Below, one piece after another: positions 1 through 64,000 of a DNA stretch of 64,000 bases. Position 1 is the stretch's first letter, and each line of letters starts with the position of its first letter. The stretch is from NCBI GenBank assembly GCA_009909035.1, contig JAAAOB010000053.1, positions 1 through 64,000 of the forward strand, given 5' to 3'. Origin of the DNA: Bacteroidota bacterium. Its GTDB lineage: Bacteria; Bacteroidota; Rhodothermia; Balneolales; Balneolaceae. A program made the position numbers and the translations under genes. Below the pieces are notes generated by a model. The model was not told where the DNA came from. It saw only the letters and a list, made by a program, of their open reading frames with translations, and ran no database searches.

Positions 1-99
1 CTGATACAGCCGGTAGCAATGGAATCAGGCCTGCGCTTTGCGATACGCGAAGGCGGACGCACAGTTGGTGCAGGCGTCGTAACCAAAATTAAAGACTAA
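1..99 (+). CDS. tuf: Elongation factor Tu, 3' end only (first copy)
   Basis: Partial gene: the window opens inside it and shows only the last 32 codons and the stop at 97-99. EF-Tu is the GTPase that delivers aminoacyl-tRNA to the ribosome. The visible residues are the end of domain 3 ([18 protein letters not shown]). These 99 bases are identical to the end of the complete tuf gene at 55224-56411, and similarity stops right after the stop codon. Identity at synonymous positions suggests gene conversion between two copies. Its place before tRNA-Trp, secE and nusG is the usual tufB position. Confidence 0.96.
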
Positions 100-170
100 T
101 TTTCGGTAAAGGAATTTACTGAATGTATGCTCGGGGTGAGGCTTGGATAAGCTCTCGCCTCTTGCTGTCT

Positions 171-246
171 ACGGGCGTAGCTCAGTTGGCAGAGCACTGG
201 TCTCCAAAACCAGGTGTCGGGAGTTCGAGTCTCTCCGCCCGTGCCA
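171..246 (+). tRNA. trpT: tRNA-Trp (anticodon CCA)
   Basis: A full cloverleaf can be folded. The acceptor arms are 171-177 and 236-242, the D stem is gctc/gagc, the anticodon stem is ctggt/accag around loop ctccaaa (anticodon CCA), and the T loop is ttcgagt with one G-U pair in its stem. The discriminator is G243 and the CCA end is encoded at 244-246. It lies between tuf and secE, where tRNA-Trp is common in bacteria. A small gaggc/gcctc hairpin at 138-161 precedes it and may be a processing signal. Confidence 0.97.
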
Positions 247-319
247 ATGACCGTAATATTGAACACTGATCTTACAGAACGGGTGAATTAAACCCGTACA
301 AATGATATAGAGTACATTC

Positions 320-517
320 ATGCAGAAAATAAAAGAGTTTTTAGAAGGGGTTAGGAAAGAGATGAAAAAGGTTTCCTGGCCCAATCAGCAAGAGCTGATC
401 GATAACACTATCATTGTTGTGGTTTTTACGATTATCATTACCTCTTTTATCTTTGGAATAGATCAGGTTTACAGTACTGTATTAGAAGCTATTTACAGTT
501 TTGGAGGCACCACATAA
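320..517 (+). CDS. secE: Preprotein translocase subunit SecE
   Basis: SecE clamps the SecYEG protein-conducting channel in the inner membrane. The 65-residue product is the short single-span form. It has an amphipathic N-terminal part with the conserved KEMKKVSWPNQQEL stretch (about residues 13-26), then one membrane segment rich in I, V and F (about 32-55). The stop at 515-517 directly touches the nusG start at 518, so the two genes are translationally linked, as is usual for secE-nusG. Confidence 0.97.
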   Translation: MQKIKEFLEGVRKEMKKVSWPNQQELIDNTIIVVVFTIIITSFIFGIDQVYSTVLEAIYSFGGTT

Positions 518-1090
518 ATGAGTTCAGATTCAGATAATGATTTTCAATGGTACGTGGTACGAGTATTTACCGGCCATGAAAAAAAGGTAAAACGGTACCT
601 GCTTCGTGAAATTGAGGAGCAAGGACTGGAAGATAAAATCGATGAAATACTGATCCCAACAGAAACGGTAGTAGAGATCCGGTCCGGGAAAAAGAAACAG
701 AAAGAGAAAAATTTCTTTCCTGGGTATATGCTATTGAGTACAAAGTATGATGAAGAAGTGAACAACCTCGTCCAGGGAGCGCCTTCGTGCATCGGGTTTT
801 TAAAAGCGGGAAAGAATGAAGTTGTGCCGCAGCCACTCAAACAGAGCGAAGTTGAGCGAATTTTAGGTCGTGTTCTGGACAACCAGGAAATGGTCGAAAG
901 TGGCGGTGTGGTGGATATACCCTACAAAGAAGGGGACATTGTAAAAGTTATTGACGGGCCCTTTAAAGAATTTGATGGTACGGTGCAGGAAGTATTGCCC
1001 GATAAGATGAAGCTTCGGGTGCTTGTAAGTATTTTTGGACGAAAAACACCCGTTGAGGTTAACCTGAACCAGGTTGAATCAACAACATAA
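518..1090 (+). CDS. nusG: Transcription termination/antitermination factor NusG
   Basis: NusG binds the RNA polymerase clamp and couples it to Rho or to ribosomal protein S10. The 190-residue product has the NGN domain first (WYVVRVFTGHEKKVKRYL near residues 11-28, with FFPGYMLL following) and a C-terminal KOW domain (GDIVKVIDGPFKEFDGTVQEV near 139-159). There is no large insertion between the domains. It starts immediately after secE and precedes rplK. Confidence 0.97.
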   Translation: MSSDSDNDFQWYVVRVFTGHEKKVKRYLLREIEEQGLEDKIDEILIPTETVVEIRSGKKKQKEKNFFPGYMLLSTKYDEEVNNLVQGAPSCIGFLKAGKNEVVPQPLKQSEVERILGRVLDNQEMVESGGVVDIPYKEGDIVKVIDGPFKEFDGTVQEVLPDKMKLRVLVSIFGRKTPVEVNLNQVESTT

Positions 1091-1152
1091 AGATCTTTTT
1101 AACGTGAGCTATTACGCAGCAAACAGAATAATGAATCACTAACTGATTCTAT

Positions 1153-1584
1153 ATGGCAAAAAAAGTAGATAAAGTGCTCAAACTTCAAATTGTTGGTGGA
1201 CAGGCAAACCCTGCTCCCCCGGTAGGTCCAGCTTTAGGCCAGGCCGGAATCAACATCATGGAGTTTTGTAAAGCATTTAACGCAAAAACCCAGGAAAAAG
1301 CGGGTACAATTATACCGGTAGAAATCACGGTGTTTGCGGATAAGTCGTTTACGTTTAAGACGAAAACGCCTCCCGCAGCTGTACTGTTGAAAGAAGCCGC
1401 TAAAATTAAGTCCGGCTCAGGAGAACCCAATCGTAAAAAGGTTGGAAAAGTAACCTGGACGCAGTGCCGCGACATCGCCGAGCAGAAGATGGAGGATTTA
1501 AACGCCTTCGATACAGATCAGGCTGCAGAGATGATCGCCGGAACCGCGCGAAGTATGGGTTTACGTGTAATCCGAGATAAATAA
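1153..1584 (+). CDS. rplK: Large ribosomal subunit protein L11
   Basis: L11 binds 23S rRNA at the GTPase-associated centre and helps factor binding and the stringent response. The 143-residue product carries the family motif [18 protein letters not shown] near the N-terminus, and a C-terminal RNA-binding domain ending in the typical GTARSMGL segment. It is followed after 15 bases by rplA, as in most bacteria. Confidence 0.98.
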
Positions 1585-1599
1585 GAGGATTTTAATAAC

Positions 1600-2298
1600 A
1601 TGGCAAAGCGAGGTAAAAAATATCGTCAGGCAACTGAGCTGATCGACGGTGACATGGAATACACGATTGAAGAGGCGTGCGACCTGGTTAAGAAAACCGG
1701 TACCGCCAACTTTAATGAATCCGTAGATCTCGATCTGCGGCTGGGTGTGGATCCGCGTCATGCCGATCAAATGGTGCGAGGCACTGTCTCTCTCCCGCAC
1801 GGTACGGGTAAAACTGTACGCGTGCTGGCGCTTGTTAATGAGGCCAAGGAGGCTGAGGCAGAAGAAGCCGGTGCCGACTTTGTTGGACTTGACGAATACA
1901 TTGAAAAAATTGAGGACGGGTGGGCCGATATCGACGTGATTATTGCCACCCCCGACGTAATGGGTAAAATCGGAAAGCTTGGACGGCATCTCGGACCCCG
2001 TGGTCTGATGCCGAATCCTAAAAGTGGGACGGTTACCATGGATATTGCTGCGGCAGTAGATGAGTTTAAATCCGGGAAAATTGATTTCCGGGTGGATAAG
2101 GCTGGTATACTGCATACCTCTATTGGAAAAGTTGAGTTTGATGCAAATGAATTGCGTGAAAATGCAATCTCTTTTCTTCAAACGATCATGAAAATGAGGC
2201 CGGCATCTGCCAAAGGTCACTATATCCGCAGTGCGTTTATGAGCACGACGATGGGGCCGAGTATTCAGCTTAGCCGATCATCCATTACTTCAATTTAG
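1600..2298 (+). CDS. rplA: Large ribosomal subunit protein L1
   Basis: L1 forms the mobile L1 stalk that guides deacylated tRNA out of the E site. In E. coli it also represses its own operon by binding mRNA. The 232-residue product has normal length and the signature [15 protein letters not shown] near residues 131-145. The start at 1600 follows an AAGAGGA-like site in the short gap after rplK. Confidence 0.98.
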
Positions 2299-2316
2299 AA
2301 ACTAAGAGGATTCAAC

Positions 2317-2841
2317 ATGCCTACATTATCAGATAAGAAGGCAATTGTGGAAAAAATTACCGATGAACTTGAACGTTCTGACGCTGTTTATATCACCAAC
2401 TACAAAGGAATGTCGGTTGGGGATATGGCAGATTTACGCACAGAGTTTCGTAAAGGTAATGTCCGGTACAAGGTGTATAAAAACACCATGGTAAAACGGG
2501 CGATGGAAGCAATTGGCGGTTATGACGAACTCTACCCATATCTAAATGAACAGAATGGATTCGCATTTGTAGAGGAGGAGTTTGCTGCACCTGCAAAGGC
2601 TCTAAAACAATATATAAAAGATCACGAAAAGCCTGAATTTAAGGCCGCGTTGATCGACGGTGATTTTTATGGCGAAGAACAGCTGGATACGCTGGCTGCC
2701 ATGAAATCCAAAAACGAAGTAATTGGCGATATCGTAGGCCTGTTACTCTCACCGGTATCAAATATTGTAAGCGGACTTCAGGCACAGGGCGAAACGATTG
2801 CCGGTGCTGTGAAAACAATTGCCGAAAAAGGCGAAAAATAA
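2317..2841 (+). CDS. rplJ: Large ribosomal subunit protein L10
   Basis: L10 anchors L7/L12 dimers to the ribosomal stalk base. The 174-residue product has the usual N-terminal rRNA-binding domain (ITNYKGMSVGDMADLR, VYKNTMVKRA) and a C-terminal helix that binds L12 dimers. Only 18 bases separate it from rplA, so there is no room for the long folded L10 leader described in other bacteria. A purine-rich AAGAGGA precedes the ATG. Confidence 0.97.
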   Translation: MPTLSDKKAIVEKITDELERSDAVYITNYKGMSVGDMADLRTEFRKGNVRYKVYKNTMVKRAMEAIGGYDELYPYLNEQNGFAFVEEEFAAPAKALKQYIKDHEKPEFKAALIDGDFYGEEQLDTLAAMKSKNEVIGDIVGLLLSPVSNIVSGLQAQGETIAGAVKTIAEKGEK

Positions 2842-2900
2842 TTCAACAAAATTACATTTCAATAATTTAATTATTAAACGACGAACGGAGAAATCTAACA

Positions 2901-3275
2901 ATGGCTGACGTTAAAGAAATAGCAGAACAACTTGTTAACCTAACAGTAAAAGAAGCCAATGAATTGGCTCATGTGCTCGAGGAAGAGTATGATATCAAAC
3001 CTGCTGCAGCATCTGTTGCAGTTGCAGGACCTGCCGGCGGCGGAGAAGATGCCGCTGAAGAGCAGACTGAATTTGATGTTGTCCTCAATTCTGCGGGCGC
3101 AAAGAAAATTGCTGTTATTAAAGAAGTACGTGCAATCACCGGACTTGGTTTGAAAGAAGCCAAAGAGATGGTTGATGGTGCACCAAACACAATTAAAGAA
3201 GCTGTTTCAAAAGATGAAGCAGAAGAGCTGAAGAGCAAACTTGAAGAAGCCGGCGCCGAAGTAGAATTAAAATAA
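2901..3275 (+). CDS. rplL: Large ribosomal subunit protein L7/L12
   Basis: L7/L12 is the multicopy stalk protein that recruits translation GTPases. The 124-residue product shows the N-terminal dimerisation helices, an Ala/Gly-rich hinge near residues 33-52, and the conserved C-terminal domain with [21 protein letters not shown] good ribosome site (AACGGAG) lies just upstream of ATG 2901. An rRNA-like hairpin follows the gene. Confidence 0.98.
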
Positions 3276-3297
3276 TCCGGTTTCTACGCAATTAGTC

Positions 3298-3332
3298 AAA
3301 GCCAACACCGTTAATAACGGTTGTTGGCTTTT
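3298..3332 (+). terminator. Hairpin between rplL and rpoB (possible attenuator)
   Basis: The arms AAAGCCAACA-CCGTTA and TAACGGTTGTTGGCTTT pair over about 15 bp with one bulged base around a very short loop, followed by only four T. The weak T run argues for partial termination or RNA processing. E. coli is known to have an attenuator and an RNase III site at this position between the stalk proteins and rpoBC. That parallel is inference. Confidence 0.6.
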
Positions 3333-3422
3333 GGCGTCTACATTACCTGTATAATTATACGTCTACACGTGCAACTACAGTCGTTACACATCTTACTTTT
3401 AACCTAAAGGAGAGGCTTCCTT

Positions 3423-6400
3423 TTGAGTACTACTATGGAGAAAATCCCGTTTACCGATCGTCTTTCATTTGGCCGCATTAAACACGTTATAGACTATCCT
3501 GATTTCCTGGATATTCAGCTGGAATCTTTTAATTATTTTGCACAGCTGGACATTGCCCCCGATGACAGGGCGGACCAGGGGCTGCAGCGTATATTTAACG
3601 AAAATTTTCCGATCAGTGACAGCCGGGAAACCCACATTCTGGAGTTCGTATATTATTCGGTAGACACCCCGAAGTACAATATGAGAGAGTGCCAGGAGCG
3701 AGGGCTGACCTACGCCATTCCCCTGAAAGCAAAACTTCGTCTCTCATCACTTGATGACTCGGATGAAGCTGCTGAGACAATTGAACAAGAGGTGTTTCTT
3801 GGGGATCTGCCCTGGATGACAAATCGCGGCACGTTTATCGTAAACGGCGCAGAACGCGTTATTGTGAGCCAGCTGCACCGGTCACCGGGAGTGTTCTTCG
3901 GGCAATCGGTCCATCCTAACGGAACGCAACTCTACTCGGCACGAGTCATTCCGTTTAAAGGCTCATGGATTGAATTTACGAACGACATACGAGACGTTCT
4001 CTGGGCGTATATCGACAGGAAAAAGAAGATTCCGGCCACAACGCTTCTGAGAGCGCTTGGATACTCCTCCGATATGGATATTCTGAACTTATTTGGACTC
4101 TCCGAAGAGGTTAAGGTTGGTACCAAGAAATCGTTTAAAGCAAACGCCGTTGGACAGCGCTTGGCGGTTGACCTTGCTGTAGATGTTACAGAAGAAGTTG
4201 TAGATGATGAAACCGGCGAGGTGACTGAAGCAACAAGCAGAAAAATACTCCTCGAACGTGATCACGAGATTGAAGAGGAAGATTACGAAATATTCAAAGA
4301 AGCCGGTGTTAAGAAGACATTGATTCAGAAAATCGGCTCGGAAGAGTCCGATCGATCGGTCGTGATGAATACACTGCGCAAAGACTCATCGCACGATGAT
4401 GTCTCTGCACTTTCCGAAATCTATCAGCAGATCCGGACCGGCGAAATGCCTGACCCGGAAACAGCACGTCAGGTGCTTGAGCGGCTCTTTTTCAGCGATA
4501 AGAAGTATGACCTGGGCGAAGTTGGACGCTACCGGTTGAACAAACGGCTGAAAGTAGACGTAGACCCGGAGATCCAGTATCTGACAAATGAAGATGTGGT
4601 TGCGATCGTAAAAGAAGTGATCCGTCTGAAAGAGATGAAATCGCAGGTGGATGATATTGATCACCTGAGTAACCGACGCGTACGGACCGTCGGGGAGCAG
4701 CTTGGACAGCAGTTTGCCGTTGGTCTTGCCCGTATGGCCCGAACCATTCGTGAACGAATGAACTCTCGGGATGCGGAACAGCTGACACCACAAGACCTGG
4801 TGAACGCACGAACTATTTCGAGTGTCATTAACAGCTTCTTTGGCACCAACCAGCTGTCGCAGTTCATGGATCAAACCAATCCTATTGCGGAGATTACTCA
4901 CAAACGGCGGATGTCCGCGCTTGGGCCGGGCGGATTGACCCGGGAACGGGCCGGGTTTGAAGTTCGTGATGTTCACTACACGCACTACGGACGACTCTGC
5001 CCAATTGAAACGCCGGAGGGACCAAACATTGGACTCATCACCTCTCTCTGTATTCATGCCAAGGTAAATGACTTTGGCTTCATTGAAACACCGTACCGGA
5101 AAGTTGATGATGGTACTGTAACAGACAACGTGGAGTATCTTGCCGCGGAGCAGGAAGATGAAACAGTCATTGCACAGGCAAACGCACCACTCACTGAGAG
5201 CGGTAATTTTGAGAATGATGCTATTTTCTCTCGCTTCCGTGAAAGCAATGTGGGACTTGCCAAGCCCGACCAGGTTGAATATATGGATGTATCTGCGAAC
5301 CAGATTACATCACTTGCGGCAGCATTAATTCCGTTTATTGAACATGATGATGCCAACCGTGCACTGATGGGATCAAACATGCAGCGCCAGGCCGTTCCGC
5401 TACTGCGCCCGGATTCACCAATTGTGGGTACCGGACTTGAACAGCGTGCCGCGAAAGATTCACGCGCCATTATCAGCGCTGAAGGAGACGGCGAAGTGAT
5501 GTATGTAAGCGGTGATGAAATCAGGATTAAGTACCACCGGTCCGAAATTGAAGAAAACTGTTACTTTGACGGTGGTGTAAAATCGTATAAACTGAAAAAG
5601 TTTGAGCGAAGTAACCAGGATACGACGGTTAACCAGCGCCCGATTGTGGATGTTGGAGACAAAGTAAAAGAGGGCGATGCTATCGCCGATGGATGTGCCA
5701 CACAGAAAGGTGAGCTTGCCCTCGGCCGAAACCTTCTCGTAGCTTTTATGCCGTGGAGAGGGTACAACTTTGAGGATGCCATCGTCATTAGCGAGCGAAT
5801 CGTTCAGGATGATATTTACACCTCAATCCATATTACAGAATTTGAGCAACAAGTTCGTGATACCAAACGTGGAGAAGAGGAGCTGACTCGTGAAATTCCA
5901 AACGTGAGCGAAGATGCCACGCGGAATCTGAACGAACAGGGAATTATCCGTGTGGGCGCTAAAGTGAAGCATGGGGATATTCTTGTTGGGAAAATTACCC
6001 CCAAAGGTGAAACGGACCCAACGCCGGAAGAGAAACTTCTCAGGGCCATATTTGGCGATAAAGCCGGCGATGTGAAGGATGCTTCAATGAAAACACCTCC
6101 CGGTGTGAAAGGGGTTGTTATTGATACGAAGCTCTTCAGCCGAAAGAGGGATGAACAGATATCCCGCAAAGAGGAGAAACAGCTTGTTGAAGCCGAAAAT
6201 GAGCGGCATGAAGAAAAACTCTCCGAATTGAACTCCAAGTGGGCAGATAAAATGTACAGTCTGCTCCGGGATAAAACATCCCCGGGCGTGTACAATTACA
6301 GTGGTGTAGAGCTGATCCCCAAAGGAGAAAAATATAAAAAATCAGTTTTTGAAGAGTTAGACCCGATCAACATAAATGAGAACATAGACTGGGCAACAGA

Positions 6401-7250
6401 CGGCGAGCTTGTTGAGCATGTGAAGCTGCTGTTCAAAAACTACCGGGATCTCCGGCGTGAAGTCGATACGGAAGCCAAACGGCGTAAATATCAAATCCAG
6501 GTAGGCGACGAGCTACCCCCCGGAATTATCCAGAAAGCCAAAGTTTATGTTGCCAAGAAGCGAAAACTTCAGGTGGGTGATAAGATGGCCGGCCGTCACG
6601 GAAATAAAGGGGTGATTGCCAAAGTCGTTCCACAGGAAGATATGCCGTTCATGAAAGATGGTACTCCTGTTGATATCGTACTCAACCCGCTTGGCGTGCC
6701 ATCACGTATGAACCTGGGCCAGATTTATGAAACCATCCTCGGGTGGGCCGGTCTGAAGCTCGGTGTTAAATATGCATCCCCAATTTTTGATGGTGCTTCG
6801 TACGACCAGGTGCAGTCTGAGCTCAAAAAAGCGGGTCTGCCGGAAGATGGACGGGTTCAGCTTTATGATGGCCGAAGTGGTTATGCCCTCGACCAGCAGA
6901 CGACAGTTGGCGTAATGTATATGCTGAAACTGAATCACCTGATTGAAGATAAGATGCATGCACGCTCCATCGGCCCGTACTCACTTATTACACAACAGCC
7001 GCTTGGAGGTAAAGCCCAGTTTGGAGGCCAGCGCCTCGGTGAGATGGAGGTCTGGGCTCTTTATGCCTACGGTGCTTCAAGCATTCTCAAAGAGATGCTT
7101 ACTGTTAAAAGTGATGATGTGAAAGGACGATCGAAAGTGTACGAAGCCATCGTAAAAGGGGAAAACCTGCCCGAAGGTGACGTACCCGAATCGTTTAAAG
7201 TGCTGCTGCGTGAATTAATGGGTCTCGGACTCGAAATTCACATCGACTAA
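3423..7250 (+). CDS. rpoB: RNA polymerase beta subunit
   Basis: RpoB forms half of the RNA polymerase catalytic cleft and the rifampicin pocket. The 1275-residue product is in the usual range for this group. The rifampicin region reads QLSQFMDQTNPIAEITHKRR, followed by ALGPGGLTRERAGFEVRDVH. The late part holds GDKMAGRHGNKGVIAK and the C-terminal LGGKAQFGGQRLGEMEVWAL. A TTG start at 3423 is chosen because AAGGAG at 3407-3412 is correctly spaced for it. An in-frame ATG at 3435 is about 22 bases away from that site. The rifampicin-contact positions that I can align look drug-sensitive. Confidence 0.98.
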   Translation: MSTTMEKIPFTDRLSFGRIKHVIDYPDFLDIQLESFNYFAQLDIAPDDRADQGLQRIFNENFPISDSRETHILEFVYYSVDTPKYNMRECQERGLTYAIPLKAKLRLSSLDDSDEAAETIEQEVFLGDLPWMTNRGTFIVNGAERVIVSQLHRSPGVFFGQSVHPNGTQLYSARVIPFKGSWIEFTNDIRDVLWAYIDRKKKIPATTLLRALGYSSDMDILNLFGLSEEVKVGTKKSFKANAVGQRLAVDLAVDVTEEVVDDETGEVTEATSRKILLERDHEIEEEDYEIFKEAGVKKTLIQKIGSEESDRSVVMNTLRKDSSHDDVSALSEIYQQIRTGEMPDPETARQVLERLFFSDKKYDLGEVGRYRLNKRLKVDVDPEIQYLTNEDVVAIVKEVIRLKEMKSQVDDIDHLSNRRVRTVGEQLGQQFAVGLARMARTIRERMNSRDAEQLTPQDLVNARTISSVINSFFGTNQLSQFMDQTNPIAEITHKRRMSALGPGGLTRERAGFEVRDVHYTHYGRLCPIETPEGPNIGLITSLCIHAKVNDFGFIETPYRKVDDGTVTDNVEYLAAEQEDETVIAQANAPLTESGNFENDAIFSRFRESNVGLAKPDQVEYMDVSANQITSLAAALIPFIEHDDANRALMGSNMQRQAVPLLRPDSPIVGTGLEQRAAKDSRAIISAEGDGEVMYVSGDEIRIKYHRSEIEENCYFDGGVKSYKLKKFERSNQDTTVNQRPIVDVGDKVKEGDAIADGCATQKGELALGRNLLVAFMPWRGYNFEDAIVISERIVQDDIYTSIHITEFEQQVRDTKRGEEELTREIPNVSEDATRNLNEQGIIRVGAKVKHGDILVGKITPKGETDPTPEEKLLRAIFGDKAGDVKDASMKTPPGVKGVVIDTKLFSRKRDEQISRKEEKQLVEAENERHEEKLSELNSKWADKMYSLLRDKTSPGVYNYSGVELIPKGEKYKKSVFEELDPININENIDWATDGELVEHVKLLFKNYRDLRREVDTEAKRRKYQIQVGDELPPGIIQKAKVYVAKKRKLQVGDKMAGRHGNKGVIAKVVPQEDMPFMKDGTPVDIVLNPLGVPSRMNLGQIYETILGWAGLKLGVKYASPIFDGASYDQVQSELKKAGLPEDGRVQLYDGRSGYALDQQTTVGVMYMLKLNHLIEDKMHARSIGPYSLITQQPLGGKAQFGGQRLGEMEVWALYAYGASSILKEMLTVKSDDVKGRSKVYEAIVKGENLPEGDVPESFKVLLRELMGLGLEIHID

Positions 7251-7288
7251 ATTTGTTCTGTTAAATAAATCTAAACGGAGGTTTTCCT

Positions 7289-10200
7289 TTGCCGTCAACA
7301 AAAACATTAACTGTTACCAAAGACTTCTCTAACATTGGAATATCGCTGGCATCCGCCGAGACGATACTTTCAAGATCCCATGGGGAAGTTCTTACTCCAG
7401 AAACGATCAATTACAGAACATTCAAACCGGAAATGGATGGTCTTTTTTGCGAAAAGATCTTCGGTCCGGTAAAAGATTATGAATGTCACTGTGGCAAGTA
7501 CAAGCGAATTCGATACAAAGGGATTATTTGCGATCGCTGTGGTGTTGAAGTGACCCGGAAAGCGGTACGCCGCGAACGTATGGGGCATATCACACTAACC
7601 GTGCCAATTGTCCATATATGGTACTTTAAATCACTGCCAAGTAAAATTGCATATCTTCTTGGATATTCATCGAAAAACCTGGACCGCATTGTCTACTACG
7701 AAACATTTGTAGTATTGAATCCGGGCCTGGCTCGTGATCTTGGCTACAAAAAGGGCGATCTGATTTCAGAAGAAGAGAAGTTCGATATTCTTGATCAGCT
7801 GCCTGAAGATCATGCCGATCTGGATGATGACGATGAGGATAAGTTTATTGTAAAAGATGGTGCCGAAGCTGTTGAAGGATTGCTGCAAAAGCAGGATCTC
7901 GACAGCCTTGCCTACCAGCTACGCTACGAGGTGAAAAACGAAACCTCGCAGATGCGCAAAAAGAAAAAACTGAAGCGCCTGCAGGTGATCGAATCGTTCC
8001 GGGCTGCCAACCAGCATACGGAAAATAAACCGGAGTGGATGGTTCAGAGTGTGATACCTGTCATACCGCCTGAACTTCGTCCGCTTGTACCGCTTGAAGG
8101 CGGGCGTTTTGCTACGTCAGATCTGAATGATCTCTATCGCAGGGTCATCATCAGGAATAATCGCCTCAAACGACTTATCGATATTAAGGCTCCTGATGTC
8201 ATCCTTAGAAATGAGAAGCGTATGCTCCAGGAAGCGGTGGATTCGCTGTATGATAACTCAAGGAAATCAAATGCCGTCCGCAACAATAACCGGCCGCTGA
8301 AGTCCCTCAGTGATATGCTGAAAGGGAAAAGCGGGCGTTTCCGACAAAACCTTCTCGGTAAGCGTGTGGACTACTCCGGACGTTCCGTCATTGTTGTTGG
8401 ACCCGATCTTAAAATGCATGAGTGTGGCCTTCCAAAAGAGATGGCTATTGAGCTTTACAAGCCATTTGTGATTCGTCGCCTCATCGAGCGCGGATACGTA
8501 AAAACGGTGAAAAGCGCGAAAAAAGTTGTAGATCGCCGCGACCAGGTGGTTTGGGAAGTTCTTGAAAATGTCATTGACGGACATCCCGTTATGCTGAACC
8601 GTGCACCAACGCTTCACAGGCTTGGAATTCAGGCCTATCAGCCGGTCCTTATTGAAGATAAGGCCATACGCCTGCACCCGCTCTCCTGTACAGCGTTTAA
8701 CGCCGACTTTGACGGTGACCAGATGGCTGTTCACCTTCCGCTGAGTCATGATGCGGTGATGGAAGCCTCTATTCTGATGCTCGGTTCCCACAACATTCTC
8801 AGCCCTGCCAGTGGCGGGCCTGTAGCCGTGCCGTCACAGGATATGATTTTGGGTATCTATTACATGACCAAAATGGGGAATGGAAAGCGTGGCGAAGGAA
8901 AAACATTTGCCAACGCTGATGAAGTTCTTATTGCCTTTGATCAGAACAAAATTGATACTCACGCAAAAATTAATGTCCGTATTCCTGTGAAGCAGGACGA
9001 TGGTTCATTTAAACCGGAAATTATTAAAACAACCACTGGTCGGGTTCTCTTTAACAGGATTGTACCCGAAGGTGTTGAATTTGTGAACCGTACCCTTGGC
9101 AAAAAAGAGCTGAGAGTTCTGATCGACGATATATATCATACTGTTGGATCTGTGGAAACCGCCCAGTTTCTGGACAAGATGAAGGAAGTTGGATTTGAAC
9201 GGGCCACCACCGGCGGATTGTCGTTCAGCCTCGAGGATATCATTATTCCTGATGAAAAACAGAAACTGATTGAAGGCGCTCAAAATGAGGTGTCTGAAAT
9301 TCAGGATCGCTACGAAATGGGTTTCATTACGGATAATGAGCGGTATAACCAGGTGATTGATAAATGGACAAGCACAACAAACAGGGTGTCTGAAACTCTG
9401 TTTAAAAGCCTGACCGAAGATAAAGATGGATTCAATGCCGTCTACATGATGGCGGATTCTGGAGCCCGTGGTTCTAAGGAGCAGATCCGACAGCTTGGCG
9501 GTATGCGCGGTTTGATGGCAAAGCCTCAAAAAAGCTCCATGCAACAGGGTAATGAGGTTATCGAGAACCCCATTCTTTCCAGTTTCCGTGAAGGTTTGAC
9601 GGTCCTTGAGTACTTTATCTCAACGCACGGTGCGCGTAAAGGTCTGGCCGATACCGCTCTGAAGACGGCTGATGCCGGATACCTTACACGCCGGCTGGTC
9701 GACGTGTCGCAAGACATCATTATAAATGAAAAAGATTGCGGTACGCTCCGCGGTATCAAAATGCAGGCACTCAAAGATAATGAGGATATTATTGAGAGCC
9801 TCGAAGATCGTATCATTGGCCGTGTGTCCATGCATGAAATTGTGGACCCGATCTCAGATGAAGTCATCTGCGAGCCAAATGAACTGATTACCGATAACGT
9901 AGCCAAGAAGATTGCTGAAACTTCCATTGAAGAGGTTGAGATTCGGTCCGTACTTACATGCGAGACCGAACGCGGTGTATGTGCAAAATGCTACGGACGG
10001 GATATGTCGAAAACGGGACTTGTGCAGGTGGGTGAAGCCGTGGGTGTAATTGCCGCACAGTCTATTGGCGAACCGGGAACACAGCTTACGCTGCGTACTT
10101 TCCACGTGGGCGGTACAGCTTCCCGAATGGAGGCAGATTCACAGCACAAAGCCAAATTCGATGGAAAAATCGAATTCGAAAATCTCCGGGTTGTGGAGTA

Positions 10201-11593
10201 TGACGACGGGGAAGAGATCCACAACGTGGTACTTAGCCGTGCCGGAGAAATGAAAATTATCGGCGAAGATGGTAAAATTCTGAACACCTACAACGTGCCG
10301 TACGGTGCGGAAATGCTGGTTGAAGAAGGCGATAAGGTGATGAAAGGAATGCCGCTGAGCAAGTGGGATCCTTATAACGCACTTATCTTCAGTGAAATCG
10401 ATGGTACGATTGAATACAAAGATATCATTGAAGAGGTTACCTACACGGCAGATACCGATTCCCAAACCGGTCACCGCGAGAAGGTAATTATCGATTCGCG
10501 AGATCGCTCATTAGTGCCTACGATTGTTGTGAAAGGCGAAGATGACAAAATTCGCGAAAGCACGCTGCCGGTAGAAACTCACATCACCGTTGATGACGGC
10601 GAGGAAGTGAAAGCGGGACAAATTCTGGCAAAAATTCCGCGTGCGGCATCGAAATCAAAAGATATTACGGCGGGTCTGCCGAGGGTTACAGAGCTCTTTG
10701 AAGCTCGATCTCCCAGTGATCCTGCGGCTGTATCAGAGATTGATGGAATTGTCCGCATGGGTGGCCGAAAGCGTGGCTCTCAGGAAGTTATTGTGGAAAG
10801 TAAAGATGGAACGGATGAAAAAACGTATCTGATCTCACTTTCCAAACATATTCTTGTGCAGGAAAATGACTTCGTAAAAGCGGGTCAGGCTCTCTCTGAC
10901 GGAACCATCCCTGCTCAGGAAATCCTAAATATTAAAGGACCTTATGCCGTCCAGTCCTATCTTGTGAATGAGATCCAGGAGGTTTACCGGCTGCAGGGTG
11001 TGAAGATCAACGATAAGCACATCGAAGTGATTGTTCGCACCATGATGCAGAAAGTGGAGGTTACCGATCCCGGTGACACCATGTACCTGGAAGGGGATAA
11101 GGTGGATCGATTCGAGCTCAATAACAAGAATGATGAGCTTATTGGTAAGTTTGTTGTTACGGATCCCGGCGGAAGCGATAAAAAGCTGGGTGCCATACTC
11201 GACAGGCGAGGCGTTCGTGAGTTGAATAATGAACTAATCGGTGCCGGAAAAGAGGAGATCCAAACCCGGGAGGCAGAACCTGCCATCTCGAAACCAATCC
11301 TTCTCGGAATTACCCGGGCAGCACTCTCAACGGAGAGTTGGTTATCAGCAGCATCGTTCCAGGAAACCACGAAGGTTCTTACACAGGCCTCAATCGAAGC
11401 GAAAAAAGATATGCTTCGCGGACTGAAAGAGAATGTTGTGGTTGGCCACAAAGTACCTGCAGGTACCGGACTTCTGAAGTACGATGAACTCATTGTCAGC
11501 TCCAAAGCCGAGTATGACGAAAAAGATGAGGAAGTTGAAAAAGTGTTCGAAACACTTGGCGCTGATAAGCCCGATTCCGAATCGGCCGAGTAA
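7289..11593 (+). CDS. rpoC: RNA polymerase beta' subunit
   Basis: RpoC carries the RNA polymerase active-site Mg loop, here NADFDGDQM near residues 471-479. The N-terminal zinc ribbon has Cys at 66, 68, 81 and 84. The second zinc site uses the DCG cysteine and the [11 protein letters not shown] cysteines near 890-900. The product is 1434 residues, similar to other FCB homologues. The start is TTG at 7289, well spaced from ACGGAGG at 7275-7281. Only 38 bases separate it from rpoB. A hairpin terminator follows at 11615. Confidence 0.98.
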
Positions 11594-11614
11594 GCTGCAA
11601 CAACAAATCAATAT

Positions 11615-11651
11615 AAAAAAAGGCTCTGAATGGAAGTTCAGAGCCTTTTTT
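11615..11651 (+). terminator. Intrinsic terminator after rpoC, probably bidirectional
   Basis: A perfect 9-bp stem (GGCTCTGAA with TTCAGAGCC) with loop TGGAAG is followed by six T and preceded by a run of A. It can therefore terminate rpoBC on the plus strand and the convergent gene at 11731-12036 on the minus strand. Confidence 0.93.
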
Positions 11652-11730
11652 AGTTTTAAATACCTTTAGATCAGGTAATCTGCGGATGTTTTATCCGACA
11701 ATCATACTCAAGCCGCGTAGAAATGAAAAC

Positions 11731-12036
11731 CTACTTATCAGACTTTTCAATGTTTTCTAAAAGAGATTCAGCCTCTTTGATTAATCCGTCCGCACGATTT
11801 TTGGCATCTTCTATCACTTTATCGCTATCTTCTTTTGCCTGGGATGAAATTTTCTCTTTTTCATCCTTCAGTTGTTCAATAAGCGAGCGAAGTTCGTCTA
11901 CATAGGAATTCAGCCTGTAGGAAAGGCGTCCACGCGTGTTTTTACCTGTATCCGGCGCGTAAAGTAGTGCGAATATGGTGCCTGCGGTTATACCTGTTGC
12001 AAGTCCAATGATGAAACCTTTACCTGAATTTTTCAT
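11731..12036 (-). CDS. YtxH-like small membrane-anchored protein
   Basis: The 101-residue product starts with a glycine-rich hydrophobic span (GFIIGLATGITAGTIFALLYAP) followed by DTGKNTR, the signature of YtxH-domain proteins. The rest is a charged, probably coiled-coil helix of repeated Asp/Glu/Lys residues. YtxH proteins are stress-associated in Firmicutes, but their function is unknown. It converges on rpoC and shares the bidirectional terminator. A divergent start for the aldolase gene lies 134 bases away. Confidence 0.85.
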   Translation of the reverse strand: MKNSGKGFIIGLATGITAGTIFALLYAPDTGKNTRGRLSYRLNSYVDELRSLIEQLKDEKEKISSQAKEDSDKVIEDAKNRADGLIKEAESLLENIEKSDK

Positions 12037-12130
12037 ATTTGCCTGAACCGTTTTTTGTTCGTTTTTTTTTAAAATACTAAATCATGTGAGTTCGTGAAAA
12101 AGAAAGTACCAAATTTCACAAATAATCTCG

Positions 12131-12138
12131 TATTTTTG
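12131..12138 (+). promoter_or_regulatory. Candidate -7 element upstream of fsa
   Basis: TATTTTTG fits the TAnnTTTG -7 box known for Bacteroidetes primary sigma factors, and it sits 32 bases before the aldolase start. No clear TTTG box is seen about 20 bases upstream, so this is only half a promoter. Assignment to this organism's sigma factor is inference. Confidence 0.3.
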
Positions 12139-12170
12139 TATTTAAACGAATGTAAATAAACCCTATTTCA

Positions 12171-12830
12171 ATGAAATTTTTTATAGACACGGCCGACCTG
12201 AACGAAATCGAAGAGGCGAACGACCTTGGAGTTTTAGATGGTGTAACGACAAATCCCAGCCTGTGTATGAAAGTTGGTGTAAAAGACTTTGATGCGCACA
12301 TTGCCAAAATATGTAATATGGTGGAGGGAGATGTCTCCGCTGAAGTCATATCCACCAAATACGAAGAAATTGTGGCAGAAGGGCGGAATATCGCCTCAAT
12401 TGCCGACAATGTGGTCGTTAAGGTTCCTCTCATAAAAGATGGCATCAAAGCAATTAAGACACTCAGTGAGGAGGGGATCAAAACAAACTGTACGCTCTGT
12501 TTTTCTGCTTCACAGGCTCTTATTGCCGCCAAAGCTGGTGCAACGTACATTTCGCCGTTTATTGGCCGTCTGGATGATATATCCACCGATGGAATGCAGC
12601 TGATTGCCGATATTCGCCAGATTTACGATAACTACGCATTTGAAACAGAAATTCTGGCGGCAAGCATTCGGCATCCGATGCATTTCCTGGAATCTGCACG
12701 GCTGGGTGCTGATGTGGCTACAATGCCGCTCAAGGTGATTGAACAGCTTTTAAAACATCCATTGACGGACAACGGACTAGAGCGTTTCCTGGCGGACTGG
12801 GAAGAACTTCAGGAGTCGCTTAAAAGTTAA
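12171..12830 (+). CDS. fsa: Fructose-6-phosphate aldolase / transaldolase-like enzyme
   Basis: Small TIM-barrel transaldolase-family enzyme of 219 residues, the usual size of the FSA/TalC subfamily. It starts [15 protein letters not shown], contains DGVTTNPSL, and has the Schiff-base lysine in NVVVKVPL (residue about 86). Later segments [19 protein letters not shown] and [10 protein letters not shown] are family hallmarks. It either cleaves fructose 6-phosphate or acts as a transaldolase in the pentose phosphate pathway; sequence alone does not separate the two. It appears monocistronic and is followed by a terminator. Confidence 0.92.
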
Positions 12831-12904
12831 TCGCAATGAACGCAATGAAGTTTGTTATGCTGTGTTAAAGCACAGTATTGAAAGTGTGGCAAACTCTTTG
12901 AAAT

Positions 12905-12947
12905 AAAAAACCGGTCATGCACTACACGTTGCGTTGCCGGTTTTTTT
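12905..12947 (+). terminator. Probable terminator after fsa
   Basis: AAAAAACCGG pairs with CCGGTTTTTT across an imperfect inner stem and loop, followed by a seven-T run. It works in both directions, because the opposing gene at 13026-13700 also ends here. Confidence 0.8.
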
Positions 12948-13025
12948 ATGTATAACCTGTAAGAACGTATGGTAAAATCTGGTACACCATGAGCTATGGG
13001 CACGGTATTGCTTACCGTTTTCCTG

Positions 13026-13700
13026 TTAGCTGCTCCTCTTCTGGAACGGCCCCATTTTGTTGATTTTTTGAAACGAATCGCGGATTAGTTCGCCATACAA
13101 TTCTTGAATGCGGGCCATGACAATCGCCTTGTCAGCATCGATAGATCCCCAGGCTACAGCCTCCTTTGCGGTATTATCCCATATCAGGTAGTTTGTCTGA
13201 AATGTCATGCGGGGAACTACTTTTGCCTCATGACCCGCGTAAGAGTCGCCGCCAACCATATCTTCGTATGTGTCGAATTTAAATCCATCAAGCAAAACCA
13301 CGAATCGTGTTTTCTGCTCAGCGTTTCCCAAAACGGTGCCATCGGATGGGGCTACAAATGATAGATTCGTGCCTCCCTCAGTAAATTTCCTGAGCTGAAA
13401 AGAGGACTGATCGATGTCAATTGACTGCATTTTATTCTTAACATTTGCACCGGTAGCCTCATGAAATATTTGATTGAGCCGATTTTCAAATATGGGCTGT
13501 TCATTAATCCTGAGATTTCCAAAGGAGTGATCCGATGTAATTTCAGGAAAATCATCTTTTTGAATTACAAGCATTGATACGGGTTCATTACCGTTTTCAG
13601 CTTGTATTTCAGGAGAAACATACTGTTTCGTAGTGCCGGAACATGAAAGCAGAAATAGTGATGTCGTCAGAACGATTGATGCGCAGAGAGGTCTAAGCAT
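13026..13700 (-). CDS. Predicted lipoprotein of unknown function
   Basis: The 224-residue product has a lipoprotein signal: a hydrophobic stretch ending LFLLSCSG, with the acylated Cys near residue 20. The mature part has no motif that I recognise. Its middle (RFVVLLDGFKFDTYEDMVGGDS) and the later WDNTAKEAVAWGSIDADK suggest a globular beta-rich domain. It lies 94 bases downstream of the exported-protein gene at 13795 on the same strand, so both may be co-transcribed. It is probably attached to the outer or inner membrane facing the periplasm. Confidence 0.75.
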   Translation of the reverse strand: MLRPLCASIVLTTSLFLLSCSGTTKQYVSPEIQAENGNEPVSMLVIQKDDFPEITSDHSFGNLRINEQPIFENRLNQIFHEATGANVKNKMQSIDIDQSSFQLRKFTEGGTNLSFVAPSDGTVLGNAEQKTRFVVLLDGFKFDTYEDMVGGDSYAGHEAKVVPRMTFQTNYLIWDNTAKEAVAWGSIDADKAIVMARIQELYGELIRDSFQKINKMGPFQKRSS

Positions 13701-13794
13701 TGATAAATGTAGATTGAGATGATTTAAGACACAGCTTTGGTAAATTTTCTGTGTCCGTTGAATAGTGATTTTTTTGAAAATTAAGGGAGGAGTG

Positions 13795-14493
13795 CTATCG
13801 AATAAGTGTGTTATAGTATTTGAAGAGATCAGCTACGTCATAAGGAGAGTCAAAGCTTAAATTATTTTGACGTGCAAATGTTTCAAGGTCATCTTTGTGA
13901 GAAGGAAACGCACGTAAGACCCGTCTCTGGCCTAACCGGCGCAGCTGTTCCGTATCATTGTCACCAAATTTTACATAATACGATTCAGATGATGAATACT
14001 CTTCGACCTGAGTGGCTTGTCCATATCCACCAACATCTTCCCTGTAGTTGACAGCGTGCCTGACCATGAACTTTGCCTCTCCGTCAGCAAGAACGGCAAC
14101 AAAGTCGTCTGGGCTTAACCGCCTGGAATCAAAGCCTTTCTTAAATTTGACGATTCCGTCAGAAGCATAAAGTTCAAACTCCCGTATCGTTTTGCCCTCG
14201 ATGGCATAGATGTTTTCATTATCTCTGAACTGAACAGTTCCTTCATAGACATTAAAACGCATCGGCATTACATTCGTCGTTTTTCCATTTTCAAATGTGA
14301 TGGACCCGTTGCTAAAGGCTTCGTTTAAAAAAGGTGAACCTTTTGTTTCAACGGCATCCATACCGATGAGACGGGAGGTGATATTTAAATCACGCAGCTC
14401 TTCTGTGGTAAGTTCAGGCCCGCTGTTCTGGGCAACAGATACGTTAGCAGAAAGAATTATGGAAAAAAGGATGGTAAAAAGTAGTGATCTCAT
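13795..14493 (-). CDS. Exported protein of unknown function
   Basis: From the ATG at 14493 the product is 232 residues and begins with a clean Sec signal (MRSLLFTILFSIILSANVSVAQ). A longer in-frame start at 14535 would put 14 extra residues before the signal, so I prefer the shorter form. The mature part alternates beta-prone segments (MPMRFNVYEGTVQFRDNENI, TIREFELYASDGIVKFKKGF) and ends in a Tyr/Lys-rich helix. I do not recognise the family. It is divergent from dnaE and heads a possible two-gene unit with the lipoprotein at 13026. Confidence 0.7.
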   Translation of the reverse strand: MRSLLFTILFSIILSANVSVAQNSGPELTTEELRDLNITSRLIGMDAVETKGSPFLNEAFSNGSITFENGKTTNVMPMRFNVYEGTVQFRDNENIYAIEGKTIREFELYASDGIVKFKKGFDSRRLSPDDFVAVLADGEAKFMVRHAVNYREDVGGYGQATQVEEYSSSESYYVKFGDNDTEQLRRLGQRRVLRAFPSHKDDLETFARQNNLSFDSPYDVADLFKYYNTLIR

Positions 14494-14735
14494 GAAAAAG
14501 GTATGTATTAATGATTTAGTAAAAGATAAACGCATGCGTCAGCAAATAAAAAAAAGTTATGTAAAATTTTTTATAAACACGGTACTGTCCCCAGCATGCG
14601 TAGTTCACGTTATGAGTAGATATGGAACGTTGGAATAGAGTTTATATTTTCAGGGTTTTAATCTGTGAATGGTTCAAAACTCGTTTATATTTGGACTGAT
14701 GATTTAGCCAGAACTCCAGCTGTAACTCTCCCTTT

Positions 14736-17700
14736 ATGTACCTGATTTTTGACACCGAAACGACCGGCCTTCCACAAAACTACTCAGCGCCGCTGACCGA
14801 TTTCGACAACTGGCCGCGCTGCGTACAGCTTGCCTGGCAGCTTCACGATCATACCGGCAAGAAAGTTTCTGAGGGCGATTACATTGTTCAGCCCGATGGA
14901 TTTACAATTCCCTTCAATTCGGAAAAAGTACACGGAATTTCCACTGAACGGGCGCGTGAAGAAGGTGTGCCGCTGAGTGAGGTGATGGATGCATTCAACC
15001 GCGATGTGGAGCGTACAACCTTTGTGGTGGGGCACAACCTGGAGTTTGATCTCAACATTATGGGATCGGAATACCTGCGGATGGAGCGGGAGAATCCGCT
15101 GGATAAGAAGATCGATATTGATACCAAGGATGAATCGACGGAGTTTTGTGCCATTCCGGGCGGACGCGGACGCTATAAGTGGCCCACTCTTGTCGAGCTG
15201 CACAACAAGCTGTTTGATGTAGGTTTTGAAGAGGCTCACAACGCAGCAGCCGATGTGGATGCCACCGCACGGGCTTTCCTGGAACTGGTTCGGCTCGGGG
15301 TGATCAAGCCACAGCTTCCGAACGACCTGGAACTGGATACGAAATCTCCGCGGGAGTGGATCAATCCTGATCACTACATGCCGAAGGTGGAGGAGCTGAA
15401 ACGGAAAGGGGTGACCGGTGATGAAGTGGATGACGGATCGGTAATCGACCTGCCGGCTGAAGCTGCAGATGCGGCCGAGATCAAAGGATCGTTCAGCCAT
15501 CTGCACGTTCACTCCAAGTTTTCCGTGCTGGAGGCGGCCGCCGGAATCGATGGCCTGATCGACAAAGCAAAGAAGGACGGGATGCCCGCCGTGGCGTTAA
15601 CCGACCTGGGCAATATGTACGGCATCTTCAGTTTTGTCCAAAAGGCGCATGCAGCCGGTATCAAACCGGTTATCGGGTGTGAGTGCTATTTTGTAGAGGA
15701 TCGCCATCAGAAGAAATTTACGCGTGACAATAAGGACAAACGCTACCAGCAGGTGTTCCTGGCAAAAAACCGGGAGGGATATCAAAACCTGGCGGAGCTC
15801 TCGTCGCTCGGATTTATCGAGGGGTATTACTACAAATTTCCGCGGGTCGACCGGGAGCTGGTACAGAAATATCGGAATGGGCTGATCGCCACAACGGGCG
15901 GGCTGCAGGGCGAAATTCCCGACCTGATCCTGAATAAAGGCGAAGAGTTTGCCGAGGAGGCGCTGCAGTGGTGGATCGACCTGTTTGGTGATGATCTCTA
16001 CATCGAGCTGATGCGCCACGGCCTGGAAGAGGAAGAGCGGGTGAACAGCGTGCTGCTCAAATTTGCCAAGAAGTACGATATCAAAGTGATCGCCACGAAC
16101 AACCTGTTCTACATGGAACAGGAAGATGCCAAGGCGCACGACGCGCTTCTCTGTATCGACAACGGTGAGCTGATGAGCACGCCGATCGGGTGGGGACGCG
16201 GCTACCGGTTTGGGTTCCCGAACGACCAGTTCTATTTCAAAACGCAGTATGAGATGAAGGCGCTCTTTGCGGATGTGCCGCAGGCGATCACCAATACGCA
16301 GGAGATTGTGGACAAGGTGGAGCCGCTGGAGCTGAAGCGCGATGTGATTCTGCCGAACTACACTCTGCCCGACCCGTTTGAGTCGGAAGATGATTACCTC
16401 CGGCATCTGACCGTTGAAGGTGCAAAGGAACGGTATGAGGAGCTGGATAAGGAGGTGATGGAGCGGATCGATCACGAGCTGAACATTATCGAGTCGATGG
16501 GGTTTGCGGGATACTTTCTGATTGTCCAGGATTTTATTGCCAAGGCACGCGAGATGGATGTGTTTGTGGGGCCGGGCCGTGGATCGGCCGCGGGCTCGGT
16601 AGTTGCTTATTGTACAGGAATTACCAACATCGACCCGCTGAAGTATGACCTGCTGTTTGAGCGGTTCCTGAACCCGGAGCGCGTATCGATGCCGGATATC
16701 GATATCGATTTTGATGATGACGGACGCCAGCGTGTGATCGACTACGTGGTAGATAAATATGGAAAATCGCAGGTGGCGCATATTATTACGTTTGGTTCGA
16801 TGGCCGCCCGGTCGTCGGTCCGGGATGTGGCCCGGGTACTTGATCTGCCGCTGCCCGATGCCGACCGGATTGCCAAGCTGATCCCGGAGACGATCGGGAT
16901 CTCGCTGGAGGATGCGATCAAAGAGGTGCGAGAGCTCAAAGAGATCAAAAAGAAGGATGACCTGGAGGGGCAGACCCTGAAGATGGCGGAGACGCTGGAG
17001 GGATCAGTCCGTAACACCGGTATTCACGCAGCTGGAATCATCATTGCACCGGATAAGCTGACCAACTACATCCCGATCGCCACGGCGAAAGATGCCGATC
17101 TTTATGTTACGCAGTTCGACGGAAAGTATATCGAAGACGCCGGGATGCTGAAGATGGACTTCCTGGGCCTGAAAACACTCTCAATTCTGAAAACAGCGAT
17201 TCAGCAGGTGAAGAAGAATCATGGCGCAGAGTACAACCTGGACGATATCCCGCTGGATGATGAGCAAACCTTCGAGTTTTTCAAAAAAGGACTCACCGTG
17301 GGCGTGTTCCAGTTTGAATCGGAGGGAATGCGGAAGCATCTCAAGGATTTGAAACCGGAGACGATCAATGACCTGATCGCCATGAATGCGCTCTACCGTC
17401 CCGGTCCGATGCAGTTTATTCCCGACTACATCAACCGGAAACATGGCAAAGAGACGGTGGAGTATCCCCATGACGATCTGAAGGGAATCCTGAAACCGAC
17501 CCACGGAATTATGGTTTACCAGGAGCAGATCATGATGGTGGCGCAGAAGATGGGCGGCTACTCGCTCGGCGAAGCGGACGTGCTGCGGCGGATCATGGGG
17601 AAGAAAAAAGCCGATCTGCTGCCTCCCGAGGAGAAGAAATTTATGACCCAGGCGCAGGAGCTTGGCTACAGCAAAGAGGTGGCCAAAGATGTGTTCGACA

Positions 17701-18950
17701 AGATGGCGTTGTTTGCTGGCTACGGATTTAATAAATCCCACTCCGCGGCCTACTCCGTGGTGGCGTACCAGACGATGTATTTTAAGGCCAACTACACGGC
17801 CGAATATATGGCGGCGGTGCTGAGCCACAACATGAGCGATATCAAGAAGGTGTCGTTTTTTATTGAAGAGTGTCAGCGGCTGGATATTCCGGTAGATCCG
17901 CCCAACATCAACACGGCGGAAGGAAAATTTGTGGTGCGCAACGGACGCGTCCAATACGGCATGTCGGCCATTAAAGGTGTGGGATCGAATGCGATCGAAC
18001 AGATCGCCGAAGAGCGAAAAAAAGAGGGCGAATTCCGCTCCATTTTTGATTTTGCCTCGCGGATCGACACACGCGTTTGCAACCGGCGCACCATTGAAAG
18101 CCTTGTGCAGGCCGGCGCCTTTGATACGCTGCACGATAACCGCGCGCAGCTCCTGGCCAGCGTGGAGGATATCATCAGCTACGCTTCCCGAAAACAGGAG
18201 GAGAAACGCCTGAACCAGGCCAGTTTATTTGGCGGCGAAAGCGGCGGCGGTTCCGGGTTTGACGAGCCAAAACTGCGCGATTGCCCCAAGTGGACCAACA
18301 TCGAGCGGCTAAACCGGGAGCGAGAGCTGATCGGTTTCTACCTCAGCGGTCATCCTCTGGACCGCTACCGCGAAGATATCCGGCTTTTTGCATCCCATAC
18401 GCTGGCAGAGGAGAAGATTGCCGGAATGAGTGATCGTGAACAGATCAAGATTGTGGGGATCATTACCGGCGTGAAGCAGATCAGCGATAAAAAAGGACGG
18501 CCGATGGCGTTTGTTCAGATCGAGGATCTTGCCGGTGCAATGGAAGTGCTGGTCTTCAGTGATGTGTACGACCGCCACCAGGGACTGCTTGCGCCGGACA
18601 CCATCGTGCTGCTCGACGGCACCCTCAGCCTGCGTGGTGGTCAGCCCAAGATTATGGCAAACACGTTCGAACGGGTGCAGAATCTTCGAGAGAAATTTCA
18701 AAACCAGTTAATGCTCAAGCTTCAGCTTGAAACGGCTTCACTTACCAAAGATGATCTCACCGAGATGGCCACGCTGATGAGCATTCACAAAGGCGAAACA
18801 CCGGTCCGCCTGCGTGTGCTCAGCAAACACGCCAAAGGTCCGCTGAATATGAGCGTTCGAAAATTCGTGGTGGAACCCAATAATGAGCTGCTGAACGGCC
18901 TGCGAGATATTGTGGGAAAAGAGTCTGTGCAGTTAACGAGAACGAGTTAG
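14736..18950 (+). CDS. dnaE: DNA polymerase III alpha subunit with N-terminal proofreading exonuclease
   Basis: The 1404-residue replicative polymerase is a natural fusion. Residues 1-200 form a DEDDh exonuclease: FDTETTGLP (D6, E8), VGHNLEFDLNIMG (about 97-109) and HNAAADVDATARAFLEL (about 168-184). A PHP domain follows from about 252 (HLHVHSKFSVLEA). The polymerase core contains GPGRGSAAGSVVAYCTGITN and the catalytic PDIDIDFDDDGRQRV near 651-665. The C-terminal part holds the helix-hairpin-helix and OB-fold regions. In the PHP domain the usual TDHGN reads TDLGN, so a metal-ligand His is missing. That suggests proofreading is done by the N-terminal domain. Bacteroidota DnaE proteins share this layout. 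Its GC content is visibly higher than that of the flanking spacers. Confidence 0.95.
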   Translation: MYLIFDTETTGLPQNYSAPLTDFDNWPRCVQLAWQLHDHTGKKVSEGDYIVQPDGFTIPFNSEKVHGISTERAREEGVPLSEVMDAFNRDVERTTFVVGHNLEFDLNIMGSEYLRMERENPLDKKIDIDTKDESTEFCAIPGGRGRYKWPTLVELHNKLFDVGFEEAHNAAADVDATARAFLELVRLGVIKPQLPNDLELDTKSPREWINPDHYMPKVEELKRKGVTGDEVDDGSVIDLPAEAADAAEIKGSFSHLHVHSKFSVLEAAAGIDGLIDKAKKDGMPAVALTDLGNMYGIFSFVQKAHAAGIKPVIGCECYFVEDRHQKKFTRDNKDKRYQQVFLAKNREGYQNLAELSSLGFIEGYYYKFPRVDRELVQKYRNGLIATTGGLQGEIPDLILNKGEEFAEEALQWWIDLFGDDLYIELMRHGLEEEERVNSVLLKFAKKYDIKVIATNNLFYMEQEDAKAHDALLCIDNGELMSTPIGWGRGYRFGFPNDQFYFKTQYEMKALFADVPQAITNTQEIVDKVEPLELKRDVILPNYTLPDPFESEDDYLRHLTVEGAKERYEELDKEVMERIDHELNIIESMGFAGYFLIVQDFIAKAREMDVFVGPGRGSAAGSVVAYCTGITNIDPLKYDLLFERFLNPERVSMPDIDIDFDDDGRQRVIDYVVDKYGKSQVAHIITFGSMAARSSVRDVARVLDLPLPDADRIAKLIPETIGISLEDAIKEVRELKEIKKKDDLEGQTLKMAETLEGSVRNTGIHAAGIIIAPDKLTNYIPIATAKDADLYVTQFDGKYIEDAGMLKMDFLGLKTLSILKTAIQQVKKNHGAEYNLDDIPLDDEQTFEFFKKGLTVGVFQFESEGMRKHLKDLKPETINDLIAMNALYRPGPMQFIPDYINRKHGKETVEYPHDDLKGILKPTHGIMVYQEQIMMVAQKMGGYSLGEADVLRRIMGKKKADLLPPEEKKFMTQAQELGYSKEVAKDVFDKMALFAGYGFNKSHSAAYSVVAYQTMYFKANYTAEYMAAVLSHNMSDIKKVSFFIEECQRLDIPVDPPNINTAEGKFVVRNGRVQYGMSAIKGVGSNAIEQIAEERKKEGEFRSIFDFASRIDTRVCNRRTIESLVQAGAFDTLHDNRAQLLASVEDIISYASRKQEEKRLNQASLFGGESGGGSGFDEPKLRDCPKWTNIERLNRERELIGFYLSGHPLDRYREDIRLFASHTLAEEKIAGMSDREQIKIVGIITGVKQISDKKGRPMAFVQIEDLAGAMEVLVFSDVYDRHQGLLAPDTIVLLDGTLSLRGGQPKIMANTFERVQNLREKFQNQLMLKLQLETASLTKDDLTEMATLMSIHKGETPVRLRVLSKHAKGPLNMSVRKFVVEPNNELLNGLRDIVGKESVQLTRTS

Positions 18951-19040
18951 ATTATTGATTTTAGATGAGGGATTAAAGGTCTCCCCCTCTGAAAGGAGAA
19001 AATGAGATGTGTCCTGCTCATTAATAACGTGTCGTGTATC

Positions 19041-19125
19041 TCTGTAGTCACCGGGTGAGTTGTTTCTGAAAAATCAAGTTATTATGAAATAAAATGTCAT
19101 TCATCGTAGAATTATCCGATGACTT
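19041..19125. repeat. Dispersed intergenic repeat, copy A
   Basis: Shares a colinear series of words with 40889-40972: TGTAGTCACCGG, GTGAG/ATGAG, AAAATCAAGT/AAAATCGAGT, ATGTCATTCAT/ATGTCATGCAT and ATCCGAT, at nearly the same spacings. The similarity is degenerate and continues into the neighbouring palindrome. No reading frame is conserved. Confidence 0.55.
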
Positions 19126-19135
19126 GCATGCGTCA

Positions 19136-19160
19136 ACTTAGTGTTGACTCAACACTAAGT
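19136..19160. repeat. Perfect palindrome, 12-bp arms around one base
   Basis: ACTTAGTGTTGA, then C, then TCAACACTAAGT. Outside it, TGCATGCGTCA and GTACGATGCA extend the pairing imperfectly. There is no T run in either direction, so this is not a simple terminator. It could be an operator for a dimeric regulator or the core of a mobile repeat. Confidence 0.75.
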
Positions 19161-19339
19161 GTACGATGCATGATATTTAATCACATCAATCATGAAAATT
19201 CCCAATCTTGAAATAAAGCTGTCCCGATTTTGAACTCTTTTCCATTTATGTAAATTGATCAGGTCAATGTACTTTGCTTAAAACTACGCAAGCAAATGGA
19301 AAGTAGTATCTCAACCCCGAACGTAAAGTGCCGGTAAAT

Positions 19340-21115
19340 ATGACAAGTGAAACCCCTGAAGATTCGCATCAGGATCGCTTAGAGCAACTCGAGAAAAGAA
19401 TCGAATATCTTGAGAGTGTTATCAGGAATCAAGATCCGGGGGAAACATCCGCTCATGAATCATTAGGAAACGAGTATCGGGAAACGGCGTCAGACCAACG
19501 GAATACACCGGGAATTGGCGAACGGATCAGCCATTCGTTCAGCATACCGGCTATCCTGAAGGAAAACTGGCTCTATTGGATAGGCGTAGCGTTATTGCTT
19601 CTTGGTGTCGTATTCCTGTTCAATTATTCAATCGAACAGGGGTGGCTCATCCCACCGATCAGAAGCGCATTTGGCCTACTGGTTGGATCTACGCTGTTCT
19701 GGCTCGGTTTCAGAGCTAAACTTGGCGGCACGATTCGTCAATTCCTGATGGGTGCCGGAATCGGAACGTTCTATATTACCGGGTTTGCCACCTTTCAGCT
19801 TTACAGCTTTATCAGCTACCCAATTGCGTTCAGCTTTATGATTGCCGTAACCGTGCTTTCGTTTGGATCTTCTATTCGCCAGAACTCCTCCACACTTGCA
19901 CTGATCGGTACGCTGGGCGGTCTCGCCACACCGTTCATGCTCTATGAAGAAAACGGATCACTGCTGATGCTTATGATCTATTCCTGCATTATCATGAGCG
20001 GTGCAGCAGCGATTTACCAGTTGAAGTCGTGGGGAGCCATACTTTGGGGCAACTTTATTGGTGGAAGCCTGGTATTGCTTGTTGCTCTCGCCACCAATGT
20101 TTTGAACGTGACAGATCCGCTTTTTACGGACCGCTGGATTCTCCAGAGCGGCCTGCTCTACATGCTGGGGCTTGTTTGGTTGCTTCCCGTTGTACAAGAG
20201 TTGAAAAACGGACCGTATAACGGAATGATGGTTGATCAGTCTGCACCAAAAACAGCTGCCAACCGTGCCAAACAGAAAAGCAAAGAAAACCCGCATATCC
20301 AGGCATTAACGCTACTGATCCCGATTTTGGCCGTTCAGTTTACGCACGGGGTGTGGTCCTTCTCTGATGTAACCCTTGGAATCCTGGCACTTGTCGGTTC
20401 TGTAATTACCGCAAGCCTCTGTTTTCCTTTGCAACGGGAGGGGTTTCGGGGGTTGTCGGATACCCACCTGTTTAGCTCTCTTGTGCTGTTTACACAGGCA
20501 CTATTCCTCTTTTTTGATGGCAACATGCTGCTGGTTGTGGTGACTCTGGAGGCCATGGCCTTGCGATACGCGGCCACGCGGTTCACCGGCAAGATTCTAT
20601 CACTTGGCTCCCATTTGCTTATATTTGCCGCCTGGCTCTTAATGGCCGGTCAAGCTCTGTTTTCATTCGCAGATCATGCACCGATCCTGAATATGCAGGC
20701 ACTCTCGGAGTTGCTGGTTCTTGTCGCCACCGGAGGTATCATTCCGCTTTTCCTCGGCAAATCTAAGACAGCGGGTTTTTATAAGTTAATTGCACATATT
20801 GGCGTGCTTGCCTGGCTGGCAAAAGAACTCACTCCGCTCGGTAATGGACAGATGTTAACATCTGTGGGGTGGGCCATTTATGCGATCCTGCTACTTCTTT
20901 CCGGATTTTGGCTCAAGAGGCCATTACTCAGAAGCGCAGGGATGGTCACTATTCTGATTGTTGTTAGTAAACTCTTTTTCGTGGACCTCAGCCAGACAAG
21001 CGCTCTCCTACGCATACCGCTGTTTATGGGATTTGGCGCCGTACTGCTTCTGACAGGCTACCTTCTTCAAAAATACTGGACGGATACCCATGAAACCGAC
21101 AGCGGTGAAACATGA
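19340..21115 (+). CDS. DUF2339 family polytopic membrane protein
   Basis: A 591-residue protein with a short N-terminal coiled coil (LEQLEKRIEYLESVI) followed by a long run of hydrophobic spans, probably more than twelve. The first spans and their loops (NWLYWIGVALLLLGVVFLFN, then FLMGAGIGTFYITGFATFQLYS and LALIGTLGGLATPFML) match the DUF2339 pattern. Function is unknown. It is an inner-membrane protein with no transporter motif that I can see. An in-frame GTG at 19328 would add four residues; no ribosome site decides between the two starts. Confidence 0.85.
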   Translation: MTSETPEDSHQDRLEQLEKRIEYLESVIRNQDPGETSAHESLGNEYRETASDQRNTPGIGERISHSFSIPAILKENWLYWIGVALLLLGVVFLFNYSIEQGWLIPPIRSAFGLLVGSTLFWLGFRAKLGGTIRQFLMGAGIGTFYITGFATFQLYSFISYPIAFSFMIAVTVLSFGSSIRQNSSTLALIGTLGGLATPFMLYEENGSLLMLMIYSCIIMSGAAAIYQLKSWGAILWGNFIGGSLVLLVALATNVLNVTDPLFTDRWILQSGLLYMLGLVWLLPVVQELKNGPYNGMMVDQSAPKTAANRAKQKSKENPHIQALTLLIPILAVQFTHGVWSFSDVTLGILALVGSVITASLCFPLQREGFRGLSDTHLFSSLVLFTQALFLFFDGNMLLVVVTLEAMALRYAATRFTGKILSLGSHLLIFAAWLLMAGQALFSFADHAPILNMQALSELLVLVATGGIIPLFLGKSKTAGFYKLIAHIGVLAWLAKELTPLGNGQMLTSVGWAIYAILLLLSGFWLKRPLLRSAGMVTILIVVSKLFFVDLSQTSALLRIPLFMGFGAVLLLTGYLLQKYWTDTHETDSGET

Positions 21116-21202
21116 AATTAGACCGATGATCTGCTCCGGGACTCCCTTGAAAATCGAAATCTTTTGTGTTTCGTAACTATAATAAATTCCAAATAACTAT
21201 CC

Positions 21203-22084
21203 ATGAAATTACCTCTCATCCTTATCTTATTTAGCGTAAGCTCCGGTCTGATGATGGTGAACCAAACGACAAACGATATGTCGATTCAAGATCCGCAACG
21301 GCTGACAGTGATGTCCTACAATATCCGATATGACACGCCTGATGATGGAATCAATGCGTGGCCTAATCGAAAAGAGTATGTGGCTGAAATGATGGGAGAT
21401 CGATACGGAGCGGACATCATCGGGGTACAGGAGGCGCTGAAACACCAGATTGATGAGCTGCAGGCGATGCTGCCGGGCTACTCCTGGGTTGGTGTGGGGC
21501 GGAGTGACGGCTGGCGCGAAGGCGAATTTTCGCCCATTTTCTACAATTCAGACCGTCTTGATCTTGTAGCCACCAACACCTTCTGGCTGTCTGAATCGCC
21601 GCACCAGCCGGGAAGTAAATCGTGGGATGCTGCGATTACCCGGGTAGCCACCTGGGCAAAATTTGCGGACCTGGAGACCGGCAGGGAATTTTATGTGCTG
21701 AACACCCATTTCGACCACATGGGAGAGCAGGCGCGGGTGGAGAGTTCAAAAATCATTTCTGAGTTTGTTTCGAATCTGTGGGAAGCATTGCCGGTAATTG
21801 TAACAGGAGATTTTAATGTCCCGGAGTCATCAGATGCCTATACAATTCTGGCAGAATCGGAAGGCCTGGATGATGCACGATACGAATCCGAATCCGGCCA
21901 TGAAGGCCCGACGGCCTCGTTCAGCAACTGGGAGGAGCTGCAGCCGGATGAATCCAGGATCGACTATATTTTTGTGAGCAAGGGCATCAGAGTTCTGAAT
22001 CACGCTATGTTGGATGACCGTTTCGACGGCCGATTTCCGTCGGATCACCTTCCGGTTCATGCGGAGTTACTGCTTGGTGAATAG
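21203..22084 (+). CDS. Exported endonuclease/exonuclease/phosphatase (EEP) family hydrolase
   Basis: The 293-residue product begins with a signal-like segment (MKLPLILILFSVSSGLMM) and then the EEP fold. The active-site set is complete: MSYNIRYDT (Asn), GVQEALKHQ (Glu), NTHFDHMGEQAR (His), TGDFNVPESSDAY (Asp/Asn) and FPSDHLPVHAELLL (Asp/His). EEP enzymes cut phosphodiesters of nucleic acids, sphingolipids or inositol phosphates. The sequence does not identify the substrate, but export points to an extracellular or periplasmic one. It converges with ndh. Confidence 0.88.
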   Translation: MKLPLILILFSVSSGLMMVNQTTNDMSIQDPQRLTVMSYNIRYDTPDDGINAWPNRKEYVAEMMGDRYGADIIGVQEALKHQIDELQAMLPGYSWVGVGRSDGWREGEFSPIFYNSDRLDLVATNTFWLSESPHQPGSKSWDAAITRVATWAKFADLETGREFYVLNTHFDHMGEQARVESSKIISEFVSNLWEALPVIVTGDFNVPESSDAYTILAESEGLDDARYESESGHEGPTASFSNWEELQPDESRIDYIFVSKGIRVLNHAMLDDRFDGRFPSDHLPVHAELLLGE

Positions 22085-22170
22085 AAACAACCAGTCATAG
22101 ATAGTGAAACCATAATTGTATAAAGCCGGCCCTGGGCTCTGTTTTACGTTCTGGTCGCTGGAAAAACCGC

Positions 22171-23436
22171 TTATTGTTTGTCATTGTTATCAACCCGCCC
22201 GGTTATCAGCCGGAAACTGCCTTTAAAGGTCAGGTAGTACCAAATCCACTCAGCCATTACGCGAAATCGATTCCTGAACCCAATCAGGAAAAAAATGTGC
22301 ACAAACGACCAGAGCAGCCATGCGGTAAAGCCTTTAAATTTAAGTCCCGCAATTTCCGCAATTGCTTTTCCGCGGCCAATGGTGGCCATATTTCCCTTAT
22401 CGAGGTAGGTGAACTCTTTATCGGGCGGCACCTTTCCAAGAATTCTTTTCGCCGCGTACTTGCCCATCTGCATAGCGGCCGGGGCGATGCCCGGAACCTG
22501 CTGACCACTGCCATCGGTGCAGTTTGCGGCGTCACCGATAACGTAAATCTCAGGCTGGCGGTGGGTTGTGAGTGAGCCGTTGACGTTAATTCGTCCCGCA
22601 CGATCGGTATCAAATCCAAGCTTTTGAAGAAGAGGTGTGCCTTCATTTCCGGCTGCCCAGATCACATTTGACGACGGTATGGTCAGTTTACCTGCTGTAA
22701 TTCCATCCTCATTTATATTCTCGACCATCGTATTCAGGTAGACATTTACGCCCATATCATTGAGCTTTTTGCGTGCACTTTCGCTCAATTCCTCCGGGTA
22801 TGTATTCAAAATGGCATCCTGGGCCTCAATCAGGTAAACATGAATATCTTTCTCCCGGACATTTTTGAAATCATTGATCCCGGTTTTTCGTGTTATTTCC
22901 GAAATGGCTCCGGCAAGCTCTACACCTGTTGGTCCTCCCCCGATAATCACAAAATTAAGGAATTTCTGCCGGGGAGTCGGATCAGTCTCCTTTTCTGCCT
23001 GTTCCAGCGACCATAAAACACGTTCGCGTATGTCCAGGGCATCGTTCAGCGTCTTTAATCCGGGGGCGTGCCGTTCCCACTCCGGGTTGCCAAAGTAGGA
23101 GTGACGGGTACCGGTTGCCACAATCAGGTAATCATACGAATAGTGCTTGCCTGACGTGCCGTGTACGTTTCTGTTTTCTTTGTCGACTTCAGTAATTTCA
23201 TCCATGACAACCCGGATATTTTTCTTGTTTCTGAACACCGACCGAATAGGAGTGGCAATATCACCTGGAGAAAGTGCTGCAGTTGCCACCTGGTAGAGCA
23301 GTGGTTGGAAAAGGTGATGGTTGGTCTTGTCGATAAGCGTAACGTTGAACTCTTTGTTGCCGGCAAATTGCTTTGCGGCAGTAAGCCCGCCAAATCCACC
23401 GCCGATTATGATTACATTTTTCTTTTTTAAATCCAT
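22171..23436 (-). CDS. ndh: Type II NADH dehydrogenase (NDH-2)
   Basis: A 421-residue flavoprotein with two dinucleotide-binding motifs. The N-terminal FAD site is IIGGGFGGLTAAKQ and the NAD(P)H site is FVIIGGGPTGVELAGAISE (about residues 161-179). The FAD-contact segment IYVIGDAANC lies near 300. The C-terminus has hydrophobic/amphipathic stretches (GFTAWLLWSFVHIFFLIGFRN) that attach NDH-2 to the inner membrane. It passes electrons from NADH to quinone without pumping protons. The start is supported by MDLKKKNVIIIGGG at 23436. Confidence 0.92.
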   Translation of the reverse strand: MDLKKKNVIIIGGGFGGLTAAKQFAGNKEFNVTLIDKTNHHLFQPLLYQVATAALSPGDIATPIRSVFRNKKNIRVVMDEITEVDKENRNVHGTSGKHYSYDYLIVATGTRHSYFGNPEWERHAPGLKTLNDALDIRERVLWSLEQAEKETDPTPRQKFLNFVIIGGGPTGVELAGAISEITRKTGINDFKNVREKDIHVYLIEAQDAILNTYPEELSESARKKLNDMGVNVYLNTMVENINEDGITAGKLTIPSSNVIWAAGNEGTPLLQKLGFDTDRAGRINVNGSLTTHRQPEIYVIGDAANCTDGSGQQVPGIAPAAMQMGKYAAKRILGKVPPDKEFTYLDKGNMATIGRGKAIAEIAGLKFKGFTAWLLWSFVHIFFLIGFRNRFRVMAEWIWYYLTFKGSFRLITGRVDNNDKQ

Positions 23437-23698
23437 TTCAGTTATACTCTCACCATTGATTCTGTTTTAAAAACGTTTTTGATCAATTTTTTGTCGTATG
23501 TACCACCGGCTTTTTAACAAAAAACATGGCGCATAAATTCTTGTACTAATAAAGATACAGTAGCAGACTTACTACTACGGTTCGCAGGCCCTGATTCACT
23601 GAAGTATACTCACGTGAGGCAATAAATAGTTCAATGGTTTTCCATAAAGATTGTCAGTTTCGTTTATTCGGATCTATCCCCGAAAAAAAATATGTCGC

Positions 23699-24829
23699 AT
23701 GATTCGTTATTTACCAAAGGTTGCATGGATCCTGATCGGATTATCTCTGGCTGTTTTGATGGCTTCAGCTATTGAGGCAATGTTTCCGGGGAGTATTGTT
23801 CAAAGATCTGCGGATATTTCCCAAACGACGGTGGATAACAGAACGGGTTCAACCGTGCCATTAAACCCGGGTATACCACCGGTAAGCAGAGATTCAATCG
23901 CCTCCATTGCGGCATCACTTTCTGATATTGGTCCGATCAGCAGCATTCTCATCACGCAGGACAGCGTGCGTTTGGCTGAAGAGTATTTTGGGAGAATGAA
24001 TGAACGCCGTACGCACAATATTAAATCTGCCTCAAAAAGTGTTTTATCCATCCTGGTAGGTATAGCAATTGAAAAAGGCTACCTGGAGGGTGTGGATCAA
24101 CCCATCGGCGAGTTTTTTCAAGATTATTTTAAGAGCAATCCCGATTCACTGAAGGAGTCAATTACTATCGGCAATCTTCTCACGATGCGGAGCGGGTTGG
24201 CATCCACCAGCCGCAGAAGGTACGGGCCTTGGGTAATCAGCAACAACTGGGTTCATTACAAGCTCAGCCGGCCGATGTCTGGCCGGCCAGGTGTGGACCG
24301 GAATTACAGTACGGGAAATACACATCTCTTATCGGTAATACTCACCAAAGCGTCGGGGATGTCAACCCGCGCATTTGCAAATAACTATCTGTTTGAACCA
24401 ATGGACATTGAGCTGGGCGGGTGGGACCGTGATCCGCAGGGGTACTATTTTGGAGGCAACAATATGGCCATGCGTCCCGCGGATATGTTGAAAATCGGGC
24501 AGTTAATGATGAATATGGGAGAATATGACGGACAACAGCTGGTGCCCGGTGACTGGATCGTGCAATCGGTGATACCGGTTACGGGCCGACGGGAGGGAGT
24601 CAAAAACTATGGATATCTCTGGTTCAGGAGAGTATCTGCGGGTGTTCATATGGTCTATGCGTTTGGAAATGGTGGCCAGTATATCATGATACTGCCGGAA
24701 ATTGAATCTGTCATTGCAGTAACCACGCGAATTGGCGCCCGTAATACCCGCAGCTACAGGAGAACACTTTTCAGGCATATTGACAATCAAATCATTCCTG
24801 CTCTGAAATCGAGATTGCCATTGAGGTAA
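23699..24829 (+). CDS. Class C beta-lactamase-like serine hydrolase
   Basis: A 376-residue exported or membrane-anchored enzyme with an N-terminal hydrophobic signal/anchor (PKVAWILIGLSLAVLMASAIE). It has the penicillin-binding SxxK motif as S110-A-S-K113 and the second motif YSTGN. The third, KTG-like motif is not obvious; the late segment NGGQYIMILPEIESVIAVTT aligns with it. Such proteins are esterases, D-aminopeptidases or beta-lactamases, and the substrate cannot be told. A TTG at 23651 is in frame but would add 16 residues before the signal, so the ATG is preferred. Confidence 0.85.
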   Translation: MIRYLPKVAWILIGLSLAVLMASAIEAMFPGSIVQRSADISQTTVDNRTGSTVPLNPGIPPVSRDSIASIAASLSDIGPISSILITQDSVRLAEEYFGRMNERRTHNIKSASKSVLSILVGIAIEKGYLEGVDQPIGEFFQDYFKSNPDSLKESITIGNLLTMRSGLASTSRRRYGPWVISNNWVHYKLSRPMSGRPGVDRNYSTGNTHLLSVILTKASGMSTRAFANNYLFEPMDIELGGWDRDPQGYYFGGNNMAMRPADMLKIGQLMMNMGEYDGQQLVPGDWIVQSVIPVTGRREGVKNYGYLWFRRVSAGVHMVYAFGNGGQYIMILPEIESVIAVTTRIGARNTRSYRRTLFRHIDNQIIPALKSRLPLR

Positions 24830-25199
24830 CCAAAGCGGCTGTTTTTTGAATTTGTCTATCATCTTGTCCACCCGAAAGCACCGGAAGGTTTTGAAAAGGT
24901 GCAGTATGCCTGTAAACGCTTATGAAAGAATGATCGGAATACGGAATTCATCTCATGGGTAAGTAACCATCCGATCTGTTTGGGCCGCCGGATGGGCAGT
25001 TTTAAATTTGCAAAAAAGATTTTGCCCCTTTCTTACGTTAATAGTCAGAGCGGCAGGAGTAATTACAGATAAAACCACTATTCATTGCTCTAAAAACGAT
25101 CCATAAAGCGGCTAAACTCATTGCAGGCCAGCAGGTAAGAACTGACAATTCTTTCTGGTTGATTTCATAATCTTTTGAACTTAAAAGGTGAGATATGTC
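24830..25199. other. Non-coding spacer before prkA
   Basis: This 370-base gap has no gene that I can support. It holds two small hairpins, GCACC/GGTGC at 24878-24902 and CCATCCG/CGGATGG at 24967-24995 (15-base loop). An AT-rich stretch just upstream of prkA may hold the promoter. I see no riboswitch or RNA gene. Confidence 0.5.
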
Positions 25200-27299
25200 A
25201 TGAGCAGAAAAAAGAAGATGGATTTCGACGACATTGTAAAGAAAAGCAAAGAGGCGCAGGATGCGCAAGAATCAGTCATCACACTCAAAGAGTACCTCGA
25301 TATCGTACGTGATGATCCCAAAACGGCACAAACATCTGCAGCGCGTCTTTGGGATATGTTTGAATCCGCGGGCAGAGAAGATCTGTCCGACAGAGAGAAG
25401 GAGATCCTGCAGGCGGGTTATCGCTACAACCTGATCAGTGATGAATTGTTCGGAGTTGACCGGGCCGTGGAAGAGATTGCCGATTATTTTAAAGCAGGTG
25501 CCAAACGGGCCTCTACCGCCAAACAGGTACTGCTTCTTGTGGGTCCACCGGCCAGCGGCAAGTCTACATTCGTACGGACGCTGATCCGGGCGCTTGAAAA
25601 TTACAATGATCGTCCTCTCTACCGGATCAAAGGATGCCCGATGAACGAGAATCCTCTGCACGCTCTTCCCCGGTATCTCAGGAAAAACAACTGGAACCCT
25701 GAGCGGGCAAAGCGCCTGGGCGTTGAGGAACCGATTGAAAATGAACTGGGGATTGCCCCGATTCAAGGTGAACTCTGTCCGAATTGCAGAATGCGGCTCT
25801 TTTCAGAACAATTTGGCGACTACTATGATGAAGAGTCCGGCCGCGAAATGTGGTGGCAGGTAGAAGTGGAAAAATTCCGGTTCTCCACACAGACACAAGA
25901 TGGAATCGGATCGTTTGAGCCATCGGATGAGAAGACCCAGGATGTGGGCGATCTGGTTGGCCATGAAAATATCGGCATCACCAATAACCCGAAGTACGGA
26001 AGGGAACACCCGAACGCATTCTGGCTTGATGGCGCTCTGCAGCGCGGAAACCGCGGAATTACCGAAGGCCGGGAGTTCCTGAAAAAGGGTATCGACGAAC
26101 GGCTGCTCTGGGTTTTTATTAATGTGGCCGAGGAGCAGGAGATTAAGGTGTACGGAAGCAGTTTCCCGCACATCTCCGTGGATACGGTTGTCATCGGCCA
26201 CTGCAATCTTACAGGATATAAAGATTTTAAGGCAAACAGCGCCCATGAAGCGCTGCATGACCGTATTTATACCGTTCCTTTTCCCTATCCTTTGCGGGTT
26301 AAAGATGAGATCAAAGTCTACGAGAAGCTGATCGAGAAAGAGTCGGAGTTTGATTTTGGAAAAATCCACATCGCCCCCGATGTATTTCGCCTGGCAGCTA
26401 TTTTTGCCGTTCTCACCCGGCTGAAGGAGTCGGATATGGGCGTAGATAAAATGACGAAACTGGAAGCATATAACGGCGAGCTGGCCGACTTGACCGACAA
26501 AGATCAACAGCCGGTAGACCTGCGGGAGTTAATCAACGAGGGTCAGCTATCGGATGATATGGAAGAGCGGGAGGGGATGTTTGGCGTCTCCTCGCGAGAC
26601 GTACTTGCGGCTCTGAACCAGGCTCTTGCCAAGATCGATGAAGATGAAGGGTGTCTGACGCATCTCGGCGCGATTAAAGCACTGAAAGGAGTCTTTCGCC
26701 ACAGAATGGGATATGAAGCAGAAGAGATCGATTCGTTTATGGAGAGCCTCACCTCCGGTGATGGATCCAGCGTAATGGAAAAGTTCGAAGAAGTAATTAT
26801 GGAGGAGGTCTCCAAAGCGTATCTCGAAACCTACGGTGACCTCATTGATGACCTGTTTGAAAAATATATCCGCGAGGCTGAGTATTCCAGGAAGTTGAAA
26901 CGAAAATATGTGAAAGGCTCCGGAGCTGGCTACAAACGAGATCCTGTAACCGATGAAGTAATTGAACCGGACAATAAATTCCTTCGATCGGTCGAGAAGT
27001 TCATGCAGGTGTCGGAAAAGGAGGCCGATATTTTCCGGGGTGAAATCCTGGAACTGAAAAATGCCCGGGAAGAATTTGGTCCCGACAGCTACCGTCCGCT
27101 CCGTAAGGCAATTGAGGATAAGGTGCTGGAGGATGCCAAAAACAACCTCCACCTGGTTCTCTCTACAGACCGTGCCAAAGAGGAATCGGAGAAGAAAAAG
27201 GGCGAACAGATTTTTCAAAACCTGATCAATGAACGCGGCTTCTGTGAAGTCTGCGCCAAGGAGGCGATCGAAAAGGTGACGGAGATTCTGAGCCGGTAG
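25200..27299 (+). CDS. prkA: PrkA family serine protein kinase
   Basis: A 699-residue AAA-type ATPase with the PrkA architecture: an AAA module with Walker A GPPASGKST near residues 115-123, followed by the C-terminal PrkA kinase-like domain. CxxC pairs occur at ELCPNCRMRL and FCEVCAKEA. In E. coli and Bacillus, PrkA/YeaG acts with the DUF444 and SpoVR proteins in stationary-phase or sporulation stress. Both partners follow here. The ATG at 25200 has an AAGGTG site at the right distance; an in-frame GTG at 25188 overlaps that site. Confidence 0.95.
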   Translation: MSRKKKMDFDDIVKKSKEAQDAQESVITLKEYLDIVRDDPKTAQTSAARLWDMFESAGREDLSDREKEILQAGYRYNLISDELFGVDRAVEEIADYFKAGAKRASTAKQVLLLVGPPASGKSTFVRTLIRALENYNDRPLYRIKGCPMNENPLHALPRYLRKNNWNPERAKRLGVEEPIENELGIAPIQGELCPNCRMRLFSEQFGDYYDEESGREMWWQVEVEKFRFSTQTQDGIGSFEPSDEKTQDVGDLVGHENIGITNNPKYGREHPNAFWLDGALQRGNRGITEGREFLKKGIDERLLWVFINVAEEQEIKVYGSSFPHISVDTVVIGHCNLTGYKDFKANSAHEALHDRIYTVPFPYPLRVKDEIKVYEKLIEKESEFDFGKIHIAPDVFRLAAIFAVLTRLKESDMGVDKMTKLEAYNGELADLTDKDQQPVDLRELINEGQLSDDMEEREGMFGVSSRDVLAALNQALAKIDEDEGCLTHLGAIKALKGVFRHRMGYEAEEIDSFMESLTSGDGSSVMEKFEEVIMEEVSKAYLETYGDLIDDLFEKYIREAEYSRKLKRKYVKGSGAGYKRDPVTDEVIEPDNKFLRSVEKFMQVSEKEADIFRGEILELKNAREEFGPDSYRPLRKAIEDKVLEDAKNNLHLVLSTDRAKEESEKKKGEQIFQNLINERGFCEVCAKEAIEKVTEILSR

Positions 27300-27357
27300 T
27301 GCGGGTTCGGTATAAGCGTGAGCACGATTTATGCTCTATTTCATTTATTCAGTCTCC

Positions 27358-27561
27358 CCTAAAGAGGCTGTGAGGAAATACATAGTCAAGTATATCCGCC
27401 ATTTGTTTTTGCCACGAGGACGCAAAGTCACGAAGGTGCACGAAGTGAAATCATATCAATGAAATAACCTTCGTGAAAGCTTTGTGTCGTCGCGCCTTCG
27501 TGGCCCACATAGCGAGTGTTTGTAATGCTTGTTGTTCTATTTTTTCACAGCCTCTAAAAAG
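27358..27561. repeat. Imperfect inverted-repeat element, about 200 bp
   Basis: The outer arms AGAGGCTGTGAGG and TTCACAGCCTCT and inner arms GCCACGAGGACGCAAAG / CTTTGTGTCGTCGCG plus CCTTCGTGGC form a long hairpin. The motif of repeated CACGAAGG/CTTCGTGG words is found in dispersed repeats of many bacterial genomes (from memory, unverified). The element sits between prkA and the yeaH-like gene and has no coding capacity. Confidence 0.7.
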
Positions 27562-27674
27562 GGAAGATATAGAGGGGTGTTCATCGGATTTTTTGATAGA
27601 TCTGATAAACATCCCTCTGAATCCCCTTTTCTTCCAAAGGGATCCCTCGCGGGATAAGGGGGACTTTTGTAATT
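27562..27674. repeat. Second hairpin block with paired GAGGGG/CCCTC and CCCCTT/AAGGGG words
   Basis: Two stacked imperfect hairpins. GAGGGGTGTTCATC pairs with GATAAACATCCCTC, and ATCCCCTTTT with the later GATAAGGGGGA. The loops include a run of six T. It adjoins the larger inverted repeat and may be part of a composite element or a terminator. Confidence 0.55.
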
Positions 27675-27733
27675 ATAATTTAAGATTCGAATTGAGATTG
27701 TCAGATTAATCCCAATCACAAAAATCATAACCC

Positions 27734-29059
27734 ATGGCTGTACGAAGAGGAAGTGAATACAAACAGAAGGGCAAACGCGATGCCCGCCGGCATCGCGAAA
27801 AGCAGAAGGATGTCGTGAAGAAGCAGATCCGGAAAATAGTGTCGGAAAGCTCAATTATTACCCGGAAGAAGGGAAAGAAGGTGAAGATCCCCATCAAGGA
27901 GATTGTGATTCCCGACTTTAAACCGGGAAAACGAAATGGAGAGGGTGACGGCGGCCGGAGCGGCATTGGCCAGGGGAAAGGCAAGAAAGGGGATGTGATC
28001 GGCCGGCGTCAGGTGAGCGGGCAAGAACCGGGAAAGCCCGGAAATGTGCCTGGTGAAGACTATATCGAAAGTGAGGTGGATATTGAAGAGATTATCGAGA
28101 TGATGCTGGAAGACCTGGGCCTGCCGAATCTTCAGAAAAAAGAAGAGGCGGCCAAACTCGAGGCCATCACCGGATATAAAGTTTCGGGCATTCGGAAAAC
28201 GGGCCCAAGTGTGCTCCTTGAAAAAAAACATACGAGCCGGCAGGGTATCGGCCGGTTTTATGCCTACCTGGAATCGCTAAAGGAGGAGTCGGGCCAGGAT
28301 GAACTGACCTGCTACACCGCCCTGGCAGAAGCTGACGGAAACCTGGGAGAGGCTCTCAGCCTGCTGGACGACGGAATTGAAGCAAAACACGACGAGGTGG
28401 AGCCGTTTCCAATTCTCTCAAACCAGGATCTGCGCTACCTGAATGTGGATGAGGAAAAAAGCTATCACTCCAATGCCGTTATCTTTGCCATGATGGATGT
28501 TTCTGCTTCCATGACAACCAATAAAAAATACCTGGCCCGATCCATGCTCTTCTGGATCAACGAGTTTTTGAAAAAAATTTATGAAAATGTGGAGATTCGG
28601 TTCATCGTGCACCACGCCAGGGCGTGGCTTGTGGATGAAGATTCGTTCTTCAAGACCGGAGAATCAGGCGGCACCCGCTGCGCGGAAGCCTATAAACTGG
28701 CGCGCAGTATGATCGAGTCTCACTATCCCACGGAATCATGGAACGTCTACCTGTTTCATTTTTCCGATGGTGAAGACTGGGATGCGGATGCCACCATGAA
28801 CGAGGCAAAGAAACTCATCGAGGAAGTGAAGGTGAATATGCTCGGCTATGGGGAAATCCGCCTGGACGGCCGACCATTTTCCTCCGGGCTGAAACGAGCG
28901 TTTGAAAAGAACCTGACGGTCCGTTCTGTGGAAGATAACGGACTGGGATTGATTTCAGGCGACATTTCCTATCCTTTCCTGGGAGTAGTGATCAAGGATA
29001 AGGATCACATTCTGCCGGCAGTACAGGAATTTCTTAAAAAAGAGAGATGGACGTCATGA
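27734..29059 (+). CDS. yeaH: DUF444 family protein (YeaH/YhbH-like) with VWA-like domain
   Basis: The 441-residue product resembles Bacillus YhbH more than E. coli YeaH. A basic N-terminus and a Gly-rich linker are followed by KPGEDYIESEVDIEEIIEMM and GLPNLQKKEE. The VWA-like domain has the metal-site motif MMDVSASM near residue 254. An extra helical segment of roughly 50 residues (about 175-226, YLESLKEESGQDELTCYTAL onward) lies before the VWA part and is not in the E. coli or Bacillus proteins as I recall them. The family acts with PrkA. The stop overlaps the spoVR start by 4 bases. Confidence 0.93.
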   Translation: MAVRRGSEYKQKGKRDARRHREKQKDVVKKQIRKIVSESSIITRKKGKKVKIPIKEIVIPDFKPGKRNGEGDGGRSGIGQGKGKKGDVIGRRQVSGQEPGKPGNVPGEDYIESEVDIEEIIEMMLEDLGLPNLQKKEEAAKLEAITGYKVSGIRKTGPSVLLEKKHTSRQGIGRFYAYLESLKEESGQDELTCYTALAEADGNLGEALSLLDDGIEAKHDEVEPFPILSNQDLRYLNVDEEKSYHSNAVIFAMMDVSASMTTNKKYLARSMLFWINEFLKKIYENVEIRFIVHHARAWLVDEDSFFKTGESGGTRCAEAYKLARSMIESHYPTESWNVYLFHFSDGEDWDADATMNEAKKLIEEVKVNMLGYGEIRLDGRPFSSGLKRAFEKNLTVRSVEDNGLGLISGDISYPFLGVVIKDKDHILPAVQEFLKKERWTS

Positions 29060-30633
29060 AGGACAAGCAACTTGACCGACTGAACAAAATTGAGCCGGAG
29101 ATCAAACGGATTGCAGAAGAAATGGGGCTGACTGTAACTGATGTGGATTTTGAAGTGGTCTCCTCCAGGAAGATGATTGAATCAATGGCCTACCGGTTCA
29201 CGACCAACTTTTCGCACTGGAGTTTTGGCCGCGATTACGATAAGCAGAAGACGATTTATGAACACCACGGGGCCGGCATTCCGTATGAAACCGTCTGGAA
29301 CTCCATCCCGCCAAAGGCCTACCTGGTGGAGACCAACCCGGTGATCCTGAATATCCTGGTGATGGCCCACGTCTACGGCCACGTCGATTTCAACCTGGAA
29401 AACCGGTACATGCGCAACGCATCCGACTACATGGATCTTGCACGGGAGGCCCGCAATGCCGAAAAACGGTTCAAAACATATGAGCGCACCTATGGACTTG
29501 AAGCGTACGAACAAACCATCGACAGCGCCTTTTCGGTCTGCTGGCACCTTCCGCCCGATCTGCTGAGCGAGCAGGAAGATGAGGAAACGCTTAGAAAGCG
29601 AATAATTGAGATGAAAACGGAACGGATTAAGGGAATTCAAAAACGGGAATTCCACCAGGATAAAAGCGAAATTGAGGAGCTGAAAAAAGAGGTGGAAGAG
29701 CTGAAGCAGAAAACACCCCCGATTCCGCGGTATGATATTCTTCGCTATCTGCTTGAAAAATCACCCAAACCGCTCGCCGATTGGCAGAAGGATGTTGTAT
29801 CAACGATTCGTGAGCAGACCCGGTTTTTTGAGCATCAAAAACGGTGCAAGCTTTTGAATGAGGGGTGGGCCACGTATACGCATATGCATATCATGCGGCG
29901 TCTCTATGAGGAGGGGCTGATCACACCGGAGGAGCATATCGAGTACTCCAAGTTTCATTCGAAGGTGACCCAGCCATCCACCAAAACCCTCAACTGGTAT
30001 AACGTAGGCCTGAAACTGTACCAGGACCTGGTCTACCGGTGGGACCGGGGAATGCACGGCAGGGAGTTCCGCGAAAGCAAGGACCCCGATAAATGGGTGA
30101 CCGTTGACAAGAATGAGAGCAGGGGAATAGAGAAAATTTTCGAGGTACGGAAAAACTATTCCGACCGGATGGCGGTCGAGGAGTTTTTTGATGAGGCGTT
30201 TATTCAGGATGCCGAAATCTACTTGTGGAGCGAGCAGATGGAGCCGCGAACCGGCGAAATCAAGCAGATTATCACCGAGGAGGATGCGAAAAATATCCGC
30301 CGTGTGTTGAAAAACTATTTTAGCCTCTACGGCACACCGGTGATCACGGTTGAAGATGGCAATTACAACCACAACCGTGAGCTCTACCTGGAGCACGAGT
30401 TCACCGGTCAGGAGCTGAATCCAACATTTGAGTCAGGTGCCCTCGAAAATCTCTACTACCTGTGGGGCAAACCGGTTCACCTGGAAACTGTCGAAATTGA
30501 ACGGGACGACAACGATAAGCCAAAAGGAGTGAGAAAACTGGTGCATAGCTACGATGGCGAATCCCATACGATCGAAAAGGATGAGTTGGATGCGAATGGA
30601 ACAGCAAAAGAGAACGGTTTTGGCCATACATAA
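29056..30633 (+). CDS. spoVR: SpoVR family protein
   Basis: The product is 525 residues from ATG 29056, which overlaps the upstream stop as ATGA. An ATG at 29047 is also in frame. The family's conserved histidine/glutamate motifs are present: MAHVYGHVDF near residue 108 and NEGWATYTHMHIM near 277. Between them lies a charged Lys/Glu coiled-coil stretch. SpoVR is required for the spore cortex in Bacillus, and its homologue YcgB acts in E. coli stationary phase. The molecular activity is not known. It forms a coupled module with the DUF444 gene. Confidence 0.94.
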   Translation: MKDKQLDRLNKIEPEIKRIAEEMGLTVTDVDFEVVSSRKMIESMAYRFTTNFSHWSFGRDYDKQKTIYEHHGAGIPYETVWNSIPPKAYLVETNPVILNILVMAHVYGHVDFNLENRYMRNASDYMDLAREARNAEKRFKTYERTYGLEAYEQTIDSAFSVCWHLPPDLLSEQEDEETLRKRIIEMKTERIKGIQKREFHQDKSEIEELKKEVEELKQKTPPIPRYDILRYLLEKSPKPLADWQKDVVSTIREQTRFFEHQKRCKLLNEGWATYTHMHIMRRLYEEGLITPEEHIEYSKFHSKVTQPSTKTLNWYNVGLKLYQDLVYRWDRGMHGREFRESKDPDKWVTVDKNESRGIEKIFEVRKNYSDRMAVEEFFDEAFIQDAEIYLWSEQMEPRTGEIKQIITEEDAKNIRRVLKNYFSLYGTPVITVEDGNYNHNRELYLEHEFTGQELNPTFESGALENLYYLWGKPVHLETVEIERDDNDKPKGVRKLVHSYDGESHTIEKDELDANGTAKENGFGHT

Positions 30634-30884
30634 TCAATGCCGACACACCGTCTGTGTTTTGGACCTGGAGCGCGGTTGAATTGATGAGCTCTCATTAAAA
30701 TATTGAATCAATCTGGATCAACTTGTCATTTTAGGTTTATGATTCTGAAAAATAGATTAAACAACAGCTTCTGCCCGCCCAGGAAACCGCTTTATAATTA
30801 TACTTAATGATCCTACATTTCTTTATGAAGCAAAGACATTCCGTTTTTAAAAACCGGACATAACCATCAATTCAATTCCATCTG

Positions 30885-31163
30885 TTGATTCATTATTTAG
30901 CAAAAAAATATTACAGCAATTCAGTAGTCTTTTTTGTGGGATTCTTTATCCTGCCGTGGTTCTCTTTTGGTGATTTCTACTACCTGTTTCCGCGTGCTGT
31001 TTTCCTGGGCGGACTTGCATCTGCTATTTATACCTGGTATGATTTCAGGCAGCGCAACCTTTGGCCTCTGTTTGATAATCTCCGGTATCCAAAATTCCTG
31101 CTGATTGGATTGATGTTCTTTTCTCTGCAAATTGTCCCGATTGTCCTGAAACTCATAATGTGA
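30885..31163 (+). CDS. Small membrane protein, unknown, coupled to ABC ATPase
   Basis: The 92-residue product has three predicted hydrophobic spans: VVFFVGFFILPWFSF, a central segment AVFLGGLASAIYTWYDF, and FLLIGLMFFSLQIVPIVLKL. A TTG at 30885 is the only available start that I can find. The stop overlaps the following GTG start as GTGA, so the two are probably translated together. I do not recognise the family. It could be a partner or subunit of the ATPase. Confidence 0.6.
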   Translation: MIHYLAKKYYSNSVVFFVGFFILPWFSFGDFYYLFPRAVFLGGLASAIYTWYDFRQRNLWPLFDNLRYPKFLLIGLMFFSLQIVPIVLKLIM

Positions 31164-31834
31164 AAAATCACCAGCCGCTCATTGTCGATAGTTTCTTTTA
31201 TAGTGTTTCGGGGCTGAAAATACTGTCCGGAGCTTACCTGGAGGTGTACCCCGGCACCATTACGGCACTGATCGGGCGCAACGGTTCCGGAAAATCTACA
31301 CTTTTGAAGATAGCAGCCGGGCAAATGAAGGCGTTAAGCGGGATCACAAAACTCAACGGCGAGCGAATATATTCACGATCACTGAAGAGACGGTTTCGAT
31401 CAATCAGCTACCTCCCACAGCAGTCAATGCTGCCCGGGGATATGAACGTCTCGAGGGTGTTTAACTCTTTTATCTCTAACGGACCTGCATCAGAGGATTC
31501 ATTTTTCAAAAGCATGATGAATCAAACCGTGAAGGAGCTCTCCGGTGGAGAGAGAAGGTTTTTAGAGATCTTGTTGATCATCAGCCTGGACCGTGATTTT
31601 ATCTTGCTGGATGAACCATTTAGTGGGGTAGAGCCACGTATTATCGAGCGAATCATGGAACGGATCAATAATGAAACCCAAAAAGGGAAGGGGATCCTTC
31701 TCACAGACCATCTTCATCGCTATGTCCTGGAGGCAGCCGATGATGCATACCTGCTGCAGAATCGGCAGTGCTATAAGCTGGGGAGCGATTTTGCTGAAGA
31801 ATTATGCCAGATGGGATATCTGAGAAAGATATAA
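31160..31834 (+). CDS. ABC transporter ATP-binding protein
   Basis: A 224-residue nucleotide-binding domain with Walker A GRNGSGKST, signature LSGGERR and Walker B FILLDEPF, followed by LLTDHLHR carrying the switch His. The start is GTG at 31160, overlapping the preceding stop. No separate permease gene is in the window; only the 92-residue membrane protein adjoins it. Its substrate is unknown, and the Q-loop region SISYLPQQSML is normal. Confidence 0.9.
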   Translation: MKNHQPLIVDSFFYSVSGLKILSGAYLEVYPGTITALIGRNGSGKSTLLKIAAGQMKALSGITKLNGERIYSRSLKRRFRSISYLPQQSMLPGDMNVSRVFNSFISNGPASEDSFFKSMMNQTVKELSGGERRFLEILLIISLDRDFILLDEPFSGVEPRIIERIMERINNETQKGKGILLTDHLHRYVLEAADDAYLLQNRQCYKLGSDFAEELCQMGYLRKI

Positions 31835-31946
31835 GATGGTAGATGAAAGATTAGAGGAAATGTCTCCTTAAAAGTGGATACATTGCCACTGTTATGGTTT
31901 TATCAATCATCTAAAATCTTTCTGCGGATTTGTGAGCCGCGCCAGC

Positions 31947-34900
31947 TTAAGCACTCTCTTTTTTAACTTCAGCAATTGTTTGTTCCTCTTTCCGTTTGGC
32001 AAGTACGCCTTTGGGTAGAAGTTTGATAAAGCGTCGTTTCTGGCGGCTCCAGTCGTTCAGTACATCTCCGGCTTTTGTACTCCCCGTCTCTTTGTGATAC
32101 TCTTCAAGAATTGATTTCAGCTCTTCTTCAGAGTCATTGTCAAGTTCAAGTGGAGTAAGGTACTCGTCGTTCACCTGGTGCACCTGGTCTTCCCGTAGGT
32201 AGAGAACTCCGCCGGTCATTCCGGCACCAACATTTTTGGCTACGCCGCCAAGAATCACAACGGTGCCGTTGGTCATATATTCACAAGCATGAAGGCCTGA
32301 ACCTTCAACGACGGCCAGTGCGCCGCTGTTGCGCACGGCAAAGCGATCGCCGGCCAGTCCGTGAACAAACAGTTTTCCGCCGGTGGCACCATAGAGTGCA
32401 CAGTTCCGATAATGGCGTTCTCGCCAGGGGCAAAGGTCGACTCCTCGGGCGGATTGATAATCATGGACCCGCCGGACATTCCTTTACAAACGGAATCGTT
32501 TGCTTCGCCACGGAGACGGACGTTCAGGCCCTCAGTCATAAAGACCCCAAATCCCTGTCCCGCACTGCCGCGAAACGAAATAGAAAACGACCCGTTAAAT
32601 CGGTGCTCCGAGATCGCTTCACCTTTTTCGGCGATTTCATCCATTCGTTTCCTGGACACGCGTTTGGCAATTTCGCCGCTCAGTGTGGCCAGTGCAGCCC
32701 GATCTCCCGTGATGATTTCGCTTTCAAATGAGCCTTCACCCTCTTCGTTGACGTGATCTTTAAAAACATCAACAAGTTCACGGTTCAATGGGCTTACCCC
32801 TTCATTAAAGAGATTGGGTTTGTCGTTGACGGCGTGGAGGGAGTCACCGGAAAAATAACTGAGGTCAATTTTACGGTCGTCTACCAGTTCAAGGTGGTCC
32901 TTATGCGTTTGAATCAGGTCGATACGCCCGACAATTTCGTCGAGGCTTTTGGCCCCGAGGCGTGCAAGGTATCGCTGTACATCTTTGGCAAGAAATGCCA
33001 TCATTCGGGTGACGTGCTCTTTCTGTCCTTTATATTTTTTCTTGAACTTCGGGTTATGGGTTGCAATACCGGTTGGGCAAGTATTTTTCTCACAAATTCT
33101 GGCCATTACGCATCCTTGTGCAACCAGCAAAAGCTTCCCGAAATCGAATCCCTCGGCTCCAAGAAGGGCAGCACTGACGATATCGTGGCCGGTAGATAAC
33201 CCGCCGTCTGTCCGAAGTTCTACATATTCCCGGAGGCCGTGGTTGTAGAGCGTTCGGTGAACTTCCAGCAGGCCGATCTCCCATGGAAGGCCTGCGTGCT
33301 TCATCGAGGTTAATGTAGCTGCACCGGTTCCGCCGTCACCTCCGGAGATGTGTATGACATCGGCGCCGGCTTTAGCAACACCAACGGCAATTGTTCCGAT
33401 ATTTTGGCCTGATACCAGCTTAACATTTACCTTGGCGTCCGGTTTTACCTGTTTCAGCTCATAAATCAGCTGTTTAAGATCTTCAATGCTGTATATGTCG
33501 TGCAGTGGAGGAGGAGAGATAAGACTGAAGCCGGGCTCGCTGTGCCGCGCAAATGCAATATCTTCATTAACTTTTACGCCCATGAGCTGTCCTCCCTCAC
33601 CGGGCTTGGCCCCCTGGGCAATTTTGATCTGAATTTCATCTCCTACAACGAGGTATTCGGCAGTTACGCCAAACCGTCCACTGGCTACCTGTTTTACAGA
33701 GCCGGTAATGCCGAGTGAGTAGTAATATGGATTTTCACCGCCCTCGCCGCTGTTGCAGCGCCCGTCCATGTCTCGCATGGCCAGAAAAATATCCCGCTGC
33801 GACTCAGCACTAATGGCGCCAAAGCTCATGGCCCCCGAACCGAAACGCTTCATAATATCGGTGTGTGGTTCAACGTCTTCCTCTTTGAGTGGATCACCGG
33901 CAGGTTTAAAATCAAACAGGTGGCGGATATTTACCGGTTCCTGGCTGTGGCCAAGTTTCAGATATTCATCAAACAGGCCGGTATCCTCAAGTGTCAGTTC
34001 GCTGTCTCGCACCAGTTTATGGACAATTTTGGATCGCGTATTTGTCATCGAGTGCTTTTCGCCCTTTTTACCCCGGTTATGCTCGCGATACTGGTAGGTA
34101 TTGAGCAGTTTGCCATTCTGGTCGGGATCGTTTACAAACTCGGTGTGATCCAGAATCTGATCAACAAGCTGATTGAGGCCGATGCCGCCAACCGGGCTGA
34201 ACAGGCCGGGGAAAAACTGCTCTCTGATTTCTTCCCCGATTCCCAAGGCCGTAAAGAGTTTTGAGCTCTGGTAGCTGCGCGCCACGGAGATACCGGATTT
34301 AGACATAATCTTAAGCAATCCCTGGTTGTACGCGTTGATGAGGTTCTGCTCTTTTTCATCCGGATCGAGCTTTTTGAGTTTCCGGTTCTCTTCGAAACGG
34401 GCAAATTCAAGCGACCGGTAGGGACAAACCGCCGTTGCACCAAAACCGACAAGTGCGGCAAAGTGATGGGTGTTTCGAACTTCCGCCGTATCCACTACAA
34501 TAGAGGCATTCAGCCTCAGGCCGGATTCATTCAGCGCATTAACGAGCGATCGAAGTACAAGAAGGCTCGGGATGGGCGGGTGTTCATAGCTTGTGTTCCT
34601 ATCGGTTATAATCAGGATCGTAACACCCTGGCTGACCTGCTCAAGCGCCCGGTCCGTGATATCACGGATGGCCGACCGAAACCCAACATGACCATGATCA
34701 CGGTTGAAGGTCATGTCAAATTCGGCTGTTTTAACCCGTGATGTAGACTTATTGAGCATTCGAAGTGTCTTCATCTGGCCGAGCGAAAGCAGCGGAGTGT
34801 CGGCTTCAAACCCCGGGTACTGGGGAATCAACTCTTTTGGCGAAAAAATATTTGGACGTTTACCGATATAAGTGGAGAGATCGGTGACCATTTTTTCCCG

Positions 34901-36370
34901 AAGATAATCGAGCGGAGGATTGGTTACCTGCGCAAAATTTTGATAAAAGAAATCGAAAAATGATCGCGGCTGATCCGAAAACATGGCCGGCCGGGCTGTA
35001 TCGCCCATCGAGCCAATCGGTTCTTTCGCATCAGTAATCATCGGCACTAAGAGTTTGTTGATATCCTCTTTTGTGTATCGGAAAAGGTTCATATCCGCAT
35101 TACTTTGATCCGACTCTTCCACAGGCTGCTCCTTAAGCGGGGCAAGACGATGGATAAATTCGGCATCGAAGTTCTCCCTGGAGCGGCTGGGATCCCGAAA
35201 GCGAACTTTTCCTTCTGAGAGATCCATTTTTATACCATTACCGGCATGCAGTGAGCCTTTGGCAATAACCTCGCTTTCGTCAATTGAGAATGACCCGGCC
35301 TCAGAGGATACATACAAATGATCGTCCGTTTTCATCCACCGGCAGGGACGGAATCCATTTCTGTCGAGTCGTGCACCGATCGATGATCCGTCACAAAATG
35401 AGATGAGTGCGGGCCCGTCCCACGGTTCCATGGCCCGGCTCCAAAATTTGTAGAATGTGTTATCTTTGGTTGCAGGAGGAATCATGATTGCCAGGATGTC
35501 CTCCACAAACGGAATACTGCTTCGATATGTGAGGGCTTCAACCATTTCATTCAGGCTGCCGGAATCGCTGATTTCGCTATGCGTCAGCAGTTCATCTTTA
35601 TGGAGGCCAAGATATTTTTCCCGCGACAGTGCCCATGAACGATTTCCGGTGACGGTGTTAATTTCGCCGTTATGGGCTATAATCCTGAACGGCTGGGTTT
35701 TGTCCCAGGAGGTTCGGGTATTGGTAGAGAATCGGCGGTGGAAAAGCGTAAACCGAGTTTCAAACTCCGGATTTTGCAGATCGAGGTAAAAATCTTTTAG
35801 TTTATCAGCCTTTGTCAGCGCTTTATAGACAATGGTTCTTGCGGAAAGAGAGGCAAAAAAGAACTCTTTCACGATACCGTGCTCTCTCATCTTTGTTCGG
35901 TTCATTTGCTTTGCTGAGTGCAGAAGCTTATCGAATGAACTGTCGGTTCGGCAGTGTTCAGGACGTTTAATAATTGCCTGCAGAATAAAGGGTAACGATT
36001 CCCTGGCAATATCGCCCAGAACGTCCGGGTTGACCGGTACAGTTCGGTAGTCGAGAACTTTAAGTTTGTAGAACTCAAACGTTTCTTCAAAAACTCGCAG
36101 TGCTTTTCTGCGTCGTTGCCTGTCATGAGGTGTAAACAGCGTTGCGACGGCAATATCACCCTTTTCGTAGCCGAACAGATTAAAGGGGATGTCGGCCATA
36201 ATTCCTGCTCCGTCACTTGATACCTGGTCGGCACTACAGGCCCCCCGGTGTTCAACACAGCTGAGTGCGTGAAGTGCTTTTTGAAGGTTTTCGTGACTTG
36301 CTTCGTTTTTCCGACTGGCGATAAAACCTACACCGCAGGCAGATTTTTCCAAAAATGGTGAGTGATTCAT
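31947..36370 (-). pseudogene. gltB: Glutamate synthase large subunit, broken by a one-base frameshift
   Basis: Two overlapping frames together make one protein of about 1474 residues, normal for GltB, which makes glutamate from glutamine and 2-oxoglutarate. The first part (36370 down to 32405) starts with the amidotransferase catalytic Cys12 (KSACGVGF) and has the FMN/3Fe-4S region with CVMARICEKNTC. At 32405 the frame must slip by -1: reading AAC next restores IIGNCALYGATGGKLFVHG and the C-terminal domain down to 31947. Without it, the frame runs on in nonsense for 43 residues and stops. One missing A in the GGAA run of the coding strand explains this. It could be a real mutation or a read error. 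No gltD is adjacent. Confidence 0.85.
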
Positions 36371-36530
36371 GTGTACAGGATGAGAATTGAACCTAAAGAA
36401 CTATAAATAATCACATAATTCAGCACTGATGCAAAATAAATTTTAACTGGAAGCGCTTTTTAAGTAATGATTAAGGATTTTATTTCAATAACCATAATAA
36501 AATAAGGGTCAATTTCCATCAGGTACCACC

Positions 36531-38639
36531 TTATAACTTAAGCTGAATCTGCAGACCGATATCTGAACGCCGGCTGCCCCGGATTCTGTCCAGGCCACTT
36601 CCAATTTCAAACCGGTTTTCGTAGAGGGTTGTAGCGGCTTTCATTCTGATAGTTAAAGAAGGGATTGGACGATAGCGGAGTACGGCATACATCCGCTGCC
36701 CCTGGTCAAACAACATGGTGTTCGACATCACATAAAGCAGATCATTCTCAAATTGAAAAACCCGCGAGGAGAAGTCGTCGGTATCAAAAAGCGTGATTCT
36801 AAGATCCAGCGTCAGGTCAGGGCCTGGTGAAAACCGTGCATCCTGGAAAAACAGCATGCCGTACGTGGGGGAGCTTGTGGTTTGACGAGCTCTCACAAAA
36901 TCGAGCCTGCTGCGCAATCGAAGGGAGGGGTGAACAGAGTACTCTGCCTGCATTCGCACATTTGATCTTAGGGTGTGGCTCATGTGCAATGTACTGCGTC
37001 CAAATGCATCTTCCTGTTCTGTTTCTTGCTCCCGTTTTTTATGTCGGTACTGCGCATAAATCGTCAGCTCCGCGTAAGGGCTAAATTCGATTCTTGCCAG
37101 ACCATCGGTACCTGTCGTTGGTCTGCTGTTTCGAAAACGGGCTGCAAAGGTTCTGTAGATATCATAATAGCCGCGAAACGATATCTTCTCACCCAACGCC
37201 TGGTCCAGCCCCAGGTAAAAGCCTTCTTCATTTTGAGTGCGTGATTGTTCTCCAAATCCGGACCCAAAAATGGATTGGAAATCGGCAGAGTATCGCCGGT
37301 AGGCCAGTGAAAGTGTGGTTTGGCCCTCAAAGTCAAGTTCGCTGCCTGTTATCAGGCCGGTTCCGCCATTATCGGTTCGGGCGGCTTCTGTAAATAGAAG
37401 TGCGGGGCCGGCAGACACCTGAAGATCGGCGCTTGTGGCTGAAAGATTCCTTCCATGGAACTGGTGAATTTGATAGGGTTGTGTACCTCTCTTCACGGGT
37501 CTGCTGAATTGGTTCCTGTAAGCACTGATTCCTGCGATACCTCGTCCAAAACGGTACCGGATTCTGCCGCCCACGGTTTCTTGCCGCAGGTTGTGCCGCC
37601 TGGCCCGTTCGTTCTGTGTTCGGTGCAGCCCGCTCGCCGACGGGAAACGAACGACAGCTTCATTCACTTCACTGGCGGTTTGTGGCCGGCTGGAGTAGAA
37701 ACCGCTGACCTGCAGATTCTTTCCAACCGTTCCTGCAACTCCCCGAAACGCATTCGTCTCCTGGGTTGATGTATATGGACGAATTCCCAGGTCATTCTTT
37801 ACTGCGGCACCACGAATCTGGCTGCTTTTTCCAAACGAACCTCCAGTCCAGAGGATGAGTCCCTGGCCATACGATACCCTGAAATCTCCGATAACGAGAT
37901 TTAGAAGCGCGCCTGCATTCCTGACTCCCACATGCCAGGATGTATAGTCAAAACCGGTAAACCCGTTCAACGATTCTCCTGGATCTTTCTCCTGCGTGAG
38001 ATTGATTGACAGCCGGTCACTCCTGTACCGTATGCGGTTGCTTAGTTTTAGCGGAGTTCCGGCGTAGCGCGTCTGGGAATCAGACCGGAGATAGCCTTCC
38101 TGCTTTTGAACCACCGACTGAACCCCGGAAAGAAGGTCGAATCGGCCGCCTGCCGTCCAGTAGCGCCGGTTGAGATAGAGGTCGCGCCGCAATTGCGAAC
38201 CGCTGCCGGTTGTTACGAAGGGTCGGATTCTCCGGTACGTTACCTCTCCAATTCCCGGTACGTCCACCAGCTGTGAAATCTCCTCAAAAGGGTTAACCTG
38301 TTCGCGATAGGTTATAATCTCACGGGCAATTCTGAAGTCAATTCCGGGTAACCCTGCCAGTTCGTCTGCATTGGCACGGTTGATGTTCGTCGGGTTTGCC
38401 GCCAGATCTTCGAGAAGCTCCACCAGTTCTGCAATTTCCTGCCCGGATTCTTCGGGATCGAGCTCGGATACCAGCTCCTCAATGACCCTCTCTACCTGCA
38501 GGCGATCAGGCGTACTGTTTTGAGCGAAAAGCGGTGCTTTCGTAAGAGCATGGAGCAGACATACCAGAGCACAAAGCCTGACCCAAACGCGACCAGGTTT
38601 CAAAACTGGTTGAATAAAGACAGATACATCGGGCTGCAT
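36531..38639 (-). CDS. Helix-hairpin-helix protein with predicted outer-membrane beta barrel
   Basis: The 702-residue product has an N-terminal signal of about 40 residues, an acidic helical stretch, then two helix-hairpin-helix motifs like those of ComEA (TNINRANADELAGLPGIDFR and EISQLVDVPGIGEVTYRRIR, residues about 84-142). Residues 150-702 are rich in alternating aromatic and polar beta-strands, with a C-terminus like an outer-membrane barrel. ComEA-type domains bind DNA in the periplasm. Fusion to a barrel is unusual, and I do not know the function. It follows a PorV-like barrel gene by 11 bases, so both are probably one operon. Confidence 0.75.
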   Translation of the reverse strand: MQPDVSVFIQPVLKPGRVWVRLCALVCLLHALTKAPLFAQNSTPDRLQVERVIEELVSELDPEESGQEIAELVELLEDLAANPTNINRANADELAGLPGIDFRIAREIITYREQVNPFEEISQLVDVPGIGEVTYRRIRPFVTTGSGSQLRRDLYLNRRYWTAGGRFDLLSGVQSVVQKQEGYLRSDSQTRYAGTPLKLSNRIRYRSDRLSINLTQEKDPGESLNGFTGFDYTSWHVGVRNAGALLNLVIGDFRVSYGQGLILWTGGSFGKSSQIRGAAVKNDLGIRPYTSTQETNAFRGVAGTVGKNLQVSGFYSSRPQTASEVNEAVVRFPSASGLHRTQNERARRHNLRQETVGGRIRYRFGRGIAGISAYRNQFSRPVKRGTQPYQIHQFHGRNLSATSADLQVSAGPALLFTEAARTDNGGTGLITGSELDFEGQTTLSLAYRRYSADFQSIFGSGFGEQSRTQNEEGFYLGLDQALGEKISFRGYYDIYRTFAARFRNSRPTTGTDGLARIEFSPYAELTIYAQYRHKKREQETEQEDAFGRSTLHMSHTLRSNVRMQAEYSVHPSLRLRSRLDFVRARQTTSSPTYGMLFFQDARFSPGPDLTLDLRITLFDTDDFSSRVFQFENDLLYVMSNTMLFDQGQRMYAVLRYRPIPSLTIRMKAATTLYENRFEIGSGLDRIRGSRRSDIGLQIQLKL

Positions 38640-38650
38640 ATTCTGATGAA

Positions 38651-39466
38651 TTACAGTGAAACACCAAGATCAACTGCCGGACTTAGCCCCAGCAGGACAT
38701 GCTGCTGCAGGGCAATATTAATCTGCCAGCGATCGGTACGATATCCAAAACCGCCGGCATAGGTTTCAGGATTAGTGGTGAAGCCGCCTCTTACGTTTAG
38801 TTCATCGATGAGGGCAGCATCAACACCGAAACGCAGTGAGATAGGGAAGCGAACATCTTTAACAGTCTCAGCAGAAATCATGACGCCGGCAGCGGGTTTG
38901 TAGCTAAGGCCGGCGGCAAGTTCCCGCGGCAGCTCCTCAGCCGTCCCTGCGTAAGTCGGTTGATTTACATTGGTTGCTCTTGCCCCAAACCAGAGCGTTT
39001 CCGTAACGGTGCCGCTCAGTCCAACATCCACCCCCAGGGCTCCCGCTGATCCATACCCGCCACCCTGCTGTACATGGCTGTAGTTTAATGCCAGGCCTGC
39101 ACTGAGATTTTGCCAGCTGTAGGAGTATCCGGCCCGCAGACGAGTTTCGCTGAAGAGATGAAACCCATACCGATGAATTCCCGCTCCCGCAGACCCACCC
39201 ATCAGCGGGAGTGAGACAGCGGCGGCGGCATCGGTAATTTCAGAAATACCGGCATACCGAAAGCCATAAAATGAAACCTGTCGTTCGTCCGTTGGTAAGA
39301 GTGCGATGTTTGAAAAGATTGCCCAGCGACTGTCAGGAAAAGAGACGCCGGTCTGACCCATAGCTATGGAACGAGCTCCCATGGATTGTTGCGTGTAGGC
39401 CACATCGGCTAAAACGAAAACTCCTGATATAGCTATTAGGCAAAAGAAAATATTCCTTTGTATCAT
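38651..39466 (-). CDS. PorV/PorQ-like outer-membrane beta-barrel protein
   Basis: The 271-residue product has a cleavable signal (FFCLIAISGVFVLADVAY), the SMGARSIAMGQTGVSFPDS start typical of the FadL-like PorV/PorQ family, and repeated beta-strand patterns to the end. Such barrels shuttle or export T9SS cargo, or act as structural proteins. A GGGAG site precedes ATG 39466. Its start is only 37 bases from the divergent porD start. Confidence 0.75.
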   Translation of the reverse strand: MIQRNIFFCLIAISGVFVLADVAYTQQSMGARSIAMGQTGVSFPDSRWAIFSNIALLPTDERQVSFYGFRYAGISEITDAAAAVSLPLMGGSAGAGIHRYGFHLFSETRLRAGYSYSWQNLSAGLALNYSHVQQGGGYGSAGALGVDVGLSGTVTETLWFGARATNVNQPTYAGTAEELPRELAAGLSYKPAAGVMISAETVKDVRFPISLRFGVDAALIDELNVRGGFTTNPETYAGGFGYRTDRWQINIALQQHVLLGLSPAVDLGVSL

Positions 39467-39503
39467 AACAGCTCCCTTGGTTCTCTATTGATTTAATATA
39501 AAT

Positions 39504-40424
39504 ATGTTGATTAATATCGAAAAAATAAAATGGGTCGCGGGTTTTTTGGGGCTTATGGTTCTGCTTTTAGCTGAACCTGTTTCTGCCCAGGAATTCAACT
39601 GTGATGTAACCCTGAATACCCGCCAGATAAGCGGGTCATCCTACGAATATATAAACGAGCTGGAGCCGGCGCTGGAATCGTATATCAATGACAACACGTG
39701 GACTGACGACCGGTACCAGGAATTTGAACGCATTCGCTGCCAGGTACAAATTGTGTTAACGAGCGTGGATGATCAATTTAACTACACGGCGGAAGCATTT
39801 TTCAGCCTGCGCAGGCCAATCTACAACACAATTCAGGAGTCATCCTCCTTAGTACTTAGTGATAACAACTGGACATTCAGCTATCCTAAAAATAAAAATC
39901 TACTTTTTGATGAGCTCCAGTTCGATGATTTGACCAGTTTTATCGACTTTTACATGTACGTAATTCTTGGGTATGATTACGATAGTTTTGAACGACTTGG
40001 GGGATCCCGGCACTACAATAAAGCACAGAATATTTTTGAATTGGGAAGAAACAGCGGTGCTCAGGGGTGGGGCCGGTCTATTGGGGCTCAGCGCAATCGG
40101 TTCGGGTTGATCTCCGACATGCTAAACCCAAACTATCAGCCGCTCCGTGAAGCTGTTTATCGATACCACCGCTTTGGACTTGACCAATTCACGATTAATA
40201 ACCGGGAATCGATCCGGGAGGTCGTCGATGTTTTAAAAAATCTGGAAGAGGCGAAGAGACGCACAAGCAACAACTACCTGTTCGATATTTTCTTTGATAC
40301 AAAGTACAATGAAATTGTTGCGCTGCTTCAATCCGCGAACGTTCAAACTCGGTTGGAGGCCTACAATGTACTGCGCGATGTAGATCCGGCGCATTCAACA
40401 GCTTACGAAAGGCTTCAAAATTAA
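39504..40424 (+). CDS. porD: PorD-like type IX secretion protein (DUF4835)
   Basis: A 306-residue exported protein with a signal ending near residue 28 (LLLAEPVSAQ) and the DUF4835 pattern: FNCDVTLNTRQISG, ERIRCQVQIVLTSV, FSYPKNKNLLFDELQFDDLT and the long helical C-terminus. DUF4835 proteins are called PorD and are needed for type IX secretion in Bacteroidota. It starts 37 bases from the divergent barrel gene, so both share a compact regulatory region. Confidence 0.88.
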   Translation: MLINIEKIKWVAGFLGLMVLLLAEPVSAQEFNCDVTLNTRQISGSSYEYINELEPALESYINDNTWTDDRYQEFERIRCQVQIVLTSVDDQFNYTAEAFFSLRRPIYNTIQESSSLVLSDNNWTFSYPKNKNLLFDELQFDDLTSFIDFYMYVILGYDYDSFERLGGSRHYNKAQNIFELGRNSGAQGWGRSIGAQRNRFGLISDMLNPNYQPLREAVYRYHRFGLDQFTINNRESIREVVDVLKNLEEAKRRTSNNYLFDIFFDTKYNEIVALLQSANVQTRLEAYNVLRDVDPAHSTAYERLQN

Positions 40425-40647
40425 GCTTCTATGTTGAATTGTGTGGGTAACTTAAAACCCAAATCTAATTTTTCACAGAAACCAATATACCACCAATTCT
40501 TTTAGCTCAATCATTTGATTAATACGATAATCAATATCAAGCAATCAACTGATGAGCCTTTCGTATTTCCCTGATACTTTTCCCCAAGGGACAAGTGAAC
40601 GGTCAAAAGTATCCAAAACCCGCCGGCTAAAGATTTGCTCCGGTGGG

Positions 40648-40757
40648 CACATTTGAACACTTTGCGATGTAAAAACGAAGGTCCGCATCGCTTTATCTTT
40701 GTAAACTATATTCGGCCGGTACGTTTTTACACCCATCGCAGGCGTGTTCAAATGAGC
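40648..40757. repeat. Large imperfect stem-loop
   Basis: Left arm 40648-40676 and right arm 40722-40757 share CATTTGAACAC, GCGATG and TAAAAACG, complementary at similar spacing. They enclose a 45-base loop. Its purpose is unknown; it may be a remnant of a mobile element or a regulatory RNA. Confidence 0.6.
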
Positions 40758-40888
40758 ATACGCCACCTGTACAAATCGGAGGCCGGATAGATGATCAGCC
40801 TAATCAAATTTATACGCAATAATTAAACGACCCACACAAAAAAACATGGAGCCAAAATTAAGCTTCTATCGTGGTATTGATTAAATAT

Positions 40889-40972
40889 CGTGTAGTCACC
40901 GGATGAGGTTTACCACAAAATCGAGTCGTGATGAATGTAGATGTCATGCATAGTTCACCATCCGATATTTCA
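40889..40972. repeat. Dispersed intergenic repeat, copy B
   Basis: Colinear with copy A at 19041-19125, sharing TGTAGTCACCGG, AAAATCGAGT, ATGTCATGCAT and ATCCGAT. The next bases (CGATCAACATTGAC) resemble the start of the palindrome that follows copy A. Confidence 0.55.
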
Positions 40973-41005
40973 TAATGACGATCAACATTGACAATAGATG
41001 AGCGG

Positions 41006-44000
41006 TTATTTAATCAGCGTAAGTTTTCTTGTTATAACTGACGTGCCGGTGACCATCCTCGCTATGTATGTGCCGCTGGAAAATGCCGATGCATCCCAGA
41101 CTCGTTCGTGAACGCCGGCACCGAGCGTTTGATCCACAAGGGTCGAAATTTTGCGCCCCAGCATATCGTAAATGGTAACCTGCACCCGGCCTTCAATCGG
41201 TAACTCAAAACGAAATGTGGTGGATGGGTTAAACGGGTTGGGAAAGTTTTGATGGAGCATAAAGGTATCGGGCAATCCGTCTGCATCCTTTCCGGGCTGA
41301 ATCACCAGTTTAAATTGAGCATGGCTGTTCCCTTCTCTCTTCACAATGCTGTTGGTTTTGGCGTGGAAATCAGCTTTGGATGCAGCGCGGAGATGATTCA
41401 TGGAAATGGAGATGGAGCGGGTGTTACGCAGATCGTACCGCTGTCCATTCTGTTCATTTATAATGAAAACCTCCCATCCATCCGGAATATGGTCAAAATT
41501 GGTGATGTTTAAGGTTATGTCGTCTGTTGATGGTGATCCTTTTTTGAACGTATTGATGCTGAAGGGCACAACAAGCTCCGAACCAAACCGCCGCGGCAGG
41601 TTATTAATAGCCAGCCGTTCGCCTGTATCAGATAGCGAGTAAAACTCCAGGTAGTCACCAATTCCCGGTGGTGGCAGCAGCTTGAAAGCGTCCCGGCTAT
41701 CCAGCCCAAGGCTGCCGGAATCATCAAACGTTACGTGCGCTGTGGATCGATACCGCCGGGACGTCCGGGCGTTGATACTGATGTACGGTGTCTCCGGCTG
41801 GTCGGCTTTTCCTGCAAATGAGCCACCAAACGTCTTTGCATCCTCATGCACCGTAAGGGTTGGATTTTCGCCGGTGGCATTCACCCAAAACGCCTGAAAC
41901 GGCGCAATAATACCATTGGCTATATCGCCGACGCTGCCGTTCCAGGTCAGGTACTGGTTGATATTTGGGTCCCAGACATAGATTTCCTGGCTAATATTGT
42001 TTTTGGTCAAGGAGGGGTGATCCCAGTCGATGGCTGCACCAAATGGGTTGCCAACCATATTCCATCCCGTATCGGCCGCTGCAGTGTATGTCACAGGCAA
42101 ATTGATCTGTCCGCCCGTTCCTTCATGTTCAAGGCCGTTTACTTCCAGGAGGTAGGGTAGCGGATCATTATAGTTATTGTCTTCAGGCACATCCCCAAAC
42201 ATGTAGACATGATATCCGCGCCCAACCGTAACGGAGTCGGTGCTGCTTTCGGGAGCCCGCCACCGCTGGTTATCCGTTCCTTCTATAGTCTCGTCATACC
42301 ATAACACATTGGGCTGAAGCGGGCCGGGGAGTGATGCGCCTGTGTAGCCCTGGGTGAGGACGTCACTCAAAAAGGTATCGAAGGTTGCCTGCAGGGGCGA
42401 AGAGAGCATCCTATAGCCCGGCTGACCTGTGATCTTCAGCTGATAGGTCAGCTCGCCCGATGTGATGCTCTTGGTGTTTGCAATCAGTGAGAGGCCGTCA
42501 CCCACCACTAACGATCCATCGTTGAGGGAAAGCGTTCCGTTTACGCGTATTGATTGATGGAGCGATACGGATTGAGTATTGCTGATGGTAAGATGTTGAA
42601 CATCCGCCGGCAGTCCATCCCCGGTTGTTTGAGGTTGCGTTCCATTGAATAGATAGTGCGCCAGCTGGCTATATGATCTTGACGCTGTTTGAATTGTACC
42701 TTCCGGTGCGGACAGTGTAATGCCATCCGGAGACTGAATCTCGATTGTCCCGCCATCATCCAGGGTAAAACTGCCAGAGCCTTCGGCAATGTACCCATTT
42801 GTATCCAATCTGCCGGCACCCTCTCCGGTATCGGTTATGCTTAGAACGCCGCTGCTTCCAATGGTTAGGTCACTGACCCAGGTGATGTTGTGATCAACGG
42901 AGGCCGATCCACCAATAATGACAGTATCCTCGGGGCCGGGAATGAAACCGGCCTCCGGCCCGCCGTGTCCTTCGAAAGACCAAACAGCGGCACTGTTCCA
43001 ATTGCCGGATTGCCGGCTGTAATACACGTTTTCGGTCGTCTCTTTCACATACCGGATAATGACAATCCCGGAGCCGCCCTCTGCGCCTGCCCGGCTGTTG
43101 TTTCCGCCACCGCCACCGCCGCCGGTTCCGTCCTGACCCGGCGTTGGCGGGGTGGAGTCATTGGCACCGTTGCCCCCGCCGCCAAGACCCCCAAGACCAA
43201 CGGGGGTTGTCCCCTGCGCTGCGCCGCCTCCGCCGCCCCCGGCATAGGTGTTGGGGCTTCCCGTAATCGAGATTTCAAGACCGTCTCCGCCATCACCGCC
43301 TTTTTCCCATGCATTTCCCGCCAGGTTTTCTGCGGTTGTGCCGGCACCGCCACCACCCGTTGCACCGGCTCCAAGCGGTGAGCCACTGGAATTCCCCCCA
43401 CGGTTCCCAAACTCCCCGGCCCCGGACTGCAACGCTTCACCACCGGGCGCCCCTCGTGATCCGCCTCCGCTGCCTCCGCTGTTTCCGCGGCCGTTTCCAC
43501 CAATTCCGCCCCCGCCGCCAAGGCCGGTGATATTCGCAAACGAGCTATTCTCTCCGTTGCTGCCCGAATTGTTTCCGGGTGTCCCGGGAGCACCGCCATC
43601 TCCAACTGTTATGGAGACGGGGCTGCCCAGTGATGATATGTCATATCCTTCAAGATACACAAGTCCACCTGCACCGCCCCCGCCGGAGCCGGCCCCGCTG
43701 AACGCCGTTGAAGTTCCACCGCCGCCTCCGCCGCCCACCACGAGCAGGTCGATTTCTGTCACCCCATCCGGAATGTCCCATGAGCTTGTCCCCGGCGTAT
43801 CAAAAATTTCAACAAATTCTTGTGTTGTAACGGCTACAAAGCTTATGGACAAGTTTCCGATCGTGGGATCGCTATCCGTTGGTCCGAGGTAAGCGGTAAT
43901 TGCAGCCGTTTCAGGGGTTTCTGAAGAGGTGAGTGTTACGGTGTACGTCCCGTCGCCATTGTCATTGGCAAGAACTGCCGTTCCCGATGCGCCGCCCTGG

Positions 44001-44890
44001 CCGTCACTCACTGTTCCCGCCGAGGTAGTAATGTATACAGAGTTGCCGCCATTGGGAATCTCAGTACCTGCATCATCTTTCAACTGAACCGTGATCTGGG
44101 TGGTTGAGCTGCCATTGGCGGGCAGTTCCTGGCTGACTGATGTGAGTGTGGACTGACCGGCATCCGGGGCTCCAACCGGCGGGGTGTAGCTAAAATTGCT
44201 TATTTCTGTAAAGGCTTCTCCAAATAGCTGATCCAAAGAACTGGAAAGAAAACAAAACTGGTCTCCGCCCTGAATGGAAATATCTACCGTTCCGGACTGC
44301 ACGTCGGGCCCATTATCATCCGTAAGCTGGGATACCGTACCATTGACTACATATCCGAAGGGATCCCATCGTGGGCCATCACTGTCGTTGGTCTCGTACT
44401 GCCAGGTAAAGGCAAGAGTGCCCTCCCCGGTTCCGGGTATAGAGATGCAGTATGTGGAGTTGTTGGCTGAGTTCGACTGATTGTTTGACCCGGTCATTGT
44501 GATTGAGCTGGGAGCATTGCCGGTATCTACTGAACCATCTCCGCCATCGGGGTCAAAGGTCCAGTTACCGGGGGAAAAATCTCCCGTAAAATCTGTCGTG
44601 GGTGCCTGCATTGCTCCAAAAAGGGAGGCGTGGACGCTTTTATTCTTTGATTGTCTTGTATTATAGGAGGAGAGCTGGTCCGGCAGCTTCTGTGGGTCTT
44701 CATTTCTCGATACTGTGTCGGAATATGAGGGTAGTAGAATCGTAGCGAAACCGGCTAACTGTACCGGCTGCCCATCCCATATGTTGGTTTTTGGCATACT
44801 GTCCACCGGGTTGGCTGCTGTATTCCCGCTTACACCCGCCAGGGTAATAAAGAGCAAAACAAATATTTTCGAGATCTGCTGTAAACTCAT
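41006..44890 (-). CDS. Large T9SS cargo protein with invasin-like and glycine-rich domains
   Basis: A 1294-residue protein with an N-terminal signal (ISKIFVLLFITLAGVSGNTA). An Ig/invasin-like module follows (about 245-350), then a glycine-rich region of some 240 residues, about 375-615, ending in the hallmark GSGIVIIRY. A G8-like beta region comes next (VYYSRQSGNWNSAAVWSF). The C-terminal type A sorting domain carries NFPNPFNPSTTFRFELP and ends RKLTLIK. The protein is therefore predicted to leave the cell by type IX secretion and stay on the surface or in the medium. It lies next to porD on the opposite strand. Confidence 0.88.
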   Translation of the reverse strand: MSLQQISKIFVLLFITLAGVSGNTAANPVDSMPKTNIWDGQPVQLAGFATILLPSYSDTVSRNEDPQKLPDQLSSYNTRQSKNKSVHASLFGAMQAPTTDFTGDFSPGNWTFDPDGGDGSVDTGNAPSSITMTGSNNQSNSANNSTYCISIPGTGEGTLAFTWQYETNDSDGPRWDPFGYVVNGTVSQLTDDNGPDVQSGTVDISIQGGDQFCFLSSSLDQLFGEAFTEISNFSYTPPVGAPDAGQSTLTSVSQELPANGSSTTQITVQLKDDAGTEIPNGGNSVYITTSAGTVSDGQGGASGTAVLANDNGDGTYTVTLTSSETPETAAITAYLGPTDSDPTIGNLSISFVAVTTQEFVEIFDTPGTSSWDIPDGVTEIDLLVVGGGGGGGTSTAFSGAGSGGGGAGGLVYLEGYDISSLGSPVSITVGDGGAPGTPGNNSGSNGENSSFANITGLGGGGGIGGNGRGNSGGSGGGSRGAPGGEALQSGAGEFGNRGGNSSGSPLGAGATGGGGAGTTAENLAGNAWEKGGDGGDGLEISITGSPNTYAGGGGGGAAQGTTPVGLGGLGGGGNGANDSTPPTPGQDGTGGGGGGGNNSRAGAEGGSGIVIIRYVKETTENVYYSRQSGNWNSAAVWSFEGHGGPEAGFIPGPEDTVIIGGSASVDHNITWVSDLTIGSSGVLSITDTGEGAGRLDTNGYIAEGSGSFTLDDGGTIEIQSPDGITLSAPEGTIQTASRSYSQLAHYLFNGTQPQTTGDGLPADVQHLTISNTQSVSLHQSIRVNGTLSLNDGSLVVGDGLSLIANTKSITSGELTYQLKITGQPGYRMLSSPLQATFDTFLSDVLTQGYTGASLPGPLQPNVLWYDETIEGTDNQRWRAPESSTDSVTVGRGYHVYMFGDVPEDNNYNDPLPYLLEVNGLEHEGTGGQINLPVTYTAAADTGWNMVGNPFGAAIDWDHPSLTKNNISQEIYVWDPNINQYLTWNGSVGDIANGIIAPFQAFWVNATGENPTLTVHEDAKTFGGSFAGKADQPETPYISINARTSRRYRSTAHVTFDDSGSLGLDSRDAFKLLPPPGIGDYLEFYSLSDTGERLAINNLPRRFGSELVVPFSINTFKKGSPSTDDITLNITNFDHIPDGWEVFIINEQNGQRYDLRNTRSISISMNHLRAASKADFHAKTNSIVKREGNSHAQFKLVIQPGKDADGLPDTFMLHQNFPNPFNPSTTFRFELPIEGRVQVTIYDMLGRKISTLVDQTLGAGVHERVWDASAFSSGTYIARMVTGTSVITRKLTLIK

Positions 44891-45112
44891 ACCTTATTTG
44901 CGAATAGTCTGAACTTTTTTTCCCCATACATACAGCATGTGCACGATTGTTCGTTGCTTTGCTGTACAATACGTGGATGATTGTCAACTTATTTGTGTAT
45001 CGGTGGTTTCTAAGATTTCTATAAGGTGATATAAGATTTTACCCATTTATTAAAAAAAATTAATGTTTACGATTTTAACTCTTTTATCAATTTATAATCC
45101 ATTATTTCAATC

Positions 45113-45820
45113 ATGAAAGGAATTATTCTGGCCGGCGGCACGGGCTCCCGGCTCTTTCCACTCACAAAGGTCACCAACAAACATCTGCTTCCTGTAGGAC
45201 GCAAGCCAATGATTTACTATCCAATTGAAAAATTGGTGGATTCAGGGATTGAAGAAATCCTGATCGTTACCGGTACAGAACACATGGGGGATGTGGTGAA
45301 CCTGCTTGGCTCCGGCAAAGATTTTGGATGCCGGTTTACCTACAAAGTACAGGATGAGGCCGGAGGAATTGCGCAGGCTCTGGGGCTTGCAGAAAATTTT
45401 GTAGGGGATGATGCAATGACGGTCATCCTTGGGGATAACATTTTTGAGGCCTCCCTTGACAAATCGCTGGAAAACTACGCCGGGACCGGGGGACAGATTC
45501 TTCTGCAAAAAGTAGATGATCCCGAACGGTTCGGGGTTGCCGAGCTGGATAGGGATCGTATTGTGGGAATCGAAGAGAAGCCGGATCAGCCCCGGTCGGA
45601 TTACGCCGTCACCGGAATCTACATGTACGACTCTGCGGTGTTTGATTTGATTAAAACGCTGGAGCCGTCCGACCGCGGCGAGCTTGAGATCACCGACGTA
45701 AATAATCACTACATCAAACAGGGAGGGATGCGGTACTCCATACTCGAGGGGTGGTGGACGGATGCAGGAACCCCAGAGTCGTACAAGATTGCAAACGAAT
45801 TAGCATATAAATTACAGTAA
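45113..45820 (+). CDS. rmlA: Glucose-1-phosphate thymidylyltransferase, short form
   Basis: First gene of a dTDP-rhamnose operon. The 235-residue product has the nucleotidyltransferase signature GGTGSRLFPLTKVTNKHLLP at residues 8-27, and LGDNIFE with the metal-binding Asp. It ends soon after the catalytic core, so it lacks the C-terminal extension of the 290-residue enterobacterial RmlA. This short form is common elsewhere. It couples dTTP to glucose 1-phosphate. A 5-base gap leads to rmlD. Confidence 0.93.
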   Translation: MKGIILAGGTGSRLFPLTKVTNKHLLPVGRKPMIYYPIEKLVDSGIEEILIVTGTEHMGDVVNLLGSGKDFGCRFTYKVQDEAGGIAQALGLAENFVGDDAMTVILGDNIFEASLDKSLENYAGTGGQILLQKVDDPERFGVAELDRDRIVGIEEKPDQPRSDYAVTGIYMYDSAVFDLIKTLEPSDRGELEITDVNNHYIKQGGMRYSILEGWWTDAGTPESYKIANELAYKLQ

Positions 45821-45825
45821 AACAT

Positions 45826-46707
45826 ATGAAATTACTGATTACAGGAGCAGGCGGTCAGCTTGGAATGGAATGGATGGAGCACCTGGAAGGAACCCGGCAC
45901 CAGCCGGCGGGATACGGATCGGGCATGCTCGATATCACCGATAAGCAAGCGATACAAAAGGTACTTGATGATGAACAGCCCGATGTTGTGATCAACTGTG
46001 CCGCCTACACCGCAGTTGATGATGCCGAGGATAATAGGGACAAGGCGTTCCGCGTAAATCGTGACGGCGCGGCATACGTGGCTGAAGCGTGCAAGACTCG
46101 TGGCATAACGATGGTGCACTACAGCACCGACTATGTGTTTGAAGGGTCAGAGCGAGATCAAAAAAAATTGCCGGACGGCTACCCTGAACACCATCCCGCC
46201 AACCCGCAGAATGTATATGGGGCATCCAAACGGGCCGGTGAAGAGGAGATAAAACGAATTGGCGGCGATTGGCTGATACTTCGCGTGTCGTGGCTCTGTG
46301 GTGTCTACGGGAACAATTTCATCAAAACCATGCTGCGCTTTTCAAAAGAGAGAGATGAACTAAAAGTAGTAAACGATCAAACCGGGTGTCCCACCTTTTG
46401 CAGTGATCTTGTGGTTAAGACAATGAAGCTGGTGGAAATGGAGAAGAAAGGATATTTTCATATCAGTTCGGCGGGGGCGATAACATGGTTTGACTTGACG
46501 GAAGAAATTTTGAAACTGACCGGGCGCGATCACCGCGTACAACTGACCGCCATTAGTTCCGAGGAGTTTGCGTCAAAAGCCCATCGACCCGCGTTTTCCC
46601 TGCTGAACTGCGAGAAGCTTACGCGGGCCGGGTTGAATCAACTGAACTGGAAAGATGGCCTGGAGAGGCTGCTCAGCCGGGTGAATGAAATAGAAGAAGA
46701 ATTATGA
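45826..46707 (+). CDS. rmlD: dTDP-4-dehydrorhamnose reductase
   Basis: A 293-residue short-chain dehydrogenase-type reductase that makes dTDP-L-rhamnose. It has the nucleotide-binding LLITGAGGQLG at the N-terminus, VVINCAAYTAVDDAE, the STDYVFEG segment, and the YxxxK catalytic pair in YGASKRAGE. Its stop overlaps the rmlC ATG by 4 bases (ATGA). Confidence 0.95.
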   Translation: MKLLITGAGGQLGMEWMEHLEGTRHQPAGYGSGMLDITDKQAIQKVLDDEQPDVVINCAAYTAVDDAEDNRDKAFRVNRDGAAYVAEACKTRGITMVHYSTDYVFEGSERDQKKLPDGYPEHHPANPQNVYGASKRAGEEEIKRIGGDWLILRVSWLCGVYGNNFIKTMLRFSKERDELKVVNDQTGCPTFCSDLVVKTMKLVEMEKKGYFHISSAGAITWFDLTEEILKLTGRDHRVQLTAISSEEFASKAHRPAFSLLNCEKLTRAGLNQLNWKDGLERLLSRVNEIEEEL

Positions 46708-47252
46708 ATATTGAGTCGACACCACTTCAACCGGTAAAACTTATCAAGCCCACTCCGTTTAAAGATACGAGGGGAGAATTTGTGGAAGTCTATCGCGAGC
46801 ACCTGTTTCGCGACGCAGGGATTGAAATTGAGTTTGTACAGGATAACATCTCCAGGTCAAAGAAAAACGCGGTTCGAGGGCTGCACTACCAGCTACCGCC
46901 GGCATCGCAGGTGAAGCTGGTGATGGTGCCGCACGGTGAAATATTGGATGTGGCCGTGGATATGCGGCTAAACTCGCCAACATTCGGTCACTATTTTTCC
47001 ACCGTATTAAGTGCTGAAAACCGGCACATGCTGTTCGTTCCCACCGGCTTTGCCCATGGATTTGGGGTGCTGAGTGAAGAAGCCACCGTCTACTATAAAT
47101 GTAATGATTATTACAACAAAGAACTGGAGCGCGGCGTGAAGTGGAACGATCCCACACTCGGCATCAAATGGGGGATCGAGAACCCCGTGTTGTCAAAAAA
47201 AGATCAGCAGCTGCCCATACTCGATGAAATTGAAGAAAAAGACCTATTTTAA
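46704..47252 (+). CDS. rmlC: dTDP-4-dehydrorhamnose 3,5-epimerase
   Basis: A 182-residue cupin enzyme of normal length. The family motif RGLHYQLPPASQVKLV near residues 57-72 holds the catalytic His, with Asp in LDVAVDMRLNSPTFG. It performs the double epimerisation before RmlD acts. It starts inside the end of rmlD and precedes rmlB by 46 bases. Confidence 0.95.
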   Translation: MNIESTPLQPVKLIKPTPFKDTRGEFVEVYREHLFRDAGIEIEFVQDNISRSKKNAVRGLHYQLPPASQVKLVMVPHGEILDVAVDMRLNSPTFGHYFSTVLSAENRHMLFVPTGFAHGFGVLSEEATVYYKCNDYYNKELERGVKWNDPTLGIKWGIENPVLSKKDQQLPILDEIEEKDLF

Positions 47253-47298
47253 ATTGAGTAGTTCAAGCAAATAACAATTCTCAACAGGAGAAAGCAGC

Positions 47299-48297
47299 AT
47301 GAAAATAATTGTAACAGGCGGAGCCGGTTTTATAGGATCGAACCTGATTCTTCATCTTCACGAGCATTATGAAGAGATGGAGATTTTGAATATCGACAAG
47401 CTCACCTACGCCTCCAACATCAACTACCTTGATTCTTTGAAACACTCGCGCCGGTACCATTTCAAAAAAATGGATCTCGCAGAGCGGAACGCTGTTCGGG
47501 ATATCGTGCAGAACTGGCGGCCGGAAGGGGTGCTTCACCTGGCGGCCGAATCGCACGTGGACAATTCAATCAAAGGTCCGGAACCGTTTGTGCTTTCGAA
47601 TGTGATCGGCACGTTTAACCTGATTGAGGAGTGCCGGCAGCTTTGGTTTGATAAACAGGATCCTTTTGATGAGCACCGTTTCCTGCACGTTTCCACCGAC
47701 GAGGTGTACGGCACGCTGGGTGAAACCGGCTCTTTTAAGGAAACCACACCGTATGCACCCAATTCGCCCTACTCCGCCACGAAAGCCGGCAGCGATATGC
47801 TGGTCCGTTCTTATTTTCATACCTACGGCATGAATGCCGTTATCACAAACTGCTCCAACAATTACGGGCGGCATCAGCATGATGAAAAACTGATCCCCAC
47901 CGTGATTCGTAAAGCGCTGAAACACGAGCCGATTCCGGTGTACGGCAAAGGGGAGAACGTGCGCGACTGGCTGCACGTGGATGACCACTGCCGTGCGCTG
48001 GCCGCCGTTTTTTATGACGGAGATGCCGGCGAGCAGTACAACATCGGGGGCGATAATGAATGGAAGAACATTGAGCTGGTCCGCAATATTTGCGATATCC
48101 TGAACCAAAAGGTTGGCAACGGTCCGGACGGCGACTACAAAAATCTTATCTCGTTTGTCACTGACCGACCCGGCCATGATTACCGATACTCAGTGGATGC
48201 ATCAAAAATAAAGAAAGAGCTGAGCTGGAGCCCAACTCAGGATTTTGATGCGCTGCTGTCTCAGACGGTGAAGTGGTATGTTGAGAAGTATTCATAA
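47299..48297 (+). CDS. rmlB: dTDP-glucose 4,6-dehydratase
   Basis: A 332-residue extended SDR enzyme. VTGGAGFIGSNLI is the NAD site, STDEVYG holds the catalytic Thr-Asp-Glu, and YSATKAGSD is the YxxxK motif. It makes dTDP-4-keto-6-deoxyglucose, the first committed step. It is last in the order A-D-C-B, so all four rhamnose genes are present. Rhamnose would serve LPS or exopolysaccharide. A purine-rich AGGAG precedes the ATG. Confidence 0.96.
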   Translation: MKIIVTGGAGFIGSNLILHLHEHYEEMEILNIDKLTYASNINYLDSLKHSRRYHFKKMDLAERNAVRDIVQNWRPEGVLHLAAESHVDNSIKGPEPFVLSNVIGTFNLIEECRQLWFDKQDPFDEHRFLHVSTDEVYGTLGETGSFKETTPYAPNSPYSATKAGSDMLVRSYFHTYGMNAVITNCSNNYGRHQHDEKLIPTVIRKALKHEPIPVYGKGENVRDWLHVDDHCRALAAVFYDGDAGEQYNIGGDNEWKNIELVRNICDILNQKVGNGPDGDYKNLISFVTDRPGHDYRYSVDASKIKKELSWSPTQDFDALLSQTVKWYVEKYS

Positions 48298-48528
48298 TAT
48301 TCGAACGTGTTTTATAGAAAATCTGAGTTCGATTTTTACTTTATTTTAAATTTCAGAATAAAGGTCTCCGCTTTTAAAGGGATTATTTTCAACGCGAAGC
48401 GTAAGCGTAGTGAACTTGAGATGAGTGTCCATCAAAGTTTTTCATTATATGTTTTCATCCCGCTTGAATTCTCAACTTTCAAATAGGACATTTGCATTTC
48501 GGTGCAATGAATTGAACTAATGTTTCAT

Positions 48529-49125
48529 CTATGACAGAACATTAATCTCCGTATGAAACTCCCCGTTTTCACCCATTCTGTCGATCTCTTCGGGAAGTGA
48601 TTCTGCAAACGCACGGCTGAATATTTGCCCGGGCGTAATTATATCATTGAAGTCGTCCATTACTGCAGAAATTCGGATCGACACGTTTTCACACTCCAGG
48701 CGATCGAAGAGCTCATCATACGACTTCTGCCAGATTGGAAAGGCAAGATCGAATCCCATCGCACCGAACTGTTCTTCACGCCACTCCCTGATATCCTGAA
48801 GATGCAAATCACCAAAGACAAGACGATTGATTTCAAACGGGATTATTTCGAGATGTTTTCTCAACGCTTCCAGATACTCTTCGTTTGTGGCGGGATAGGA
48901 TAGGGGAACCGTAAAAAGTGTCAGCCCCAAATCAAGCGCTTGTTGCCGAATCGTTTCTATTGGGATGTTCTGATGAGAGACCCGGCCGCTTTCATCATCA
49001 TATGTCGTGAGCAGAACCGGATCATTGTCTCCATCATCCTGCAGGTAGCGGAGCGCAAGATATGAATCTTTACCGCCGCTCCAGAACAGGATATCGCGGA
49101 CCGGTTTTTCTGTTGATTGCTTCAT
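48529..49125 (-). CDS. Dph6-like ATP pyrophosphatase (PP-loop) protein
   Basis: A 198-residue PP-loop protein of the DUF71/Dph6-related family, with LFWSGGKDSYLALRYL near residues 13-28 as the ATP site. Later segments VFGDLHLQDIREWREEQ and GFDLAFPIWQKSY are family hallmarks. Eukaryotic Dph6 amidates diphthine, but bacteria lack diphthamide, so the bacterial substrate is unknown. The start at 49125 is chosen because the region before it (to 49203) looks non-coding. It is divergent from the EVE gene 86 bases away. Confidence 0.85.
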   Translation of the reverse strand: MKQSTEKPVRDILFWSGGKDSYLALRYLQDDGDNDPVLLTTYDDESGRVSHQNIPIETIRQQALDLGLTLFTVPLSYPATNEEYLEALRKHLEIIPFEINRLVFGDLHLQDIREWREEQFGAMGFDLAFPIWQKSYDELFDRLECENVSIRISAVMDDFNDIITPGQIFSRAFAESLPEEIDRMGENGEFHTEINVLS

Positions 49126-49211
49126 AAATTGTATCTTGGTGGAATGGAAAAAAGAGTGCAGCCGTTTGTGCTGCATCAATCTCAAAAGTAATAAATAAAA
49201 CACATCTAATT

Positions 49212-49685
49212 ATGAGTGAGCGACAATACTGGCTGATGAAATCGGAACCGTACGCCTACAGCATTGACGACCTAGAGCGCGACGGGCAAATTCGCTGGAG
49301 CGGCATCCGCAATTACGAGGCGCGCAATACCATGCGCGATGATATGAACATTGGTGATCGCGCACTCTTTTACCACTCAAACGTAAAACCACCGGCTATT
49401 GTGGGTGTAATGGAAGTCTGCTCAGAACCGTATCCCGATCCGCTGCAATTCGACCCCGACAGCAAGTACTTCGATGAAAAAAGCAGTGAAAGCGATCCCA
49501 GGTGGCAGCTGGTGGACGTGAAATTTGTTCAGAAATTTGATGAGCCGGTCACGCGCAACGAACTGAAAGAGCATGATGATCTGTTAGAGATGCAGCTTTT
49601 TAAACGAAATCGCCTCTCGATAACAGAAGTTCGTGAAGAGGAGTACAAGAAAATATTAAAGCTGGCCGGAGCTGAGGAGGTTTAG
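49212..49685 (+). CDS. EVE domain protein (ThyN1-like)
   Basis: A 157-residue single-domain EVE protein with YWLMKSEPYAYSIDDL, RWSGIRNYEARN and GDRALFYHSN, which line a PUA-like pocket. EVE domains are known or predicted to read modified bases in DNA or RNA. This one has no fused enzyme. Its partner and nucleic acid are unknown. Confidence 0.92.
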   Translation: MSERQYWLMKSEPYAYSIDDLERDGQIRWSGIRNYEARNTMRDDMNIGDRALFYHSNVKPPAIVGVMEVCSEPYPDPLQFDPDSKYFDEKSSESDPRWQLVDVKFVQKFDEPVTRNELKEHDDLLEMQLFKRNRLSITEVREEEYKKILKLAGAEEV

Positions 49686-49803
49686 TTGATTTGTTGATTA
49701 GGGAGATTAGTTAAATAGAGAATAAGATGATAATTGGGTTAAGGAAATTGAGTAGCCATGCTTGAAGGTAATCCCAATTTACCAATCAACTAACCAACTA
49801 ATA
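49682..49803. repeat. Nested inverted repeat after the EVE gene
   Basis: The outer arms TTAGTTGATTTGTTGATTAG and AATCAACTAACCAACTAA pair with few mismatches. Inner arms AATTGGG and CCCAATT form a second stem. Repeated TTGATT/AATCAA words make the arms rich in A/T. The block lies between convergent genes and can act as a terminator or be a mobile repeat. Confidence 0.65.
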
Positions 49804-49809
49804 AACGAA

Positions 49810-49866
49810 TGGATAACTCGCAGAGGTCCGCTGATGAATCGCTGAGTTTCGCGGAGGGATTTTTTC
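49810..49866. repeat. Short imperfect palindrome of CGCAGAG/CGCGGAG words
   Basis: CGCAGAGGTCCGCTGATGAA is followed by TCGCTGAGTTTCGCGGAGG and then seven T. Words of this type recur in intergenic repeats of several bacterial groups (from memory, unverified). The T run would suit termination on the plus strand. Confidence 0.5.
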
Positions 49867-49908
49867 CAACTAAAAACTCAACACTCAAAATCCAGAACTA
49901 CACACTCC

Positions 49909-51975
49909 TCACCCAACCCCGAAATACTCTGCCCGTTTTTTAACGTAGGGTGCAAACACTTTTTTAAGCTCTGTATGTTCAGGTTTTTCTAAAGCCGGAT
50001 CTGTTTTAATAATCTTCCACGCATCAGCTTTCGCCTGTTCGAGTAATAATCTATCCTCAACAATATCTGCATATTTGAATTCGGGAAGGCCACTCTGTTT
50101 GGTGCCCAGGAAATCCCCGGGGCCGCGGAGTTTCAGGTCGGCCTCGGCAATCTCGAAGCCGTCGGTGGTTTCTACCATCTTTTTGAGCCGGAACCGTCCG
50201 GACTCGCTCAGTTTATGGTCTGGCATCAGGATGCAATAGCTTTGGCGTGTCCCCCGGCCGATACGTCCCCTCAACTGGTGGAGCTGCGACAGGCCAAATC
50301 GTTCGGCGTGCTCAATGATCATCACGCTGGCGTTCGGCACATCTACGCCTACTTCAACAACGGTGGTGGAGACCAGAATTTTTAACCGTCCGTCGGCAAA
50401 CGCGCTCATGATCGACTCTTTTTCTTCGGATTTCATCTGCCCGTGCAGCAGCCCAATCGGAATATCGGGAAACCGGCGCTTCAGCTTTTCAAAGCCCATG
50501 GTGGCGTCTTTCAGGTCGAGCGCCTCCGACTCCTCAATCAGGGGAAACACGACGTAGACCTGACCGCCGTCACTCACCGTCTCTTCAACAAACCGGTAGA
50601 TATTCTCCCGCTCCTTGTCGGTACGAACAGCGGTTTTGACCGGTTTTCGTCCGCCGGGCAGATCTTTGATAACGGAAATGTCGAGATCGCTGTAGACGGT
50701 CATGGCCAGGGAACGGGGGATGGGTGTGGCCGACATCACCAGCAGGTGGGGGTGATCGCCCTTTTGGAGCATTTCGGTCCGCTGCTTCACGCCAAAACGG
50801 TGCTGCTCATCAATCACGGCCAAACCAAGCCTGTTAAAGCGTACCTGGTCCTGGATGATGGCGTGCGTTCCCACTACAAGATGGCAGGTTCCGCCCGCGA
50901 TGTCGGAGAGGATATCATCACGAAGTGATTTTTTCTGCCCGCCCACCAGCAGCCGAAAATTAACGTCCAGCGGTTCCAGGTACTCTTTGATGGTGTGATA
51001 GTGCTGTTCGGCCAGAATTTCGGTCGGGGCCATCAGTGTGGCCTGGTAGCCGCTGTCGAGTGCCATGAGCATGGCGCCGATTGCTACGATCGTTTTTCCG
51101 GCGCCTACGTCGCCCTGGATCAGGCGGTTCATCTGCGTGGTGGTGGCGATATCTTCCCGAATGTCACCCAGGGCCGATTTCTGGCCCTCCGTTAGCTCAA
51201 AAGGGAGCACTTCGTTGAAGAACCGTTTTGTGAGAGCGCCCGGCTTTAGCTCCGGCCCGTCGGCCCTTTCCCGCTGCTTCTGTTTAATCATGGCCATGGA
51301 GAGCTCAAACAGGAAAAGCTCCTCGTATTTAAACCGCTCCAGGGTTCGCCGGGCCTGTTGTTGGCTTTCCGGCTTGTGCATGATTTGAAGCGCTCTCTTT
51401 CTGTCCGGAAAATGATGTTGCTTCAATATCTCTTCGGGGAGAAACTCATGGATGTTGATCTTTTCAATGGCCTCTTCAACCCAGCCGGCAATAAGCTTGT
51501 GGTTGATGTATGCTTTGGAGAGCGCCTTGCCGGAAGGGTAGATGGGGATCAATGTGCGATATTTTTCGATCTCATCACGGCTCTCCAGCACTTCCAGGTC
51601 GGGATGGGCCATGCTCAGCTGCCTGCCGTATCGGTTGGTTTTGCCAAAAAGAGACACCAGGTCTCCCTTATTAAAAAGGGAAATGATATATTTCCAGCCC
51701 TTAAACCAGACAACTTTCATAGAACCTGTGCTGTCGTGGATATGGGCTTCAAGCCGTCGTTTACGTCCGTGGCCCTGTACCTGAACGTTTTCAACCCTGC
51801 CAAGAACGGATACCGGTTCATCGGAATCCGAGAGCATACGGATCGGTTTGATATCTGATTTATCAATATACCGGCGCGGGAAAAAATAGAGCAGGTCCAT
51901 TACGGTTTTGATCCCAAATGTATGGAGCGCTTTTTCTCTTTTGGAGCTTAATTTTGGGAGATCTGTAAGTTTCAT
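49909..51975 (-). CDS. recG: ATP-dependent DNA helicase RecG
   Basis: RecG remodels stalled forks and branched DNA. The 688-residue product has the N-terminal wedge/OB region (VLGRVENVQVQGHGRKRRLE), Walker A QGDVGAGKT near 293-301, the DEQHRFG box (motif II), SATPIPRSLA (motif III) and HAERFGLSQLHQLRGRIGRG (motif VI). It ends near the usual C-terminus. It is divergent from rpsL across 188 bases. Confidence 0.96.
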   Translation of the reverse strand: MKLTDLPKLSSKREKALHTFGIKTVMDLLYFFPRRYIDKSDIKPIRMLSDSDEPVSVLGRVENVQVQGHGRKRRLEAHIHDSTGSMKVVWFKGWKYIISLFNKGDLVSLFGKTNRYGRQLSMAHPDLEVLESRDEIEKYRTLIPIYPSGKALSKAYINHKLIAGWVEEAIEKINIHEFLPEEILKQHHFPDRKRALQIMHKPESQQQARRTLERFKYEELFLFELSMAMIKQKQRERADGPELKPGALTKRFFNEVLPFELTEGQKSALGDIREDIATTTQMNRLIQGDVGAGKTIVAIGAMLMALDSGYQATLMAPTEILAEQHYHTIKEYLEPLDVNFRLLVGGQKKSLRDDILSDIAGGTCHLVVGTHAIIQDQVRFNRLGLAVIDEQHRFGVKQRTEMLQKGDHPHLLVMSATPIPRSLAMTVYSDLDISVIKDLPGGRKPVKTAVRTDKERENIYRFVEETVSDGGQVYVVFPLIEESEALDLKDATMGFEKLKRRFPDIPIGLLHGQMKSEEKESIMSAFADGRLKILVSTTVVEVGVDVPNASVMIIEHAERFGLSQLHQLRGRIGRGTRQSYCILMPDHKLSESGRFRLKKMVETTDGFEIAEADLKLRGPGDFLGTKQSGLPEFKYADIVEDRLLLEQAKADAWKIIKTDPALEKPEHTELKKVFAPYVKKRAEYFGVG

Positions 51976-52093
51976 CTGATATATTGATATATAACAATTG
52001 ATCGAGAAAACTGGTCTTTTTTCGAGTCGTATCAGCCGTCAGGATAGAAATAGAACAATAATTGTACATTTAAGAAAAAATGTCGCAAAAAAG

Positions 52094-52125
52094 TTGGTAA
52101 TAAAAAACAGAAAATCCTATCTTAG
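52094..52125 (+). promoter_or_regulatory. Candidate promoter for the rpsL operon
   Basis: TTGG at 52094-52097 and TATCTTAG at 52118-52125, with 20 bases between, resemble the TTTG / TAnnTTTG promoter of Bacteroidetes. They lie 38 bases before the rpsL start. That this organism uses such boxes is inference. Confidence 0.35.
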
Positions 52126-52163
52126 TCAGCTCTTGATTTTACGAAACATCAAATAGTGAATAC

Positions 52164-52538
52164 GTGCCTACAATAAACCAATTAATTCGAAAAGGAAGAA
52201 AAAGTAAGAAGAGCAAAACAACAGCGCCTGCTCTTCAGAACTGCCCGCAGAAACGCGGCGTTTGCGTTCGTGTGTATACAACAACTCCCAAAAAGCCGAA
52301 TTCGGCATTGCGGAAAGTTGCCAGGGTTCGTCTGACTAACGGTATGGAAGTTTCGGCTTACATTCCGGGTGAGGGGCATAACCTACAGGAGCACAGTATT
52401 GTGCTTATACGGGGCGGCAGAGTAAAAGACCTTCCGGGTGTTCGGTATCATATCGTCAGAGGAACTTTAGATACTGCGGGTGTGGATGATCGCAAGCAGG
52501 GACGAAGTCATTATGGTACCAAAAAGCCTAAAGGGTAA
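52164..52538 (+). CDS. rpsL: Small ribosomal subunit protein S12
   Basis: S12 lies at the decoding centre. The 124-residue product has [11 protein letters not shown], the [19 protein letters not shown] loop and [16 protein letters not shown]. The two lysines linked to streptomycin response are unchanged, so it looks streptomycin-sensitive. It starts with GTG at 52164 (the first ATG in frame is too late for S12) and heads the str-S10 gene run. Confidence 0.97.
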
Positions 52539-52564
52539 TTCCGAGATCTTAACTTTTAGATATT

Positions 52565-53032
52565 ATGCGTAGAAAAACGGCGGAAAAAAGAGAAGTACAA
52601 CCGGATCCAATATTTTTGGATAAAACGGTAACCAGATTTGTAAACATCCTGATGCGCGACGGGAAAAAAGGTGTTGCGAGAAAGATTCTATATCAGGCAT
52701 TTGAAATTATTAAAGAAAAAACCGGTGAAGAGGCGATTGAGGTTTTCAAAACGGCGCTCTCTAACGCAACGCCGGTGGTTGAGGTGAAGAGCCGCAGAGT
52801 GGGTGGCGCTACCTACCAGGTGCCGATTGAAGTGCGCCAGGCGCGGGGTACTGCACTCGGAATGCGATGGATTATTAAAGCATCAACACAAAGAAATGAT
52901 AAGTCAATGGCGCTGCGACTGGCCAGAGAGCTGATGGACGCCGCTAAAAATGAAGGCGGTGCCGTGCGTAAAAAAGACGAAACACACCGAATGGCCGAAG
53001 CAAACAAAGCTTTTGCTCATTTTAGATTCTAA
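52565..53032 (+). CDS. rpsG: Small ribosomal subunit protein S7
   Basis: S7 organises the 30S head around the exit-site tRNA. The 155-residue product has normal length and shows the conserved segments [15 protein letters not shown] and [20 protein letters not shown]. It follows rpsL by 26 bases. Confidence 0.97.
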
Positions 53033-53056
53033 ACAATTTTTTAAAGTACTAATACA

Positions 53057-55201
53057 ATGTCAGAAGCGACGACTCAAACCGATCCACAAATTTTAGACCG
53101 CATTCGCAGAACGCGTAATATCGGTATCATGGCCCATATTGATGCCGGTAAAACGACGGTTACTGAACGAATTCTTTTTTATACCGGCCGAAGCCACCGC
53201 ATGGGTGAAGTTCATGATGGTGCTGCTACGATGGACTGGATGGAACAGGAGCAGGAGCGTGGTATTACTATTCAGTCTGCTGCAACGCACTGTATCTGGA
53301 AAGATCACCGTATCAATATTATCGATACGCCGGGTCACGTTGACTTTACTGTTGAAGTAGAGCGTTCTCTCCGTGTTCTTGATGGAGCCATTGGTGTATT
53401 TTGCTCCGTAGGTGCAGTACAGCCACAGTCGGAAACGGTATGGCGACAAGCCAATAAGTATAAAGTGCCTCGCATGGCATTTGTCAACAAAATGGATCGT
53501 ACCGGTGCTGATTTCTACAATGTAGTAGAGCAGATGCGCGAGAAGTTAAGCGCTAATCCTATTCCGATCCAGATTCCAATTGGTGCGGAAGAGAATTTTG
53601 AAGGTGTTGTAGATCTTATCAACATGCAGGGAATTGTGTGGGATGATGAGTCGCTGGGTGCCAAGTATGAGGTTGTGGATATCCCGGATGATTTGAAGGA
53701 GAAAGCCGCGGAGTACCGCAAGCTGATGCTGGAGAATATTGCGGATCATGACGATGCGCTGATGGAAAAATACCTGATGGAAGAGGAGCTCTCTGAGGAA
53801 GAGATTAACAACGCCATCCGGATGGCTACCCTGGCACGGGATATTACACCCGTTCTCTGCGGTACAGCTTTGAAAAATAAAGGTGTGCAGATCCTGCTTG
53901 ATAAAGTGATTGAATATCTGCCGAGTCCGCTTGAGGTGGAAGCCGTAAATGGTGTGGATCCAAAAGATGAAACTACCAAGATGAAACGCGCCCCGGATGT
54001 GAATGCACCGTTTTCGGCGCTGGCGTTTAAAATTATGACCGATCCGTATGTCGGAAAGCTGACGTTTTTCCGCGTCTATTCCGGTACGCTCGAGAAAGGA
54101 TCCTACATCCTTAACTCGACCACCGGCGAGAAAGAGCGCGTTGGCCGTATCCTCGAGATGCACGCCAATGACAAAAAAGATATCGATATTGTACGCGCAG
54201 GTGATATTGCAGCGGCGGTTGGTGTCAAGAAAGTAAACACAGGAGATACATTCTGTGATCTTGACAGCCCGATACTGCTCGAGAAAATTACATTTCCCGA
54301 GCCGGTAATTAAGCTCGCAGTTGAGCCTAAATCGAAGGCGGATGCTGAAAAACTGACTACCGGCCTGATTAAACTGGCAGAAGAAGATCCTACATTCCAG
54401 GTTAAAACGGATGAAGAGACCGGGCAGACAACAATTGCCGGTATGGGTGAACTTCACCTCGAAATTATTGTAGACCGGCTGAAGCGAGAGTTTAAAGTTG
54501 AGGCCAACGTTGGTCAGCCCCAGGTGTCGTACCGGGAAACAATTGCGAAGCCAACCACTCACCGCGAAATTTACAAGAAACAGACCGGTGGTCGTGGAAA
54601 ATTTGCCGATATGGAGTTTGAAATCGGTCCTATCGAGCACTTTGAGGAGTATGAAGACGATGACAATAAGGTCACCATCAGCGAAGGATTTAAATTCGTG
54701 AATGAGATTGTCGGTGGAAATATTCCCCGTGAATTTATCCCGTCAGTGGAGAAAGGTTTCAGAGAAGCGATGAAAGGCGGAATCCAGGCTAATTATCCCG
54801 TTCAGAATGTGGGTGTGCGTCTGTTTGACGGCTCCTATCACGATGTGGATTCCGATGCATTCAGCTTTGAGCTTTGCGCGAAAATTGCGTTTCGTAATTC
54901 CGCAAAGAAGGCTTCTCCTAAACTACTGGAACCAGTAATGAAAGTTGAGGTCATCACCCCGGAAGAGCACATGGGTGATGTAATTGGGGATTTGAACGGC
55001 CGCCGTGGAATTATTTCCAAAATGGATAACCAAAACGACGGGGCCCTTGTTAAGGCAAATGTACCCCTGTCAGAAATGTTTGGCTATTCCACCGAACTTC
55101 GCTCATTAACGCAGGGTCGTGCATCCTACTCAATGGAATTTTCTGAATATGTAGAGGTTCCATCGTCAAAAGCATTAGAAATCATAGAAGAAAAAGGGTA
55201 A
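53057..55201 (+). CDS. fusA: Elongation factor G
   Basis: EF-G is the translocase GTPase. In the 714-residue product the G motifs are [15 protein letters not shown] (P-loop), the RGITIQSAA switch, DTPGHVDF and [10 protein letters not shown]. The last part holds the domain IV/V segments [11 protein letters not shown] and [13 protein letters not shown]. It follows rpsG by 24 bases and precedes tuf by 22. Confidence 0.97.
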
Positions 55202-55223
55202 CTAACACTTAGATAATAGTATT

Positions 55224-56411
55224 ATGGCAAAGGAGACATTTCAACGTACCAAGCCGCACGTAAACATCGGTACGATCGGCCACGTGGATCACGGGAAGAC
55301 AACCTTAACGGCGGCCGTTACGACGGTAATGGCGAAGACCTACGGGGGAGTCGCCAAGCAGTTTGCAGATATTGATAACGCCCCGGAAGAGCGCGAGCGT
55401 GGGATTACGATTGCCACGGCGCACGTGGAGTATGAGACCGAGGACCGACACTACGCCCATGTTGACTGCCCGGGCCACGCCGACTATGTGAAGAACATGG
55501 TGACGGGCGCCGCGCAGATGGACGGTGCGATCTTAGTGGTTGCGGCCACCGACGGGCCGATGCCGCAGACCCGCGAGCATATCCTGCTGGCCCGCCAGGT
55601 AGGCGTGCCGCAGCTGGTGGTGTTCATGAACAAGGTGGACCTTGTGGACGATGAAGAGCTGCTGGAACTTGTGGAGCTGGAAGTGCGCGAGCTGCTGAGC
55701 TCCTATGAATTTGACGGGGACAACATCCCGGTGATCCAGGGGAGTGCCCTTGGCGCGCTGAACGGCGAGGAAGAGCACGAGAAGGCGATCATTGAGCTGA
55801 TGGACGCGGTGGATGATACGATCCCCACGCCGGAGCGCGACATTGACAAGCCGTTTTTGATGCCGGTGGAGGATGTGTTTTCGATTACCGGCCGCGGGAC
55901 GGTTGCCACCGGTCGTATAGAGCGCGGCGTGATTGAGCTCAACGACGAGGTAGAGATTGTAGGAATTGTTGAAGACCCGATGAAGAGTGTGGTGACCGGC
56001 ATAGAGATGTTCCGGCGGCTGCTGGAGCGGGGCGAGGCTGGCGACAACGCCGGGATTCTGCTTCGCGGGATCCAGAAGGAGCAGCTGGAGCGCGGCATGG
56101 TGCTGTGCAAGCCGGGCAGCATTACCCCGCACAAGGAGTTTGAGTGCGAGGTGTATGTACTGAGCAAAGATGAGGGCGGCCGTCACACGCCGTTTTTCAA
56201 AGGGTACCGCCCGCAGTTTTATTTCCGGACCACCGACGTGACGGGAGCCTGCCAGCTGCCGGACGGCGTGGAGATGGTGATGCCGGGCGATAATGTGAAG
56301 CTGGATGTATCGCTGATACAGCCGGTAGCAATGGAATCAGGCCTGCGCTTTGCGATACGCGAAGGCGGACGCACAGTTGGTGCAGGCGTCGTAACCAAAA
56401 TTAAAGACTAA
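55224..56411 (+). CDS. tuf: Elongation factor Tu (complete copy)
   Basis: The 395-residue product is complete: [15 protein letters not shown] (P-loop), [13 protein letters not shown] (switch I), [11 protein letters not shown] and [11 protein letters not shown]. Synonymous codons are strikingly G/C-biased compared with fusA and rpsJ, as expected for a very highly expressed gene. Its last 99 bases equal those of the tuf fragment at 1-99. It is followed after 14 bases by rpsJ. Confidence 0.98.
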
Positions 56412-56425
56412 AAGGTTTACATCCA

Positions 56426-56737
56426 GTGGCTACACAACAGAAGATTAGAATTAAGCTGAAATCATACGATCATAACCTGATCGATAAATCAGCAGAGAAA
56501 ATTATTCAGACAGTTAAATCAACCGGTGCAGTGGTTTCCGGACCGATTCCGCTGCCAACCAACAAAAATATTATCACTGTAAACCGATCTGTTTTCGTGG
56601 ATAAAAAATCACGCGAGCAGTTTGAATACCGATCGCACAAACGTCTGATTGATATTCTTTCAACCGGGTCGCAAACAGTTGATGCATTAATGAAGCTTGA
56701 GCTTCCATCCGGTGTGGATGTTGAAATTAAAGTGTAA
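56426..56737 (+). CDS. rpsJ: Small ribosomal subunit protein S10
   Basis: S10, the first gene of the S10 cluster, is also the NusG/antitermination partner. The 103-residue product shows [26 protein letters not shown] and the [12 protein letters not shown] segment. The GTG at 56426 is used as start because it gives the standard length and no ATG is near. It follows tuf by only 14 bases, joining the str and S10 runs. Confidence 0.97.
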
Positions 56738-56755
56738 GTAAAGTCCAAAAATACC

Positions 56756-57391
56756 ATGAGCGGTTTAATCGGAAAAAAAGTAGGGATGACAAGCATCTTT
56801 GATGAGCTGGGTCGCAGTGTAGCGGTTACGGTCATTGAAGTTGAACCTTGTGCTATCACACAAATTAAGACAGATGAAACGGACGGATATAATGCCGTTC
56901 AGCTCTCATCCTTTAAGAAAAAAGCATCAAAAGTAAGCCGTGCCGTTGCCGGGCATTTTGATAAAGCCGGCACAGAGCCCAGGAAAGTCACCATTGAATT
57001 CAGAGATTATATCCCGGAAGGGTTTGAACTTGGTGATGAACTGACCATTGAGGACGTGTTCTCCGTCGGAGACCGTGTGGATGTTGTCGGTACATCAAAA
57101 GGTACCGGGTTTACAGGCGTGATAAAGCGGCATAATTTCAGCGGCGTGGGCGGACAAACTCACGGGCAGCACAACAGGGAGCGCGCTCCCGGTGCCATTG
57201 GACAGGCTTCGGATCCGTCAAGGGTATTTAAAGGAATTAAAATGGCGGGACGATCCGGCAACAAGCGTACAAAAATTCAAAACTTGTCTGTAGCCGAGAT
57301 CTATACCGATTCAAACCTGCTGCTTATTACCGGCGGAATTCCAGGTCCCAATGGCGGCTACGTAGAAATTCACAATAAATCACAGAGTTAA
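56756..57391 (+). CDS. rplC: Large ribosomal subunit protein L3
   Basis: L3 is an early-assembly protein near the peptidyl transferase centre. The 211-residue product starts SGLIGKKVGMTSIFDELGR, with the central motif GGQTHGQHNRERAPGAIG and PGPNGGYVEIHNK at the end. Five bases separate it from rplD. Confidence 0.97.
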   Translation: MSGLIGKKVGMTSIFDELGRSVAVTVIEVEPCAITQIKTDETDGYNAVQLSSFKKKASKVSRAVAGHFDKAGTEPRKVTIEFRDYIPEGFELGDELTIEDVFSVGDRVDVVGTSKGTGFTGVIKRHNFSGVGGQTHGQHNRERAPGAIGQASDPSRVFKGIKMAGRSGNKRTKIQNLSVAEIYTDSNLLLITGGIPGPNGGYVEIHNKSQS

Positions 57392-57396
57392 ACCTG

Positions 57397-58050
57397 ATGA
57401 AACTGAAAATTCATAAAACAGACGGTAAGAGCAGCGGCAGTGAAGCTGATCTTAATGATCAGGTCTTTGGAATTGAGCCCAACGAAACCGTACTCTACGA
57501 AGATGTTCGTCGTTTCCTGGCCAATAAACGCCAGGGAACTGCAAATACAAAAGAGCGCGGTGAAGTAAGAGGCGGTGGCCGTAAAGCGTATAAACAGAAA
57601 GGTACCGGTATGGCCCGGAGAGGATCGATTCGTTCTCCGCTGCTGAAAGGCGGGGGGACAGTTTTTGGCCCTAAACCGAGAACGTATACGGTACGATTGA
57701 CCAAAAAAGCGCGGCGACTTGCGCGAAAGTCAGCTCTTTCCTTAAAGGCATCTGAAGATAAAATCATAGTTATTGAAGATTTCTCTTTTGATGAGCCGAA
57801 AACGAAAGATATCGTGTCCATCCTAACAGCACTTGGTATATCTGATCAGAAAGTATTGCTGCTCACCAAAGAGACCGACATGATTATTTTCAAATCTGCT
57901 AATAATCTGCAGAATGTGCATGTACTTGAAGCGTCAAAACCTTCGACATATGAAATCATGCATGCGGATGTAGTTGTGATACAGGAAAGTGCACTGAGTA
58001 TTCTTGAATCAAGTTTTTCATTTAATAGTGCAGATGAGGAAGCAGCATGA
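57397..58050 (+). CDS. rplD: Large ribosomal subunit protein L4
   Basis: L4 lines the exit tunnel. The 217-residue product has the tunnel loop GEVRGGGRKAYKQKGTGMAR and RSPLLKGGGTVFGPKPR. In E. coli L4 also represses the S10 operon; no leader for that is apparent here. Its stop overlaps the rplW ATG by 4 bases. Confidence 0.97.
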   Translation: MKLKIHKTDGKSSGSEADLNDQVFGIEPNETVLYEDVRRFLANKRQGTANTKERGEVRGGGRKAYKQKGTGMARRGSIRSPLLKGGGTVFGPKPRTYTVRLTKKARRLARKSALSLKASEDKIIVIEDFSFDEPKTKDIVSILTALGISDQKVLLLTKETDMIIFKSANNLQNVHVLEASKPSTYEIMHADVVVIQESALSILESSFSFNSADEEAA

Positions 58051-58337
58051 GCATATTAATACAACCACTGATTACAGAAAAGCTGACACGTATCCAGGAG
58101 CAGGATCAGAAGTACGCTTTTAAAGTGTTGAAATCAGCTACAAAGCCTCAAATTAAACGAGCAATTGAAGAGAAGTATCCTGAAGTAAAGGTATCAAGGG
58201 TTAACACAATGATCGTGCCTTCGAAGCCTAAAGGCCGGCACACCCGTAGCGGATTTGTTGAAGGCCGCAATGCCGTATGGAAGAAAGCAATTGTTACCTT
58301 AAAAGAAGGCGAAATCGATTTCTTTAGCGAAATTTAA
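58047..58337 (+). CDS. rplW: Large ribosomal subunit protein L23
   Basis: L23 sits at the tunnel exit and docks trigger factor and SRP. The 96-residue product has LIQPLITEKLT at the N-terminus and the ANTMIVPSKPKGR-like loop (VNTMIVPSKPKGRHTR). It starts inside the end of rplD (ATGA). Confidence 0.96.
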   Translation: MSILIQPLITEKLTRIQEQDQKYAFKVLKSATKPQIKRAIEEKYPEVKVSRVNTMIVPSKPKGRHTRSGFVEGRNAVWKKAIVTLKEGEIDFFSEI

Positions 58338-58350
58338 ATAAGATAGTTCA

Positions 58351-59190
58351 ATGGCTACCAAACAGATAAAACCAATTACACCGGGCCAGCGCCATAGAAT
58401 AGCGCCTGTATTTGACGATATTACGGTGAGCAGACCGCTGAAATCCCTGACCACCGGAGGCAATGGCAAATCCGGAGGCCGAAACAACCGGGGCCGTAAA
58501 ACATCGCGTCATCGTGGCGGCGGACATAAGCGCAGGCTTCGGGCCATAGATTTTAAGCGCAACAAATTTGATATCCCGGCCAAGGTTCAGACAATTGAGT
58601 ATGATCCGAACCGGACTGCACGAATTGCGCTATTGGCATATGCTGACGGCGAGAAACGATACATACTTGCTCCGAACAAATTACAGGTTGGAGATACGGT
58701 GATATCTTCTGAAAATGCTGATCCCGATGTGGGAAATGCATTGCCCATGAGCAAAATGCCTCCCGGTACCTTTATTCACAATGTGGAGCTACAGCCTGGA
58801 AAAGGTGGTCAGCTGTGCAGGAGTGCCGGTACTGTAGCACAAATGGTTGCAAAAACGGAGAAATATGTGACGGTAAAACTGCCGTCAGGCGAAGTACGCC
58901 GTATTCTTGGAACGTGCATAGCCACGGTCGGTGCTACAAGCAATCCCGATCACTTTAATACAACAAAAGGAAAAGCAGGGCGAAGCCGCTGGCGCGGACG
59001 ACGACCCCAAACGCGTGGTGTTGCCATGAACCCTGTCGATCACCCGATGGGTGGTGGTGAAGGGAAAGCATCCGGCGGGCACCCGAGATCACCCTGGGGA
59101 CAGTCAGCCAAAGGGAAAAAGACAAGAAACCGAAAGAAATTGTCTTCACGATTTATTGTTAAGCGAAGAAAAACCAAAAAAGGTAAATAA
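58351..59190 (+). CDS. rplB: Large ribosomal subunit protein L2
   Basis: L2 contacts the peptidyl transferase region and the 30S. The 279-residue product shows the long N-terminal basic stretch [40 protein letters not shown] and a basic tail. Only two bases separate its stop from rpsS. Confidence 0.97.
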
Positions 59191-59192
59191 GT

Positions 59193-59462
59193 ATGCCTCG
59201 TTCGTTAAAAAAAGGGCCATTTGTACATTACAAGCTTCAGCGTAAGATTGATCAGATGAATGAAAGTGGCAAAAAGAAAGTCATTAAAACCTGGTCTCGT
59301 TCCTCTATGGTTACTCCAGATTTTATCGGCCTGACCATAGCGGTGCATAACGGGAAACAATTTATTCCTGTTTACATCACGGAGAACATGGTGGGCCATA
59401 AGCTCGGTGAATTTGCGGCTACCCGCACGTTTCGCGGGCATCCGTTGAAGAAAATGAAATAG
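59193..59462 (+). CDS. rpsS: Small ribosomal subunit protein S19
   Basis: S19 binds 16S rRNA with S13 in the 30S head. The 89-residue product begins [14 protein letters not shown] and ends with [18 protein letters not shown], both standard. Confidence 0.97.
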
Positions 59463-59478
59463 AAAAACTTTTTGAGAA

Positions 59479-59856
59479 ATGGAAACACTTACATTCGAAG
59501 CTAAAGCGGTACAGCGTCATCTGCGCAAAGCACCGAGAAAATTACGACTTGTGGTTGACTCTGTGCGCGGCGAACAAGTTGACAAGGCGATTAAACGGCT
59601 TGAATTTACCAAGAAAGCGGCAGCAGCCGATGTCATTAAAGTGATAAAATCAGCTGCAGCCAATATTCGCGACAAATTTGAGGAGGAGCGGCTTGATGAT
59701 GATCTGCTTTTTATCAAAGAGATTTACGTAGATGAAGGTGTTACGCTGAAGAGAATTCAGCCGGCTCCGATGGGCCGTGCGCACCGGATAAATAAACGAA
59801 GCAGCCACATCACTGTAGTTGTTGCCAAGATTGAAGAAACTGTAATAGAAGATTAA
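59479..59856 (+). CDS. rplV: Large ribosomal subunit protein L22
   Basis: L22 lines the exit tunnel and assembles early. The 125-residue product has RHLRKAPRKLRLVVDSVRG and the GRAHRINKRSSHITVVV segment. The macrolide-contact loop looks ordinary. A 12-base gap leads to rpsC. Confidence 0.97.
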   Translation: METLTFEAKAVQRHLRKAPRKLRLVVDSVRGEQVDKAIKRLEFTKKAAAADVIKVIKSAAANIRDKFEEERLDDDLLFIKEIYVDEGVTLKRIQPAPMGRAHRINKRSSHITVVVAKIEETVIED

Positions 59857-59868
59857 TCAGATAGAACT

Positions 59869-60615
59869 TTGGGACAAAAAAGTAATCCAATAGGACTCAG
59901 ACTCGGAATTATAAAAGGTTGGGATTCCAACTGGTATTCCGAAGAGAATCAACCGGCGATGCTGCTGGAAGACACGAAACTTCGGGAGTATCTTTCGATA
60001 CGACTTCGTAACGGTGGACTTTCGAACGTAGTCATCGAACGAACACCAAAACGAATACTTCTTACACTGAATACATCACGTCCGGGTGTAATTATTGGTA
60101 AAGGTGGCGAGCAGATTGAACTGCTTCGCGGAGAGCTCAAGAAAATCACGGAAAAGGAAGTACAAATTAACGTGAGTGAGATTAAGCGACCTGAGCTCGA
60201 TGCAAGCCTTGTTGGCCAGAATATATCACAACAATTACAGGCTCGTGTTTCCTTCAGGCGTGCAATGAAAACAGCACTCTCCTCTGCAATGAGAATGGGG
60301 GCCAAAGGAATTAAAATTAAATGTTCCGGACGACTTGGTGGTGCTGAAATGGCCAGGACCGAGCAGTACAAAGAAGGGCGGGTACCGCTGCACACCCTCC
60401 GGGCCAATATTGATTATGCCAATATCACCTCGAATACGATCTACGGCTCTATCGGAGTTTCAGTTTGGATATTCAAAGGAGAAATTATTGGAGATGTAGA
60501 TTTGACGCCCGGATCGGATTCAGCCAAAGATAATGAACCGCAACGCAAAGGCGGCGGACGAAGCCGGGGAAGACGTAAGAGCTCCGGACGGTCGAAACGC
60601 CGCTCTCGTAATTAA
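59869..60615 (+). CDS. rpsC: Small ribosomal subunit protein S3
   Basis: S3 forms the mRNA entry site and has a KH domain. The 248-residue product starts with TTG at 59869 ([19 protein letters not shown] follows). It has the [17 protein letters not shown] helix. The end is an unusual 25-residue Gly/Arg/Ser/Lys tail ([20 protein letters not shown]) beyond the common core. Confidence 0.96.
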
Positions 60616-60634
60616 CAGATAGATTTAATTAATC

Positions 60635-61057
60635 ATGTTAGAACCAAAAAATATAAAACGACGTCGTGTCCACAGGGATAAGCTTAAGGGCAACGCCGGA
60701 CGGGGATACACACTTGCTTTTGGCAGTTTTGGATTAAAGGCTCTCGAGCCCAAGTTCATTACATCAAGGCAGATAGAAGCCTGCCGGGTCACAATTGCAA
60801 GAACATTGCAGCGTGACGGGAAAACCTTTATTCGAATATTCCCGGATCGTCCAATTACAAGCAAGCCGGCCGAAACGCGAATGGGTAAAGGAAAAGGCGC
60901 CCTCGATCACTTTATTGCCGTTGTGAAACCTGGACGAATTCTGTTCGAAATTGCCGGTGTGGATGAAGAAAAAGCGCAGGAAGCACTGCGAAGAGCGTCT
61001 CACAAACTGCCAATTAAAACAAAATTTGTGAAACGTCGTGATTACGACGGTGCATAA
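60635..61057 (+). CDS. rplP: Large ribosomal subunit protein L16
   Basis: L16 lies near the A-site tRNA elbow. The 140-residue product shows [24 protein letters not shown] and [17 protein letters not shown]. It follows rpsC by 19 bases. Confidence 0.97.
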
Positions 61058-61077
61058 CTAAGCAGGATTAAACGACC

Positions 61078-61275
61078 ATGAAATCACACGAACTACGCGA
61101 TTTGTCGCTTTCAGAACTGGAAGCAAGGTTAAAAGATGAGAAAGAAGCTCTGGTGGATTTTAAATTCAACAAAGCCATTGCGGGTCAAATTGAGAATCCG
61201 GCACGTATCAAAAGTACACGCCGCGAGATCGCCCGATTGACAACGATTATTAACGAAAAAATGAGTGCTGAATAA
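61078..61275 (+). CDS. rpmC: Large ribosomal subunit protein L29
   Basis: L29 sits at the tunnel exit next to L23. The 65-residue helical product begins [18 protein letters not shown] and has the [19 protein letters not shown] helix. Five bases separate it from rpsQ. Confidence 0.95.
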
Positions 61276-61280
61276 AGAAT

Positions 61281-61544
61281 ATGGCACATGCAGAAAGAGC
61301 ACAACGAAGAACAAGAACAGGCCGCGTGGTAAGCGACCGTATGGACAAAACAATCACTGTGGCTGTAGACAGGCAGATTAAACACTCCATTTACGGAAAG
61401 TTTATTACGAAAACAACGAAATACCTGGCGCATGACGAAACCAACGACGCCAATTCCGGTGATACGGTCCTGATTATGTCCACACGGCCACTTTCAAAAA
61501 GGAAATCTTGGCGACTGGTCGAGATCGTGGAACGTGCAAAATAA
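61281..61544 (+). CDS. rpsQ: Small ribosomal subunit protein S17
   Basis: S17 is a 16S rRNA-binding OB protein. The 87-residue product has [16 protein letters not shown] and [20 protein letters not shown], both typical. It follows rpmC and is followed after 23 bases by rplN. Confidence 0.96.
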
Positions 61545-61567
61545 CGATCAATTTGTAGGGTAAAGGA

Positions 61568-61936
61568 ATGATTCAAACACAATCGACACTGAATGTAGCT
61601 GATAACAGCGGAGCCAGGAAGCTGATGTGCATTAAGGTATTAGGTGATTCTCGCAGACGATATGCCAGAATCGGTGACCTGATATCCTGCTCTGTACGGA
61701 CAGCAATCCCCGGAGGTAACGTAAAAAAAGGGGAAGTTGTACAGGCTGTTATCGTGCGCACTAAAAAAGAAATTCGCCGTAAGGATGGTAGCTATATTCG
61801 TTTTGATGAAAACGCGGCGGTAATTATTAACAAGGAAAAGGAACCGGTAGGAACACGTATTTTCGGCCCTGTAGCCAGGGAATTACGGGAAGGTAATTAT
61901 ATGCGGATTGTTTCACTGGCTCCAGAAGTACTTTAA
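61568..61936 (+). CDS. rplN: Large ribosomal subunit protein L14
   Basis: L14 lies at the subunit interface and is bound by RsfS. The 122-residue product starts [20 protein letters not shown] and ends with [23 protein letters not shown], standard for the family. Confidence 0.97.
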
Positions 61937-61947
61937 ACGATAGTATC

Positions 61948-62301
61948 ATGCCACGGAAGTTTAATAAAAAGAAAAAATTACACGTAAAGAAGGGTGACGA
62001 TGTTCTTGTACTTGCCGGAAACGACAAGGGCAAGAGAGGCCGGGTAATGCTGGTCTACCCTGAGCGGGACCGGGTGCTTGTTGAGGGTGTAAACATCAGA
62101 ACCCATCACGACAAACCAACCCAGGAAAATCCTCAGGGCGGCCGTGTGAAACGAGAAGCCCCGGTTCATATATCAAACCTGATGGTTATAGACCCAACCA
62201 CTGACGAGCCAACACGTATTGGGCGCAAACGCGTAGACGAAGAAGGCGGCGGACGCTGGGTTCGGTATGCCAAGAACAGTGGCGAAATTATAGATAAGTA
62301 A
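61948..62301 (+). CDS. rplX: Large ribosomal subunit protein L24
   Basis: L24 initiates 50S assembly. The 117-residue product carries the KOW stretch [19 protein letters not shown] and the [18 protein letters not shown] segment. It is slightly longer than the roughly 104-residue E. coli protein, with an added C-terminal tail. Confidence 0.96.
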
Positions 62302-62316
62302 TTCCGGAATAGAAGA

Positions 62317-62862
62317 ATGGCAGAAGCAAGACTTTATACACAGTACAAAGACGAGATCGTAGATAAACTCTTTGAAGAGTTTAAGTATGACAACATCATG
62401 GGTGTGCCAAAGCTCAAGAAGATTGTAATTAATGTTGGCTTTGGTGATGCAATTAATGATGCAAAAACCCTGGACGTTATAACCGAAAACATCGGCCTGA
62501 TAACCGGTCAAAAAGCGGTTAAGACGAAGGCTAAAAAATCGGTCTCGAACTTTAAACTCCGCGAGGGACAGGAGATCGGCGCTAAGGTTACACTGCGGGG
62601 AAAAATAATGTTTGAATTCCTCGATCGTTTGATTAACCTTGCGCTGCCCCGAACCCGCGACTTTCAGGGGGTTCCGAACAAAAGCTTTGATGGGCGCGGA
62701 AATTATACCATGGGAATTAAAGAACATACAATATTCCCGGAAATAGACGTGGATAAAGCTTCCACGGTTCACGGGATGGATGTAACGTTTGTTACGTCAG
62801 CGGAAACCGATGAAGAGGCATTTGCCCTGTTGAAAAATTTCGGCATGCCGTTCAAGAAATGA
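62317..62862 (+). CDS. rplE: Large ribosomal subunit protein L5
   Basis: L5 binds 5S rRNA and contacts P-site tRNA. The 181-residue product has [18 protein letters not shown] and the [20 protein letters not shown] end. Normal length. Confidence 0.97.
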
Positions 62863-62887
62863 ATTTGAATAATTAAGCAATAGACCA

Positions 62888-63157
62888 ATGGCTAAAAAAT
62901 CCTGGATAGCACGAAACGAAAAACGAAAACGCACCGTGGAGAAGTACGCTGAAAAACGCCGCGAGCTGAAAGAGGCCGGCGATTATGAAGGACTTCAGAA
63001 ACTTCCAAGGGATGCAAGTCCCACACGCGTTAGAAACCGCTGCAGCCTAACCGGACGATCACGCGGATACATCAGAGAGTATGGTGTATCACGAATCAAG
63101 TTCCGCGAATTAGCTCTGAACGGAAAAATCCCAGGCGTACGAAAAGCAAGTTGGTAA
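62888..63157 (+). CDS. rpsN: Small ribosomal subunit protein S14 (zinc-free form)
   Basis: S14 is in the 30S head. The 89-residue product is the long form: it lacks the CxxC pairs of zinc-type S14 and has [18 protein letters not shown] and the conserved KASW end. It follows rplE by 25 bases. Confidence 0.97.
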
Positions 63158-63174
63158 TACAGGAGAATTAAATT

Positions 63175-63570
63175 ATGCAATCTGACCCAGTATCTGATTA
63201 TCTATCCCGACTACGAAATGCACAGCAGGCGGGCCACCGAAGAGTGGATGTGCCGGCTTCTAAATTGAAGCGCGCGATGACCAAGATCCTTGTGGACAAA
63301 GGGTACGTCAATAAATTTATCGACATTACGGATAATAAACAGGGTGTACTCCGTTTATTTCTGAAGTATGATGCGTATGGACAGCCTGTAATCAAAAAGC
63401 TGATCCGGATATCCAAACCGGGACTTCGTAAATACGTCGGTGCCGATAATATTCCCCAGTCCTACAACGGCCTTGGGGTTGTTATCCTGTCTACTTCAAA
63501 TGGAGTGATGACGGATAAAGAAGCACGAAAATTGAAAATTGGCGGAGAGATACTCTGCTCCGTTTACTAA
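63175..63570 (+). CDS. rpsH: Small ribosomal subunit protein S8
   Basis: S8 binds central-domain 16S rRNA and in E. coli represses the spc operon. The 131-residue product has DPVSDYLSRLRNAQQAGH and the GVVILSTSNGVMTDKEARK core. The gap to rplF is 21 bases. Confidence 0.97.
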   Translation: MQSDPVSDYLSRLRNAQQAGHRRVDVPASKLKRAMTKILVDKGYVNKFIDITDNKQGVLRLFLKYDAYGQPVIKKLIRISKPGLRKYVGADNIPQSYNGLGVVILSTSNGVMTDKEARKLKIGGEILCSVY

Positions 63571-63591
63571 AAATTTTAGGATACGAACGTT

Positions 63592-64000
63592 ATGTCAAGA
63601 ATTGGTAAACAACCGGTTGTGTTGGCCAGCAATGTTGAATTTACAATAGGTGCTGACAACACGATTACCGTGAAAGGCGAGAAGGGATCGGGTACGATCC
63701 GCATTCACCCGGATATCACGGTTGAAAAAACAGAGAACGAAATTATTGTAAAAAGACCCAGTGATTCCAAAGAGCATAAGTCGCTCCATGGCCTCTACCG
63801 GTCGTTAATTAACAATATGGTGGAAGGGGTTGCCAGCGGCTATAAAAAAACCCTTGAAATCATTGGGGTTGGCTATCGTGCTGCATTTAACAATGGTGTG
63901 CTTGAGCTGAATCTCGGGTTTTCTCACCCGATCTATTTCGTTCCTCCGGAAGGAATTGACATTGAGGTTGATACAAAAACCAAAAAGAATCCACTCTTGA
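63592..64000 (+). CDS. rplF: Large ribosomal subunit protein L6, 5' part
   Basis: Starts with ATG at 63592 and runs off the window at codon 136, so about two thirds to three quarters of L6 is seen. SRIGKQPVVLASNVEFTIG and VKGEKGSGTIR are typical of the N-terminal domain, and LEIIGVGYRAAFNNGVLELN starts the second domain. Confidence 0.96.
   Translation, partial: MSRIGKQPVVLASNVEFTIGADNTITVKGEKGSGTIRIHPDITVEKTENEIIVKRPSDSKEHKSLHGLYRSLINNMVEGVASGYKKTLEIIGVGYRAAFNNGVLELNLGFSHPIYFVPPEGIDIEVDTKTKKNPLL

Follow-up and report, generated by a model that had tools for sequence, protein, structure and literature searches.

A ComEA-type helix-hairpin-helix domain fused to a predicted outer-membrane barrel and paired with a PorV-like barrel: a candidate DNA entry portal of Bacteroidota

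As far as the literature found goes, the route of DNA across the outer membrane of Bacteroidota is an open question, addressed by one transposon screen in Riemerella anatipestifer, the transformable relative studied in most depth among those found; the screen named RA0C_RS04915, RS04920 and RS02645 as transformation candidates (PMC8459023). RA0C_RS04915 is a predicted outer-membrane protein that is essential for transformation and found only in Flavobacteriaceae, while RS02645 carries a helix-hairpin-helix (HHH) domain at residues 236-301 and is predicted to be periplasmic; a periplasmic HHH protein, together with a predicted outer-membrane protein, was proposed to serve DNA uptake in Bacteroidota (PMC8459023). 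In Vibrio cholerae, DNA binding by the HHH protein ComEA requires the GIG motif of hairpin 1 and the lysines that follow it (PMC3879209). Partnerships between a small and a large barrel have also been described, as for the 14-stranded BamG, which partners the larger barrel BamA (PMC12611786, PMC12578637).

Here, we describe a pair of genes, designated PVQ and HHHB, found in a 64,000-nucleotide stretch of a Balneolaceae genome (contig JAAAOB010000053.1, assembly GCA_009909035.1; the window). They are transcribed from the minus strand in the order PVQ, HHHB, and comprise the following features:

36531..38639, minus strand: HHHB gene, an intact open reading frame (ORF) of 702 aa; exported, with a predicted outer-membrane barrel and a periplasmic ComEA-type HHH domain
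38523..38639, minus strand: predicted HHHB signal peptide, approximately residues 1-39, ending ...APLFA/Q (hydrophobic N-terminus, by eye)
38397..38513, minus strand: two acidic helices of HHHB preceding the HHH domain, residues 43-81 (AlphaFold2/DSSP)
38211..38390, minus strand: HHH_3 domain of HHHB, residues 84-143; hairpin 1 PGID (second Gly lost), hairpin 2 PGIG kept
36534..38162, minus strand: predicted 24-stranded barrel of HHHB, residues 160-702 (AlphaFold2, strand count, Foldseek)
38640..38650, no strand: gap of 11 bases between the HHHB and PVQ ORFs
38651..39466, minus strand: PVQ gene, 271 aa; signal peptide and predicted 14-stranded PorV/FadL-like barrel; adjoins HHHB in most relatives
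39504..40424, plus strand: porD (T9SS_PorD), a divergent neighbour judged to lie outside the system

The divergent porD reported by the first-pass annotation was confirmed: it starts 37 bases from the PVQ gene, and its product scores 292 bits against the NCBIfam T9SS_PorD model (cut-off 170). Farther along, positions 41006-44890 encode a secreted protein of 1294 aa; it has a Gly-rich stretch, and its C-terminus resembles, by eye, a type IX sorting domain.

Relatives of HHHB along its whole length were found throughout the order and the phylum. Q40, which follows the predicted signal peptide, is kept in 83% of 63 representatives, and residues 41-83 carry a net charge of -11. A basic whole protein was rejected as a family trait, the pI being 9.4 in the window with a median of 5.8 in Balneolales.

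The HHH domain of HHHB matches Pfam HHH_3 with an E-value of 5.3e-16 (58.9 bits, cut-off 27) over two hairpins. Its best match among solved structures is ComEA, whose chains match at E-values of 1e-7 to 1e-5, and on these sequence matches the domain is of the ComEA subtype; HHHB as a whole scores below the NCBIfam whole-protein ComEA cut-offs. A Pfam scan of 28 HHHB members returned HHH-fold families alone, with no TonB-dependent receptor plug or receptor domain. The GxG of hairpin 1 is lost in 56 of the 57 Balneolales proteins, where it mostly reads PG-x-N, and in all 59 members from elsewhere; that of hairpin 2 (GIG) is kept in 55/57 and 1/59, respectively. The two ComEA-like motifs for which DNA binding had been suggested are therefore present as a two-hairpin HHH_3 domain, but the contacts of hairpin 1 are gone nearly everywhere and those of hairpin 2 are gone outside Balneolales. 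The domain seems to be retained less for contacts with DNA than for its fold, because the fold positions N87, L94, R112 and P140 stay conserved while the hairpin contacts vanish. Matches of HHH domains of the HHHB type extend to PsbU and GspK, to our knowledge not DNA-binding proteins; these matches suggest that the HHH fold can serve protein contacts. A basic HHH domain was considered as a signature of DNA binding and rejected, since the net charge of the HHHB domain is not usefully different from that of ComEA and the domain in the window is slightly acidic (net -2).

Structure prediction agrees with the first reading of this gene as a large outer-membrane barrel joined to an HHH domain. The AlphaFold2 model of HHHB (m113f46d48a6e; a moderate model, with pLDDT 75 and pTM 0.72) places approximately 24 long strands within residues 166-701. 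Foldseek searches with this barrel returned solely large outer-membrane barrels (MtrB, TonB-dependent receptors, AlgE, FimD) with a TM-score of at most 0.45, and this fold comparison gave no named kin. Most of the invariant residues of HHHB sit in the barrel and not in the HHH domain. Inward-facing strand positions are Arg-rich (13.5%) and carry a net charge of +6 per 100 residues versus +3.6 for outward-facing ones, in a comparison without an outside control; the lumen charge was judged weak as evidence.

For PVQ, AlphaFold2 predicted a 14-strand barrel (pLDDT 87.5, pTM 0.80) with a fold close to PorV and TodX/FadL, the TM-score to PorV being 0.76-0.77 by query length. The window's PVQ scores 35.6 bits against the PorV/PorQ family model NF033709 (cut-off 90) and also falls below the PorQ cut-off; its relatives at loci L166, L204 and L206 reach 55-59 bits against NF033709. 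Because its sequence attains 35.6 of the required 90 bits, we call PVQ PorV-like, judging by the modelled fold, and not a certified PorV or PorQ. Thus, the predicted PorV/PorQ-type neighbour, 11 bases from HHHB, is supported by its fold, but not by its sequence.

In three genera of two families, PVQ itself carries a C-terminal ComEA-type HHH domain, forming single proteins of 371-386 aa:

L204:2327-3439, strand not given: PVQ barrel with C-terminal HHH domain
L205:2954-4111, strand not given: PVQ barrel with C-terminal HHH domain
L206:2330-3478, strand not given: PVQ barrel with C-terminal HHH domain

The two fusions that were scanned score 62-63.5 bits against Pfam HHH. At the sequence level, they suggest that the HHH domain is tied to a PVQ-HHHB complex from a second side. 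Long ORFs at L186 and L188 that appeared to be fusions were rejected as open-frame artefacts. The window's assembly contains a second PVQ gene on another contig (C18; L207:4561-5412), which scores 395 bits against the PVQ profile. Downstream of it lie a 314-aa gene and enolase-superfamily-like genes but no HHHB; as the assembly is 6.6% contaminated, this gene may be either a paralogue or part of a foreign contig.

The pairing extends well beyond the window. In Balneolales, PVQ and HHHB stand together beside a divergent porD at nearly all loci read, and at 38 of 59 loci outside this order a PVQ gene occurs in the neighbourhood of HHHB, in nearly all cases as the gene immediately upstream. Across 92 loci with adjacent genes, the median gap is 0 bp, with 86 at 30 bp or less. 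This conserved neighbourhood establishes the linkage of the two genes in relatives. At a threshold of 1e-12, the HHHB profile matched 242 of the 297 genomes in the phylum sample; removal of 30 weak matches resembling ComEA alone leaves approximately 212 true HHHB genomes (hand count from the table). In family f24, nine of the ten genomes searched yielded no PVQ. This family (65 genomes) keeps HHHB without SprA, and its HHHB may act alone or with another partner. No paper describing the PVQ-HHHB pair was found in the literature, of which open-licence papers were covered, so a prior mention elsewhere is possible.

A link to DNA uptake emerged from a coordinate comparison of HHHB and ComEC matches, in which the two lay side by side in two genomes of family f19. 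This family is distant from the window's own lineage, and the linkage evidence comes from it. At f19 loci, PVQ, HHHB and comEC are co-oriented, with ends overlapping or nearly touching, and the gene downstream of HHHB is ComEC by Pfam PF03772. A wider search found HHHB in 64 of 81 f19 genomes. Among 50 HHHB loci read, comEC starts no more than 60 bp past the HHHB stop in 44, mostly at -4 to +5 bp, and PVQ lies upstream of HHHB in 45. The exceptions to the 60 bp threshold are four loci of genus g163, namely L240, L243 and L245, where the flank is only 1.5 kb, and L262, with one gene between HHHB and comEC; L249, for which the comEC start is an uncertain estimate; and L223, a narrow miss at 62 bp. 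The arrangement spans about 20 genera, and the identity of f19 HHHB proteins to the query falls to ~31%; therefore, it is old. The Pfam score of the HHH domain next to comEC also falls, to 17.8-29.2 bits against the cut-off of 27.

In genus g90 (L166, L167), a MerR-like gene precedes PVQ-HHHB-comEC, whereas in genus g95 (L267, L268) the same gene lies directly before comEC and exactly PVQ and HHHB are missing, giving a clean presence/absence junction. Both comEC and HHHB are absent from G336 and G357, from G356, and from G359 (three genera), whose congeners keep both; the joint absence could be a single deletion of one operon. Genera g95 and g170 and genome G350 keep comEC without HHHB. Outside f19, no comEC was found within about 6 kb at any HHHB locus read, and as the linkage is seen in f19 only, a single ancestral event may lie behind it. 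Nearly all genomes of the phylum sample have ComEC, often without HHHB. The genome of the window encodes ComEC and a separate ComEA on other contigs, with comEC unlinked to HHHB.

Building on the intact genes, the HHH fold, the predicted barrels, the phylum-wide pairing, the PVQ-HHH fusions and the f19 operon, we infer complex formation, DNA as the substrate, the direction of transport and a role for each part as follows. In the outer membrane, PVQ and HHHB would assemble into a complex acting as an entry portal for extracellular DNA and passing it on to ComEC; we give this proposal an even chance. HHHB would supply a wide (~24-strand) pore, with PVQ as a lateral partner that gates or stabilises it, by analogy with PorV and SprA or BamG and BamA. 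On the periplasmic side, the HHH domain, a derivative of ComEA, would take up the DNA as it emerges; in most lineages, it would mainly be a folded docking or plug element linking the pore to ComEA/ComEC. DNA uptake, which the first-pass annotation had raised, thus gains independent support from the f19 operon, although the DNA-contact features of the hairpins are mostly lost. More tentatively, and at somewhat less than an even chance, the pair would represent a previously unrecognised DNA conduit, free of pilus and secretin, in most Bacteroidota outside the flavobacterial families, leading from the HHHB barrel with its PorV-like gate straight to ComEC.

A different substrate, such as a nutrient, a lipid or an envelope polymer, might instead be transported or assembled by HHHB and PVQ. 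The HHH domain would then be a periplasmic module with a docking or structural task, as it is in PsbU or GspK, and the comEC linkage of f19 would be incidental or reflect shared expression. We consider this possible, though somewhat short of an even chance. The variation of the hairpins and basic contacts across the family, set beside a conserved barrel and conserved fold positions, is consistent with it, as are the confinement of the comEC linkage to one family and the absence of PVQ from several HHHB-bearing genomes, nine f24 ones included. FadL-type barrels, moreover, often carry hydrophobic compounds. Against such a role stand the tight operon with comEC, long-lived and spread over about 20 genera, and the specifically ComEA-like character of an HHH domain that is found fused to PVQ too.

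It is improbable that HHHB acts as a DNA-ratcheting ComEA anchored in the outer membrane, with the pore formed by another protein. Balneolales proteins do keep the GIG of hairpin 2 together with K/R at position 103 (48/57) and at position 137 (54/57), but the DNA-contact features are lost where the comEC operon occurs, and most of the invariant residues lie in the barrel. In addition, Balneolales already own separate ComEA proteins, with GxG in both hairpins in 21 of 21.

The first-pass annotation had also raised a tie to type IX secretion, including nucleoprotein export, which the distributions of its components contradict. SprA is absent from 69 of the 297 Bacteroidota genomes, 65 of them in f24 and the others being G060, G266, G274 and G306 (hand comparison of tables); 68 of these 69 carry HHHB, the exception being G306. 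Conversely, the SprA-positive families f27, f25, f13, f10, f29 and f8 are without HHHB. In a check of 33 genomes, every SprA-positive genome also had PorD, and none of the 14 without SprA did, 13 of these being HHHB-bearing. As PorD follows SprA and not HHHB, porD is judged to be a neighbour only. We therefore rejected membership of the pair in the type IX system: a role as its accessory part, or in exporting nucleoprotein through it, is highly improbable on these patterns, despite the PorV-like fold of PVQ and a divergent porD next door in 64 loci (12 outside Balneolales). Separately, seven f13 genomes (G205, G245, G252, G283, G295, G307 and G315) have SprA and lack both ComEC and HHHB.

The absence of HHHB from some of these families touches on the Riemerella candidates. 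DUF5689, a domain of RA0C_RS04920, the operon partner of RA0C_RS04915, has strong matches in 12 of 13 genomes of f27 and f25, two families inferred to be flavobacterial from these matches and those to SprA. The absence of HHHB there fits a replacement of one portal by another, in few lineages. A general complementarity of HHHB and DUF5689 was set aside, as G116 and G274 have both and the pattern is confounded by phylogeny. For most of the remaining Bacteroidota, the PVQ-HHHB pair, with comEC as an operon partner, is a concrete and testable candidate for the DNA door. If this is true, the portal bears on the spread of genes in gut, oral and marine communities, and the pair is a further case of a PorV/FadL-type barrel partnering a giant barrel.

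Several known systems can be compared with the pair. Like ComEA, HHHB is exported and has an HHH_3 domain with two hairpins; unlike the small, barrel-free ComEA, it has this domain fused to a large predicted barrel, and neither the GxG of hairpin 1 nor the pair of lysines shown to bind DNA in Vibrio cholerae (PMC3879209) is conserved in it. PVQ shares its 14 strands with the PorV, FadL and BamG barrels, of which PorV and BamG both act beside a larger barrel, but its gene is paired with HHHB and not with SprA or BamA, and its sequence is far under the PorV-family and PorQ cut-offs. PorV partners SprA, the larger barrel of type IX secretion, and this translocon is comparable, by analogy only, as a large barrel with a PorV-like partner; no sequence match between HHHB and the SprA family was seen, and the phyletic patterns disagree. 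The likeness to TonB-dependent receptors is confined to the barrel. The secretin PilQ of the type IV pilus would likewise take DNA across the outer membrane, with an architecture unrelated to PVQ-HHHB. The Riemerella proteins share with our proposal the combination of an outer-membrane protein and an HHH element; they differ in that RS02645 is not a barrel and RS04915 is restricted to Flavobacteriaceae, whereas the flavobacterial-type families sampled have no HHHB.
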